A stretch of DNA of 50,690 nt from Lewinellaceae bacterium (GTDB taxonomy: Bacteria > Bacteroidota > Bacteroidia > Chitinophagales > Saprospiraceae). The notes beneath the pieces are model-generated. The model saw only the letters and a list, made by a program, of their open reading frames with translations. It had not been told where the DNA came from and searched no databases. Below are positions 1 to 50,690 of the stretch, piece by piece; position 1 is the first letter of the stretch; each line of letters begins with the position of its first letter. The DNA is taken from positions 1 to 50,690 of the forward strand of contig CANHEE010000006.1 of assembly GCA_947459655.1 (NCBI GenBank). The letters are read 5' to 3'. The position numbers and the translations under genes were made by a program.

Positions 1-1440
1 GTATACAAACCTGATCCTCCCGTTGCATAAACCGTGGCAGATCCGTTCTTTTGTCCCCTGCATTTTACATTTACTGCACTGGTTGAAATCAGCAGTTCAG
101 GATTTTGCGTAACGATGGCAACTGCCAAGGCAGTGCAACCGGTTGCATCTGTTACCGTAACTGAATAATTACCGGAAGGGAGTACACCTGTTTGACTACT
201 TGTCGTTGCGCCGTTGCTCCACAAATAAGTGAATGGTAACACTCCACCGCTTTGCACTATTACAGCCACTGATCCTGTTTGTTCCCCGTAGCAACTGATA
301 TTGGAACCACCCGCAACAATCTGTAGTGGAGCCGGCTCAACAATTACTACAGTGCTTTCCACGCTGCAAAGATTGGCGTCGGCAACTGTCACACTATAAT
401 TACCTGCTTTAAGGTTGCTTATTGATGCAGAGGTAGAACCGTTGCTCCACAAAATGGAATATGGAGCAGTTCCTCCCTGAATGGAAACCGTGGCCGCACC
501 ATCTTTTTCGCCATTACAAGTAACAGATAAGGAATTTATTGCAATCTCAAGCCTACCCGGCTCTGTGACAAAATAGTTTCTGAAGGCACTGCAACCGTTG
601 CCATCGTTGATGGTGAGCGAATATGATCCGGCAGGTAAAGCAGAAATGAATGCGTTATTGCTTCCATTGCTCCAGCTGTAATCGTATGCACCAGTTCCAC
701 CACTTACCGATACTGATACACTGCCCTGTGTATTTCCGAAACACTTGTTGTTGACGACAACCGATTTGATATTAAAGCTATCCGGTTGCAAAATTTCGAG
801 TGAAGCACTTACCAAACAGTTGTTTTGATCACCGACAGTAACCGAATATGTGCCAGCGGCCAAACCCGTGAGAATGGCATCAGTCTGCCCATTGCTCCAC
901 AGGTATGTATACGGAGAAACACCACCTGAGGGCGTAGCTGCAGCAACACCATCTGCAGAGGAATAGCATGTTAAATCTAAATGTCCAACTGAAACCGCCA
1001 GCAAAGGAGGCTCGGCAATACTTACCTGAGTAAATTTACTGCAGCCATTCACATCTGTGACTGTGACGCGATAAATGCCTGGCGCAAGACCTGTAACAGA
1101 CGAAGTAGTATGGTTACCAGACCACAGATAGCTGTAGGGAACTGTCCCGCCCATGGCCAGGACAGATACTGATCCATTGTTGTTTCCGTAGCAACTGATA
1201 TCATTACCAGTTGCACTGATTTGAAGAGGCAGCGGCTCCTTTAGCTCCAGCTGTTTGATTTCCTGACAGGCGTTTGCATCGGTAATGGTATAACTATAGA
1301 TTCCTACTTTTAGGCCTGAAAGCGTAAATGTATTTGGCAGAACCGAAGGGTCGGCCCAATCAAGTACAAATGGTCCGGTACCTCCTGTAATTGTCAAAGC
1401 GATTGAGCCGTTGGAATCTCCGTTACAAAGTGGATTTTTT
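1..1440 (-). repeat. Tandem SprB repeats (about 7 units, last one cut)
   Basis: Translated repeats begin near 1435, 1203, 975, 760, 535, 303 and 73 (minus strand), a period of roughly 230 bp. Each unit starts with a Cys-x-Gly motif and ends with a GC-containing strand followed by an E-P or Q-P turn. Units are clearly related in protein sequence but diverged in DNA, so this is an old array rather than a recent expansion. Confidence 0.8.
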
Positions 1441-2189
1441 ACAACTGCCTCCGTTTTTACGGCAGGAAACAATTCAACCTTGAGTATATTAGATGCAAAC
1501 CAGGTTGGACAACCATCTCTGCTCGCGACCCTAACAAAATAGGTCGTTTGGTTGACAGCATCCGGGTCGTGAGAGTCTCCTGCAGCACCCGGGATAATAC
1601 TCCAGTTCCCAGTTGACAGATTAAACAATTCAAAAACATTGCTTTTGTACCACGAGTACTGTATTGGAGCGTTACTTGGCCCACCTGACGCAGGAGCTAT
1701 CGAGTACAATGTTGAGGGATCATATGGCGATCCGCACGCGCTTTGGTCGGCGGCAATTTTTCCACCCGACTTGAGGATATCGCATGGTGCGATTGTAATC
1801 ACGACCACATTTGATTCTGTAACAAAATCTGCACAACCAGCTCTACGGGCACACCTCACAAAAAATGTGGTGGTAGTCAATGGTCCAGGATCATAGCTGG
1901 CAGAATTTGAATTGGGAGCGCCATTCCATGTAGAAAAAACGGTATTGAAAGGATCGTTAGTGTACATCCACATGTATTCGATGGCAGTATTTCCACCACC
2001 ACTGGCCGGCTGAATACTGATTATTGGCTCAGGATCATAAGGCGAAATATTGGATGACTGACTACAGCATATCGAACCGCCGTCTGTAACATTATTGCAA
2101 TTTTGTGCGGAAAGATCTGCCGACAGGAAAAACAAAATGAATATCAGCGCGGTGATAGGCGAAGTTTTGAATTGAAATGGCGCTTTCAT
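1..2189 (-). CDS. SprB-repeat surface adhesin, 5' part (truncated by window start)
   Basis: Reading the minus strand from ATG at 2189 gives an open frame of about 729 codons running off the window edge, so the C-terminus is missing. Residues 1-28 form a signal peptide (charged start, hydrophobic core, end LSAQ). Two related Ig-like domains follow at about 30-130 and 135-245, each with paired Cys and ending in a TYFVR/TFFVR-like strand. The rest is tandem SprB repeats of about 75 residues with the pattern C-x-G-x(3)-G, GGT-x-P-Y-x-Y-x-WSNG, GxYSVTVTD-x-x-GC. SprB repeats are known from the Flavobacterium johnsoniae gliding adhesin and other T9SS cargo. A C-terminal sorting domain is expected beyond the edge but is not visible. 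Gliding adhesin or general surface adhesin are both possible. Confidence 0.85.
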   Translation of the reverse strand, partial: MKAPFQFKTSPITALIFILFFLSADLSAQNCNNVTDGGSICCSQSSNISPYDPEPIISIQPASGGGNTAIEYMWMYTNDPFNTVFSTWNGAPNSNSASYDPGPLTTTTFFVRCARRAGCADFVTESNVVVITIAPCDILKSGGKIAADQSACGSPYDPSTLYSIAPASGGPSNAPIQYSWYKSNVFELFNLSTGNWSIIPGAAGDSHDPDAVNQTTYFVRVASRDGCPTWFASNILKVELFPAVKTEAVVKNPLCNGDSNGSIALTITGGTGPFVLDWADPSVLPNTFTLSGLKVGIYSYTITDANACQEIKQLELKEPLPLQISATGNDISCYGNNNGSVSVLAMGGTVPYSYLWSGNHTTSSVTGLAPGIYRVTVTDVNGCSKFTQVSIAEPPLLAVSVGHLDLTCYSSADGVAAATPSGGVSPYTYLWSNGQTDAILTGLAAGTYSVTVGDQNNCLVSASLEILQPDSFNIKSVVVNNKCFGNTQGSVSVSVSGGTGAYDYSWSNGSNNAFISALPAGSYSLTINDGNGCSAFRNYFVTEPGRLEIAINSLSVTCNGEKDGAATVSIQGGTAPYSILWSNGSTSASISNLKAGNYSVTVADANLCSVESTVVIVEPAPLQIVAGGSNISCYGEQTGSVAVIVQSGGVLPFTYLWSNGATTSSQTGVLPSGNYSVTVTDATGCTALAVAIVTQNPELLISTSAVNVKCRGQKNGSATVYATGGSGLY

Positions 2190-2724
2190 GTATGTAAATT
2201 ATGATTAAAAAAGAATCGTTTCAGAAGACCCGGGATGACCTACACATTTTTCACAGAGCGATATTTCTCATTTGAATAATACATATGCAAATGGTAACGT
2301 TGACTTTAATCAGTTTTAACTGAACAAAATCAACTTAGTGGCTCGGAAGAACAGCGGCCTTCCCCGAAAAATGGAGGGTAATTTAACTTTAGTTGGAGCA
2401 AAATTAAAGCCAAAACCACCTTTTTTAAACAATATTTTTCTGAAAACAATTTACTAACGTCACATTTTTTTTAGTGTAATACCTTTGTGAGTGGTATTCG
2501 GCAAGTAATAATTACTTTGTCGATATAGCCTCGAACAGTTTGTTAAATATCACATAGTCAAAAACAGCTATACTACACCATGCGATATTAATACTATTGG
2601 AAATCAAATATTTCATGGTTAAAACGAACAGATATTTTTGAATAGCCTTGGACAATGGCATCTGTTTTCATTGATTTGCTTACTTTTGCCATTTATTGGC
2701 AATTCCCGACAGATTATTACTCAG
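2190..2724. other. Intergenic region between divergent genes
   Basis: AT-rich spacer between the adhesin (minus) and the FkbM-like gene (plus). It holds a TAnnTTTG-like box, TACCTTTG, at about 2479-2486 on the plus strand, and a 17-bp word at 2552-2568 that recurs at 21373-21389. No convincing gene is seen. An in-frame TTG at 2638 would extend the downstream gene but adds a hydrophobic stretch not expected in that family. Confidence 0.4.
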
Positions 2725-3396
2725 ATGTCAAGCTCAAACCGCAATAAGAAACTCACGACTAATTTTTTCGATTTCGTTGGCCCCTCCGATCTTGCTTTTG
2801 TATTCGGAGACCAAACCGGCAAGATCACCGCCACCCTTGAAAAGATGGCTGTAAAAACGGTATCGATACAGCCCTTTTCTAATTATTTTGGCGTATTGAG
2901 TCGGCAGTTTACTCCCGAGTCGGGTGTGGTCCTGGTTCATGAGGATGTGGGCGCATTTCATGCCGAATTTTACCATAATGGTATTTACGAAAAACACATT
3001 CTGCCCTACAGCAGCAATCTGACAGCTGACGAAACACAAGAATACGTCATCATAACAACCCTTGATGAACTCATTGAACGATATGGCTTGCCGGCTTTCT
3101 GCCACATCAGCGGAGATGGTTTTGAGCCGGATCTGATGAAAGGTCTGAATAACCCGATAAAAACTGTAGCTTTCACTTTTTACTCCTACAGCTCTGAAAA
3201 AACGACTGAAATATTGAGAAGACTACTGCACATCGGCGATTATGAATTCAACTGGAAAAAATCAGCTGACGGCAAATTCCTTTCAAAAAACTGGCTGAGC
3301 GCCAGAGATCTGCACCAAAGCATGAGCAGCTATGGTAAAAGCGTCTTTTCAGGGGAAATTTACGCCCGTGTAAAGCAGCACTATGACAGCATCTGA
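2725..3396 (+). CDS. FkbM-like methyltransferase-fold protein with degenerate SAM motif
   Basis: A protein of 223 residues from ATG 2725 (an in-frame TTG at 2638 would add 29 residues). The layout follows FkbM methyltransferases: a first strand and glycine-rich loop, an acidic-strand region, a TTLDELIERYGLP segment matching the usual TLD-x-L-x-E-x-G-x-P, then HISGDGFEPDLMKGL where family members have K-I-D-x-E-G-x-E, and a final F-x-F-Y strand. The first loop reads FVFGDQTG instead of the usual D-x-G-A-x-x-G, and the Lys-Asp of the second motif is His-Ser-shifted, so SAM binding is doubtful. It lies 31 bp before ribA on the same strand. It may be a diverged or non-catalytic relative; the family call is made by eye. 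Confidence 0.55.
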   Translation: MSSSNRNKKLTTNFFDFVGPSDLAFVFGDQTGKITATLEKMAVKTVSIQPFSNYFGVLSRQFTPESGVVLVHEDVGAFHAEFYHNGIYEKHILPYSSNLTADETQEYVIITTLDELIERYGLPAFCHISGDGFEPDLMKGLNNPIKTVAFTFYSYSSEKTTEILRRLLHIGDYEFNWKKSADGKFLSKNWLSARDLHQSMSSYGKSVFSGEIYARVKQHYDSI

Positions 3397-3427
3397 AACC
3401 TTTTGGGATGACTGTTGTTTTTTCATC

Positions 3428-4003
3428 ATGAGACAAGCCGAAGCGTTACTTCCAACCACATACGGTGAATTCAAGATGATTGCCTATGCAGGTGATCCGG
3501 GTGATCCTATGCCCAACATCGCACTGGTACATAGTGATTTTAACAAGTCCGAACCAGCGGTTGTTCGTATACACTCTGAATGCATGACAGGAGATGTTTT
3601 CTCGTCAAGAAAATGTGACTGCGGAGAACAATTGCATCAATCACTCAAAATGATTGCAGAAGGAAAAGGTATATTGATTTATCTCAGGCAAGAAGGAAGG
3701 GGAATTGGTCTTATAAACAAGCTGAAAGCGTACCAATTACAGGAAGACGGACTAAATACCATCGATGCCAACTTACACCTCGGTTTTCAAGAGGACGAAA
3801 GACAATACAGCGACGCCGTAGAAATACTGCGGGATTTGGGCATAAAAAAAATAAGATTGATCACCAATAATCCATTGAAAATACTGGCTTTGGAAAAAAT
3901 TGGCTTCGAAATAACCGAACGGATACCAATTATAGTGCCCGCTCAAAAGGAGAGCAGAAGCTATCTTGAGGTTAAAAGAGACCTTATGGGACATCTGCTC
4001 TGA
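3428..4003 (+). CDS. ribA: GTP cyclohydrolase II
   Basis: This cytoplasmic enzyme opens GTP to 2,5-diamino-6-ribosylamino-pyrimidinone phosphate, formate and pyrophosphate, the first step of riboflavin synthesis. From ATG 3428 it has 191 residues, typical of stand-alone RibA; an upstream in-frame start at 3383 overlaps the previous gene and adds non-conserved residues. Zinc ligands C52, C63 and C65 keep the family spacing C-x10-C-x-C. The LRQEGRGIGL motif (86-95) and the DERQY segment near 123 are intact, followed by the conserved TNNP loop. It is not fused to RibB. ribD lies 5 kb away, so riboflavin genes are dispersed. It ends 8 bp from the convergent gene at 4012. Confidence 0.93.
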   Translation: MRQAEALLPTTYGEFKMIAYAGDPGDPMPNIALVHSDFNKSEPAVVRIHSECMTGDVFSSRKCDCGEQLHQSLKMIAEGKGILIYLRQEGRGIGLINKLKAYQLQEDGLNTIDANLHLGFQEDERQYSDAVEILRDLGIKKIRLITNNPLKILALEKIGFEITERIPIIVPAQKESRSYLEVKRDLMGHLL

Positions 4004-4011
4004 AAACTTGC

Positions 4012-4365
4012 TTATCCCTTCTTCTTTTTCTCTACTGACTTTTCGACTTTCTTGCGCATAGTTTCCTCCTGTTCTTTGGTAGGGGTTTTGATTGTCTCTG
4101 ACCCAACTTCAATCGGACCTTCTTCCATCGGGGCAATTTCCGGAATCATTTGAGGAGCTGGTATGTTTTCGGGCTGACTCTTCGCATCAACATTGTCTTT
4201 GGGAGCCGGTGGCGGATTGTCTGCAGGGACTGCTGGAGCAACGGGGTTCAGCTCTGTTTTCGGCGTGGGAGCAGGACTTAATGTTTTACTGCTACACTGG
4301 GTAAACAAAAGTGAAGCAGTTATTGCAGTCATCAGCGGTATTAATTTGATTGTGCGCATATTCAT
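4012..4365 (-). CDS. Small proline-rich exported protein, probable lipoprotein
   Basis: A protein of 117 residues with a hydrophobic N-terminus ending at TQCSS. The Cys could be lipidated, although Gln before it is unusual for a lipobox. After that comes a low-complexity stretch rich in Pro, Ala and Glu (about residues 25-85) and a strongly basic tail of Lys/Glu repeats ending KKKKG. No domain is recognised. Two ATG codons (4365 and 4359) are possible starts. It is convergent with ribA. The proline-rich part suggests an extended periplasmic linker, which is inference. Confidence 0.6.
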   Translation of the reverse strand: MNMRTIKLIPLMTAITASLLFTQCSSKTLSPAPTPKTELNPVAPAVPADNPPPAPKDNVDAKSQPENIPAPQMIPEIAPMEEGPIEVGSETIKTPTKEQEETMRKKVEKSVEKKKKG

Positions 4366-4375
4366 TTATTTTGTG

Positions 4376-4383
4376 CAAAATTA
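4376..4383 (-). promoter_or_regulatory. Candidate -7 box TAATTTTG
   Basis: Matches the Bacteroidota -7 consensus TAnnTTTG just upstream of the small protein at 4365. No clear -33 TTTG at the usual 19-21 bp. Confidence 0.35.
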
Positions 4384-4646
4384 ATTAAATCATCAAATTG
4401 AAACACAGAAAAGCAAACGATAAAAGTTATTGCCCGGTAAAATTATGGTTGAACTGCCACAAAGCACAAAATTTTTCGCCTCCATTTTTGCCGATACAGA
4501 TCATATACTGGACAGTCTGACCTGCTTGCAGGCTTTCAACCCTATTTAAAGTGAATCACCCAGGCAAGGATTTTGAAAAACCTTTAAACGCCACCGCTGT
4601 TAATCGGCAGAAAAAAGGGCTTATCTTTGACGCAATAAACATACTG

Positions 4647-5723
4647 ATGATGCATACCACTGACAATAATGGGACAATTACTTCAAGCGTTCGGAAACAG
4701 ATAGCGCTGCAAGAGCGCATTGAACTTCTTTCAAAACTGAAGAATTTTGTACTGTCGGATGATGCCCAACTACTGGACTGTATAGCACTGAGTTACGCTG
4801 AGAACAAGTGGTTCACCCCTGAAAATACCAGACAGGCTCTGGATGCGGTTTGCGAGGCTTTCCTTGATAAAGACAAATTAACTGCCTGGGCGGCCCACTA
4901 TCAACTACCGGATTTTCCAGATACTGTAAAATCAGTTGGCCTGATCATGGCAGGAAATATTCCACTGGTGGGTTTTCATGATGTTCTTTGTATTTTTATC
5001 ACAGGCCACCGCGCTTTTTTGAAATGTTCAGACAAAGACAAGAGACTTCTTCCGCTGCTGATTGATAAAATGGCGGAATGGAATCCGGATGTCCGGGGAT
5101 ATTTTTCCTTCTCAGAAATGCTCAAAGGCAAGGACGCATATATTGCCACAGGCAGCAATAACTCTGCCCGATATTTCAGCTCGTATTTTGAAAAATATCC
5201 GAACATCATCCGCAAAAATAGAAATGCCATAGCAGTGCTGGATGGAAAAGAGTCTGAAGAAGAAATGATTGCGCTCGGCAGGGATATTTTCAGTTATTTC
5301 GGGCTGGGATGCAGAAACGTTTCCAAGATTTACATTCCACGCGACTATGTCCTAACTACCCTACTTGAAGTGTTGCACAATGAGTTCAAGGGGGTCGTAA
5401 CCCACGACAAGTATAAAAACAATTTTGACTACAACTACACGCTCTACCTGCTCAACAAAGTAAAATTCCTCGCAACGGGAAGTTTGCTTTTGACAGAAGA
5501 TGCTTCGCTGCATTCCAGAATTGCCGCTTTGCATTATGAATACTATGATGACATCAACGTCTTGGAAAAAAAACTCCGGAAAATGAGTGACGAGATTCAG
5601 TGTATTTCGAGCCGAAATCCGCTTTCTGGAGTTCAAACTATTCCACTTGGCAGTACACAACAGCCGGGACTTTTTGATTATGCCGACGGTGTTGATGTAA
5701 TAAGATTCTTGCTGGAAATATAA
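4647..5723 (+). CDS. Acyl-CoA reductase, LuxC family
   Basis: From ATG 4647 the protein has 358 residues and matches the short LuxC-type acyl-CoA reductases of Bacteroidota throughout. Visible family marks are IMAGNIPLVGFHD (substrate/cofactor region), IATGSNNSARYF, KNRNAIAVL, and the catalytic-Cys motif FGLGCRNVSKIYIP. These enzymes reduce acyl-CoA (or acyl-enzyme) to aldehyde with NADPH. A GTG at 4551 would add 32 residues, but the family normally begins just before the RIELLSKL helix, so the ATG pair at 4647/4650 is preferred. The next gene follows after 15 bp, so the two are probably co-transcribed. The physiological substrate cannot be told from sequence. Confidence 0.85.
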   Translation: MMHTTDNNGTITSSVRKQIALQERIELLSKLKNFVLSDDAQLLDCIALSYAENKWFTPENTRQALDAVCEAFLDKDKLTAWAAHYQLPDFPDTVKSVGLIMAGNIPLVGFHDVLCIFITGHRAFLKCSDKDKRLLPLLIDKMAEWNPDVRGYFSFSEMLKGKDAYIATGSNNSARYFSSYFEKYPNIIRKNRNAIAVLDGKESEEEMIALGRDIFSYFGLGCRNVSKIYIPRDYVLTTLLEVLHNEFKGVVTHDKYKNNFDYNYTLYLLNKVKFLATGSLLLTEDASLHSRIAALHYEYYDDINVLEKKLRKMSDEIQCISSRNPLSGVQTIPLGSTQQPGLFDYADGVDVIRFLLEI

Positions 5724-5738
5724 AAACCAAAATCCCGC

Positions 5739-6281
5739 TTGCCAAAGAAAATAGCCATAACAGGTCCGGAATCTTCGGGAAAAACGACGCTTGCGCAACA
5801 GCTTGCAAAGCACTTCAACGCGATTTGGGTACCGGAATTTGCACGCACATACCTCACCGGGCTAAATCGTCCGTACACCATTGAGGATCTGGGTTTCATC
5901 GCAAAGGGCCAAATGGAATGGGAAAGCAACTACAGCAAATGCGCCTCAAATATTATTTTTTGCGATTCAGACATGACTGTGATGAAAATATGGTCTGAAT
6001 TCCGTTTTGGCTATTGCGAAGCCTCAATCGAAAAGGCATTTGAAAATCAGCACTACGACCTGACCCTACTATGCAGACCAGATATTGAATGGCAACCCGA
6101 CCCCCTTCGGGAAAACCCCAGAGATCGTGAGGCTTTATTTGAACGCTATCTAAAGGCACTTGAGCAGAAAAAAGCCCGTTTTGAGATTATTGAAGGAGAC
6201 TTTACAATGAGGTGCAATTCCTCCATTTTTGTAATCGAAAGATTATTAATAAACGACTCTCCCAAATCGTCAACTAAATAA
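5739..6281 (+). CDS. NadR-like ATPase / nicotinamide riboside kinase domain protein
   Basis: A protein of 180 residues from a TTG start directly before PKKIAITGPESSGKTTL. The P-loop GPESSGKT sits at residues 9-16, followed by PEFAR (34-38), IFCDSDM (a Walker-B-like acidic strand) and LCRPDIEWQPDPLRENP, the lid of the AAA_28/NadR kinase family. These proteins phosphorylate nicotinamide riboside in NAD salvage. Only the kinase half is present; the nucleotidyltransferase and HTH parts of enterobacterial NadR are absent. It probably shares a transcript with the acyl-CoA reductase. The TTG start is forced because no ATG precedes the P-loop. Confidence 0.78.
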   Translation: MPKKIAITGPESSGKTTLAQQLAKHFNAIWVPEFARTYLTGLNRPYTIEDLGFIAKGQMEWESNYSKCASNIIFCDSDMTVMKIWSEFRFGYCEASIEKAFENQHYDLTLLCRPDIEWQPDPLRENPRDREALFERYLKALEQKKARFEIIEGDFTMRCNSSIFVIERLLINDSPKSSTK

Positions 6282-6290
6282 ACTGTCACA

Positions 6291-6336
6291 CAAAAAAATG
6301 CTACCCTCTCTACATCAGGAAAAGGATAGCATTTCT
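6291..6336. terminator. Hairpin between convergent genes
   Basis: Short stem ATGCTA (6298-6303) with TAGCAT (6327-6332), with A-rich 5' and T-rich 3' flanks, so it could end transcripts from both sides. Confidence 0.45.
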
Positions 6337-6361
6337 GGGCGAATGCAGCAAAACTGTGCAG

Positions 6362-7084
6362 TTAATTTCTACGGGAACCCAGTATTCTTAGTAGATAAAT
6401 GAACAGATTAATAAAATCAAGATACAGTCTTAGTGCTCCTAAAATAGCCATTTTGGTATAAGTCTCAGTACCTTCCGCAGCAACCATGTTCATGTTCTTG
6501 ATTTGCTGGGTATCGTAGGCAATCAAACCGGTAAATATCAGTACTCCAACATAGGTAATTATCCAATACATCATGGAGCTCGCCAGAAAAATATTAACAA
6601 TTGATGCCAAAATCAAACCTACCAATGCCATTAACAGTAGGTTCCCGAGTTTTGTCAAATCGCTTTTAGTAGTGTACCCATAAAACGCCATTATTGCAAA
6701 AGTCCCAGCGGTAATTGCAAAGGTTCCAAAAATCGATTCACCGGTGTAGATTAACATCAGTAGCGAAAGTGTCAATCCGTTGAAGCAAGCGTAAAACAAA
6801 AATACAGCTGTGGCGGTAGTCGCTGACATGCGGTTGATCCAGCCACTGAGCGCGAATACCAACGCAAGCTCTCCAATAATCAAACCGTAAAAGATATAAG
6901 GATTACTGGCGATGAAGTACAATAGAGCCTCTGACGATATCACATACGCTGCGGTAAGGCCCGTTACCAGAAGCGCGATGGACATCCAGCCAAATACGCG
7001 AGCGATGAACTGCGTCTCAGCAGCAGCCCGACTATGTTGCCGAATAATTTTTCCATCAACAACACTTAAAGGGTTATTTTCCAT
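6362..7084 (-). CDS. Bax inhibitor-1/YccA family membrane protein
   Basis: A protein of 240 residues with seven hydrophobic segments at about 30-50, 60-80, 87-107, 113-135, 145-168, 170-190 and 213-236. The segment IAYDTQQIKNM, followed by a final hydrophobic helix with LYLDFINLFIYLLRILG, is the hallmark of the BI-1/TMBIM (YccA, YbhL) family, inner-membrane proteins tied to calcium leak or to FtsH quality control. The soluble N-terminus (about 1-25) is short and polar. The gene is divergent from the E1 dehydrogenase and is read alone. Function in this organism is inferred only from the family. Confidence 0.9.
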   Translation of the reverse strand: MENNPLSVVDGKIIRQHSRAAAETQFIARVFGWMSIALLVTGLTAAYVISSEALLYFIASNPYIFYGLIIGELALVFALSGWINRMSATTATAVFLFYACFNGLTLSLLMLIYTGESIFGTFAITAGTFAIMAFYGYTTKSDLTKLGNLLLMALVGLILASIVNIFLASSMMYWIITYVGVLIFTGLIAYDTQQIKNMNMVAAEGTETYTKMAILGALRLYLDFINLFIYLLRILGSRRN

Positions 7085-7151
7085 AATTTAAATTTTAAAA
7101 TGAAAACAATGTAATACAATGCAAATAAACGCAAATTAAATCGCAAAATCA

Positions 7152-7159
7152 TATATTTG
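7152..7159 (+). promoter_or_regulatory. -7 box TATATTTG for the E1 gene
   Basis: An exact TAnnTTTG element 23 bp before ATG 7183, in the typical Bacteroidota context TATATTTGC. No good -33 TTTG is seen at the expected spacing. Confidence 0.5.
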
Positions 7160-7182
7160 CCGCCAAAATTTGAAACCTGTAG

Positions 7183-9174
7183 ATGAGCGCATCAAACATA
7201 GAATACAGCAAGGGTAAATTCAGCAGAGACACGCTGCTCGACCTCTATAAAAAGTTATTGCTACCCAGGATGATTGAAGAAAAAATGCTGATTTTACTCC
7301 GGCAGGAAAAGGTCAGCAAGTGGTTCTCGGGAATCGGGCAGGAAGCAATCAGCGTAGGTTGTGCAGCAGCACTGAAAAAGGACGAGACGATTTTTACCAT
7401 GCACCGAAATCTTGGTGTTTTCACTACTAGGGAAATGCCTCTGGAACGGTTACTTTGTCAGTGGGAAGGAAAGGAAAATGGCTATACAAAAGGACGAGAT
7501 CGCAGTTTTCATTTCGGCGCTCCCGAACATCATATTGTGGGCATGATTTCTCACCTCGGCCCCCAGCTGTCGCTTGCAGCAGGAGTTGCACTCGCACACA
7601 GACTTAAAAAAGAGGGAAAGGTATCGCTTGCCTTCACCGGAGAGGGCGCAACAAGCCAGGGAGAGTTCCACGAGGCATTAAATACTGCTGCAGTATGGGA
7701 ATTGCCGGTAATTTTTGTCATCGAAAACAATGGTTATGGTCTCTCAACGACGACCAATGAGCAATATCGCTGTGAAAAGTTAAGTGACCGCGGAATAGGA
7801 TATGGGATGGAAGCCTACACCCTTGACGGGAACAATGTTCTTGAAGTTTTCGGAACAGTGAGCAAACTTGCTGAATCCATGCGCAAAAAACCAAGACCGG
7901 TACTGTTGGAATTTGTTACCTTTCGAATGAGGGGACATGAGGAGGCTTCTGGAACCAAGTATGTACCCAAAGAGCTGATGGATATGTGGGCAAAACGGGA
8001 CCCCCTAACCAATTACGAAAACTGGCTTGTAGGACAAGGAATACTCAGCGCAGACAGCATTGCAGGTATTCGCAAAACGTTCAGTGAATACATCAATAGC
8101 TCGGTGAAAGCGGCTGAAAAATATCCCAACGTGGTTTCAACACCGGAACAGGAACTCGCAGACGTGTTTGCTCCGTTTGAGAATATCGCACACCCTCCCT
8201 CCGGCCTTGTCCAGGAAAAGCGCTTCATTGATGCCATTTCGGACGGACTGCGTGTAGCCATGAACAGACACCCGAATCTTGTTCTTATGGGGCAGGATAT
8301 TGCGGAGTACGGTGGCGCTTTTAAAATTACAGACGGTTTTGTAGCATCCTTTGGAAAGGATAGAGTGAGAAATACACCACTTTGCGAGAGTGCCATTGTA
8401 GGAATAGGTTTAGGTCTTAGCATAAACCATTACAAAGCAATGGTGGAAATGCAATTTGCGGATTTCGTGAGCTGCGGTTTCAACCAGATTGTCAATAATT
8501 TGGCAAAAATCCACTACCGATGGGCGCAGAAGGCCGATGTCGTAGTGAGAATGCCCACCGGTGGCACCACCGCAGCAGGACCCTTTCACTCTCAGAGCAA
8601 TGAGGCATGGTTTACACACACCGCCGGACTAAAGGTCATTTATCCTTCCAATCCTTACGATGCAAAAGGGCTTCTACTGGCCTCCTTTGAAGACCCCAAC
8701 CCCGTGATGTTTTTTGAGCACAAAGCTTTGTACCGAAGTATTAGTGGAGGTTTACCTAATGGTTTTTACACCATTGAAATCGGAAAGGCGAATCTTGTAC
8801 AATCAGGTGAAACCTGCTCTGTAATCACCTACGGCATGGGTGTCCACTGGGCAACAAAGATCTGTACAGAGCTTGGTATTGATGCGGATATTCTGGATTT
8901 GCGTACTCTTGTACCACTGGATTATCAGTCCATTGAAACAACGGTCAAAAAAACTGGTCGCGTTATGATTCTACACGAAGATGTGATGTTTGGGGGAATC
9001 GGGGCGGACCTTTCTGCATACATTTCAGAACACCTGTTTGAGTACCTTGATGCACCAGTTTTGAGAGCGGCAGGACTGGATATGCCCATTCCCTTTGCCA
9101 GAGCCATTGAACGGGAAGTGTTTATGCCGGAACAAAGGTTCAGACAACAACTACAAAAACTGATTTCCTACTGA
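7183..9174 (+). CDS. Branched-chain 2-oxoacid dehydrogenase E1, fused alpha and beta subunits
   Basis: A 663-residue TPP enzyme joining E1-alpha (about 10-330) and E1-beta (about 345-663) in one chain, the usual Bacteroidota form of 2-oxoisovalerate dehydrogenase. The alpha part carries the TPP/Mg motif GEGATSQGEFHEALN (153-167) ending at ENNGYG (181-186). The beta part begins at KRFIDAISDGL and contains GQDIAEYGGAFKIT, PTGGTTAAGPFHSQ and FFEHKALYR. With E2 and E3 it decarboxylates the oxoacids of Val, Leu and Ile and feeds branched acyl-CoA to fatty acid synthesis. Neither E2 nor E3 is nearby. Its stop overlaps the convergent ribD stop by a few bases. Confidence 0.92.
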   Translation: MSASNIEYSKGKFSRDTLLDLYKKLLLPRMIEEKMLILLRQEKVSKWFSGIGQEAISVGCAAALKKDETIFTMHRNLGVFTTREMPLERLLCQWEGKENGYTKGRDRSFHFGAPEHHIVGMISHLGPQLSLAAGVALAHRLKKEGKVSLAFTGEGATSQGEFHEALNTAAVWELPVIFVIENNGYGLSTTTNEQYRCEKLSDRGIGYGMEAYTLDGNNVLEVFGTVSKLAESMRKKPRPVLLEFVTFRMRGHEEASGTKYVPKELMDMWAKRDPLTNYENWLVGQGILSADSIAGIRKTFSEYINSSVKAAEKYPNVVSTPEQELADVFAPFENIAHPPSGLVQEKRFIDAISDGLRVAMNRHPNLVLMGQDIAEYGGAFKITDGFVASFGKDRVRNTPLCESAIVGIGLGLSINHYKAMVEMQFADFVSCGFNQIVNNLAKIHYRWAQKADVVVRMPTGGTTAAGPFHSQSNEAWFTHTAGLKVIYPSNPYDAKGLLLASFEDPNPVMFFEHKALYRSISGGLPNGFYTIEIGKANLVQSGETCSVITYGMGVHWATKICTELGIDADILDLRTLVPLDYQSIETTVKKTGRVMILHEDVMFGGIGADLSAYISEHLFEYLDAPVLRAAGLDMPIPFARAIEREVFMPEQRFRQQLQKLISY

Positions 9175-10193
9175 CCAGCGCTATCGTTGTAATACTGACA
9201 TAATTCGTCATCCAGCACCAACTGTTTATTAACCAGTTTGGAGTTTTTCAATATTGGTGCAGTAATGGCTTCAGAACCGAGTTGTTCTTTGACGGTAAAA
9301 ACGCGCGCTTCATCCCACAGATTGGCATCGATAAAAGATTGCAGCAGTTGAGCACCACCTTCGACGATGAGCGTACCGGTCTGCCGAGCATACAAGAATT
9401 CCATAAACTCACGAAGGTAATCTCCCTGAAAACTGCTATGAAAGTAAGTCATACCATCTGAAGATTCTCTATTTTCTCCTGTTAGGACGATTATAGGGTT
9501 TGAACCATTCATTAGATGGTGGGTCATTGGAATTCTGAGTGTTCTGTCGGCGACAACACGGAGTATTTGCTTTTTGCCAAAATAAAGTCTGTTATCGAGC
9601 CTTGGGTTGTCCAGTAGGGCTGTGTTTGTACCCACCATAATTGCGTCTGCCTCCGATCTCCATTTGTGTACAAGTAATTTACTGAAAGCATTTGTAAGCC
9701 AGACCTGTCGATCCTTGTAGCCGATTTTTCCATCTGCAGATTGTGCATATTTTAGGATAATGTAAGGCCTTCCTGATGCGATTCCCCTCAAAAATGGCCT
9801 GATCAAGTCCAACCCACTCATTTCCTCTATTCCTTCATGCACAAGGACACCTTTTTCTCTGAGCAGATGTATGCTTTTTCCCGCCACTTTTTCAAACGGA
9901 TCTTTACACGATAAGTACAACTCAGGTATTCCTTTTTCAGAAACCAGCTGCACGCAAGGTGGTGTTTTTCCGTAATGAAAGCAAGGCTCGAGGGACACAT
10001 AAATTGATGAATTTCGCAAAAGCCCCTCATCTGCGACTTGCGAAATGGCATTGACCTCGGCATGAGCGCTGCCAAAAATCTGGTGAGCGCCCTCACCAAT
10101 AATCCGGTTGTCATGAACCAGTACTGCTCCAACGAGCGGATTGGTTTTAACGCCGCCCTTGTGAAAAGATGCCAGATCAAAACAGCGTTTCAT
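9168..10193 (-). CDS. ribD: Riboflavin deaminase/reductase
   Basis: Bifunctional enzyme for steps two and three of riboflavin synthesis. From ATG 10193 it has 341 residues; a GTG at 10214 would add seven, but the family normally starts at MKRC-x-x-LA. The deaminase domain (about 1-140) has the zinc signature HAEVNAI and EPCFHYGKTPPC. The reductase domain (about 145-341) has ILKYAQSADGKIG, AIMVGTNTALLDNPRLDNR and LIVEGGAQLLQSF. It runs towards the E1 gene and overlaps its end by 7 bp. The palindrome at 10216-10229 lies just upstream of its start and could be an operator. Paired in pathway with ribA at 3428. Confidence 0.93.
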   Translation of the reverse strand: MKRCFDLASFHKGGVKTNPLVGAVLVHDNRIIGEGAHQIFGSAHAEVNAISQVADEGLLRNSSIYVSLEPCFHYGKTPPCVQLVSEKGIPELYLSCKDPFEKVAGKSIHLLREKGVLVHEGIEEMSGLDLIRPFLRGIASGRPYIILKYAQSADGKIGYKDRQVWLTNAFSKLLVHKWRSEADAIMVGTNTALLDNPRLDNRLYFGKKQILRVVADRTLRIPMTHHLMNGSNPIIVLTGENRESSDGMTYFHSSFQGDYLREFMEFLYARQTGTLIVEGGAQLLQSFIDANLWDEARVFTVKEQLGSEAITAPILKNSKLVNKQLVLDDELCQYYNDSAGQ

Positions 10194-10215
10194 GTAACTT
10201 TGATTTGTTTTCACG

Positions 10216-10229
10216 TAACAAATTTGTTA
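10216..10229. promoter_or_regulatory. Perfect 14-bp palindrome, candidate operator
   Basis: The sequence TAACAAATTTGTTA reads the same on both strands. It sits 22 bp before the ribD ATG and about 200 bp before the first AP2 gene. Its core recurs at 10379-10412. Confidence 0.4.
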
Positions 10230-10315
10230 ATTGCAGATTTTAAATTATTTTTTGCTGCGACTGAGAAAAATGAATGTTTTATTTTTAATTATTATGAAAT
10301 AAAAAAATTAAAAAA

Positions 10316-10323
10316 TAACTTTG
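10316..10323 (+). promoter_or_regulatory. Candidate -7 box TAACTTTG for the first AP2 gene
   Basis: Exact TAnnTTTG match after a long A/T-rich stretch. It would give a leader of about 100 nt containing the inverted repeat at 10379-10412. No -33 TTTG seen. Confidence 0.4.
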
Positions 10324-10378
10324 CTCAATATAAGTATTTAAAGCGGAATTATCTCACTAAAACTTCTTTTATTAACTC

Positions 10379-10412
10379 AAACAAATTTTGTTTTCGCAAA
10401 GCAAATTTGTTT
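10379..10412. repeat. Inverted repeat AAACAAATTT / AAATTTGTTT
   Basis: Arms at 10379-10388 and 10403-10412 are exact reverse complements with a 14-nt spacer. The arms share the ACAAATTTGT core with the palindrome at 10216-10229. The right arm ends 18 bp before the GTG start, so it could be a binding site or a leader hairpin. Confidence 0.5.
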
Positions 10413-10430
10413 TAATCTGACGTACCTAAA

Positions 10431-10973
10431 GTGGTAAAAAAAGTAGATTTAAAAAACTCGGAAAAAAAGATTTCATTTGACGATTTCGTTTATGATTTCT
10501 TTTGCAACGACCCTTATTTCAAGCAGCTTGATTTCATTAATCAACTCAGATTGCATTCAAGTGGTTGCGCAGTTTTCCAGAAAGCAGGTTACAATGATGA
10601 AAAAAAATACGTAACCCTTACAATTTATCCGCACAAATTTATTGCAGAAAAGTGGTTGGCCGACCAAAGGACCCCACAAAAAAATCTCGTAAGTGCCATC
10701 GATGCAGACAAGCTGAATTGCGTTGTCGCCAATTTGACGTGGCGCACAAGATCAGCAGCAAGCAGACAAAGGAAAACGACCAGTACAACTGGTTATACCG
10801 GCGTTTACAAGGAGCATACCCGTTACAGAGCTCTAATTTCCAATAAGGGCACTACCATTCATCTTGGAATGTTTGATACTCCCGAGGAAGCTGCGGAAGC
10901 TTACAACAAAAAATCAATCGAACTTTTTGGAGAAGAAGGTAAGATCAACAAGATAATCCCAAGGAAAGACTAA
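10431..10973 (+). CDS. AP2-domain protein with decayed HNH-like region (paralog 1)
   Basis: A protein of 180 residues from a GTG start; no in-frame ATG lies between the upstream stop TAA and this codon. Residues about 15-75 form a conserved N-terminal part (FDDFVYDFF...GCAVFQK). Residues 63-115 resemble an HNH homing-nuclease core: a PHKFIAEKWL helix, then DADKLNCVVANLTWRTRS as in D-G-x-x-x-N-x-x-x-N-L, but the catalytic His is replaced (SAIDAD). Residues 121-174 are an AP2 domain, with GYTGV, an R-Y-R-A strand, HLGMFDTPEEAAEAYN and ELFGEEGKIN. The HNH/AP2 pairing is known from mobile endonucleases; here the lost His suggests a DNA-binding regulator. A clear paralog lies 247 bp downstream. 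Confidence 0.7.
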   Translation: MVKKVDLKNSEKKISFDDFVYDFFCNDPYFKQLDFINQLRLHSSGCAVFQKAGYNDEKKYVTLTIYPHKFIAEKWLADQRTPQKNLVSAIDADKLNCVVANLTWRTRSAASRQRKTTSTTGYTGVYKEHTRYRALISNKGTTIHLGMFDTPEEAAEAYNKKSIELFGEEGKINKIIPRKD

Positions 10974-11047
10974 ACAAAGTGCGCCCTGAAAAATCCAACA
11001 TGGATTAACTGTGGGGGCTGCTTATTTAGTAATTTTACGGTTATCCA

Positions 11048-11139
11048 AAAGTCTTTACCAGTCGTTCAGAGGCTTATTCAAGAACTGCTTCTGTTGAACA
11101 GCAATGTTCCGACAGGTAAAGACTTTCTTTACCAAAGTC
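11048..11139 (+). promoter_or_regulatory. Inter-gene RNA switch candidate with alternative hairpins
   Basis: A long stem pairs 11048-11064 with 11110-11126: 12 bp, an A-A mismatch, then 4 bp. Its right arm (GACTTT, 11121-11126) can instead pair with AAAGTC at 11134-11139 across a 7-nt loop, so the two folds exclude each other. Inside the long stem is a small hairpin CTGTT/AACAG at 11091-11101. The element ends about 80 bp before the second AP2 gene. Confidence 0.45.
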
Positions 11140-11220
11140 CCTTTGAATCCTAGGGCAACGTCTACTCTTGTGCAGACCGATGAGTAACGAAATTCATGTC
11201 AAACAGTATCGTATTCCAAA

Positions 11221-11790
11221 GTGCTATACAAAATCAAACTAACCAACGCAGATGACCACGTCGTTCTGGACGATTTCGTGTTCGAGTTTTTATCCAACGA
11301 CGTTTACTTTAAATCAATCAATTTCGTAAATCGCCTCAGAAAACATTCAACCGGTTGCGTAGTTTTTCAGAAATCATGGCCAAAAGCGGGAGGAGGTTTC
11401 AAGATTGAAACCATTTATCTTCACAAATACATTGCCGAAAAGTGGCTTGCTGATCAGTTCACGGGTGACAACAACCTAGTGGGTGCAGTAAATGGTGATA
11501 AGCTGGATTGCCGTGTGGAAAATCTGATGCTTCGATCAAAAGCCACAATGAGCCGTCAACGCAAGACTCGTTCGAACAGTGGCTATACGGGAGTCTCCAA
11601 AGATGGCTCCAGATTCAGAGCAGTAATAGCGCTCAATAGGAAGCACATCCATCTTGGTATGTTTGATACTGCCGAGGAAGCGGCCCTGGCGTACAACCGG
11701 AAATCTGTTGAGCTTTTCGGAGATGCTGCAAAAATCAATGTCATCAAAACCAAACCTGCCAGCATTCCCAAAAGGCCAGTTCCCTGCTAG
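11221..11790 (+). CDS. AP2-domain protein with decayed HNH-like region (paralog 2)
   Basis: A protein of 189 residues, again with a forced GTG start in the context CAAAGTG, following an in-frame stop. It aligns to the gene at 10431 over nearly its whole length, with well over half the residues identical by eye. Shared blocks are DDFV, NRLR/NQLR, HKYIAEKWLADQ, NGDKLDCRVENL, SRQRKT, GYTGV, IHLGMFDTAEEAALAYN and ELFGDAAKIN. The HNH-like region has GAVNGDK where an active enzyme has H-x-D-G, so nuclease activity is unlikely. The AP2 part is at about 125-178. The tail after it (KPASIPKRP) is Pro/Lys rich. Likely a duplicated DNA-binding protein; target unknown. Confidence 0.7.
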   Translation: MLYKIKLTNADDHVVLDDFVFEFLSNDVYFKSINFVNRLRKHSTGCVVFQKSWPKAGGGFKIETIYLHKYIAEKWLADQFTGDNNLVGAVNGDKLDCRVENLMLRSKATMSRQRKTRSNSGYTGVSKDGSRFRAVIALNRKHIHLGMFDTAEEAALAYNRKSVELFGDAAKINVIKTKPASIPKRPVPC

Positions 11791-11814
11791 ACAACTCCCC
11801 TATCCTGTCTCTGA

Positions 11815-11843
11815 CCACCGCATCTGCCAACATTAGTCGGTGG
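11815..11843 (+). terminator. Weak hairpin after the second AP2 gene
   Basis: CCACCG (11815-11820) pairs with CGGTGG (11838-11843) and is followed by an A/T-rich stretch without a clean T run. It may be a terminator or only a structured spacer. Confidence 0.3.
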
Positions 11844-11902
11844 ATTATTTCCTGTTTAGCGAAAGTTTTCATTTCTTTGCACCCAATTAAATTTCTGAAA
11901 GT

Positions 11903-12763
11903 ATGAGTTGGTTCAAAAGACTTAAAGAGGGAATTTCAACCGCTACCAAAAACAAGCGTGAAACTCCCGATGGCATCTGGTACCGATGCAAACAGTGCAA
12001 ACACACCACCACGACCAAGGAAGTTCAAAAGAATTTTTACAAATGCGTTAACTGTGACTACCACATCCGCATTGGCTCAGAAGAATATTTTGACATCATT
12101 TTTGATGACCAGACATACGAAATCCTTTTTGCTGAGCTCCGCTCTAAAGACACGCTGCAATTCGTTGATCTGAAGCCCTATCCAGACCGCCTCAATGAGG
12201 CTTACAACTCAACCAAGTTGAATGATGCCATGAACGTAGGCGTTGGAAATGTGCATGGTTATCCATTGGTTGTTGCATGCATGGAGTTCAAATTCATAGG
12301 TGGATCCATGGGTTCTGTGGTGGGAGAAAAGATATCAAAAGCAATCGACTTCGCGATAGAGAATGAAGCCGGCTTGCTGATTATTTCCAAATCGGGTGGT
12401 GCAAGAATGATGGAGGCCGCATTCTCGTTGATGCAGATGGCCAAAACCTCTGCCAAACTTACCCTTTTGGCCAAAGCCCGCTTACCCTATTTTTCTCTGT
12501 GTACCGATCCTACAACAGGTGGGGTAACTGCATCTTATGCCATGCTCGGAGACATCAACATGTCTGAACCGGGCGCACTGATTGGTTTCGCAGGTCCTCG
12601 CGTCATCAAAGAGACCATTAAAAGAGATTTGCCCGTGGGTTTTCAGACAGCAGAATTTCTGTTTGAAAAAGGCTTCCTTGACTTCATTGTGAACAGAAAG
12701 GATCTGAGACATAAGCTCGGCACCCTACTCGAACTCTATTTAAAAAACAGGGTCAGGCAATGA
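11903..12763 (+). CDS. accD: Acetyl-CoA carboxylase carboxyltransferase subunit beta
   Basis: A protein of 286 residues. The N-terminal zinc ribbon has C29, C32, C48 and C51 in the pattern C-x2-C-x15-C-x2-C. The carboxyltransferase core contains EFKFIGGSMGSVVGEK, SGGARMMEAAFSLMQMAKT, DPTTGGVTASYAMLGDI and GFAGPRVIKET, all diagnostic for AccD. With AccA it moves carboxyl from biotin to acetyl-CoA to make malonyl-CoA, the committed step of fatty acid synthesis. The stop TGA overlaps the ATG of the next gene in an ATGA, showing tight coupling. accA is not in the window. Confidence 0.95.
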   Translation: MSWFKRLKEGISTATKNKRETPDGIWYRCKQCKHTTTTKEVQKNFYKCVNCDYHIRIGSEEYFDIIFDDQTYEILFAELRSKDTLQFVDLKPYPDRLNEAYNSTKLNDAMNVGVGNVHGYPLVVACMEFKFIGGSMGSVVGEKISKAIDFAIENEAGLLIISKSGGARMMEAAFSLMQMAKTSAKLTLLAKARLPYFSLCTDPTTGGVTASYAMLGDINMSEPGALIGFAGPRVIKETIKRDLPVGFQTAEFLFEKGFLDFIVNRKDLRHKLGTLLELYLKNRVRQ

Positions 12764-13164
12764 TGCTTTTTCCCTTCCTACTTCTTTTTGGCTTAAAGGT
12801 CAATCCGGCCGCACATACGCTGCAACTGAATATCAGTAATATCACAGCCGGAAAAGGCAATGTCATGATTGCCGTGCACAACAAGGAAAATTTTCTGAAG
12901 TCCCGGCTGGTAGAAAAGAGTATTCCAGCGTCGGCTACATCACTACAACTGCATTTGGAATTACCCGACGGACAATACGCAGTAGCCATATACCAGGATC
13001 TTAATCAAAACAAACAACTGGATACCAGTATGTTCGGAATCCCCGAAGAACCCTATGGTTTTTCCAACAACACAAGACCAAAATTCAGGGCACCGACTTT
13101 CGATGAGACAAAATTCGGATTGTACAACAATTTATCACTGAGCATAAAACTGGATAAGTGGTAA
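12760..13164 (+). CDS. DUF2141 family exported protein
   Basis: A protein of 134 residues with a hydrophobic signal sequence (about 1-18, ending near NPAAH). The mature part has the DUF2141 pattern: LQLNISNITAGKGNVMIAVHN, a LPDGQYAVAIYQDLNQNKQLDTSMFGIPEEPYGFSNN core with the typical D-x-N-x-N-x-x-L-D and G-x-P-x-E-x-x-G-x-S-N elements, and a final IKL strand. Members are small secreted or periplasmic proteins with a predicted Ig-like fold and unknown role. The gene overlaps accD by 4 bp and belongs to the same operon. Confidence 0.82.
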   Translation: MMLFPFLLLFGLKVNPAAHTLQLNISNITAGKGNVMIAVHNKENFLKSRLVEKSIPASATSLQLHLELPDGQYAVAIYQDLNQNKQLDTSMFGIPEEPYGFSNNTRPKFRAPTFDETKFGLYNNLSLSIKLDKW

Positions 13165-13234
13165 TTTGCCTGAGATTAGACCGCCCCCAGGCAGTCAATT
13201 AAGATTCAGACATCATATTAAAAAACTTCTGCCC

Positions 13235-13531
13235 ATGAATCAATACATGGTTCAGTTTACAATCGAAGAAAACCCTGATCCGGCGTTTTTCTACCTGATT
13301 CCCGCTCAAAGGGAGGTCATCAACAAAATGATGGAAAAGGGCAAGATTCTGTCGTACACACTTGATGCAACACGCACCCATCTCTGGTGTATTGTTAATG
13401 CAGTAGACGATGATGCGGTAGAGGAAATGATAGCAGAGTTTCCACTTACCAGATATATGGTGCCGCAGATCTTCCCTCTGATGTTTCACAACAGCATAAT
13501 GATTTCCATCCCCAAATTCTCGCTGAACTAA
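13235..13531 (+). CDS. Muconolactone-isomerase-like small protein
   Basis: A protein of 98 residues from ATG 13235 (MNQYMVQF); an in-frame TTG at 13166 adds a basic stretch not seen in the family. It has a ferredoxin-like layout: strand MVQFTIEEN, helix with PAQREVINKMMEKGKI, strand SYTLD, strand HLWCIVNA, helix DDDAVEEMIAEFPL, strand YMVPQIFPLMF. This matches the YciI/muconolactone delta-isomerase superfamily of small dimeric alpha-beta-barrel proteins. In this context a catabolic isomerase role is unlikely; function is unknown. It lies in the accD operon direction, 70 bp after DUF2141. Confidence 0.6.
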   Translation: MNQYMVQFTIEENPDPAFFYLIPAQREVINKMMEKGKILSYTLDATRTHLWCIVNAVDDDAVEEMIAEFPLTRYMVPQIFPLMFHNSIMISIPKFSLN

Positions 13532-13595
13532 AAGCCCCGGACTGCCAGATGCAATAATCGCGGCATTATGCGTGGTCGTAGTTGAGAGAAAATGT

Positions 13596-13603
13596 TAACT
13601 TTG
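13596..13603 (+). promoter_or_regulatory. Candidate -7 box TAACTTTG
   Basis: Exact TAnnTTTG match 49 bp before the SixA-like gene. It suggests an internal promoter in the accD cluster. No properly spaced -33 element. Confidence 0.45.
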
Positions 13604-13652
13604 TCTGCTGGTCCGTTATAACCAGGAATAGCAGCAGATTACAACGCATTTC

Positions 13653-14147
13653 ATGAAAACATTATACCTGATCAGACACGCCAAATCTTCCAAAGAAGAT
13701 GCGACACTGCGTGACTTCGATCGCCCGCTCAACAATCGGGGACACAATGACGCTGAATTCATGGCAGCCCACCTGAAGTTTCTCAACGTTCAACCGGACC
13801 TGATCATCTGCAGTCCGGCAAAAAGGACCCTGTCAACTGCGGAGCAATTTGCTTTGGCGCTTCAGTATCCCTTAGGTAAAATTCAGCAGGAATTGAGTAT
13901 ATATGAGGCAACACCATCTGAACTATACGAGGTCATTCATCAGATTGGTGATTCTAACAAAATAGTACTACTGATTGGGCACAACCCATCTATATCCTTG
14001 TTTACCAATGGCTATACAAAGGAAATAAGTACTCTTGTTCCCACTTGCAGCGTAGTGCATTTTAAATCAGAAGCTGAAACTTGGTCAAAATTCAACCCCG
14101 AAAATGCCACTTTCGTAAATCTCGTGAATCCATCCGACTTCATCTGA
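13653..14147 (+). CDS. SixA-like histidine phosphatase
   Basis: A protein of 164 residues of the histidine phosphatase superfamily. The RHAKS motif at residues 8-12 (LIRHAKSSKED) gives the phospho-accepting His9. Further marks are DFDRPLNNRG, a second Arg in CSPAKRTLSTAEQF, and the second catalytic His in LIGHNPSISLF. Size and motif style match SixA, which removes phosphate from phosphohistidine proteins such as HPt domains or PTS components. The response regulator at 14601 is near but separately promoted, so a link is only suggestive. The next gene starts 7 bp after its stop. Confidence 0.85.
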   Translation: MKTLYLIRHAKSSKEDATLRDFDRPLNNRGHNDAEFMAAHLKFLNVQPDLIICSPAKRTLSTAEQFALALQYPLGKIQQELSIYEATPSELYEVIHQIGDSNKIVLLIGHNPSISLFTNGYTKEISTLVPTCSVVHFKSEAETWSKFNPENATFVNLVNPSDFI

Positions 14148-14154
14148 AAACACT

Positions 14155-14475
14155 ATGATTAGAATCCTTTACGCTCTTATTATTGTGCTGGCAATGCAAT
14201 CCTGCGACAATTCTCCCGACTACTCCATGGATGAAAGCAAAATGGCTGAAGTGATTTGTGATCTCCATCTTGCGGAGTCTGCCGCCGCACAACAGGAGGG
14301 CTCCAGAAAAGACAGCATTATTCAATTGTATTATCGGCAGATATATGAAATACACAGCATGAGTGAAAATGACTTCATAAAAAACATGAGCTTGCTCAAG
14401 ACGGACCTAGAAAAAATGGAGCGCGTTTACAAACTGGTCGGAGACAGTCTCGACAAACGCAAAAGCAGACTTTAA
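14155..14475 (+). CDS. DUF4296 lipoprotein
   Basis: A protein of 106 residues. Residues 1-16 are a lipoprotein signal ending in LAMQSC, so Cys17 is the likely lipidated residue. The mature part matches DUF4296: KMAEVICDLHLAESAA, then a charged linker, YYRQIYEIHSMSENDFIKNMSLLKTD, all predicted helical. These small lipoproteins are widespread in Bacteroidota and unassigned in function. It is 7 bp downstream of the SixA-like gene and is probably translated from the same mRNA. Confidence 0.8.
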   Translation: MIRILYALIIVLAMQSCDNSPDYSMDESKMAEVICDLHLAESAAAQQEGSRKDSIIQLYYRQIYEIHSMSENDFIKNMSLLKTDLEKMERVYKLVGDSLDKRKSRL

Positions 14476-14577
14476 GCATCGTACAGGCTTGCTAATCGAT
14501 TTAAAAAACGATCCTTTTGTCGTTGAAATTTAATGATTTATTAAAACTGGGTTAACACAGTTCGTTTCGAATTAGCA

Positions 14578-14585
14578 TAATTTTG
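14578..14585 (+). promoter_or_regulatory. Candidate -7 box TAATTTTG for the response regulator
   Basis: Exact TAnnTTTG match 15 bp before ATG 14601, implying a very short leader. Confidence 0.45.
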
Positions 14586-14600
14586 TGAAAACTTAATGGA

Positions 14601-15311
14601 ATGGATACATCAAAAATCAAGATCCTGATTGCTGACGACGAGCCTGATATCATTGATTTTCTGCAATACAACCTAAAAAAAGAAGGATTTCAGGTCTTCA
14701 TCGCCAGAGATGGTGTGGAAGCACTTCAAATCGCAGAAGCAGAGCAGCCCCACCTGATTTGTCTCGACATTATGATGCCAGGAATGGATGGAGTGGAAGT
14801 ATGCCGAAGATTGAGAGAAAAGCCGGATTTTAAGCAAACGCTCATTGTATTTCTTACTGCCAGGGATGAAGATTTTACGCAGGTAGCCGCACTCGATGTC
14901 GGAGGGGATGATTATATCACCAAACCGATTCGCCTTAGGGTTTTCATTAGCAGATTATACGCTCTACTTAGAAGACTTGAAAAACAATCCCCATTTACCA
15001 TTTCTGAGTTAGACAATACCATAAAGATTGCAGATCTGATAATAGACAAGGAAAAAATTTCGGTTCACAAAAATGGCAGCGAGATTGCTCTTGCAAAAAA
15101 AGAATTCGAGCTACTTTGTCTGCTCATCGCCCGCCCGGGAAAAGTTTACACCCGAACAGAAATTTTCAACAAAATCTGGGGCAATGACGTAATTGTCGGA
15201 GACCGAACGATTGATGTACACATCCGAAAACTTCGCGAAAAACTGGGAGAACAGTACATAGGAACGATCAAAGGAATTGGTTACCGATTTGAATCCAACG
15301 CTGGCAATTAA
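14601..15311 (+). CDS. OmpR/PhoB-type response regulator
   Basis: A protein of 236 residues. The receiver domain (about 6-122) has the acidic pair D12/D13, phospho-acceptor D56 (LICLDIMMPGMDG), T86 and K108 (DDYITKP). A winged-helix DNA-binding domain follows (about 135-232), with KKEFELLCLLIARPGKVYTR and the recognition-helix region GDRTIDVHIRKLREKLG. No histidine kinase is adjacent on either side, so the partner is elsewhere or separate. A strong intrinsic terminator follows, so it is transcribed alone. Confidence 0.92.
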   Translation: MDTSKIKILIADDEPDIIDFLQYNLKKEGFQVFIARDGVEALQIAEAEQPHLICLDIMMPGMDGVEVCRRLREKPDFKQTLIVFLTARDEDFTQVAALDVGGDDYITKPIRLRVFISRLYALLRRLEKQSPFTISELDNTIKIADLIIDKEKISVHKNGSEIALAKKEFELLCLLIARPGKVYTRTEIFNKIWGNDVIVGDRTIDVHIRKLREKLGEQYIGTIKGIGYRFESNAGN

Positions 15312-15335
15312 GAGAATAGTATAAACACCAGGGGT

Positions 15336-15374
15336 CGGAATAATGCGCGCTGCACATTATTCCGGCTTTTTTTT
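15336..15374 (+). terminator. Intrinsic terminator after the response regulator
   Basis: A 10-bp perfect stem, CGGAATAATG (15336-15345) with CATTATTCCG (15355-15364), is followed by a run of eight T at 15367-15374. Confidence 0.9.
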
Positions 15375-15411
15375 GAGGATCTATTGGGACTGCGTTGTCA
15401 GAATTAATCGT

Positions 15412-15419
15412 TAGATTTG
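15412..15419 (+). promoter_or_regulatory. Candidate -7 box TAGATTTG for rarA
   Basis: Exact TAnnTTTG element 80 bp before the preferred rarA start. The -33 spacing is not clean. Confidence 0.4.
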
Positions 15420-15499
15420 TACTTTGACTTAGGGGAAATGCAGTGCGTATTTTCCAGGGAATTAGTATAAATTACGGTAATACAAACATATCACTGATT

Positions 15500-16771
15500 A
15501 TGTTTCCTCTGGCGGAAAGGTTAAGGCCAACAGGCCTAGAAGATTATGTGGGACAGGAACACCTGGTAGGTCCAAATGGAGCACTTCGTGCCGGACTGGA
15601 AAAAAAGTACATCCCTTCCATGATTCTGTGGGGGCCTCCCGGTACAGGAAAGACTACACTTGCACTGCTTCTGGCAAGGCAACTGGACCGACCTTTTTTT
15701 CAATTGAGTGCCATCTCCTCGGGCGTTCGAGATGTGCGCGAGACCATCGAGAAGGCCGAGTCACAGCGTTTTTTCAATACCCCAAATCCGGTATTGTTCA
15801 TCGATGAAATCCATCGCTTCAACAAGGCCCAGCAGGATGCATTACTGGGAGCAGTTGAAAAAGGAACCATAACTCTTATTGGTGCAACGACTGAAAACCC
15901 ATCGTTTGAAGTCATCTCTGCACTTCTTTCTCGTTGTCAGGTGTACACGCTCAAATCGTTAAGTCCGGAACAACTTGTTTCTCTTCTGGAAAAAGCCATA
16001 GCCCAGGATGAATATCTGCGCCAAAAAACGATAAATCTGACGGAAACGGAAGCCATCCTCAGACTTTCAGGTGGAGATGCCAGAAAGTTGCTTAATGTTC
16101 TCGAACTGATTGTTGCAACATCTGAAGATGCCGAAATCGATATTACAGATGAAAAAACCCTACAGGTAGTCCAGCAAAATATTGCCTTTTACGACAAAAA
16201 CGGAGAACAGCATTACGATATCGTCTCGGCCTTTATCAAATCCATGCGAGGTAGCGACCCAAATGCAGCATTGTATTATCTTGCCTGCATGCTGGAAGCC
16301 GGAGAAGATGTAAAATTTATCGCCAGAAGAATGGTTATTCTTGCTGCGGAAGACATTGGACTGGCAAACCCCAACGCACTGCTCATGGCTAGCTCTGTAT
16401 TTCAGTCGGTTACGCAGGTGGGGATGCCAGAGGCCAGAATAATTCTCGCTCAGGGTGTTGTATACCTGACGACAAGTGCAAAAAGCAATTCAGCGTACTT
16501 GGGCATTGAAAATGCAATGGCTGAGGTTCGCAAAAACGGTATCAGAGCAGTACCACTTCAACTCAGAAATGCGCCCACTCAACTGATGAAATCGATGGAT
16601 TACGGTAAGTCTTATAAGTATGCCCACGACTTCCAGCACAATTTTGCACCTATGGAGTTCCTTCCCGAGGGACTTTCAGGAAGCACCTTCTACAACCCTT
16701 CCTCCAACCCGGCGGAGGAGGCAATCAGAAACAGATTGAGGACTTTTTGGAAAGAAAAATACGGTTACTAA
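15500..16771 (+). CDS. rarA: Replication-associated recombination protein RarA (MgsA)
   Basis: A clamp-loader-like AAA+ ATPase of 423 residues from ATG 15500 ([10 protein letters not shown]); an in-frame upstream start at 15443 adds residues not seen in the family. Walker A is GPPGTGKT (45-52), Walker [10 protein letters not shown] (99-107), sensor 1 [11 protein letters not shown], and arginine finger ALLSRCQVY. The C-terminal tetramerisation region carries [31 protein letters not shown] and the [15 protein letters not shown] motif. RarA acts at stalled replication forks. It is convergent with the amidase gene, with only 4 bp between stops. Confidence 0.93.
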
Positions 16772-16775
16772 CCAA

Positions 16776-17744
16776 TCAAGGTGTTACATCATCGGTGATG
16801 GAGCTGAAAAACAGCTTCCAGTTGAACTTCCAGGGATCTGTTTTCCTTCCCGGAGAAACCTGGCTATGACCCTTGATGTAGCGAATGTTGTGACGCGATT
16901 TGATGTTTTTGACCAGATTGGCCAAAGCGGCATACTGAGCTTCGGTAGGCCCTTCTGTCTCGCTGTTGATCAATTCGATGCCCAATGAACGTCGGTTGAT
17001 GGCATTGTACCCATCAGGCATACGTCCGTTTCCGGCATGAAAAGCTATGTTGGACTCGTTTACAAGTCGGTGTACCTTACCTTCACGATCAATCAGGTAA
17101 TGTGCTGCAACACCATGCCTTTTGTATTCAGCCAAAACACAGTACAAATCAAAAGGATTATTGCTATTAACGCAGAATGAGGAGTGAACGATGATGCAAT
17201 CAACCTTACGAAAACCAAAAACTGGCTCGAAACCTCTTTTGAAAATATAGGTCTTGTCCAGAACATTGACCAAATTGCTGCTGTTTGAAGCCTCTCCCGT
17301 GTTTTCATCGGAATCTCCCGTTCTGATTTTTGTAGCGACAAACCGGGCCGCACGTTCATCACCACTGCAAAGATTCGTCCCAAACATCATGTTTTCATCA
17401 GACAACATGATGCCCGGAAACTGGCAACCCATGTCTGATTTGGCGTGAATACTAACAGAATCATCTTTTATTTCCCATGCTACCGGCGTATTTTCAAACA
17501 TGCCCTCTCCATTGTCGTACAGTGAGAGGTCATCGCCCCTACCGTCACAATTCACACAGTCATAATATTTGATCTTCCAGGTGGTATTGGCCAGCCTTTT
17601 TGCATTTTCCTCGAGCTGCAATTTGTGAATCGCATTGGGATTGGCCCTATCCAACATATATGAAGTCAGCGTCAGTACTGAACCAATAAGCAAAACTCCT
17701 ACAACAACCGGCTTGAGCGGAAAACCCACGATTTTCAAATGCAT
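16776..17744 (-). CDS. Membrane-anchored N-acetylmuramoyl-L-alanine amidase (Amidase_2)
   Basis: A protein of 322 residues. One hydrophobic segment at about 9-30 anchors it in the inner membrane. A middle domain (about 45-140) starts with NTTWKIKYYDCVNC and looks like a small beta-rich lipocalin-type unit with several Cys; it is not part of the amidase. The C-terminal Amidase_2 domain (about 175-315) has IIVHSSFC (zinc His), AAHYLIDREGKVHRLV, FHAGNG, SLGIELINSE and GHSQVSPGRKTDPW (second zinc His, Lys and Asp). It cleaves the bond between MurNAc and L-Ala, so it acts in the periplasm on wall turnover. Substrate preference cannot be told. Confidence 0.85.
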   Translation of the reverse strand: MHLKIVGFPLKPVVVGVLLIGSVLTLTSYMLDRANPNAIHKLQLEENAKRLANTTWKIKYYDCVNCDGRGDDLSLYDNGEGMFENTPVAWEIKDDSVSIHAKSDMGCQFPGIMLSDENMMFGTNLCSGDERAARFVATKIRTGDSDENTGEASNSSNLVNVLDKTYIFKRGFEPVFGFRKVDCIIVHSSFCVNSNNPFDLYCVLAEYKRHGVAAHYLIDREGKVHRLVNESNIAFHAGNGRMPDGYNAINRRSLGIELINSETEGPTEAQYAALANLVKNIKSRHNIRYIKGHSQVSPGRKTDPWKFNWKLFFSSITDDVTP

Positions 17745-17822
17745 ACCAACTTTACTGCTTTACTATCGGCAGTAGAGATTTACCTGCCTGAATAGAATGA
17801 TACTTGAACGCTCTAAAAAGAG

Positions 17823-17883
17823 ACGGTATGGTCGGAAGAGCGCGTTAATTATAAAAATTAGCTATCTGTTCTGACTATACCGT
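17823..17883 (+). ncRNA. Long imperfect stem-loop, candidate structured RNA
   Basis: Arms 17823-17840 and 17866-17883 pair at 17 of 18 positions in plus-strand RNA, counting two G-U pairs; on the minus strand those become A-C mismatches. The loop itself holds a TAATT/AATTA mini-stem. A second hairpin GGCAG/CTGCC lies upstream near 17768-17788, and T-rich stretches follow after 17940. Neighbouring genes are both on the minus strand, so a plus transcript would be independent. A DNA-binding site is an alternative. Confidence 0.35.
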
Positions 17884-18009
17884 GTCTGAGATATTACTTT
17901 GAGTTCGCAAAAATAATACCTTTTATGAAAACGCGAAGAATTAAACTTTTTTTTAACTTTTTTATTGCTTTTTATTCCTTCTCAACGCACAAATTGGTTT
18001 GTAAAAAAA

Positions 18010-19275
18010 TCAAAATCCAAATTTAATTCCAAATGCAACCGGCTGGAAATAATAATATTTATTTAGTCCGGCGTATTTTTTTGTGCTGTACTGAACGAAT
18101 GGTTCAACAGCATATCGATTCAAACGGTGCTGCCACGAGAAAGCGAACCACTGTGTTCCTCTAGATTGAACACCGGTCATCCTTCCTGCTCCCGCTCCAA
18201 GAATCAATGCATTCTGCTTGTTCAATGACCACATTAGATCCGCCTGAAGGCCGAATGAGTGGTGAAAAGCATGCTCTTTAATTTGTGTGTTTTTGAACTC
18301 AATGTCGCTCAACTCGTAGCTGTTGCCAAATGAAACACCACTCCAGCTTTTCAATTCATTTTCATAGATGAGGTAATCCAGATTGCGTCGTATTCCTTGG
18401 TAATTCAAAGAGGGGCGCAATGCAAGTTGTCTGGTCAACTGAAACTTTAGTCCGATGCTGGCCTGAATTCCCATGCGGTTGATTGAAAGTGGATCCGGAG
18501 CATTTACATTGGAAACATAAAAATGATCTGCCGAATTGGCACTCAGAATCTGGTAACTGCTACACAACCCTATGGAACCCGTTAATCTAACTCCCTTATT
18601 TTTTATTCTGCCAACAGGTTTAATGATGGAACGGGAATCAGAGATTTGCAAAACAGCTTTATTGTTGCTTAATATATCAGCAGGCCACAGCGCCGCCAAT
18701 GCGTTAATTTCGGTTAGTGAAACACGTTTTTCCTCGATTACCTGTGTCGTATTTAATGCTTCAGCTGCACCTGAGTTAGCGGTGACAATATCACCAACCC
18801 TGTTGTCCTGTTTTGAGGATAAGTTGTTTTGAGGTACATAACTACAGGTTGGGTTGCGCAACACTGAATTGAGGGAAATATCTTTCTTCTCGGTTGCCTT
18901 AGCTGCAGAAGACGCATTTGCACGACCTGAAAATACGTAATCTTGGTTCTTAACTATGGTACTTCCATTGGGTGAAAGTTGCGAGACAGGCTGAATGTTT
19001 TGGTCGTTCTGCGGTGATGTGCGCTCTGCCTGAAAATCACCAACCCTCACTGTATTTACCTGATTGTTGACCTGCTGACCTGCTGAGCGCGAATACAAAA
19101 AGTATGCTCCTGTTAGCAGCGCGAAAAACGGCAAAAGCCAGAAGAATACAATCCTTCTTCCGGACTCCGGATGCAGTTTTGCCCTGATTTGCTCCCAGGA
19201 CTGTTCAGAAGTTTCAGCCTCAAAATGTTCAAACTCCTCCTGGAGGAATTTTTCAAAATCGTCAAACTGTTTCAT
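18010..19275 (-). CDS. Anti-sigma-like membrane protein with C-terminal outer-membrane barrel
   Basis: A protein of 421 residues, 41 bp downstream of its sigma-factor partner and co-directional with it. Residues 1-40 are acidic and soluble (FEKFLQEEFEHFEAETSEQSWEQIRAKL), as in the sigma-binding heads seen upstream of barrels in Bacteroidota. A single membrane helix follows at about 42-62. Residues 65-210 are a polar, Ser/Asn/Gln-rich linker. From about 228 to the end are alternating amphipathic strands ending in GIKFGF, with a terminal Phe typical of outer-membrane barrels. The layout suggests a chain that reaches from cytoplasm across the periplasm. No assigned function; the anti-sigma role is inference from context. 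Confidence 0.6.
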   Translation of the reverse strand: MKQFDDFEKFLQEEFEHFEAETSEQSWEQIRAKLHPESGRRIVFFWLLPFFALLTGAYFLYSRSAGQQVNNQVNTVRVGDFQAERTSPQNDQNIQPVSQLSPNGSTIVKNQDYVFSGRANASSAAKATEKKDISLNSVLRNPTCSYVPQNNLSSKQDNRVGDIVTANSGAAEALNTTQVIEEKRVSLTEINALAALWPADILSNNKAVLQISDSRSIIKPVGRIKNKGVRLTGSIGLCSSYQILSANSADHFYVSNVNAPDPLSINRMGIQASIGLKFQLTRQLALRPSLNYQGIRRNLDYLIYENELKSWSGVSFGNSYELSDIEFKNTQIKEHAFHHSFGLQADLMWSLNKQNALILGAGAGRMTGVQSRGTQWFAFSWQHRLNRYAVEPFVQYSTKKYAGLNKYYYFQPVAFGIKFGF

Positions 19276-19316
19276 AATATAAATTTAAAGTCTTGCCGCC
19301 ACAGAGGCGGAAACAA

Positions 19317-19874
19317 TTATCCATGAATATTGGTGATGCCTTCTTTTGACAACTTGTTCCTAAGCCATTCCTTTGCTCTGGAGTACTGCGACTTGGAAGT
19401 GCTTTCTGTAATGCCAAGGTGTTCTGCAATTTCTGCATGTGAAAAACCATCCAATGCGTACATATTGAATACTACACGATATCCGTCAGGCAATTTTTTG
19501 ATAACCTGAAGAAGTTCCTCTCGGGAGAGCTCACTTAATATCAAAACATGATCGCTGGTTGCCTCAAACATCAGCGGTGCCTCACCCACATATTCATAGT
19601 TTTTCAGGTGTTTTTTATAGTAATTGATGGCCGTCCTCACAAAAATCTGCCTCATCCAGGCATTCAAGGTATTGACATTTTGAAGTGAGGGTAGACTCCG
19701 GAAAACCTGAACAAATGCCTCCTGAAAAATATCTTCGGCATCTTCGTCACTTCTCGCATACCTGCGACACAAACCTTTCAGTTTTGCTTTATTCATATTG
19801 TATAAAGCAAACTGAGCCCGTTCATCATTCTGCTGACAACGGGCTACCAGTTCGTGGATATTGGATTGTGACAT
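19317..19874 (-). CDS. ECF-type sigma-70 factor
   Basis: A protein of 185 residues from ATG 19874; a TTG at 19883 adds three residues. Region 2 has ALYNMNKAKLKGLCRRYARSDEDAEDIFQEAFVQVFRSL (about 24-62) and LNAWMRQIFVRTAINYYKK. Region 4 has REELLQVIKKLPDGYRVVFNMYALDGFSHAEIAEHLGITESTSKSQYSRAKEWLR, ending in a helix-turn-helix. Short length and missing region 1.1 mark it as ECF group. It leads a two-gene unit with the membrane protein at 18010, which may control it. Confidence 0.9.
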   Translation of the reverse strand: MSQSNIHELVARCQQNDERAQFALYNMNKAKLKGLCRRYARSDEDAEDIFQEAFVQVFRSLPSLQNVNTLNAWMRQIFVRTAINYYKKHLKNYEYVGEAPLMFEATSDHVLILSELSREELLQVIKKLPDGYRVVFNMYALDGFSHAEIAEHLGITESTSKSQYSRAKEWLRNKLSKEGITNIHG

Positions 19875-20003
19875 ATCTGGCAATTTTCAGCAAAAATCCT
19901 CAGACGGCATATATGTAGAAATTACATTGTCGTCGCTTGAAGAAAATTTGAACGAAAATTAAAAATTTTAAAAGTGCCGTTTAGCTGTAACGGTGTGGAA
20001 ATC

Positions 20004-20034
20004 AAAAAAGCGGAGCCGCCCGGAAGGCAGCTCC
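20004..20034 (-). terminator. Intrinsic terminator for the Ig-like lipoprotein gene
   Basis: On the minus strand a GGAGC-x-GCC / GGC-x-GCTCC stem (20012-20034) is followed by a run of six T (20004-20009). Confidence 0.8.
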
Positions 20035-20045
20035 AACCATTCACA

Positions 20046-21344
20046 TTAATCCACAAACTTTATCTTGACAAGCGCTGACGCTTTCTTCCCTTTTTCATCA
20101 GTAATTTCATATCTAAACTGAAACTCTTCCTTGCTGAATTTGCCGCCAACCGGTGTATACTTCAGTAAATTCCCCGCGCTAATCGCAACATTGGGAGTTG
20201 CCGGACCAATTGGAAAGATTTTCGATATTTTAACTGTTCCAGAACACAGAAAGTCATTCCGGAGCGGGTCTACTTCGATATAAGACCGACCTTGAAGATC
20301 TTTCAGTGGTACGACAAACTCATCTGTAATGGCTACTATGTTGCAATCATTGCCCGGTTTGGGATTCAATAGCACAACTTTTGCCGAGTAGGTTCCGGAT
20401 TTTGCGGTTATCTGATATGTAAAAGAGTCTCTCGGGGTCTGCGCTATCACATTTGGTGGAGCTGTAAACCTGAAGCCAACCAGTTTGCTGGAGAGCGCAA
20501 CGGCATTACCGAGAAACGGCTTGGAAGTCACCTTGAACTGGAATGGCGCTGCCAGATCTTCCGGGCAAATCATATCGTTTATCAAAACATTGATCAAAAA
20601 GGAATCTTTGAAATTCTGAGGTTTGATAACGATATTATCGGACACAAGTCTCGTTTGGCAAGTAGGTTTGCTTTCATAAACATCAATGTTTACCGCAGCA
20701 ACCCTGCTCACTGTTTGTCCGCCCGTTTTCTCTATCTCTATCTTGTAGAATAATTTATCACTGCCTTTGAATCCGGGATTTGGCGTGTATGTCAGCAAGT
20801 TGTTTTGCAGCGTGGCCGTTCCGTTTTTTGGACTGGTACTGAGGCTGATGCTCAGAAAACGGCTTTCGCAGAACTGGTCATTTGCCAGTACGTCATAAAC
20901 AGTTTTCTTATTCATTTCAGCACGAATCCTGTCTGACATGGCTCCCTGAAAACATGGAATCTTGCTGTCTCTGGGCAGGATTTTAACCAAAATATTCTCT
21001 GAAACAGTTTTGCCGTCATTTTTCAGCAGATCTACTTTCAGCTGCTCATCAGCCTCAATTACTCCCTCAAGCGGTGTATACAGCAACGCACCCTCAACTG
21101 TAAATGATGCCGAACCAAAAACTGTTTTTGAACTCACCTTAATAGATTTTGCATTGAGCAGCGAAATGAATTGGGCGGGTTCGATGACCAGGTCCTGTTC
21201 CTGCAGAGTGTAAAACACCTTTCCCGAGCCTCCGGAATCTGCATCTGATGAAATGGAAGGAATGTCCTCCGTAACTTTTTCACAGGCGTAAAAAACCGGA
21301 AATAGCAACAGGAACAAAAGATATCTTTTATATTTTCCGGACAT
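20046..21344 (-). CDS. Lipoprotein with Big_9/cadherin-like Ig repeats
   Basis: A protein of 432 residues from ATG 21344; a TTG at 21356 adds four residues. The N-terminus is a lipoprotein signal with FPVFYAC, so Cys about 21 is the likely anchor. At least four Ig-like modules follow at roughly 40-125, 130-225, 230-325 and 330-432. Each has a V-x-x-N-D-x-x-C element (YDVLANDQFC, INVLINDMIC, VDPLRNDFLC) and a LTYTPNPGFKGSDKLFYKIE-type closing strand. This matches the Big_9 (VCBS/cadherin-like) domain of cell-surface proteins. It is monocistronic, with its own terminator, and divergent from the TPR protein gene. Ligand and role are unknown. Confidence 0.78.
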   Translation of the reverse strand: MSGKYKRYLLFLLLFPVFYACEKVTEDIPSISSDADSGGSGKVFYTLQEQDLVIEPAQFISLLNAKSIKVSSKTVFGSASFTVEGALLYTPLEGVIEADEQLKVDLLKNDGKTVSENILVKILPRDSKIPCFQGAMSDRIRAEMNKKTVYDVLANDQFCESRFLSISLSTSPKNGTATLQNNLLTYTPNPGFKGSDKLFYKIEIEKTGGQTVSRVAAVNIDVYESKPTCQTRLVSDNIVIKPQNFKDSFLINVLINDMICPEDLAAPFQFKVTSKPFLGNAVALSSKLVGFRFTAPPNVIAQTPRDSFTYQITAKSGTYSAKVVLLNPKPGNDCNIVAITDEFVVPLKDLQGRSYIEVDPLRNDFLCSGTVKISKIFPIGPATPNVAISAGNLLKYTPVGGKFSKEEFQFRYEITDEKGKKASALVKIKFVD

Positions 21345-21369
21345 GACTATTATCAATTGGTGATCAATA

Positions 21370-21377
21370 CAAACATA
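21370..21377 (-). promoter_or_regulatory. Candidate -7 box TATGTTTG for the lipoprotein gene
   Basis: Exact TAnnTTTG match on the minus strand, 26 bp before ATG 21344. It overlaps a 17-bp word shared with 2552-2568. Confidence 0.45.
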
Positions 21378-21537
21378 GTCAAAAACAGCCGATAAATGGT
21401 TGCAGTATGAAAAAAAATACCGTTTATAGTGGCGTATTTTACCCTAAAATGGCAGAATTATCAGTTCGCCGAACACATAATTTTAAGAATTGATTACTTT
21501 AGCGGTTGATTTTACAATGAATAAAAGATGCTGAAAG

Positions 21538-23508
21538 ATGGCAAAAAAAGCGTACGCCAACACACAATTCACTAAAGGAAACAGCAATGTCAAAGAGGTG
21601 GCTGAGACCCCGCTAAAATGGTGGCAGAACAGACGAATCACAGGATTTTTACTGTTTGCACTCGCTTTTCTGCTTTATGGCAACACACTTCACCACGATT
21701 ACACGCTGGACGACCCCTTGGTCATTACAGAGAATATGTACACCACACAAGGGATTGCCGGGATAAAAGATATCTGGACCCACGATTCCTTCTTTGGTTA
21801 TTTCAAGACTGAATCGAAAGCGCAATTGGTAGCGGGAGGGCGTTACCGCCCTTTCTCGCACACGCTTTTTGCCATTGGCTGGCAATTTTTCGGCAAAAAC
21901 CCACTCTGGGGGCACTTTTTCAATATATTCTGGTATGCACTAACAAGCCTGGTCTTGTATCAGGTTTTACTGAGTATTTTCAAAGGCAACCGAAAAAAAT
22001 ACGCCATTGCTGCTCTGACAGCCCTATTGTTTACGGTCCACCCCTTGCATTCTGAAGCTGTGGCCAATATCAAAGGACTTGACGAAATAATGACGTTGCT
22101 TTTGAGTCTCAGTGCCGTCTGGTTCTCACTCAGAGCCTTCGATGAACCATCCCAATCCGTCAAGAGCAACATGATAGCTGCAGTAGTTTTCTTTTTCGCC
22201 CTCACAGCAAAGGAAAATGCCATCATGTTTGTCTTTCTTGTGCCTCTACTTTTTTATTTTTTCCGAGAAGCGAAAACATCCCAAATCTTCCACCAAAGCA
22301 TCTTTTTTATCATGCCGGCTATCCTTTTTGTATTGATACGTGGAGCTATTATCGGATGGAAATTTCAAACAACACAAGGCGAACTAATGAATAACCCTTT
22401 CATTGTCTGGGACGGCAGCAAATATTTGCTGCTGGGATTTGCCGAGAAACTGGCAACGGTGATTTTCACGCTGGGTAAATACCTCACATTACTTTTTGCG
22501 CCTTTGCAGCTTACACATGACTACTATCCAAGACAAATAGCCATTATGGGATTCGGGGATTGGCAGGTTTGGCTGAGTTTACTTGCTTATACTGCACTCG
22601 GCGTGCTGTCATTCAAATTTTTAAAAACGCGAAATCCACTCGGATTTGCAATCCTTTTTTACGGAATCACACTTGCTATCGTTTCCAACCTGTTTTTTCC
22701 TATCGGAACAAATATGGGTGAACGATTTGTGTTTATGCCTTCCGTGGGATTTTGTCTGGCTCTGGTTCTTTTGGGACTTCAATTATCCGGGGAAAAATTC
22801 AGAACACCGGCACTTGGCCTGTTTGTAGTTGTTTGCTGTCTGTTCAGTTACAAAACCATTTCCCGAAACAATGCATGGAAAGACAATTTCACTTTGTTTA
22901 AAACGGATATCAACGTTTCACAAAACAGTGCAAAACTGCGCAATGCACTGGGCGGCGAACTGATTGCTCAGGCGCAGAAAACCAAAGATGCCGCCACCCA
23001 GGCAGCTATGTTTGACGAAGCAATCGGTCACCTTGAGAAAGCGATAGAGATCCATCCCAAATACCAAAACGCCTATCTCCTGCTGGGTAACGCCTACAAT
23101 TATAAGCGCAATTTCGAAAAGGCCATTGAACATTACAATAAATGTTTGGAAATTGAACCAGGCTACGAAGACGCCCTCCATAATCTGGCCATCACTTACC
23201 GTTATTATGGAATCTATTTTCTACAGCAAAAACAAGACATTGCCAATGCGGTTCGCTGCCTGGAGGAAATGTATCGCCTCCAGCCAAACGACATTGAATC
23301 CATCAGGATGATGGGAAAGGCTGCAGGATTAAAAGGCGACCACCAGAAAGCACTGGAGTATTTCAATGCCGTTGTTACTAAAAATCCAAAAGATGCGGAA
23401 GCATATAATGATCTGAGCATTGCCTACGGGCTCCTGAAAAATCCGGAGAAAGCCGCTGAAATGAAACAAAAAGCAGTGCAGTTTGGTCAAAAATCTGGCA
23501 CAAAGTAA
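21538..23508 (+). CDS. TMTC-like polytopic membrane protein with C-terminal TPRs
   Basis: A protein of 656 residues. Residues 1-33 are cytoplasmic and polar. Around ten hydrophobic helices follow between about 35 and 445. The first extracytoplasmic loop contains DYTLDDP (about 52-58), the acidic pair of GT-C glycosyltransferases of the PMT/ArnT/TMTC type, followed by WTHDSFFGYF, GGRYRPFSH and HPLHSEAVANIKGLDE, all typical of TMTC/DUF1736 proteins. From about 455 to 650 are TPR helices (HLEKAIEIHPKYQNAYLLLGNAY and following repeats). Related eukaryotic TMTC proteins are O-mannosyltransferases; in bacteria the sugar and acceptor are unknown. A glycosyltransferase role is likely, not shown. Confidence 0.72.
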   Translation: MAKKAYANTQFTKGNSNVKEVAETPLKWWQNRRITGFLLFALAFLLYGNTLHHDYTLDDPLVITENMYTTQGIAGIKDIWTHDSFFGYFKTESKAQLVAGGRYRPFSHTLFAIGWQFFGKNPLWGHFFNIFWYALTSLVLYQVLLSIFKGNRKKYAIAALTALLFTVHPLHSEAVANIKGLDEIMTLLLSLSAVWFSLRAFDEPSQSVKSNMIAAVVFFFALTAKENAIMFVFLVPLLFYFFREAKTSQIFHQSIFFIMPAILFVLIRGAIIGWKFQTTQGELMNNPFIVWDGSKYLLLGFAEKLATVIFTLGKYLTLLFAPLQLTHDYYPRQIAIMGFGDWQVWLSLLAYTALGVLSFKFLKTRNPLGFAILFYGITLAIVSNLFFPIGTNMGERFVFMPSVGFCLALVLLGLQLSGEKFRTPALGLFVVVCCLFSYKTISRNNAWKDNFTLFKTDINVSQNSAKLRNALGGELIAQAQKTKDAATQAAMFDEAIGHLEKAIEIHPKYQNAYLLLGNAYNYKRNFEKAIEHYNKCLEIEPGYEDALHNLAITYRYYGIYFLQQKQDIANAVRCLEEMYRLQPNDIESIRMMGKAAGLKGDHQKALEYFNAVVTKNPKDAEAYNDLSIAYGLLKNPEKAAEMKQKAVQFGQKSGTK

Positions 23509-23554
23509 ATTGTCTTCGATAAAAACTGCTAATAATTACACAAATTGTTTGTCG

Positions 23555-23580
23555 AATCGACCGGCGAACGATTTTTTTTT
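23555..23580 (+). terminator. Probable terminator after the TPR protein gene
   Basis: A short stem AATCG (23555-23559) with CGATT (23569-23573), then a run of T to 23580. The stem is weak but the T run is clean. Confidence 0.45.
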
Positions 23581-23755
23581 ATATATAGATTATCAATAAA
23601 TTAGAAATATAATAAACTTTTTAAAACATTTTTTTTATAATAACTATTGCCTTATATACTTTTTTGTTTTATTTTTGCCTTGCAATTAAACAAAATGTAT
23701 CATTTGTTTCCGGTTGAAAGCTTGGTCAAAATCAGAAACAGCAAAAAAAAGAAAT

Positions 23756-24538
23756 ATGGCAACTTCACGTAAACTGCAACAAGGCACATCAATTTTCACT
23801 GAGGAAAGCATCTCCAGAAATTCATTCTATATTCTGATGATTGTTTGTCTGGGATATTTTATGCACACAAATACTTTTACAGCCCTGGTGGATAAGTTAC
23901 CTACAACATCTGAAAGTACGGATGTAGGGTCTGAAGGTCCAAAAGCGCGTAAGGTAAAAATAGCCACTGCCGGAATGGGAGGGTTCTTTGAAACAAGAAA
24001 AGGACTTAATGAAAAGACAAAGGCATCAGGCATTAAGATAAATGAGGTAGCAAACCACAGATCAAGTGCCATATTTAAAGATGAGGTTATTGGTAATACG
24101 AAACTGGTACAGGCCTACATTAAAAGATATGCCGCAGTGGCTAAAATTGAAGAGCTGGAAATGGCTATTCCGGCGTCCATTACGCTCGCTCAGGGTATTC
24201 TTGAAAGTGGTGCGGGAACAACAAAATCAGCTCAGCTGGTCAATAATCATTTTTCCAAAACCTGTCATCTTAAAAACTGCAAAAAGAACCACTGCAAAAA
24301 CATTGTGCCGGATGCCAGAAAGGACTTCTTTATCATTTACCAGAATGCATGGCAAAGCTACAGAGCACACAGTGAATCACTTTACAGGGAGGATCGTTTT
24401 CAAAAATTGTATTCCATCCCAAAAAAAGATTACAGGTCATGGGCAAAAGGGCTGGAAAAAGCTGGCTATTCAAAGGATAAAAACTATGCAGCAAAGTTGA
24501 TTTATCTGATCGAAACCTACAGATTGAATAAAATCTGA
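23756..24538 (+). CDS. Membrane-anchored glucosaminidase (FlgJ/LytG-type wall hydrolase)
   Basis: A protein of 260 residues from ATG 23756; an upstream in-frame TTG at 23714 is less likely. A single membrane helix lies at about 23-42, then a linker to about 105. The glucosaminidase domain (about 108-258) has PASITLAQGILESGAG, with E150 as the catalytic Glu, NNHF, WQSYRAHSESL and WAKGLEKAGYSKDKNYAAKLIYLIE. It cuts glycan strands at GlcNAc in the periplasm. A cluster C170, H171, C175, H179, C180 follows the NNHF motif and could bind a metal or form a disulfide. The gene stands alone between terminators. Confidence 0.85.
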   Translation: MATSRKLQQGTSIFTEESISRNSFYILMIVCLGYFMHTNTFTALVDKLPTTSESTDVGSEGPKARKVKIATAGMGGFFETRKGLNEKTKASGIKINEVANHRSSAIFKDEVIGNTKLVQAYIKRYAAVAKIEELEMAIPASITLAQGILESGAGTTKSAQLVNNHFSKTCHLKNCKKNHCKNIVPDARKDFFIIYQNAWQSYRAHSESLYREDRFQKLYSIPKKDYRSWAKGLEKAGYSKDKNYAAKLIYLIETYRLNKI

Positions 24539-24619
24539 TGTAATTGCTCCGCCCTTAGATGCAATTGCTTTCCAATAGAGTACGGCATTGAACGGCAATA
24601 CAATAACAGCATGAAAACC

Positions 24620-24660
24620 AAAAGCCACAAGTATGCGGGAAATCGCTTCTTGTGGCTTTT
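24620..24660 (+). terminator. Strong terminator after the glucosaminidase gene
   Basis: A 12-bp stem, AAAAGCCACAAG (24620-24631) with CTTGTGGCTTTT (24649-24660). A-rich and T-rich ends let it work in both directions. Confidence 0.85.
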
Positions 24661-24807
24661 AAATATATCTATGACGTAAAATTGTATCTGAATAATTGCC
24701 TCAAATTTATAGGGGCTGCAGCCTTGAAGTCCGAATTTGTTCGGCAAACTGATGGAACTGCGGTTGGTTTATAATGAAAAAACTTCCTCGGTCCAAAATT
24801 CGAATCC

Positions 24808-27765
24808 CTATCTTATGAGTAAAACCTCCGAGGTCACATCCTCTGTCTCACCATTTTTCTTGAGCACTTTGACATGTGAAATATACACACCCTCCGTTTG
24901 TGGCTTTCCTTTAAAAGACCCATCCCATCCTATGTCTTCCGTTGGATAATAGTCTAGCGCCTCAAAAACCATTACGCCCCATCGGTCAAATACCCTGAAT
25001 GAAATGATTTTATCAACTGAGCTTCCAGCGTGAAGCCTCAATATATCATTGGTTCCGTCTGAATTGGCTGAGAAAATATTTGGCACGAACAAAAGTACTC
25101 GGCTATCTACCAGCACGTTTATGGTGTCTTTGAACTCGCAACCGATACTATCCTTCACCACTACTGTATAGAAGGTGTTTTTCAAAGGTTTCAGCCAGGC
25201 TTCAAGACCATCCGGATTAACGGAAGTGGATGGAGACCAGACCACGCTGCTTACATCAGTGAAAGTTGGAATAACGGAAACCAACGTGCTGTCACCAAGG
25301 GCTATAACCCTGAGTTGTTCATTAATATTTATCCTTTTAGGGACCGGATTAACAAGATTCTCGGAAATCTGAGTTGTACAACCGAATGAATCGCGCACAG
25401 TAATCGTATACTTTCCTTCCTTCAGACCTTTAAACAACCTGTCTGAACTGAATGCAATACCGTCAAGACTGGTTGTAAAGGGTGCCGTTCCTCCGCTAAT
25501 GGAGTCCAGCGTAATCTGACCATCGGCAAAACCATTGCAAGATGGAGGCCGGGTGCCGGCAAAAAGCGTGATTGGGGGACTACTGAAAATCTGAAAAGAA
25601 TCAACACCGGTACAGGCGGCATCATCTGAAACGCTTACCCGATACCAACCCTTATCGGCAACTACTATACTGTTTGTAGAAAAATTATTGTAACTCCATC
25701 GATAGTTAAGAAAGGTGCCATCTGCAGTTAATGTTGCCTGCTCTCCGTAGCAGAGATACTGCTTACTGGCGGATATCTTCACAACAGGTACACTGCGCAC
25801 AAAGAGATTAAGTGTCACCACACTATCACAGCCGTTTCTGTTGCGCAGTCGCTCAATGTAGACTCCTTCCTGTTGAAGAGTTCTGCTAAAAAAAGTATAG
25901 GTTTGGCCACTGCATATGGTGTCCTTCAATGCAAAGCCCGCACCCGGGTCTACGGTGAGATTGACCAACAGAATACTATCACACCCGGTTGAGTTCTGGA
26001 ATTTTAGCGTATAAACACCCGTCTTGCTCAGCAGCTGTCCGCCGATGTTCAATACTGAATCTTTGCAAATGAAAATGTCTTTTCTGGTGGTATCGGTACT
26101 GATGGGCCTAAGAGTAAGGTTTATAACCGAGTCACAGCCATTCAAAGCTGAATTGGGTAGTACAATTTTATAAAATCCGGGAGCGCTGTACTGCTTACCT
26201 AAAAAATCAAAAGCAGCGCCACCGCAAAGTCCCTTATCCAGGCTCGCCGGATTGTTTTTTAAAACCTGCAACTTGAGCGTGTATATCGAATCACAAGTAT
26301 TTGCTGCGGCAAACACAGCCTTCAGTGTAGTGTCAATGTTGTAACTCACCCCTTGAAAAACAAAGGGTTTCTCTCTACAAATTGATTTTGACTCCGTAAC
26401 TCGGGAAGAGGGTTTAACTACTACATTAATTGTATCTGCAAAAGAACAATTTTGAGCATCCTTGATAGTTAGCGCGTAGGTTCCGGAGGCTGTTACAAAA
26501 AGTCGCTGCGTTGTTTCGCCCGTACTCCAGCTGTAGTTTGCCGAAGTGATTCTTGGATCAAGGACCAGTGAGGTGTTGTCGCAAAATTGCTGATCCTTCC
26601 CCAGATTAAAGTATGGAACAGGATGAATAGTTACCATTGAACTCACTTTATTGACGCAATTTCCATCTGTGATACTAACGGAGAATACACCAGACTTCTT
26701 CACTTCAAAGGTAGGCGTAAGCACGAAGGTCGAGTCCCATTGATACCGCTTTGCATCCGGTGCCTCTGCATTGAGAATTACCATCTTATCTTCGCAGGAA
26801 GTCACCGTCGATTTCCAGTTAGGAGGCATAAGATTAGGTACGCGCAGTAGTACTGTATCCTGAAAACGTAGAGTGTCGGTGAGGCAGAAATGATCTACAA
26901 TCGCGATGTATGTCGTTGTTTTGCTGATGTTTGCCGAAGGTTCTCTAATGTCAACAGAATCCAGTCCATCCACCGGGCCCCAGTTAAATGCATTACCATA
27001 TGAGGCACTGAGTTTGATTGGCGAGGCAGTGTTGCAAATGACTTTTTCACTGAAGTTGTCCAGGGCCGAGCATCTTACAACCTCCACTTCCTGAATGTTG
27101 CTGTCGTCACCGGTACCGGCTGAAAAGCCCCAATAGACAAACTCATCATTACCAAATACTCCTCCAATAATATCGTAGTCAAGGGACAACCGCTCCTGAC
27201 AGTCGAAAAAAACCTTCATATTTTGAGCAACCGGATTCCAGGTGATTCTGAGAAAATGATCGTTGCCGTCTTCAATATTCAAAAAAGTGCTTCCTGCAAG
27301 TGCATTTATCGGACCTGCGAGGGCATCAGGGGTTCCGTGGCTAAAATTCCCGTTTTTCTGTATGGCAATATGGTCGTTATTAGGGTCATTGTATGCCACG
27401 TCACTGTAGGTATCAATTTCGACACTGAGGGCAGGCGAAAGTCCGGAAATACCAAAGTCTTCACCGTTGGCGAGATTGGCGAATCCCTTTTGCGTCAGAA
27501 AAGAAAATGCAATACCATCTGCTCCATCATTGTTTTTGTCACCAAGGTTAACTTTGGCCAGCAAATCAAATGGTGCGTTCAGGCTGATTTTTTGTGTACT
27601 CCAAACTGCCCCAAAGTTGGAAGCAATATTCTCGGTCAGGCGGTATCTTCTGTCTTTAAGCCATTTTGCGGAAGCAATGCTTTCAAGTGCTGCAGTCTGA
27701 CCGAATGTACTACCGCAAGATATGAGTAAAAAGAAGATAGTTAAACTACGGATTTTGTGTTTCAT
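24808..27765 (-). CDS. Secreted L-type lectin-domain protein with T9SS type B sorting domain
   Basis: A protein of 985 residues from ATG 27765; an earlier in-frame start at 27807 would put 14 residues before the signal peptide. The signal peptide covers about 1-22 (ends TFGQ). An L-type lectin domain (about 25-230) shows the KVNLGDKNNDGADGIAFSF and SVEIDTYSDVAYNDPNNDHIAI calcium-site patterns. PKD/Ig-like domains lie at about 235-450. Four tandem modules of about 75 residues then each contain an NGCDS-type motif. A SprB-like unit (about 745-810) precedes the C-terminal type B sorting domain (VPNIFSANSDGTNDILRL, FDRWG, WDGSFKGKP, GVYIS). It is exported by T9SS; its sugar target is unknown. Confidence 0.88.
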   Translation of the reverse strand: MKHKIRSLTIFFLLISCGSTFGQTAALESIASAKWLKDRRYRLTENIASNFGAVWSTQKISLNAPFDLLAKVNLGDKNNDGADGIAFSFLTQKGFANLANGEDFGISGLSPALSVEIDTYSDVAYNDPNNDHIAIQKNGNFSHGTPDALAGPINALAGSTFLNIEDGNDHFLRITWNPVAQNMKVFFDCQERLSLDYDIIGGVFGNDEFVYWGFSAGTGDDSNIQEVEVVRCSALDNFSEKVICNTASPIKLSASYGNAFNWGPVDGLDSVDIREPSANISKTTTYIAIVDHFCLTDTLRFQDTVLLRVPNLMPPNWKSTVTSCEDKMVILNAEAPDAKRYQWDSTFVLTPTFEVKKSGVFSVSITDGNCVNKVSSMVTIHPVPYFNLGKDQQFCDNTSLVLDPRITSANYSWSTGETTQRLFVTASGTYALTIKDAQNCSFADTINVVVKPSSRVTESKSICREKPFVFQGVSYNIDTTLKAVFAAANTCDSIYTLKLQVLKNNPASLDKGLCGGAAFDFLGKQYSAPGFYKIVLPNSALNGCDSVINLTLRPISTDTTRKDIFICKDSVLNIGGQLLSKTGVYTLKFQNSTGCDSILLVNLTVDPGAGFALKDTICSGQTYTFFSRTLQQEGVYIERLRNRNGCDSVVTLNLFVRSVPVVKISASKQYLCYGEQATLTADGTFLNYRWSYNNFSTNSIVVADKGWYRVSVSDDAACTGVDSFQIFSSPPITLFAGTRPPSCNGFADGQITLDSISGGTAPFTTSLDGIAFSSDRLFKGLKEGKYTITVRDSFGCTTQISENLVNPVPKRININEQLRVIALGDSTLVSVIPTFTDVSSVVWSPSTSVNPDGLEAWLKPLKNTFYTVVVKDSIGCEFKDTINVLVDSRVLLFVPNIFSANSDGTNDILRLHAGSSVDKIISFRVFDRWGVMVFEALDYYPTEDIGWDGSFKGKPQTEGVYISHVKVLKKNGETEDVTSEVLLIR

Positions 27766-27886
27766 TAAGGTAATTTGCATGATGTTAAAATAGATAGGCA
27801 TAGCCAACCTGAACGTAAAAATCCGAAAAATCTCCGCTTAACCAAAGCTTTTTGATGACTTTTAATGCAACACCCGGTAGAAAACA

Positions 27887-27894
27887 CAAAGTTA
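27887..27894 (-). promoter_or_regulatory. Candidate -7 box TAACTTTG for the lectin gene
   Basis: Exact TAnnTTTG match on the minus strand, about 120 bp before ATG 27765. No -33 element at the expected spacing. Confidence 0.4.
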
Positions 27895-27988
27895 ATTTGA
27901 ATCGTGAGCTGAAATGCGGCGATAGATTCTCAAAAAAAATGATTCTGTGCAGCGATTACGGAAAAAATACACCACTTTTGTCTTAACA

Positions 27989-28021
27989 TTGGCTTAATTT
28001 TCATTAAGGCAATTTTTTTTT
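27989..28021 (+). terminator. Terminator-like hairpin in the leader of the DUF4956 operon
   Basis: TTGGCTTAAT (27989-27998) pairs with ATTAAGGCAA (28003-28012) with one mismatch and is followed by nine T (28013-28021). It points towards, and lies 27 bp before, the DUF4956 ATG, with no plus-strand gene in front of it. It may be an attenuator or the end of a small RNA. Confidence 0.6.
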
Positions 28022-28048
28022 CTGACCAATTGCAATACAGTAGCAAAC

Positions 28049-28732
28049 GTGTTTTCACAAAATTTCTTCAGCAACTACTCAAAGATTCAGACACCGACTC
28101 TGGAGATGGTCATCTTTACTTTTGTACTGTCTTTCCTACTTTCAGGCATGCTGGCATTCGCGTATGATAAAACGACGCTGACTACCTTCCGGAAAAAGAA
28201 TTTCACCCAGTCTCTGATACTCAGCGCCATCATTGCAACCATGGTTTTACAGGCCATCGGTGATAATGTCGCCTCAGGTCTTGGGATGCTCGGAGCACTC
28301 CACGTAATCCAGTTCAGAAATGCGCTGCGCAATCCACGCGACATGATTTTTATGTTTGCAGCCCTCGGAACCGGAATATCTTGCGGATTGTATGGTTTTT
28401 ACATCGCAACCCTCGGCACACTGCTTTTTTGTATACTTGCATTTGTACTTCGCTACACCCCTTATCATTTCGGTAACCACGCAGAGTGGTTTTTGTACAT
28501 CAGAATAAACGACATCCGCACAAACGAGGAGCAGTTGATGTCCATCATCAACACGCACTGCAAAGCATACTCGCTGGAAATACTTGAATCCGAGCGAACC
28601 ACTGATAAAACGATATTTGAATACAAGTATTCCGTCGTGCTGAAAGACGACAGCAAACAAAATGAGTTGATACACTCACTTGAGAAACTGGACGTAAGAA
28701 CGGTCAAACTCACCAGAAAAGAAGAGGAATAA
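28049..28732 (+). CDS. DUF4956 family inner-membrane protein
   Basis: A protein of 227 residues. Hydrophobic helices lie at about 18-38, 53-70 and two between 97 and 133. Between them is the family signature LGALHVIQFRNALRNPRDMIF (81-101). A soluble C-terminal part (about 145-227) has an alpha-beta pattern resembling a small ferredoxin-like or ACT-like domain. DUF4956 proteins elsewhere are linked to polyphosphate-polymerase (VTC) and CotH genes; neither is present here. Instead it heads an operon with an HlyD-type adaptor (26 bp gap) and a TolC-like protein, which suggests that it is the inner-membrane component of an envelope-spanning system. That role is inference. Confidence 0.8.
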   Translation: MFSQNFFSNYSKIQTPTLEMVIFTFVLSFLLSGMLAFAYDKTTLTTFRKKNFTQSLILSAIIATMVLQAIGDNVASGLGMLGALHVIQFRNALRNPRDMIFMFAALGTGISCGLYGFYIATLGTLLFCILAFVLRYTPYHFGNHAEWFLYIRINDIRTNEEQLMSIINTHCKAYSLEILESERTTDKTIFEYKYSVVLKDDSKQNELIHSLEKLDVRTVKLTRKEEE

Positions 28733-28758
28733 TTCTGCACAATGTCACTGATACCATT

Positions 28759-29757
28759 ATGAAAATCAATCTGCTGTACATATTTTGGGCAATTGCATGC
28801 TGCAGCTGCATCTGGTTGTTCAACAATATTTTCGGGGAGTCGGAATCTACTTTTTTTGGTACCGCCGAAAATGAGGGCATTGTCCTGAATTACGACCACA
28901 CGGTGCTGGTGAAGCGAGTCCTGGTAAAAAACGGAGCAATGGTTAAAAAAGGGGACACACTTGCAATATTTTACAGGACTGACCTTGACAGACGGCAGAT
29001 TGAAAAACAAAATGAAATTGCTTCCATCCAGCTGGAAAATAAAAACAGGACTGAAGAACTGAAAAATGAAATCAGCACCCTCGAGTCCAAAAGAAATGTT
29101 CTCGCCATAGAGCTGAACCACCAGCAAGAATTGTTGGCCGCAGAATCGGGCGTTCAAAAGGAATTAATGAACCTTCTTGACAAGGACAAGCCTGCACTCA
29201 GCAGCAATCTCAAATCCGAACGGATCAGAACGCTGAAAGAAGAAATTTCAGCCATCGATAAGCAGATTGAAACGCAAAAAACAGGACTGCGACAGAAACA
29301 GGCGGCGGAAAAAGCAATGGCTACCCAGAAAACAGCACATGCGGGAGAAGAACTCCGCTTTTTAGAAAGCGAAAGGGAAAAACTGACCCTGCTTGCACCA
29401 ATGGATGGCTTTGTTGAACAGGTGTTCATTACAGAAAACACCATTGAACCGCAGTTGAAACCACTGGTAAAAATCAATCCAATAGGTACCAATCGGATCA
29501 GAGGTTTTATTTACGAAAATGCAGAAATCGCCTGCAATATTGGCGACACCGTACAAATTGTATCAGTTGCAAGACCGGATGTCAGTTGTAATGGTGGCTT
29601 CATTGGTGTAAGTCCCGAAATGGTCGAACTTCCGGTAAGGCTGAGAAAACTACCGGAGATAAAAAGCTGGGGACGAGAGGTTTATCTGCAGTTACCCCCG
29701 GAAAACAAATTCTACATCGGAGAAAAAGTCAGCATAAAACTGAATCCAAGGCAATGA
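28759..29757 (+). CDS. HlyD-type periplasmic adaptor (membrane fusion protein)
   Basis: A protein of 332 residues. One N-terminal membrane helix (about 5-22) leaves the rest in the periplasm. A split lipoyl-like domain begins at TVLVKRVLVKNGAMVKKGDTLAIFY (about 50-75) and closes at LTLLAPMDGFVEQVFI (about 212-228). Between them is a long coiled-coil hairpin (about 78-208) rich in Glu, Lys and Gln. A beta-barrel part follows (GTNRIRGFIYENAEIACNIGDTVQI). It matches adaptors that bridge an inner-membrane partner to a TolC-type channel. It overlaps the next gene by ATGA. No pump gene is adjacent. Confidence 0.82.
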   Translation: MKINLLYIFWAIACCSCIWLFNNIFGESESTFFGTAENEGIVLNYDHTVLVKRVLVKNGAMVKKGDTLAIFYRTDLDRRQIEKQNEIASIQLENKNRTEELKNEISTLESKRNVLAIELNHQQELLAAESGVQKELMNLLDKDKPALSSNLKSERIRTLKEEISAIDKQIETQKTGLRQKQAAEKAMATQKTAHAGEELRFLESEREKLTLLAPMDGFVEQVFITENTIEPQLKPLVKINPIGTNRIRGFIYENAEIACNIGDTVQIVSVARPDVSCNGGFIGVSPEMVELPVRLRKLPEIKSWGREVYLQLPPENKFYIGEKVSIKLNPRQ

Positions 29758-30998
29758 ACCGCAGCATATTCCCTGCCCTTTTGTTTCTTATCCTCCCTGC
29801 GTTAGTGCATGCGCAGAGGGTTCAGATGAACGATTTTCTCGCAACCGCAAGAAATGATGCAAGGTATAAAAGTGGCATCGAACTCTCGACCTATGTCAAG
29901 GGCATGAATTACGCACTTCCCCTGCTGCAAAAAGTGGAATTCCGAATGGGTGCAGATGAGACCAGCCTTGCTCAGCGCCAGTATGGTATCGGACTTGGAT
30001 TTAATTCTCTGGTACAGCGAAAGGAACAATTTCAATACCAAAATAGTCTGGCAGAGTCTCTGCAAAAAGAAGCACAGGTTTCTTTTTCTGCTGCTGTTCA
30101 GGAACGCTACCTGCTTATTGCACAGTCTATTTTCCTTTCCGAACTCCTTTTCGCACAAAATACACTGAATGAGCTCTTTGCGCTCAAAAAGAAAGTACTT
30201 AGATCTATGCTGGAAGGAGGAATTGATGTCAAAGTCAAAGATGTTATTCTGAATGAATCGGATCAGTTTGAACTGGAGAAAAACATCGCGCAGAACAATC
30301 TTCAGTACCGGCAAGGCCTGCAGAAGGCCGCTTATTTCTGGGGCTCTGCACTTAGCGAAATTGACAGCAGCGGACTGGTTAGCCTGGAAACCATTGCAGA
30401 CTTTGCCGCTAAATTTAATCCGGACGAATCTATTTCACCTAATGCAGCGTGGCGTGATGCGCAGATTGCCCTGGCCAAAAACGAATACAGACTGGAAAAA
30501 GCAGACGAAAACCAGCTCATCAGTACTTTTCAGCTGGGCGTTCAGGAAAACGAAAATGCAAGTGCCTGGCAAAATCCCTTCTTCAGGCTTGGCATAAGGA
30601 TACCCATTATCCCATACAACCGACTCAAGTACAATGACTATTTCGTCAATATCCGAGATATTGAGCTCAAGCAGAATATGGAAAACGATAGGTTAAGATA
30701 CAACATTTCCCTCTCTGCGGAAAGTCTGAAGCAGATGATAAGCGATTACCGACAACAGTTGAACATGCAGCAAAGTAGCCTGACCGGACAAATAAGAGGA
30801 AATGCCAGAATTATGGCAGAAATTACTGCTGCTGAGCAGATTGAGCTGCAGATTATCGATCAAAAAAGGGTAATTGACCTGGTTAAAACGGCAAATGCCA
30901 TCAGACAGGAATACATTAATCTGCTGATGCTGAGTGGCAAAATAACAAGTTTTCCATTGCGAAACTACCTCAGAAACGACTTCGCGGAATGGAACTGA
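29754..30998 (+). CDS. TolC-like outer-membrane channel protein
   Basis: A protein of 414 residues with a signal peptide (about 1-20, ending VHAQ). The mature part is almost entirely long helices with two related halves: EKNIAQNNLQYRQGLQKAAYFWG in the first and LRYNISLSAESLKQMISDYRQQLNMQQSSL in the second. A strand-rich stretch (STFQLGVQENENASAWQNPFFRLGIRIPI) could be part of the barrel. This matches the TolC/outer-membrane-efflux layout, though sequence motifs are weak. Its start overlaps the adaptor stop, so the three genes form one transcription unit. Confidence 0.7.
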   Translation: MNRSIFPALLFLILPALVHAQRVQMNDFLATARNDARYKSGIELSTYVKGMNYALPLLQKVEFRMGADETSLAQRQYGIGLGFNSLVQRKEQFQYQNSLAESLQKEAQVSFSAAVQERYLLIAQSIFLSELLFAQNTLNELFALKKKVLRSMLEGGIDVKVKDVILNESDQFELEKNIAQNNLQYRQGLQKAAYFWGSALSEIDSSGLVSLETIADFAAKFNPDESISPNAAWRDAQIALAKNEYRLEKADENQLISTFQLGVQENENASAWQNPFFRLGIRIPIIPYNRLKYNDYFVNIRDIELKQNMENDRLRYNISLSAESLKQMISDYRQQLNMQQSSLTGQIRGNARIMAEITAAEQIELQIIDQKRVIDLVKTANAIRQEYINLLMLSGKITSFPLRNYLRNDFAEWN

Positions 30999-31022
30999 TG
31001 CAGTCAAAAACCACGGTTGATT

Positions 31023-31054
31023 TTTGTCAGAATATTCCAAATGCACTAACTTCG
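31023..31054 (+). promoter_or_regulatory. Promoter TTTG-N20-TAACTTCG for the NrtR-like gene
   Basis: TTTG at 31023-31026, then 20 bp, then TAACTTCG at 31047-31054, one base from the -7 consensus. The ATG lies 17 bp further on. The best -33/-7 pair in the window. Confidence 0.55.
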
Positions 31055-31071
31055 CCCAAAATCAAATTGAA

Positions 31072-31779
31072 ATGTTCGAATTCGGGGAAGAGCGATTTTT
31101 CACCTCTGCCATCACTGTAGATAATGTCATTTTCGGCTTTGATGACGGCGAAATAAAAATCCTGCTGATTAAAAGGGGTACCACGCCTTTCAAGGGAAAA
31201 TGGGCATTACCGGGTGATTTTGCGCATCCGGATGAAGACCTGGATTTCGCCTCTGCAAGAGTATTGAAGGAACTGACGGGCTTGTCCAATGTCTATCTTG
31301 AGCAGGTTCAATCTTTTGGTCACCCCAACAGACACCCCGATGGCAGGGTCATCACCGTTGCATATTTCTCCCTTATTAAAATTAGCGATTTCGCCCTGCA
31401 AGCATCGGGTTGGGCTTCCGGAGCACAATGGATGTCGCTGAAAGATATACCTGAACTCGCCTTCGACCACAATGAAATCCTGGATGCCTGCTTTAGCAAG
31501 TTGCAGCGAAGAGTAAGGGTACAACCCATTGGATTTGAACTGCTTCCACCAAAATTCACCCTCACAGACCTTCAGCAGTTGTATCATGCAATTTTGCTAC
31601 CGCCACCTGACAAAAGTATAGACAAACGAAACTTCAGGAAGAAAATTCTAGCCATGGATTTGCTGATTGACCTGAACGAACTGCAGGAGGGCGTTGCCCA
31701 CCGGCCGGCAAAGCTTTATCGTTTCGACCCATCCAAGTACCGCAAGCTGGTCGAGAGTGGTTTCTCATTTGAGGTGTAG
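31072..31779 (+). CDS. NrtR-like regulator: Nudix domain plus winged helix
   Basis: A protein of 235 residues from ATG 31072; an upstream ATG at 31024 would fall inside the -33 element. The N-terminal Nudix fold (about 8-145) has LLIKRGTTPFKGKWALPGDF. Its Nudix box is degenerate: Asp49 replaces the first Gly, Val64 and Leu68 replace two metal-binding Glu (ARVLKELTGL), so hydrolysis is unlikely. The C-terminal winged helix (about 150-225) has LLPPKFTLTDLQQLYHAIL and DKRNFRKKIL, the NrtR signature. NrtR proteins sense ADP-ribose or other sugar nucleotides and repress NAD or sugar genes. No target operon is adjacent, so the regulon is unknown. Confidence 0.82.
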   Translation: MFEFGEERFFTSAITVDNVIFGFDDGEIKILLIKRGTTPFKGKWALPGDFAHPDEDLDFASARVLKELTGLSNVYLEQVQSFGHPNRHPDGRVITVAYFSLIKISDFALQASGWASGAQWMSLKDIPELAFDHNEILDACFSKLQRRVRVQPIGFELLPPKFTLTDLQQLYHAILLPPPDKSIDKRNFRKKILAMDLLIDLNELQEGVAHRPAKLYRFDPSKYRKLVESGFSFEV

Positions 31780-31849
31780 GATCCATTAGTTTACCGGTAC
31801 GCCAGTCGCCTCGTTGACCAGTTGACCAGAAGACTGCTCGACCAAATTT

Positions 31850-33979
31850 TCACACCTCCTTCATGCTGAGGAATATCCGCTTTCTGGCAAGGTCAACCTC
31901 CGTTACCTTGACTGTGACCTGCTGGGTAAGCCGTACTACTTCTGAAGGATCCTTGATAAATCTGTTGGCCATTTGTGAAACGTGCACGAGTCCATCCTGC
32001 TTCACACCGATATCAACAAAGGCCCCGAATTTGGTGATGTTGGTGACGATACCGGGCAAGACCATACCCACACTGAGGTCCTCCATTGAGCGAACATCTC
32101 CGAATTCAAACGGAATGGCCTTGCCGCGGGGATCCAGTCCCGGTTTTTCGAGCTCTTTCATGATGTCTTTAAGGGTTGGGAGCCCCACGGTATCAGTAAT
32201 GTAGTTCTTCAATTGAATCTCCTGTCTTTTTTCCCTGTTCCGAATCAACTCACCAACATCGCAACCCAGATCTTTAGCCATTTTGGTCACGATATGATAG
32301 GATTCCGGGTGAACTGCTGTATTGTCCAGCGGATTTTTGGAATCCCTGACGCGTAGAAAGCCTGCCGCCTGTTCGAAAGCCTTTTCACCCATTCTTGGAA
32401 CCTTTTTAACTGCATCCCGTGATTTAAAGGCGCCGTTTTCAGCCCTGTAGCTTACGATGTTTTGCGCCAGCGCCGGTCCGAGTCCTGAGACATAGGTCAG
32501 CAAATGCTTACTTGCCGTGTTTAGGTTGATACCCACGGAATTCACACAAAGCTCCACCACCCTGTCCAGACTTTCTTTCAGCATTTTCTGGTTGACATCG
32601 TGCTGGTACTGACCCACGCCGATGGATTTGGCATCTATTTTTACCAGTTCAGCGAGTGGGTCTGAGAGCCTTCTCCCGATACTGACTGCTCCCCTCACTG
32701 TAACATCGTATTCGGGAAATTCCTCACGGGCCACTTCTGATGCAGAATAGATGGAAGCGCCACTTTCGTTAACCATGAAATATTCGACTGTTCTACCAGT
32801 TTTCAGATGTTTCAGCAAATCCATGGTTTCCCTGCCAGCGGTTCCATTTCCAACCGCTATTGCCTCTATATCATAGGTTTCTATCAGGTTTTTCAGCTTG
32901 TTGAGGGCTGTATGCTCATCATTTTGTGGCGGGTGCGGGTATATGGTGGTATTTGTAAGCAGGTTGCCAAATTCGTCCATGCACACCACTTTGCAGCCTG
33001 TTCGAAACCCAGGGTCAATTGCAAGCACCCTTTTTTCCCCGAGTGGCGCAGCCAGGAGCAGCTGCCTCAAATTGTCGGCAAAAACACTGATCGCTTCCAC
33101 ATCGGCCTTCTCCTTTGAGCTGTTGCGAAATTCGGTCTCGATGGAAGGCAGAAGAAGTCTGTCGTAGCTGTCATCAACGGCCAATTTCACCTGTTTGCTA
33201 CAATCTCCGCTGCCGGTAACGAACTGTCTTTCCAATGCATCCAGCACCTCTTCTGCAGGTGGTTCAATCTGCACGCGCAAAAAGCCTTCCTCCTCTCCCC
33301 TTCTAATGGCCAGCAGTCGATGAGAAGGTATCGATTTCAGGGATTCTTCAAAACCGTAATAATCCTTGTACTTTACTCCCTCATTCTCCTTGTTTTTCAC
33401 AACTTTTGCAAAAACAGTTGCAGATTTGGCGAAGAAATTTCTCACCCGGTTTCTGGCTTCCTCGTTTTCAGAAACCAGCTCGGCAATGATGTCTCTGGCG
33501 CCCTGGAGGGCTTCTTCTGCTGTAGGAACCTCATCGCTGAGGAAATTTGCAGCAAGATCTACCGGGTCATCTGCATTTTTCTGCCCGAGAATACGCAATG
33601 CCAGTTGTTCAAGGCCTTTTTCTCTGGCAATACTTGCCCTGGTGCGCTTTTTTTGCCGGTAAGGCAGGTAAATATCCTCCAGTTCGGTCAGATTGTAGGT
33701 TGCCAAAATCCGCCGGCGTAGATCATCGGTCATTTTTCCCTGCTCCTCAATTGATTTCAGTATCGATTCCCTTCTTTTTTCGACTTCCTTAAGCTTGTCA
33801 AACTGATCCTTGATGTCTCCGACCTGGACCTCGTCGAGCGAACCAGTGACCTCCTTCCTGTACCTCGATATAAATGGGATAGTTGCACCTTCCTCAAGCA
33901 GCGCAATGGTATTTTCTACATTTTTGAATGAAATCTTCAGCGATAAGGATATGATTTCAATGTGCTTTGGGTTAATCAT
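31850..33979 (-). CDS. tex: Tex-family RNA-binding transcription accessory protein
   Basis: A protein of 709 residues matching Tex over its whole length. Helical N-terminal part (about 1-190) has ATIPFISRYRKEVTGSLDE and YLPYRQKKRTRASIAREKGLEQLA. A YqgF-like RNase H fold follows (LAIDPGFRTGCKVVCMDEFGNL), then helix-hairpin-helix units (ASKHLLTYVSGLGPALAQNIV). The C-terminal S1 domain (about 636-707) has GIVTNITKFGAFVDIGVKQDGLVHVSQM. Tex is a cytoplasmic nucleic-acid-binding factor affecting transcription and RNA handling. It is divergent from folD, and its promoter region holds the repeats at 34048-34109. Confidence 0.93.
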   Translation of the reverse strand: MINPKHIEIISLSLKISFKNVENTIALLEEGATIPFISRYRKEVTGSLDEVQVGDIKDQFDKLKEVEKRRESILKSIEEQGKMTDDLRRRILATYNLTELEDIYLPYRQKKRTRASIAREKGLEQLALRILGQKNADDPVDLAANFLSDEVPTAEEALQGARDIIAELVSENEEARNRVRNFFAKSATVFAKVVKNKENEGVKYKDYYGFEESLKSIPSHRLLAIRRGEEEGFLRVQIEPPAEEVLDALERQFVTGSGDCSKQVKLAVDDSYDRLLLPSIETEFRNSSKEKADVEAISVFADNLRQLLLAAPLGEKRVLAIDPGFRTGCKVVCMDEFGNLLTNTTIYPHPPQNDEHTALNKLKNLIETYDIEAIAVGNGTAGRETMDLLKHLKTGRTVEYFMVNESGASIYSASEVAREEFPEYDVTVRGAVSIGRRLSDPLAELVKIDAKSIGVGQYQHDVNQKMLKESLDRVVELCVNSVGINLNTASKHLLTYVSGLGPALAQNIVSYRAENGAFKSRDAVKKVPRMGEKAFEQAAGFLRVRDSKNPLDNTAVHPESYHIVTKMAKDLGCDVGELIRNREKRQEIQLKNYITDTVGLPTLKDIMKELEKPGLDPRGKAIPFEFGDVRSMEDLSVGMVLPGIVTNITKFGAFVDIGVKQDGLVHVSQMANRFIKDPSEVVRLTQQVTVKVTEVDLARKRIFLSMKEV

Positions 33980-34031
33980 AGTATTTTCAGACGCGATGGG
34001 CGATAGTTGTTAATTGATACAATCATTTCCA

Positions 34032-34039
34032 CAAAAGTA
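34032..34039 (-). promoter_or_regulatory. Candidate -7 box TACTTTTG for tex
   Basis: Exact TAnnTTTG match on the minus strand, 53 bp before the tex ATG. A TTG lies 23 bp upstream, slightly outside the usual spacing. Confidence 0.45.
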
Positions 34040-34047
34040 CGACATCA

Positions 34048-34109
34048 GCTATTTCAGAATAGCAATTCCCAAGAAATTATTATCCGATGAACGCGGCTAT
34101 TTCTGAATA
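34048..34109. repeat. Direct repeat between tex and folD
   Basis: A 14-bp word GCTATTTC(A/T)GAATA occurs at 34048-34061 and 34096-34109 with one difference. The first copy is also an inverted repeat (GCTATT/AATAGC). It lies between divergent promoters and may be a regulator site. Confidence 0.4.
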
Positions 34110-34160
34110 CAATGCTTGGGAAAGTCAGTAAAGACTACGATTTTTGCAAAAAATAAAACG

Positions 34161-35027
34161 ATGGTTCTTTTAGACGGAAAGCTCATTTCGGAGCAGATAA
34201 AGGCTGAGATAAAAGTAGAAGTCGAATCGATTGTCCGGAGAAACGGCAAAGTACCCCATCTTGCGGCAGTCCTTGTTGGCGACAATCCTGCCAGTGAGGC
34301 CTATGTTCGAAGCAAAGTCCGCTCCTGCGAGCAGGTGGGATTCAAATCTACGCTGATTCGCAGAGGTGCTGACATCACTGAGGCGGAACTGCTCGAAATC
34401 GTCCGGCAACTGAATGATGACAAAGAAATTGACGGATTTATCGTCCAGCTACCGCTCCCAAAGCATATTGACGAAATGAAAGTGACGCTGGCCATCGATT
34501 ACCGCAAAGACGTCGACGGTTTTCATCCGGTCAATTTTGGTAAAATGGCTCAGGGAATGGATACTTTCTTGCCGGCCACTCCATACGGAATCATCGAGAT
34601 ACTTGAGCGATACAAAATTCAAACTGCAGGAAAGCATTGCGTGGTTGTAGGCAGAAGCAACATCGTAGGAACCCCCGTAAGTATCCTGATGTCGCGCAAG
34701 GGGAAAGACTGCACTGTAACACTAACGCATAGCAAAACGGAGGACATTGCATCCGAAATCAGAAGGGCAGATATCGTCATTGCTGCCATTGGCATTCCCC
34801 GTTTTATTACAGCCGACATGGTAAAGCCGGGTGCCGTGGTTGTCGACGTGGGCATTAACAGAATTGAAGATGCCGCTGCTAAAAACGGGAACAGACTGGT
34901 CGGCGATGTAGATTTTGACCATGTAGCACCAAAATGCAGTTACATCACACCGGTACCGGGTGGAATCGGTCTGATGACCGTCACCTGTCTGTTGCTAAAC
35001 ACCCTAAAAGCCGCAAGTCAAGAATGA
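34161..35027 (+). CDS. folD: Methylenetetrahydrofolate dehydrogenase/cyclohydrolase
   Basis: A protein of 288 residues from ATG 34161 (MVLLDGKLISEQI); an upstream in-frame TTG at 34116 adds non-conserved residues. Family marks are LAAVLVGDNPASEAYVRSK, with the catalytic Tyr and Lys, DGFIVQLPLPKHI, KDVDGFHPVNFG, the nucleotide-binding VVVGRSNIVGTPV, and the closing VPGGIGLMTVTCLL. It converts methylene-THF to formyl-THF with NADP. Its stop overlaps the start of the next gene by ATGA. Confidence 0.95.
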   Translation: MVLLDGKLISEQIKAEIKVEVESIVRRNGKVPHLAAVLVGDNPASEAYVRSKVRSCEQVGFKSTLIRRGADITEAELLEIVRQLNDDKEIDGFIVQLPLPKHIDEMKVTLAIDYRKDVDGFHPVNFGKMAQGMDTFLPATPYGIIEILERYKIQTAGKHCVVVGRSNIVGTPVSILMSRKGKDCTVTLTHSKTEDIASEIRRADIVIAAIGIPRFITADMVKPGAVVVDVGINRIEDAAAKNGNRLVGDVDFDHVAPKCSYITPVPGGIGLMTVTCLLLNTLKAASQE

Positions 35028-35437
35028 GTCCTAAGGAAATAGTTGAAAAAGGCATGTATGAACGCGATGCTTTCAGCAAATGGCTCGGAATTGAGTTGCT
35101 GGAAGTACGCGAGGGCTACGCAAAAGTAAGCATGACGGTAAGACCCGAAATGACCAACGGATTTCAGATAGCGCACGGCGGCATAACCTACTCGCTGGCG
35201 GATAGTTGCCTTGCCTTTGCTTCCAATTCACATGGAAGACATGCAGTATCCATTGAGACTTCCATTTCCCATACAAAAGCAGTCTTACCGGGCGATTTTT
35301 TAATGGCAGAATCAAAACTGGAAAACCTTTCAGGGAAACTGGGTATTTACACAGTCAAAGTAACCAATCAGAAAAACGAAATGGTGGCCTTGTTCAAGGG
35401 AACCGTTTACCGCAAAGATTCGGAGTGGAAAATTTGA
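35024..35437 (+). CDS. PaaI-like hotdog-fold acyl-CoA thioesterase
   Basis: A protein of 137 residues from ATG 35024, which overlaps the folD stop in ATGA. The hotdog fold is shown by FSKWLGIELLEVREGYAKVSMTV, the helix motif NGFQIAHGGITYSLADSCLAFASNS (with the conserved HGG), and SIETSISHTKAVLPGDFLMAES. This matches the PaaI family, which hydrolyses aryl- or acyl-CoA esters, often in phenylacetate catabolism. No paa genes are nearby, so the substrate is open. A 3-hydroxyacyl-CoA dehydrogenase lies two genes on, giving a weak acyl-CoA link. Confidence 0.82.
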   Translation: MSPKEIVEKGMYERDAFSKWLGIELLEVREGYAKVSMTVRPEMTNGFQIAHGGITYSLADSCLAFASNSHGRHAVSIETSISHTKAVLPGDFLMAESKLENLSGKLGIYTVKVTNQKNEMVALFKGTVYRKDSEWKI

Positions 35438-35567
35438 AGTATCCCCTCAACATTACAGCATTTTTAGTGTTTGTGCTGAGATAATAAATACAAAAACCAA
35501 CTTTAAAAAATCCGTCATTTGAATCCATCCGGAATCATTCATTTTTTGAAACCTTAGAAATCCAGTT

Positions 35568-37085
35568 ATGCGCGTTCGCTTTGCTCCCTCTCCGACCGGA
35601 GCCTTACATATTGGTGGTGTGCGCACCGCCCTTTTCAATTATCTGCTGGCTAGAAAACACGGGGGGACTTTTATCCTGCGTATTGAAGACACCGACCAAT
35701 CCAGATTTGTACCCGGAGCGGAAGAGTACATCATCAATGCTTTGAAATGGCTGGATATCATGCCGGTGGAAGGACCCGGAATCGGAGGCGATTATGGTCC
35801 TTATCGTCAAAGTGAGCGTAAGACCCTTTACAAGGAGCATGTTGACCATTTGTTGAAAAACGGCCAAGCCTATATCGCATTTGATACGCCAGAAGAGCTC
35901 GCAACCAAACGGGAAACATCGGTGAATTTCCAGTACGGCCCTGCAACGAGAGCAGAAATGCGCAACAGTCTCACACTCGGAGAAGCGGAGACCCAAACAT
36001 TGATTGACGTAGGAACACCCTACGTAGTCAGGATGAAAATACCTGACAATCGCAATATTATCGTAGACGATATCATCCGAGGCAAAGTAAGCATCTCCAG
36101 CAATGAACTGGATGACAAGGTTTTGATGAAGGCCGATGGCATGCCTACCTACCACCTGGCCAACATCGTAGATGATCACCTGATGAAAATAACGCATGTC
36201 ATCAGAGGTGAAGAGTGGCTGCCAAGCGCCGGGCATCATGTGCTGTTGTACGACTTTTTTGGATGGACGGACACCATGCCGCGATTTGCCCACCTTCCAC
36301 TCATACTGAAGCCTGATGGAAACGGAAAACTCAGCAAGAGGGATGGGGCTAAATTCGGCTTCCCAGTTTTTCCGCTCAGCTGGAATGCTGAAAACGCAGC
36401 GGATTCTTTCCATGGCTTTGATGAATTTGGATTTTTGCCGCAGGCGGTAAACAATTTTCTGGCTCTTCTGGGCTGGAATCCGGGTACAGAGCAGGAAATA
36501 TTCTCGCTGGAGGAGCTCACAGCTCTTTTTTCCCTGGAAAAAATAAACAAGGCCGGAGCTCGGTTCAATTTTGACAAAGCGAAGTGGTTCAATCAGCAGT
36601 ACATCATGGCGATGGACAATGCCGGATTGTCCAAACTGGTGAGGCCAATCATTGAGAAAAATGTGAAGTCACCGGATGAAGATTTTCTACAAAAGTTCTG
36701 TGGGCTAATGAAGGAAAGGGTCACTTTGCTAACCGACTTCTGGACAAACGGAAATTACTTTTTTCAGGACATAGAATTGTACGACACTGAGAAAATCAAA
36801 AAAAGCTGGAAACCCGAAAACAGGCCACGCTTTGAAAAAATGCTCGAAAAAGTTGCTGAAATTGAGCATTTTACATCTGAAGCTGTAGAAAGTTGCGTAA
36901 AAACCTATCTACTGGAAGAAAATCTCAAACCGGGCGAAATCCTGCCCATCTGGCGACTAGCCCTGTGCGGATCAATGCAGGGACCGGCAGTATTTGATAT
37001 GGCAGCTTTGCTCGGAAAGAACGAGACGCTCAAACGCTGGGATGCAGGAATGGCTTATTTCGACACCATATTGCAAAATGCCTGA
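35568..37085 (+). CDS. gltX: Glutamyl-tRNA synthetase
   Basis: A class I synthetase of 505 residues. The HIGH-type motif is PSPTGALHIGGVRTALFN (about 8-25), with RIEDTDQSR soon after. The KMSKS-type motif is GKLSKRDGAKFG near residue 255. The DDHLMKITHVIRGEEWLPS segment is typical of GluRS. The C-terminal helical anticodon domain runs from about 330 to 505. It charges tRNA-Glu with glutamate. It begins 130 bp after the thioesterase and is followed at 42 bp by the dehydrogenase. Confidence 0.95.
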   Translation: MRVRFAPSPTGALHIGGVRTALFNYLLARKHGGTFILRIEDTDQSRFVPGAEEYIINALKWLDIMPVEGPGIGGDYGPYRQSERKTLYKEHVDHLLKNGQAYIAFDTPEELATKRETSVNFQYGPATRAEMRNSLTLGEAETQTLIDVGTPYVVRMKIPDNRNIIVDDIIRGKVSISSNELDDKVLMKADGMPTYHLANIVDDHLMKITHVIRGEEWLPSAGHHVLLYDFFGWTDTMPRFAHLPLILKPDGNGKLSKRDGAKFGFPVFPLSWNAENAADSFHGFDEFGFLPQAVNNFLALLGWNPGTEQEIFSLEELTALFSLEKINKAGARFNFDKAKWFNQQYIMAMDNAGLSKLVRPIIEKNVKSPDEDFLQKFCGLMKERVTLLTDFWTNGNYFFQDIELYDTEKIKKSWKPENRPRFEKMLEKVAEIEHFTSEAVESCVKTYLLEENLKPGEILPIWRLALCGSMQGPAVFDMAALLGKNETLKRWDAGMAYFDTILQNA

Positions 37086-37126
37086 AAAGCTTGAAAGTAT
37101 ACATCATTCACCAAATACATAACAAT

Positions 37127-38026
37127 ATGCAAAATATTTCAGTAATCGGCGCAGGAACCATGGGCAACGGAATAGCCCATGTATTTGCCATGAAAGGTTT
37201 CAACGTCCAGCTTATCGACGTTTCGGCGGCGGCACTTGAAAAAGCCATTAAAACCATCGATGCCAATCTGGACAGGATGGTCAAAAAGGAGCAGATAAGC
37301 GATGCTGATAAAGCAGCAACACTAGGTCGCATCAGTACGAATACCAGTATCGCCGAAGGCATTCGCAATGCTGAATTGGTGGTTGAGGCCGCCACTGAGA
37401 ATGTAGACCTTAAGTTGAAAATCTTTCAGGAAATGGACAGCGCTGCACCTGCACATGCCATTCTGGCCACCAATACCTCCTCGATTTCCATCACCAGAAT
37501 AGCAGCGGTTACCGGCAGACCGGAGAAGGTGATTGGAATGCACTTTATGAATCCCGTTCCGGTGATGAAACTCGTCGAGGTCATCAGGGGTTATGCGACA
37601 AGCGATGAAACCACTGCGACAGTCATGCAGGTTTCAGAGCAACTGGGAAAAATTCCGGTAGAGGTTAATGATTATCCCGGATTTGTGGCCAACAGGATTT
37701 TGATGCCGATGATTAACGAGGCCATCTGCACCCTGTACGAAGGTGTCGCCGGTGTTTACGAAATCGATACCGTAATGAAACTTGGAATGGCTCACCCAAT
37801 GGGTCCGCTTCAACTCGCGGATTTCATCGGACTGGACGTATGTCTGGCTATTATGCGGGTATTGCACGATGGTTTTGGCAATCCTAAATATGCGCCTTGT
37901 CCATTGCTTGTGAATATGGTAATGGCCGGAAAGAAAGGTGTCAAATCAGGTGAGGGCTTCTACACTTATACTCTCGGTATAAAGGAATTAAAGGCTGCTC
38001 CACGTTTTTTACCGGCAGGCAACTGA
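37127..38026 (+). CDS. 3-hydroxyacyl-CoA (3-hydroxybutyryl-CoA) dehydrogenase
   Basis: A protein of 299 residues from ATG 37127; an upstream in-frame TTG at 37091 is not favoured. The Rossmann loop is GAGTMG (8-13). The catalytic region has TNTSSISITRIA, GMHFMNPVPVMKLVEVI (catalytic His) and NDYPGFVANRILMPMINEA. The helical dimer domain has DTVMKLGMAHPMGPLQLADFIGLD and ends at GEGFYTY. It oxidises 3-hydroxyacyl-CoA with NAD, or runs in reverse. It is of the short stand-alone Hbd type rather than a fused FadB. A bidirectional terminator follows. Confidence 0.92.
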   Translation: MQNISVIGAGTMGNGIAHVFAMKGFNVQLIDVSAAALEKAIKTIDANLDRMVKKEQISDADKAATLGRISTNTSIAEGIRNAELVVEAATENVDLKLKIFQEMDSAAPAHAILATNTSSISITRIAAVTGRPEKVIGMHFMNPVPVMKLVEVIRGYATSDETTATVMQVSEQLGKIPVEVNDYPGFVANRILMPMINEAICTLYEGVAGVYEIDTVMKLGMAHPMGPLQLADFIGLDVCLAIMRVLHDGFGNPKYAPCPLLVNMVMAGKKGVKSGEGFYTYTLGIKELKAAPRFLPAGN

Positions 38027-38052
38027 CTTCAATTTCAGGTTATTATATAATT

Positions 38053-38100
38053 TAAAAAAAACGAGGCAGCTGTGGTTAACACACTAGCCTCGTTTCTTTT
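38053..38100. terminator. Bidirectional terminator between convergent genes
   Basis: AAACGAGGC (38059-38067) pairs with GCCTCGTTT (38087-38095), with an A run before and a T-rich run after; an inner TGTG/CACA stem extends it. The right arm overlaps the last codons and stop of the minus-strand gene at 38084. Confidence 0.85.
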
Positions 38101-38602
38101 TTACGACAAAACTATCTACTACGATTGCCTTTTGGCGTGTTTTGAGGTATACTTTCGTGCGCTCTTCTTTTAATGCAGCAGCAGCGCCCTTAACATCCAG
38201 TTCTTTTTTATTCAGTTTTCGGTGGTAGGTCAGGATAACGAAGGTTGCCATATCTTCCGGATGAGATAGGCCTATGCCTTTCAGGTAATGCGAAAATCGG
38301 GATCCCCCGTCAAATCCCCAGTTATTGATGATCCAGCGCTGAAAACTAAAATACAGTTTATGGGTGGCATCATCCTCCGACATCGACCTGAATGATTGTC
38401 TGTCTTTTTCGTCAATCAACTGGTCGAGCTGCAGAAACGCATCGCTTAGATCTTTTGGGATGTAACGACCGAAAAGCCGCTCTTTTTTTATCCGCTCTTC
38501 ATACTGCACCTTGTACGCTGCCTCTGTATCAGCAGGCTCGTATTTTTGACAGAGCGCAAAGAAGGGATTTAGCAGCAGCGAGAAAACCAAAATTTTATAC
38601 AT
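38084..38602 (-). CDS. DUF6794-like exported protein
   Basis: A protein of 172 residues from ATG 38602; an upstream start at 38650 overlaps the helicase gene and precedes the signal. Residues 1-18 are a signal peptide (MYKILVFSLLLNPFFALCQ). The mature domain has IPKDLSDAFLQLDQLIDEKDRQ, the WIINNWGFDGGSRFSHYLKGIGLSHPEDMA core and a YHRKLN motif, the pattern of the DUF6794 family of Bacteroidota. Function is unknown. The basic tail KKKRG is encoded inside the terminator stem. It lies 41 bp downstream of the helicase gene and is probably on the same transcript. Confidence 0.65.
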   Translation of the reverse strand: MYKILVFSLLLNPFFALCQKYEPADTEAAYKVQYEERIKKERLFGRYIPKDLSDAFLQLDQLIDEKDRQSFRSMSEDDATHKLYFSFQRWIINNWGFDGGSRFSHYLKGIGLSHPEDMATFVILTYHRKLNKKELDVKGAAAALKEERTKVYLKTRQKAIVVDSFVVKKKRG

Positions 38603-38642
38603 GATTATGAAACTGAATTTTTCAGATATTATTGCAAAACAC

Positions 38643-41600
38643 TCACTCATTTAACCACTTGATCAGTTCGTTGTAGATGGGCGCTTCTGACAAAACGGCT
38701 TCGTTGCCCACCACCACCAGTTGTTTTCTCGCACGGGTAAGCGCTACATTTAGTTTCCTGTCGGTGCCATCGCTTGAAAGCGATACCATCTGTTGCAGCT
38801 GCCGCACCGAGTTTGTGCAAAGCGAAATTAGAATGATATCCCTGGAGCCGCCCTGATAGCGTTCCACAGTATCCACGGTAAAAAGCGAAGCGTCTACTCC
38901 CCTTTCCTGCATGGTGTGCAAAATCTGTGCAATCTGCGCCCTGTACGGGGTAATGACACCCACTGAACTTGCTGTCAATTCCAGTCCTGAGGCATGGTAG
39001 ATGCCCTGAATCGACTCAATGATGTCTACGACCTTTTCTGCCTCATAAACATTGACTTTTCCATTTCCGGAAGAATGATCGGTCGGCGTAGAAAGGAACA
39101 ACTTCCGACGGACAGCCAGCCTGGTATCCAGTTCAGAACAACCATTAGGCAGCGCATACTGTAATACAGCGGTCTGGTTTCCGTTAAGTCCTTCCGGCAG
39201 TATATGCAGATTTTCTCCGTAAAAATAGCGGCTTGGGAAATCTACAATTTCGCTGTGCATTCTCCCCTGTCTGCTCAGTTGGTCGAAAGCCCAATCCCAG
39301 CCGTTATCAACGCAGCGCAAATATAGTCTTTCGAAGAAAGAATTTCTGAGGTTCGTGAGGCCAATTTCATGCAGCAGTGGCTGATGAACGGCTGACTGCT
39401 CCTCTGACTGGGTCACCACTGCCGGAAGTTGTCGATGGTCGCCGATGAGAATAAATCGCGGAATACCGGCCAGCAAGCCTATGATCTGTGGCTCCAGAAT
39501 CTGGGAAGCCTCATCAATGACGATGGTGTCGAATTTTTTCAATTTAAGCAGCTCGGGTCTGGTGTTCATCGACGCGACTGTAGCCACAAAAATCCGCTTT
39601 CCGTCAATCAGTTCTTTTAGTTCCGCACGTTTTGTGATGCCCTCCATTTTCTTTTCCAGCAATTTGTCGTGAAAAGTCGGACTTGCTGCGTACCGGGAAC
39701 CTATCCGCAAGTATGCATCTTCATAGCTCTGCCCATTGGATGAAATCGCTTCGCAAATCTCATCTACTGCCCTATTGGTATAGGCAAGAAATAGCACATT
39801 CTCCGTGGTTTCCTCCATGAGGTAAGCAGACAACTGTCGGAGCATTACACTGGTTTTTCCCGTACCCGGAGGCCCCCAGAGCAAGAAGTACTGTTTTGAG
39901 CTAATCATTTTTTCAAATATCACCTTCTGCTCATTTGTCAATTTATCAAGACACTGCCGATGTTGCACTTTTGAAATGGGTTTTTCAGGTGGCGCTACTG
40001 TCAATAGTAGGTTGCGAACCTTCTGAGGGGCTGCCATCAGCGCGAAAAGCCCCTTGTACATAGACATAAAGCTGCTGTCGTACATGTCAGGCTCGATATT
40101 CCATGAATTTCCCGCATCAAAAACACCCTGATTGAACTGCCTGTTGCGAAGCCTGAAGCACACTCTCTCCGGACTGATTTCCAGGATGGTACCTTTGAAC
40201 ACTTGATTGTGCAATACAGAGGAAGAGGAAATGTTGTCGTCCCCATCTTCCGGCTGACGGGCCACACTCAGCACGGCCACATCTCCTGCACGGAAATTGG
40301 CCAGCGGATTTGTTTTTACCGTCCTGTCGAAAACGAGAATCGGGTCATCTGCCATGGTATGGTTTTCGGCTATGCTCAAACCCTGCAGCACCTGAAAGGA
40401 CTCATCCTTTTCGGCCATAGAATTCAGCCAAAGCGAAGCCACGCCATTGGCATTTTCAAGGCCCTGAATGCCTGTTTTGGCAATCCGGTGTTCGGTAGCA
40501 ATCATTGCGGAGAACGAATGAAAGTAATGCTTTTCGCGTGCGTCCATTCGACTATAAACCTGCTCAAACAAATTGACATCCTTTTGTAGAAAGCCACCGT
40601 CCGGAACATTTTCGCTACGCAGTCTGGAATAAATATACCCATCCGCAAGTGATCTGAACTCTGCATCGGGTTGGGCTGGCCGGCCTTTTATCACGGCAAT
40701 CTCGTAGGCAATGAGTTGATTCCGCTGATTGAGTGCCTCAAACTGCTGCGCCTTCACTGCCGGTGCATAGCGTAGGGTATCGGCATCCATCTGCGAGTAC
40801 AGAATATAGTTCTGCGGTGCGGATTGCTCCCCGTAGGCAGACTTAATCATCAGGTCATAAAGGAGCGTCTGGGTGTAATGGCTGTGACCGACATTGTAAC
40901 CATTTGGCTTGAATGGTTTTCCGCTTTTCAATTCGATAATGGCAGTCTGCCTACCATCCTCCGGATCCAGGTGTAGCAGATCCAAACGACCTTGCAAACC
41001 ATAAGTTTCTGCATAAAAAGTAGGTTCAAGAAAACAGTTTCTTCGGTTAAGTTCCGTTGTCTCAAGCTGCTGTAAAATAACTTTTCTGATGTTGTTGTAG
41101 TGAATTCTTGCCTTGTTGTAAAGGTCCTTCAGCTCGTTGTCGCTCATCATGACGAAGGCGAAGGGACTCAGTTTAAAAACCCTGGTAAAAAGACTTTCAA
41201 ATGAATGCCCAGGATCAACGACCAGCTCGTCAAGAAAGAAATTGGCAATGTTTCCCATCAGAATATGCGGCGAGTTTTCTTTTGGGAGAAACCTGCTCAG
41301 CAGAAAGGAAGTCGTGTCTGTCCTGTTGTTTTCTTTGAAACACTCTGCAACAGAGGTGACGTCCATGAGATAATCAGGCTCGACAACAAACGCTTTTGGG
41401 ATTAGCACCCCTTCACTGTCTACGATAATGTCCAGGAGATTTAGCGTAATCGGAAATCCGGTAACCTTCCTGATGGCGTTGATTGATGACATGAAATTTT
41501 CATTGCGGCGATCGTTGTATCTGATGAGGAGTACTCTGTCGGGGTATTGTTCTGATTTTGCCTGCAGCAATTCTCTTGCCGGATCATCCTCAACTGCTAC

Positions 41601-42038
41601 TACCCTCAGTTTGGCAATCCGCTCTCGGATTTCTGTAGGCCGAAGTGGGTAAAATCCCTCAGCAGGCAGCAGGGATAGCAATGACTCAGGAGCGGAGTGC
41701 CCATAAAACGAACTAATGGTTTCGCATACCACCTTCAGTCCCAACAGAAAGTCATTTTTGCGCTGACCCGAGCCTTTTCTTCTGTGATTTGGTGCTACCT
41801 TCCTGAACTGGAAGGTGTAGAATTGAACATCTTTAGCAATGTTATATTTGTGAGAGGCAAATGCAATACGCGAAAATAAGGTGGTAAAATGCACGCGCTC
41901 CTCGCGGGTAACATCGAAAAAAAGTTTGTGAAGAAAAAAATAGAGATCCTCAATTTTGTCTTCCTGATCCCGACTTTCATCTGACACAATTTTTCCAACT
42001 TCAAGGTAGTACAAGCGCGCCAATTCCTGTTCTTTCAT
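38643..42038 (-). CDS. Dna2-like protein: RecB-type nuclease fused to superfamily 1 helicase
   Basis: A protein of 1131 residues. Residues 1-330 are unassigned. A PD-(D/E)XK nuclease of RecB type follows: D353 (GRLDLLHLD), E369-x-K371 (IIELKSGK) and the Q390-x3-Y394 motif (QTLLYD). The UPF1/Dna2-type helicase has Walker A GPPGTGKT (722-729), VIDEASQ, ILIGDHRQLPAVV, the RMHSEIVDFPSRYFY region, and VDTVERYQGGSRDIILIS with LNVALTRARKQLVVVGN near the C-terminus. Such proteins process DNA ends, flaps or replication intermediates, or act in defence. No iron-sulfur Cys set like that of eukaryotic Dna2 is evident. No other defence genes flank it. Confidence 0.83.
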   Translation of the reverse strand: MKEQELARLYYLEVGKIVSDESRDQEDKIEDLYFFLHKLFFDVTREERVHFTTLFSRIAFASHKYNIAKDVQFYTFQFRKVAPNHRRKGSGQRKNDFLLGLKVVCETISSFYGHSAPESLLSLLPAEGFYPLRPTEIRERIAKLRVVAVEDDPARELLQAKSEQYPDRVLLIRYNDRRNENFMSSINAIRKVTGFPITLNLLDIIVDSEGVLIPKAFVVEPDYLMDVTSVAECFKENNRTDTTSFLLSRFLPKENSPHILMGNIANFFLDELVVDPGHSFESLFTRVFKLSPFAFVMMSDNELKDLYNKARIHYNNIRKVILQQLETTELNRRNCFLEPTFYAETYGLQGRLDLLHLDPEDGRQTAIIELKSGKPFKPNGYNVGHSHYTQTLLYDLMIKSAYGEQSAPQNYILYSQMDADTLRYAPAVKAQQFEALNQRNQLIAYEIAVIKGRPAQPDAEFRSLADGYIYSRLRSENVPDGGFLQKDVNLFEQVYSRMDAREKHYFHSFSAMIATEHRIAKTGIQGLENANGVASLWLNSMAEKDESFQVLQGLSIAENHTMADDPILVFDRTVKTNPLANFRAGDVAVLSVARQPEDGDDNISSSSVLHNQVFKGTILEISPERVCFRLRNRQFNQGVFDAGNSWNIEPDMYDSSFMSMYKGLFALMAAPQKVRNLLLTVAPPEKPISKVQHRQCLDKLTNEQKVIFEKMISSKQYFLLWGPPGTGKTSVMLRQLSAYLMEETTENVLFLAYTNRAVDEICEAISSNGQSYEDAYLRIGSRYAASPTFHDKLLEKKMEGITKRAELKELIDGKRIFVATVASMNTRPELLKLKKFDTIVIDEASQILEPQIIGLLAGIPRFILIGDHRQLPAVVTQSEEQSAVHQPLLHEIGLTNLRNSFFERLYLRCVDNGWDWAFDQLSRQGRMHSEIVDFPSRYFYGENLHILPEGLNGNQTAVLQYALPNGCSELDTRLAVRRKLFLSTPTDHSSGNGKVNVYEAEKVVDIIESIQGIYHASGLELTASSVGVITPYRAQIAQILHTMQERGVDASLFTVDTVERYQGGSRDIILISLCTNSVRQLQQMVSLSSDGTDRKLNVALTRARKQLVVVGNEAVLSEAPIYNELIKWLNE

Positions 42039-42173
42039 GCTTTTTTTCTGTAAAAATAGGTCTTTTTGTTACCGAACAGATCCAATTATCATTTATTTAA
42101 CCTTTACCATTATCGGAGGTCAATTAGGTCAATTAGCAGCCATTTGGTCTTATTTGTACACATGGTTACAAAG

Positions 42174-42210
42174 CAAAAAAAACGCTGCATGATTGTGCAG
42201 CGTTTTTTTT
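42174..42210. terminator. Bidirectional terminator, 9-bp stem
   Basis: AACGCTGCA (42181-42189) pairs exactly with TGCAGCGTT (42196-42204), with an A run before and eight T after. It directly abuts the stop of the minus-strand gene at 42209. Confidence 0.88.
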
Positions 42211-42643
42211 ATTTTGTGAATGCTTCCATTATTTCCTCCCCGTTGGTTATCTCAACAAAGGCGAATGAGGCGGTCTGCAAATCTCTTATCCCGAAGCACC
42301 TCACTTCCTTGCCTTTTTTTATGGTAAAACCGACGGCATCTCCCGAAGTGTTCTCAGGAAAACAAGCTTCAGGTAGGTGTTCGAAAACTGCAAAATCATA
42401 CTCCTTGGTTGATCCACCAACTGTTTCTATAAATTTGCCATCCTTGATTTCAATGGTCTTGGCATCATTCTTCCATGTTCCGCACATGTTGTCATACAGC
42501 GGCATTCCGCTGCGCAACTTGGCCAACTTGGAGTCATCGTATTCTTTTTTTGACAGGGTTACTTTCGCAGGCTGCATAAACTGGTATCCGAAAAATCCCA
42601 CGACAGCCAGAGCGACAAGGGCAACTAAAAGTTTCTTATTCAT
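42209..42643 (-). CDS. Small anchored hypothetical protein, lipocalin-like
   Basis: A protein of 144 residues with an N-terminal hydrophobic segment (about 4-24) that could be an anchor or an uncleaved signal. The rest is predicted beta-rich: LYDNMCGTWKNDAKTIEIKDGKFIE, KEYDFAVFEHLPEACF, AVGFTIKKGKEVRCFGIRDL and ASFAFVEI. The G-T-W near the start of the domain and the repeating strands recall small lipocalin-like proteins, and the three Cys could form a disulfide. No family is recognised with confidence. The gene stands alone, ending at a strong terminator. Confidence 0.6.
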   Translation of the reverse strand: MNKKLLVALVALAVVGFFGYQFMQPAKVTLSKKEYDDSKLAKLRSGMPLYDNMCGTWKNDAKTIEIKDGKFIETVGGSTKEYDFAVFEHLPEACFPENTSGDAVGFTIKKGKEVRCFGIRDLQTASFAFVEITNGEEIMEAFTK

Positions 42644-42777
42644 TTAAATAGGTATTGAGATAAAATTAATGTGTTTCGACATAAACGAAGCCGAACGGCT
42701 CCATACATGATAAATAAAAATCATACCAAAGTCGAGTACATCGGCAAAAGATGATAAAAAATCTGAAAAAAAATACC

Positions 42778-43080
42778 TTAATGGATGGCGGACATGAACT
42801 GTTGTATTGCCCCGATTTTGGAATGCTGCAACTGGTACGAGACCGAATTATTCTGTCTGCTTGCAGTTAGAAACCGGATATTTGTCAGCACTTCAAGGTG
42901 TTTATCGAGGAGTTCAGCATGCTGTTGTCTGAGTTCCCTCATGATTTCCTCGTGCGTCATTTGATCTCTTTCCAATAGCATATTGATAATTTTCACCCTC
43001 GTCGGTTGTGCGGCAGCCCTCATAACCGACATTGCCTTTTCAAGCCTTATTAAATTTGTAGCGCCGTTTGGTAAGTTCAT
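42778..43080 (-). CDS. ArsR-type winged-helix regulator
   Basis: A protein of 100 residues. The winged helix-turn-helix is clear: MRAAAQPTRVKIINMLLERDQMTHEEIMRELRQQHAELLDKHLEVLTNIRFLTASRQNNSVSYQLQ, with the P-T-R-x-x-I-x-x-L-L of ArsR proteins and a wing (RQNNSVSYQL). No metal-binding Cys pair (CxC) is present, so it is not a classic metal sensor. It is downstream of the sirtuin gene with a gap of about 138 bp. Its regulated gene is unknown. Confidence 0.75.
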   Translation of the reverse strand: MNLPNGATNLIRLEKAMSVMRAAAQPTRVKIINMLLERDQMTHEEIMRELRQQHAELLDKHLEVLTNIRFLTASRQNNSVSYQLQHSKIGAIQQFMSAIH

Positions 43081-43218
43081 TGGTAGTCCTTTATCTGTTC
43101 ACGGAAAATCACCCAAGGGCGTATTCCGTTGACAAATATACGACACGTTCGAAGAAACCTAAAATTTGTGAAAGAGAAAGCAAATAAAAATGTGCAGCAC
43201 TCAGAATATCGTACCAAT

Positions 43219-43923
43219 TCAAGCCAATTCAAGCAGTTGACTGACCACCTTTGGCACACCTGAAACAGCTGTTTGAGCAACAATCGAAAGATTTTTTCTG
43301 CGACCCAACTCATAGTTGACAGACGGTTTGGGGTCGACATACCAAACCGGAACCGATTCATCCGCGTGAGACACCAGTCCCGCTGCCGGGTATACCTGCA
43401 TGGAAGAACCTATGACCAACACATAGTCTGCCTCCCGAATCAAATCCCCCGCCCTTTCAACATCAGGCACCATCTCACCAAACCAGACGATATCTGGACG
43501 AAGCTGTGCGCCATCAGCTGCAAGATCTCCGATGGTGATGTCATTTTCCCAGTACTGGCGTATGTTTTTATCGCGTTCGCTGCAGGCGCTCAGCAGACTT
43601 CCGTGAAGATGTATTATTCTGGAGCTTCCCGCCCGCTCGTGTAGGTCGTCCACATTTTGGGTAATGATGGAAACGTCAAAGCGAGACTCCAACTCAACGA
43701 GAGCAAGGTGCCCTGCATTGGGCATAACGGATTGCAACTGTCTCCTGCGGAGGTTATAGAATTGAAGCACCAGTACCGGATTTTCTCGCCAGCCCTGTGG
43801 TGAGGCAACTTCCTCAATGCGGTGGTTTTCCCAGAGTCCATTGGCGTCTCTAAAGGTTGAAATGCCACTTTCTGCGCTGATGCCTGCCCCGGTCAGGACG
43901 GCAATTTTCTTTTTATTGTTCAT
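43219..43923 (-). CDS. cobB: Sirtuin, NAD-dependent protein deacylase
   Basis: A protein of 234 residues of the SIR2 family. It has GAGISAESGISTFRD (12-26), TQNVDDLHERAG (88-99) and HLHG with catalytic His107, then SMQVYPAAGL near the C-terminus. Y56 and R59 (FYNLRRR) form the Y-x-x-R motif of class III sirtuins, which favour succinyl- or malonyl-lysine. The zinc-ribbon region has only Cys114 instead of four Cys, so the zinc site is lost, as in some other bacterial sirtuins. It releases nicotinamide and O-acyl-ADP-ribose. It is divergent from the MmcQ/YjbR gene. Confidence 0.88.
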   Translation of the reverse strand: MNNKKKIAVLTGAGISAESGISTFRDANGLWENHRIEEVASPQGWRENPVLVLQFYNLRRRQLQSVMPNAGHLALVELESRFDVSIITQNVDDLHERAGSSRIIHLHGSLLSACSERDKNIRQYWENDITIGDLAADGAQLRPDIVWFGEMVPDVERAGDLIREADYVLVIGSSMQVYPAAGLVSHADESVPVWYVDPKPSVNYELGRRKNLSIVAQTAVSGVPKVVSQLLELA

Positions 43924-43946
43924 GAAAATAGTTCTACGAAAAACAG

Positions 43947-43954
43947 TAGTTTTG
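43947..43954 (+). promoter_or_regulatory. Candidate -7 box TAGTTTTG for the MmcQ/YjbR gene
   Basis: Exact TAnnTTTG match 56 bp before ATG 44010, in the short region between divergent genes. Confidence 0.4.
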
Positions 43955-44009
43955 TTTCATTTTAACCTTAAATACCCGACTAAACACCTTAATCTGCTTT
44001 TCTGAAAAA

Positions 44010-44369
44010 ATGAACATCGAAATCCTGGTCGAATATTGTCTGTCGAAAAAAGGCGTGAGGGAAGATTTTCCATTTGATGAGCAAACGCTGACCATGAAAG
44101 TCATGGGAAAAATATTTGCCTTCATTCCGTTGGATGAAGAAAAGCTTGTCATTGCGTTGAAATGTGACCCAGACAGGGCAGTTGTGTTGCGGGAGCAATA
44201 TGAAGAAATCGGTGGCGCCTACCATCTAAATAAAAAACACTGGAATTCTGTCGATTGTGAAGGATCACTCTCCGACAAAATGATCACGGAGCTCATCGAC
44301 CACTCCTACGCACTGGTGATTAGCGGATTGAAAAAAGCAGAGAAGGAGGCATTGAGAAATATGGAATGA
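44010..44369 (+). CDS. MmcQ/YjbR family protein
   Basis: A protein of 119 residues. The CyaY-like double-wing fold is marked by YCLSKKGVREDFPFDEQTLTMKVMGKIFAFI, an LVIALKCDPDRAVVLREQYEEIGGAYHLNKKHWNSVDC core, and the final LIDHSYALVISGLKKAEKE helix. This is the usual length and motif set of MmcQ/YjbR proteins, whose role is unknown but may be DNA-binding. The gene is monocistronic as far as can be seen. Confidence 0.88.
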   Translation: MNIEILVEYCLSKKGVREDFPFDEQTLTMKVMGKIFAFIPLDEEKLVIALKCDPDRAVVLREQYEEIGGAYHLNKKHWNSVDCEGSLSDKMITELIDHSYALVISGLKKAEKEALRNME

Positions 44370-44858
44370 CTGCAATCGTTGACTCGTGAATCGGCGACTA
44401 TTTTTTACAAATAATTATTGTTATGGTTGTGCTTTCAGATCTATAAAACTCAAAAAATAGAATAAACAGGAAATACAAAATTTATAGGCTACTCATATAT
44501 TATGGCCACCACGAAGGTTTACTGTTTTAGAAGTGTTGCTCTTCAGGCATGTAAGGAGTGATAATTATGGAATTAGCGTAATTTTCTGGATTATTACACG
44601 ACTTAAAAATTACCAATTTGTAGATGCCCATTTGAATTCGGTAATTTGTCAAAAACAAAACTCAAAGCAAATTAATTTGATTTCTGAAATAAAATTGCAG
44701 GTCAGTATATCCTACTTTTAAACAAGAATAGTTGAACAATTATCTTTATAAAAAAGCTCCTACCCCAGACACATGACCCGAGCACGTGAGAAATTCTGCA
44801 CCGAATATCCAATAATTTTAAACCGGATAGGAACTCTAATTAAAAAAAGCAATTAAAA
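44370..44858. other. Intergenic region, AT-rich, no gene found
   Basis: A 489-bp spacer between the MmcQ/YjbR gene and the dihydroorotase gene. A 62-codon open frame at 44533-44721 has no family features or coding-like composition. A weak stem GTAAT/ATTAC lies near 44578-44597. No TAnnTTTG box was noted close to 44859. Confidence 0.4.
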
Positions 44859-46205
44859 ATGGCAAACAGAACACTCATCAAAAATGTAAGCATCGTCAAC
44901 GAAGGGAAAATAAATGTATCAGATTTGCTAATTGAAAATGGCCTGATTCGTTCAATTGGGGAACAGATTGATGCCCTGGATGCAATGCATATTGATGGCA
45001 CAGGAAAGTACTTGTTTCCGGGTATTATTGATGGACAGGTACATTTTCGGGATCCCGGACTAACGCATAAAGGCGACCTGTACACTGAGAGTAAGGCAGC
45101 TGTAGCTGGAGGCGTTACATCTTTTATTGATATGCCAAACACAGTGCCCAACGTTTTGACTACCGAGATCTTAGCTGAAAAATACAAGCTCGCATCCGAG
45201 AAATCGCTGGCAAATTTTGGTTTTTTCCTCGGCGTGAATGGTGACAACCTTGAATATGTCATTAATCTTGATACGAGCAGACTAATGGGAGTATCCGATG
45301 ATGGGCTTTATTTCACCAAAAAAGGCAACCTGCTGGCCGACAATCCGGATACCCTTGAAAAATTGCTTGCCAACTGTAAATCGATCGTTGCCATTCATTC
45401 TGAAAAAGAGCAGATCGTCGAGGAAAACGAACAAATTTACAGGACAAGATATGGTGAGGATGTCCCCATTGAATTTCATCCCATTATAAGAAGTGAGAAG
45501 GCCTGTTTTGAGGCAACCAAGAGAGCCATCGAATTGGCCAATAAACACGGAGCACGACTTCATATTTTGCATTTAACCACCGAGGCAGAGACACACTTGT
45601 TCAGAAATGATGTTTCTCTTAGCGAAAAAAACATAACTACCGAGGTATCGGTCCATCATTTGTGGTTTTCGGACAAAGATTACGGTCGCTTGGGAAAATT
45701 AATCAAATGGAATCCGGCCATTAAAACAGAGAAGGACCAAAAGGGACTTTTAAAGGCCTTGCTTGACGACAGAATTGATATCGTCACCACAGACCACGCC
45801 CCTCATACAATGGATGAAAAACAAAAAACATATTTTCAGTCCATGTCAGGTGCTCCAATCGTGCAACACTCACTTAACATCATGCTGGAATTTTTCAAAC
45901 AGGGGCGGATCTCGCTGGAGAAAATTGCAGAAAAAATGTGTCACAACCCCGCCATACTATACCACATTGAAAAACGCGGGTTCATCAGGGAAGATTATTT
46001 CGCAGACCTAACAATGGTCGATCTTGACAATAGCTGGACAGTTGAGAAGGAAAATATTTTGTCCAAATGCGGGTGGTCGCCGCTTGAAGGAACAACTTTT
46101 CGCACAAAAGTTACCCACACGTTTGTGAATGGAAACCTGGTGTACAACAACGGCCTATTTGAAGAATCAACAAAAGGTATGGCACTTACAACAAAACTAA
46201 TGTAG
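44859..46205 (+). CDS. pyrC: Dihydroorotase
   Basis: A protein of 448 residues of the amidohydrolase superfamily. Marks are FPGIIDGQVHFRDPGLTHKGDLYTESKAAVAGGVTSFIDMPNT, HILHLTTEAE, EVSVHHLWF and TTDHAPHT (about 311-318). It closes carbamoyl-aspartate to dihydroorotate in pyrimidine synthesis. The usual metal motif H-x-H reads Q60-V-H62. The same Q-V-H form is, to my knowledge, common in Bacteroidota dihydroorotases, so the enzyme is probably active. No other pyr gene is next to it. Confidence 0.87.
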   Translation: MANRTLIKNVSIVNEGKINVSDLLIENGLIRSIGEQIDALDAMHIDGTGKYLFPGIIDGQVHFRDPGLTHKGDLYTESKAAVAGGVTSFIDMPNTVPNVLTTEILAEKYKLASEKSLANFGFFLGVNGDNLEYVINLDTSRLMGVSDDGLYFTKKGNLLADNPDTLEKLLANCKSIVAIHSEKEQIVEENEQIYRTRYGEDVPIEFHPIIRSEKACFEATKRAIELANKHGARLHILHLTTEAETHLFRNDVSLSEKNITTEVSVHHLWFSDKDYGRLGKLIKWNPAIKTEKDQKGLLKALLDDRIDIVTTDHAPHTMDEKQKTYFQSMSGAPIVQHSLNIMLEFFKQGRISLEKIAEKMCHNPAILYHIEKRGFIREDYFADLTMVDLDNSWTVEKENILSKCGWSPLEGTTFRTKVTHTFVNGNLVYNNGLFEESTKGMALTTKLM

Positions 46206-46904
46206 ATTTTCGGGCCGCTTTCTGTTTTCAATTCCAAATTCGGGTGCCTGTTTGTAGTCTAAATGACAACTAATTGCACAAGAAGCTTTTTACAGACAGA
46301 GTAAAATCAATTTCCTAAATCAGGACCATCTCAATATTTCGCTTCATTAGAGCTGGAAAGAATATCTGCCTGTATGTGCAATATGGGCTGCGGTGTTCTA
46401 TTTTTCATTGCAACGAAGCTCTTTGTATAGATACTACAACCCAAAATCAAAATGCGGATTACTCCAACCAAAGCCTTGGAGGCTGACCAATTTTTTATTC
46501 TGGAATAAACTCTCGAGAAGACATAAAATACTATAAATCTAACACAAAGAAAATTTTTTTTTTGTAAAATTTATACGCTCAGAAGCGTGTACCTTGCCAT
46601 TTGTGAGTTTATTGAAAAAAAAGAATATTAACGTTATTTAATTCCATAATAATATCATTATAAATGTTTTATAAATTAAAACTAGTTAATGTCGTTAAGA
46701 AAAAGGTTCCAGTCTCAGTTTTTGAAATTCAAAACCAAACAATAAAATCAATTGAAATAAGATAATTTTTTAAAAATAAATTTTATATTCGCTAAACATT
46801 CCTATCATTTATTTGTTTTGGAATCATTGGAGGTAGCCACCAATCAAAAAAACACGGAGTATCCGAAAATCCATAAGAGTAGGTCAAATAAAACTAAAGA
46901 CAAA
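46206..46904. other. Long AT-rich region upstream of the rhodopsin gene
   Basis: About 700 bp with no gene found. A small hairpin ACGCT/AGCGT lies at 46572-46584, followed by A/T-rich sequence. TATATTCG near 46785 is one base from a -7 box but has no partner. An in-frame TTG at 46818 would extend the rhodopsin by 29 polar residues. The length suggests room for regulation, which is inference. Confidence 0.4.
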
Positions 46905-47621
46905 ATGGAGCATTTAAAAATTGCTAGCGACAATTATGTTGCATTCACGTTCTTTATTGGAACGATGGCCATGATGGCCGCCTCGGTGTTCTTCTTTTTC
47001 GAGTTGAACAACACTTCAAAAAACTGGAGAACCTCAGTCCTGGTATCAGGTCTGATTACCTTCATTGCAGCGGTGCACTACTACTACATGAGAGGGTACA
47101 ACCTTGAAACCGGCGAGTCACCAACCTTTTTCCGCTATGTAGACTGGATTCTAACCGTGCCTTTGATGTGCGTAGAATTCTACCTGATCACCAAAAAGGC
47201 AGGTGCAAAAACAGGTCTGCTGTGGAAACTGATTGCAGCTTCACTTGTAATGCTGGTTACCGGCTACTTCGGTGAAACAGTAGACAGATACAACAGCGTA
47301 ATGTGGGGTGTAATCTCCGGTGCTGCGTACTTCTACATAGTTTACCTGATCTGGTTTGGTGAAGTTGCTAAATTGTCTCAGGATGCCGGTGAAAACGTTG
47401 CAAAAGCAACGCGTGTACTCGCATGGTTTGTATTGGTAGGATGGGCAATCTATCCGTTGGGATACATTCTAGGTACTCCGGGTGGTTTATTTGGCATGCA
47501 GCTGGTTGCAGACCCTGCAGCAGCGGCGCATTCTATGGACATTGTATACAACATTGCTGATGCCATCAACAAAATCGGTTTTGGTCTGGTGATCTACACG
47601 CTTTCACGCTCAGAAGATTAA
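46905..47621 (+). CDS. Proteorhodopsin-type light-driven proton pump
   Basis: A protein of 238 residues with seven membrane helices, from ATG 46905. Schiff-base Lys is K223 (DAINKIGFG), with counterion-side D219. Helix C has R77, proton acceptor D80, T84 and donor E91 (DWILTVPLMCVE), the D-T-E motif of outward proton pumps. H58 matches the His of proteorhodopsin that pairs with the acceptor. The tuning position (eight after D80) is Met88, which goes with green absorption. Where proteorhodopsin helix E has Trp an aromatic residue (Tyr) is found by eye, so a xanthorhodopsin-type carotenoid antenna is less likely. No retinal-synthesis gene is adjacent. A strong terminator follows. Confidence 0.95.
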   Translation: MEHLKIASDNYVAFTFFIGTMAMMAASVFFFFELNNTSKNWRTSVLVSGLITFIAAVHYYYMRGYNLETGESPTFFRYVDWILTVPLMCVEFYLITKKAGAKTGLLWKLIAASLVMLVTGYFGETVDRYNSVMWGVISGAAYFYIVYLIWFGEVAKLSQDAGENVAKATRVLAWFVLVGWAIYPLGYILGTPGGLFGMQLVADPAAAAHSMDIVYNIADAINKIGFGLVIYTLSRSED

Positions 47622-47656
47622 TACTGACCAATCCTAAAAGCGGTTTTCGCTATACA

Positions 47657-47691
47657 GGCAGAAGCACCATAAAGGTGCTTCTGCCTTTTTT
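47657..47691 (+). terminator. Strong terminator after the rhodopsin gene
   Basis: A perfect 12-bp stem, GGCAGAAGCACC (47657-47668) with GGTGCTTCTGCC (47674-47685), a 5-nt loop and six T. Confidence 0.95.
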
Positions 47692-47762
47692 GTTATGTCA
47701 AAGATTAGTTTGGTGCGCAATGGAAAAAATAGACCTGATGACTTAAACCTATTGCGATTTTG

Positions 47763-48941
47763 ATGTCAAAAGAAAAAAGTATGGGAAAATTCATCTTAGC
47801 ACTTGGCCTGCTGATAACGGGCATCAACTTTGCTTTCGGACAAACAGATATCTACGACAGTATTTACGTGGACCAAGACTGGCGTACCTATAATATACAT
47901 TTGCCAAAAGGATTCAAAACCAATGCAAAATATGCGCTTGTTTTCGGTTTTCATGGCGGTCAACAGGCGGGTCGCACGGAAATAGGTTGGAGAGCACTGC
48001 CGCTTCAAAGTCTGCTTAGCGATAAAGCCGACAAGGAGGGCTTCATAGTTGTTTATCCCGAGGGCAAAGAGTTTGTGACAGGACGCTCTTGGAACGCGGG
48101 TGACTGCTGCCCACCGTCCTCGAGTAAAGGTGTAGATGATGTCGCATTCACAAAAATACTGTTAGACAGTTTATTCGTAAAATACCCTGTTGACACGACC
48201 CGCGTTTATGCAACCGGCACATCAAACGGAGCCATGTTTTGCTACAGGCTTGCCTGTGAACTAAGTCATCGGATAGCGGCAATTGCACCCAATGCTGCTT
48301 CACTAATGCAACAACCTTGTAATCCAACCAAAAAGGTCCCAATCATCAGCTTCAACTCCAAAATTGACCCTATTGTGCCTTATTACGGCGGTTTCGGACC
48401 AACCGGTATCCCTTTTTTAAAAGATGTCTACTTTCCTGCACAAGACAGCACGCTGCGCATCTGGTCGCGAGCGAATTCCTGTTCACAGCGCGATACAATA
48501 GTTAACGGCAAGAACAATGGATTTGACTTCATCAGACTACGAGATTGCGGATGCGATGCCGAAGTACACCACTACGCCACCTCCGACGGCGGCCACAGCT
48601 GGCCGGGAGGAATCCCCAACGATGTAAGTCCGGTTTCCAAACAACTTAATGCGACCGATTTGCTATGGTCATTTTTTCAAAAATATACTTTGAAATGCTC
48701 GACAACTGGTCTTGAAAATGCATTGGAAACAAATACTAAAATGGCAGCATACCCTAATCCATTCTCAAATAAAATCAATCTAACAAATGCTACCGGAGTA
48801 GAAAATCTTACATTGATGAATGGTTTTGGACAGTTCATCTGGAAAGGTAAAAATATAGATCAGCAGGATTTTTCGGCACTCTCACCGGGACTCTACTACC
48901 TTATAGCAGAGCATCAGTTCATAAGAATGGTAAAGAATTGA
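47763..48941 (+). CDS. PHB-depolymerase-type secreted esterase with T9SS type A sorting domain
   Basis: A protein of 392 residues from ATG 47763 (ATG 47781 is also possible). The signal peptide ends at NFAFGQ. The esterase domain (about 30-310) has the oxyanion region FGFHGG, RSWNAGDCC, the nucleophile elbow GTSNGAMF, the acid NSKIDPIVPY and the His in DGGHSWPGG. This is the LpqC/PHB depolymerase family of alpha/beta hydrolases, acting on polyesters or feruloyl esters. The tail (about 325-392) is a T9SS type A sorting domain, with AAYPNPFSNKINL, a central strand pair and GLYYLI...RMVKN. So it is secreted or surface-bound. The natural substrate is not known. Confidence 0.87.
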   Translation: MSKEKSMGKFILALGLLITGINFAFGQTDIYDSIYVDQDWRTYNIHLPKGFKTNAKYALVFGFHGGQQAGRTEIGWRALPLQSLLSDKADKEGFIVVYPEGKEFVTGRSWNAGDCCPPSSSKGVDDVAFTKILLDSLFVKYPVDTTRVYATGTSNGAMFCYRLACELSHRIAAIAPNAASLMQQPCNPTKKVPIISFNSKIDPIVPYYGGFGPTGIPFLKDVYFPAQDSTLRIWSRANSCSQRDTIVNGKNNGFDFIRLRDCGCDAEVHHYATSDGGHSWPGGIPNDVSPVSKQLNATDLLWSFFQKYTLKCSTTGLENALETNTKMAAYPNPFSNKINLTNATGVENLTLMNGFGQFIWKGKNIDQQDFSALSPGLYYLIAEHQFIRMVKN

Positions 48942-49036
48942 TTTATGGCAGTAGCCGTTTCCTATCCAAATAACATCAAACGTTAAATTTTGAGGGGTTA
49001 ACAGTTTTTTGATAACGAAAACGCATAATATTGTAC

Positions 49037-49044
49037 TACTTTTG
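49037..49044 (+). promoter_or_regulatory. Candidate -7 box TACTTTTG before the Crp/Fnr pair
   Basis: Exact TAnnTTTG match about 130 bp before the first regulator. A TTTG lies 25 bp upstream, wider than usual. Confidence 0.4.
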
Positions 49045-49171
49045 GAATAATAATGCCAATTATCCGTTTTTGTATCGATCTACTTCATACGCTCAATAAA
49101 CAGCGTTTATTATCGACCGGCGCTTTGGGATAAGCGGTTTACCGGAAGGTTATTCATAACGTAAAAACTTG

Positions 49172-49762
49172 GTGAGCGAGGCGATTACGACATTCCTGAC
49201 TTCTGTTAAAAGACTCTGCCCTCGGCTTACGCATACCGAACTGGCATATATTGAGTCCGGACTAACCATTACTGAACTAAAACCTAAGGAGTTTTACATC
49301 CGGGCAAACACGATTCAAAGCCGCGTTGGTTTTGTCTACAGGGGGCTGCTTCGATCCTTTTACATCGACAGCAAAGGGCATGACATTACAGTAAATTTCG
49401 TATGTGAAGGCCGCTATGCCACCCACTACACGGCACTCATCACAGCTACCCCAGGTCGATATCACTTTCAATGTGTTGAGCCTGCCATTGTGGTTAATCT
49501 TGCTTATGGCCATATTCAGGAAGGCTATGATCGTTATGCAAACATTGAGCGCTACGGAAGGCTAATTGCGGAAGAGGTCTTGAAATTCCAGCAAATGCGA
49601 CTGGAAAGTTTTCTTTTCGAAACAGCAGAACAACGTTACCTCAGCTTTGTGGATGAAAATCCTGAATTATTCAATCGGGTATCCTTATCGCATTTATCTT
49701 CGTACCTTGGGATTGAGCGTCAAACGCTTACTAGGATAAGGCAAAAACTTGCGGCGGGTTAA
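49172..49762 (+). CDS. Crp/Fnr-family regulator (first of pair)
   Basis: A protein of 196 residues from GTG 49172 (TTG at 49169 is also in frame; no ATG exists near the start). A cyclic-nucleotide-binding-type beta roll (about 15-120) has KPKEFYIRANTIQSRVGFVYRGLLRSFYID. The C-terminal helix-turn-helix (about 150-195) has FVDENPELFNRVSLSHLSSYLGIERQTLTRIRQKL. The phosphate-binding cassette (GE...R(S/T)A) of true cAMP receptors is absent, so another ligand or none is likely, as in many Bacteroidota members. It lies 22 bp before a second, different regulator. Confidence 0.82.
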   Translation: MSEAITTFLTSVKRLCPRLTHTELAYIESGLTITELKPKEFYIRANTIQSRVGFVYRGLLRSFYIDSKGHDITVNFVCEGRYATHYTALITATPGRYHFQCVEPAIVVNLAYGHIQEGYDRYANIERYGRLIAEEVLKFQQMRLESFLFETAEQRYLSFVDENPELFNRVSLSHLSSYLGIERQTLTRIRQKLAAG

Positions 49763-49784
49763 TCATAAAAATTCAGCTCTTACA

Positions 49785-50351
49785 ATGATTTCAGAAAGTA
49801 TACATCAGATCATCGCTTTGGATGAGTGGGAAAAGGAGCACATTGATAATGCCTTTACGAAAGTTTCACTGACCAAAGGCGAATTGTGGATTTCACAGGG
49901 AAAAATCTGCGACCAGGTTGCATTTGTGGTTTCCGGGAAACTTCGCAATTTTTATTTCGATGATGCAGGAAACGAAGTCACCTGTTTTTTCGTAGCAGCC
50001 GACCAATTTGTATCCGCATTCACAAGCTTTTTGACCAATACACCAACACATGAAAATATTTCAGCGCTGGAAGACACCGTCTTAAAGGTAATATCAAAAA
50101 AAAATCTTGAGGACCTTTCGGTAGAAGTTCCAAAGATGCAAATCTTTAGACGGGTTATTGCTGAAAATCTTTTCATTAGCATGGAAAAAAGAATTGTCAT
50201 GCTTCAATCGCAGTCTGCCTTTGAAAGGTATGAAATAATGCTCAGGGAAAATCCGGAAATACTATTGAGTGTTCCGCTCCAATATACCGCTTCTTTTTTG
50301 GGTATTACGCCCCAGCACCTAAGCAGATTGCGAAGGGAACTGGTCAAGTAA
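49785..50351 (+). CDS. Crp/Fnr-family regulator (second of pair)
   Basis: A protein of 188 residues from ATG 49785. The beta roll (about 15-110) has LTKGELWISQGKICDQVAFVVSGKLRNFYFDDAGNEVTCFF and FVSAFTSFLTNTPTHENISALEDT. The helix-turn-helix at the C-terminus has RYEIMLRENPEILLSVPLQYTASFLGITPQHLSRLRREL. No cAMP-binding cassette is seen. It is related to but clearly different from the previous gene, so this is not a recent duplication. Both are likely on one transcript. Confidence 0.85.
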   Translation: MISESIHQIIALDEWEKEHIDNAFTKVSLTKGELWISQGKICDQVAFVVSGKLRNFYFDDAGNEVTCFFVAADQFVSAFTSFLTNTPTHENISALEDTVLKVISKKNLEDLSVEVPKMQIFRRVIAENLFISMEKRIVMLQSQSAFERYEIMLRENPEILLSVPLQYTASFLGITPQHLSRLRRELVK

Positions 50352-50396
50352 TTGCAGCATCGTTGCTCTGAGGCTAATGAGAAAGGGATCATTCTA

Positions 50397-50690
50397 ATGT
50401 TCAAAAATGAAAGTATTAACACTGGCACATACTCATCAGTTATCGAACAAGTTTTGAGAATAAAGCTTTTACTGATTATAACAATCCTCCTCTTTTGTGA
50501 AAATATCTATTCACAAAAAATCAATAATCCCTTTGAAACCCTCAAAGAGAAGAGAGAAATCGTATTTGGGCTTGACAACAGAAGAACACATCTCTACCAA
50601 CACAACACAGTAATATACGGTGTCTACTCCGGTATTGGCTTTGGCAAAAAACTAAGGTTCAAGATAGGAATAAATGGTACCCCTTTTGAA
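50397..50690 (+). CDS. Exported protein, 5' part (truncated by window end)
   Basis: An open frame of 98 codons from ATG 50397 to the window edge without a stop. A signal-type hydrophobic segment (IKLLLIITILLFC, about 23-35) ends near NIYSQ. The visible mature part has short alternating strands (REIVFGLDNRR, YGVYSGIGFGKKLRFKIGI), compatible with an outer-membrane barrel. Too little is present to assign a family. Confidence 0.6.
   Translation, partial: MFKNESINTGTYSSVIEQVLRIKLLLIITILLFCENIYSQKINNPFETLKEKREIVFGLDNRRTHLYQHNTVIYGVYSGIGFGKKLRFKIGINGTPFE

Follow-up and report, generated by a model that had tools for sequence, protein, structure and literature searches.

A conserved DUF4956, HlyD-type adaptor and TolC-like channel gene trio of Bacteroidota that lacks a pump gene and recurs beside CotH genes

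We have described here three tightly packed genes of a Lewinellaceae bacterium, encoding a DUF4956 membrane protein, a HlyD-type periplasmic adaptor and a TolC-like channel. They lie on a single contig of 50,690 nucleotides, which is the whole stretch of DNA that was analysed and which we refer to as the window; the genome is assembled as 2.99 Mb in 175 contigs. The features discussed below are these.

28049-28732, + strand: DUF4956 gene, GTG start, 227 aa
28310..28339, + strand: DUF4956 signature (aa 88-97), RFRTxLRxPR in most relatives
28759-29757, + strand: HlyD-like adaptor gene, 332 aa
29754-30998, + strand: TolC-like channel gene, 414 aa
31024..31779, + strand: NrtR/AraR-like Nudix regulator (Pfam NrtR_WHD, E=7.5e-26), the gene that follows on this strand

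The open reading frames leave a gap of 26 bp between the DUF4956 and adaptor genes, and the adaptor stop and channel start overlap as ATGA, bearing out the packing described in an earlier note on this DNA. The Nudix regulator was considered as a fourth gene of the operon and set aside; its position is not conserved, with none seen beside the other surveyed trio loci, and it therefore probably lies outside the trio unit. Just upstream of the trio and on the opposite strand (24808-27807) is a gene whose product has a legume-lectin fold and a CHU_C tail for type IX secretion, so the host seems to use the type IX secretion system (T9SS), as the trio-linked CotH proteins described below would. Elsewhere in the window we noticed by eye two adjoining CRP-type-like regulators of similar length that are perhaps related (49169-50351), and two same-strand neighbours, each about 180 aa long and alike at their starts, that may reflect a duplication (10431-11790).

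The first protein belongs to DUF4956 (PF16316), scoring 35.0 bits against a Pfam gathering cut-off of 30.6. An AlphaFold2 model built from an alignment of 77 sequences (pLDDT 87) predicts five membrane helices, at aa 18-42, 50-70, 74-92, 96-113 and 117-135, followed by a C-terminal ACT/ferredoxin-like domain at aa 146-223, a layout that we regard as predicted with good confidence. Foldseek matches this C-terminal domain to ACT and other ferredoxin-like folds, and among these many matches, at E about 0.01, are the MgtC C-terminal domains of M. tuberculosis and P. aeruginosa (2lqj and 7qa5). The MgtC family likewise has an ACT-like domain behind five predicted membrane helices, and a profile-profile comparison places the GxGxLGA motif in the same register in both families, although the match is weak (E=0.027). 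The trio DUF4956 of one relative, G009, matches the Pfam MgtC profile (PF02308) at E=9.9e-5 with 24.5 bits over residues 2-117 of 121, whereas the window protein falls below the cut-off of that family (13.9 versus 31.4 bits). The window protein also differs from MgtC in having the RFR-type motif, which is common to all of the DUF4956 types seen, a few copies having one letter changed. In view of the weak profile-profile match we do not claim membership of DUF4956 in the MgtC family.

Within the signature, R90 and R97 show no variation across 88 trios, and R at aa 88 and T at aa 91 are nearly universal. At these last two positions the window protein, alone among the 88, has Q and N respectively (28310-28321), which possibly reflects divergence or specialisation. 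The yeast VTC complex has a polyphosphate channel lined by basic residues (PMC9911596), and the parallel with the conserved basic residues of DUF4956 is suggestive only.

The adaptor is below the Pfam cut-offs for HlyD_D23 (24.6 versus 30) and Biotin_lipoyl_2 (26.2 versus 29.8) and the NCBIfam cut-off for TIGR01843 (34.7 versus 208.65). Its family profile nonetheless matches solved adaptors in the PDB, with EmrA (8zar) at E=5.1e-10 and MacA and HlyD chains as well, and the homology spans the lipoyl and coiled-coil regions. The protein has an N-terminal membrane anchor, a lipoyl domain split around the coiled-coil region, and a C-terminal membrane-proximal region (aa 286-332) that is strongly conserved in an alignment of 82 family members. 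The channel found no useful match among Pfam, NCBIfam or PDB sequences, with no Pfam OEP match up to E=1, and it is therefore identified only through its predicted fold. It has a signal peptide, and its AlphaFold2 model (pLDDT 87 from 10 sequences) has two repeats of a beta-hairpin plus long helix, with E. coli TolC as the top Foldseek match (E=1.3e-12, TM 0.64); we consider the TolC fold, too, to be predicted with good confidence. Pfam for DUF4956, PDB homology for the adaptor and Foldseek for the channel thus agree with the domains that had been assigned to the three genes from the letters alone.

The trio is widely conserved, and we find at least 88 complete DUF4956-HlyD-TolC trios across Bacteroidota. 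Scanned with the adaptor profile, GTDB genomes gave 122 relatives, of which the best 80 were kept, all with Bacteroidota-type titles; the non-redundant loci among these, together with the window and three relatives, make up the 80 loci analysed. In this set, drawn from the best 80 of 122, DUF4956 is directly upstream of HlyD at 77 of the 80 loci and a TolC-like gene directly downstream at 79 of the 80, with all three genes on one strand and gaps whose medians are 2 and 0.5 bp. Of the exceptions, L134 is a trio that a spurious short open reading frame divides in the gene calls, and three HlyD-TolC pairs have no adjoining DUF4956, their genomes carrying a trio-type DUF4956 elsewhere. Relatives of the window's DUF4956 are present in 21 of 40 related genomes, and nine relatives in this set have the complete trio in surroundings that are otherwise unrelated. 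All 15 further HlyD loci read from other lineages also contain the full trio. Among the bacteria with the trio is one in culture, Neolewinella maritima (L118). The lineages represented are Saprospiraceae, Chitinophagales, Flavobacteriaceae and a family in another class of the phylum, and this last family accounts for 16 of the 18 genomes with a trio-type adaptor among 296 genomes of the phylum. In that family (L192-L205) the trio keeps a fixed setting, with YceI-like/DUF6580 genes on one side, a short-chain dehydrogenase on the other, and no CotH gene adjoining. The co-occurrence in related genomes that the earlier note had proposed as a check is thus amply seen. That three unrelated genes should have clustered by chance has only the low sequence similarity of the channels among relatives (14-21%) to speak for it, and with 88 complete trios, packed spacing and matched phylogeny against it we give it a vanishingly small probability and consider it refuted by the survey.

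No ABC, RND or MFS gene lies inside the trio or recurs beside the surveyed trio loci, as the earlier note had supposed in describing an operon with no known pump. By eye, none was seen among the other open reading frames of the window, the nearest of which alone were covered by the family scan. The trio adaptor, with its split lipoyl domain and coiled coil, and the channel, with its predicted TolC fold, resemble the corresponding components of HlyD/EmrA/MacA-type tripartite exporters, but the trio differs from these in lacking an ABC, MFS or RND pump gene, in having DUF4956 as the putative inner-membrane partner, and in having a channel unrecognised by Pfam. Adaptors whose inner-membrane partner is not of the ABC, RND or MFS class are familiar from AaeA-AaeB-TolC and some other exporters, and the trio adaptor appears to be paired in a similar manner, although AaeB is a large FUSC-type protein whereas DUF4956 is small and MgtC-like, with an ACT-like domain. 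We found no published description of this operon in the open-licence literature.

There is evidence that the three genes have evolved together. Their distance matrices correlate at 0.82-0.88 across the 88 complete trios, although this alone could reflect common descent. A test with paralogues used six pairs of diverged trios, five of them each from a single genome and one with a near-identical stand-in, and in five of the six the paralogue differences agree across the three genes (correlations 0.55-0.95); the sixth disagrees. Conservation in the 88 trios declines from the inner membrane outward, being 0.70-0.88 in DUF4956 helices 2-4, 0.67 in the membrane-proximal region of the adaptor, 0.37-0.39 in the adaptor hairpin, and 0.35 on average in the channel. 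This gradient, taken from the alignments, fits a role for DUF4956 as the functional centre, and it does not by itself prove contact. The proposal of the earlier note that DUF4956 is the inner-membrane part agrees both with this conservation and with the predicted membrane fold; that the three proteins assemble into one machine is something that we still infer.

Neighbour scans show a single recurrent same-strand family of recognisable function, CotH, in proteins that also contain LTD and T9SS-tail domains, and it is found in 12 of 32 same-strand neighbours scanned upstream and 13 of 28 scanned downstream. When an iterated CotH profile was used, a CotH gene directly adjoined the trio on the same strand at 25 of 98 loci and on the opposite strand at none of the 98. 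About 0.14 loci would be expected by chance on a rough estimated background of seven CotH genes per 4,500, an excess of more than a hundredfold. The 26 trio-adjoining CotH proteins all have the CotH, LTD and T9SS sorting-tail domains. Three quarters of the trio loci, including that of the window, have no adjoining CotH, and the five CotH genes of the window's genome are all on other contigs, at least two of them encoding proteins that are about 40% identical, for most of their length, to trio-linked CotH. At the genome level, CotH is present in each of the 21 genomes of the related set that have DUF4956 and in all 27 trio genomes checked, the 17 of other lineages among them, compared with 106 of the 296 genomes of the phylum. 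In one genus, G055 has its only CotH match directly upstream of the trio, and G138 has neither CotH nor the trio. By genus, CotH occurs in eight of eight trio genera versus 78 of 140 overall (p about 0.008, calculated by hand), which is statistically weak, six of the eight being from one family.

The recurrence of CotH as a direct neighbour of the trio is new here, and neither it nor the absence of VTC was remarked upon in the earlier note, which had given VTC and CotH as the main contexts of DUF4956. VTC, a polyphosphate polymerase often seen with DUF4956, was found neither in the window's genome nor in many other trio genomes. Searches for VTC were negative in two of the nine trio relatives of the related set and in all 17 trio genomes of other lineages, so that 20 of 27 trio genomes checked, the window's included, are without it. 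A link between the trio and VTC as a rule is rejected, given the absence of VTC from the window's genome and the 17 of other lineages.

Those DUF4956 loci of the related set that are without the trio are arranged differently, most having VTC and/or a CotH-like gene and three of these having a different adaptor. The three, L042 (2566-5072), L044 (7418-9913) and L045 (7764-12615), belong to a second DUF4956 lineage and show a second arrangement, adaptor-VTC-DUF4956, and L045 also encodes an OEP channel, bringing a polyphosphate-polymerase-type gene together with an adaptor and channel. In clusters without adaptor and channel (L048-L061) the CotH-like proteins beside DUF4956 mostly match a right-handed beta-helix domain, and none of 12 such proteins has a T9SS tail. 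Clusters of cotH, polyphosphate polymerase, DUF4956 and DUF4832 have been described earlier (PMC7112168), and Gram-positive bacteria also pair DUF4956 with CotH (PMC7112168, PMC12345266). SIR_1592 of S. intermedius is reported to combine a membrane domain of MgtC type with an ACT domain inside the cell, its cluster also encodes a polyphosphate polymerase and a secreted CotH, and deletion of the DUF4956-type or the CotH gene of one such cluster affects the level of Pel and reduces aggregation (PMC12345266). The trio resembles these cotH-VTC-DUF4956 clusters, including those beside Gram-positive pel operons, in associating DUF4956, at about a quarter of the loci, with a secreted CotH and in the MgtC plus ACT layout reported for SIR_1592 (PMC12345266; PMC7112168). 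It is unlike them in adding the adaptor and channel, in the absence of VTC from the window's genome, and in the T9SS tail of the trio-linked CotH proteins.

Taken together, these observations suggest a model in which the three genes encode one trans-envelope module serving secreted CotH kinase-like proteins, a reading to which we give about an even chance. DUF4956, with its MgtC-like membrane domain and cytoplasmic ACT-like domain, would stand in the place of the pump, the HlyD-type adaptor would span the periplasm, and the TolC-like channel would cross the outer membrane. We infer that the parts physically assemble, as well as which way the flow goes, what is carried, how it is gated and how it is powered: the ACT-like domain would gate the module from the cytoplasm, and the cargo would most likely be an anionic phospho-compound carried outward, a guess drawn from the VTC, MgtC and CotH associations. 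No energy source for the module is visible. A more specific version, which we regard as quite unlikely, is that the module is a conduit bringing a phosphoryl donor, such as a nucleotide or polyphosphate, from the cytoplasm to the surface, where T9SS-secreted CotH kinases would use it to phosphorylate extracellular targets. The outlet of such a conduit would track the kinase, since T9SS tails are present in 26 of 26 trio-linked CotH proteins versus none of the 12 CotH-like proteins without adaptor and channel.

There are several other models to consider. TolC-type channels and some adaptors are shared among pumps, and the adaptor and channel of the trio could therefore use an ordinary pump encoded elsewhere, with DUF4956 just regulating or anchoring them. 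The ACT-like fold supported by the DUF4956 model favours this in that ACT-like domains are usually regulatory, as do the three HlyD-TolC pairs without an adjoining DUF4956. However, those pairs are all in genomes with a trio-type DUF4956 elsewhere, pump genes are not recurrent beside the surveyed loci, and the membrane-proximal region of the adaptor is far more conserved than its hairpin, as expected with one dedicated inner-membrane partner; we consider a distant pump unlikely.

Two further possibilities we judge very unlikely, and to a like degree. One is that the trio spans the envelope in order to sense or regulate phosphate or magnesium status, in the manner of MgtC, and provides no transport path. 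The match of the G009 protein to the MgtC profile and the MgtC C-terminal domains among the Foldseek matches are consistent with it, as is the action of Salmonella MgtC on phosphate uptake (PMC6658541); yet the relation to MgtC is weak by profile-profile comparison, and a sensor would not require each copy to come with a TolC-fold outer-membrane channel. The other is that the trio is an efflux system for a toxic ion or small molecule, the nearness of CotH reflecting shared surface genes only. HlyD-TolC pairs are commonly part of efflux systems and most trio loci have no adjoining CotH, but CotH alone recurs on the same strand and always with the identical three domains, and the pairing of DUF4956 with CotH extends to Gram-positive bacteria (PMC7112168, PMC12345266).

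The proposed trans-envelope module offers DUF4956, a family with no assigned function, a testable place as the inner-membrane part of an envelope-spanning system, and adaptor-channel systems would gain from it a small, MgtC-like kind of inner-membrane partner. The secreted CotH proteins of Bacteroidota, which are poorly understood, would be linked with a dedicated channel, and the supply of a phosphate donor to a kinase outside the cell becomes a matter for experiment.
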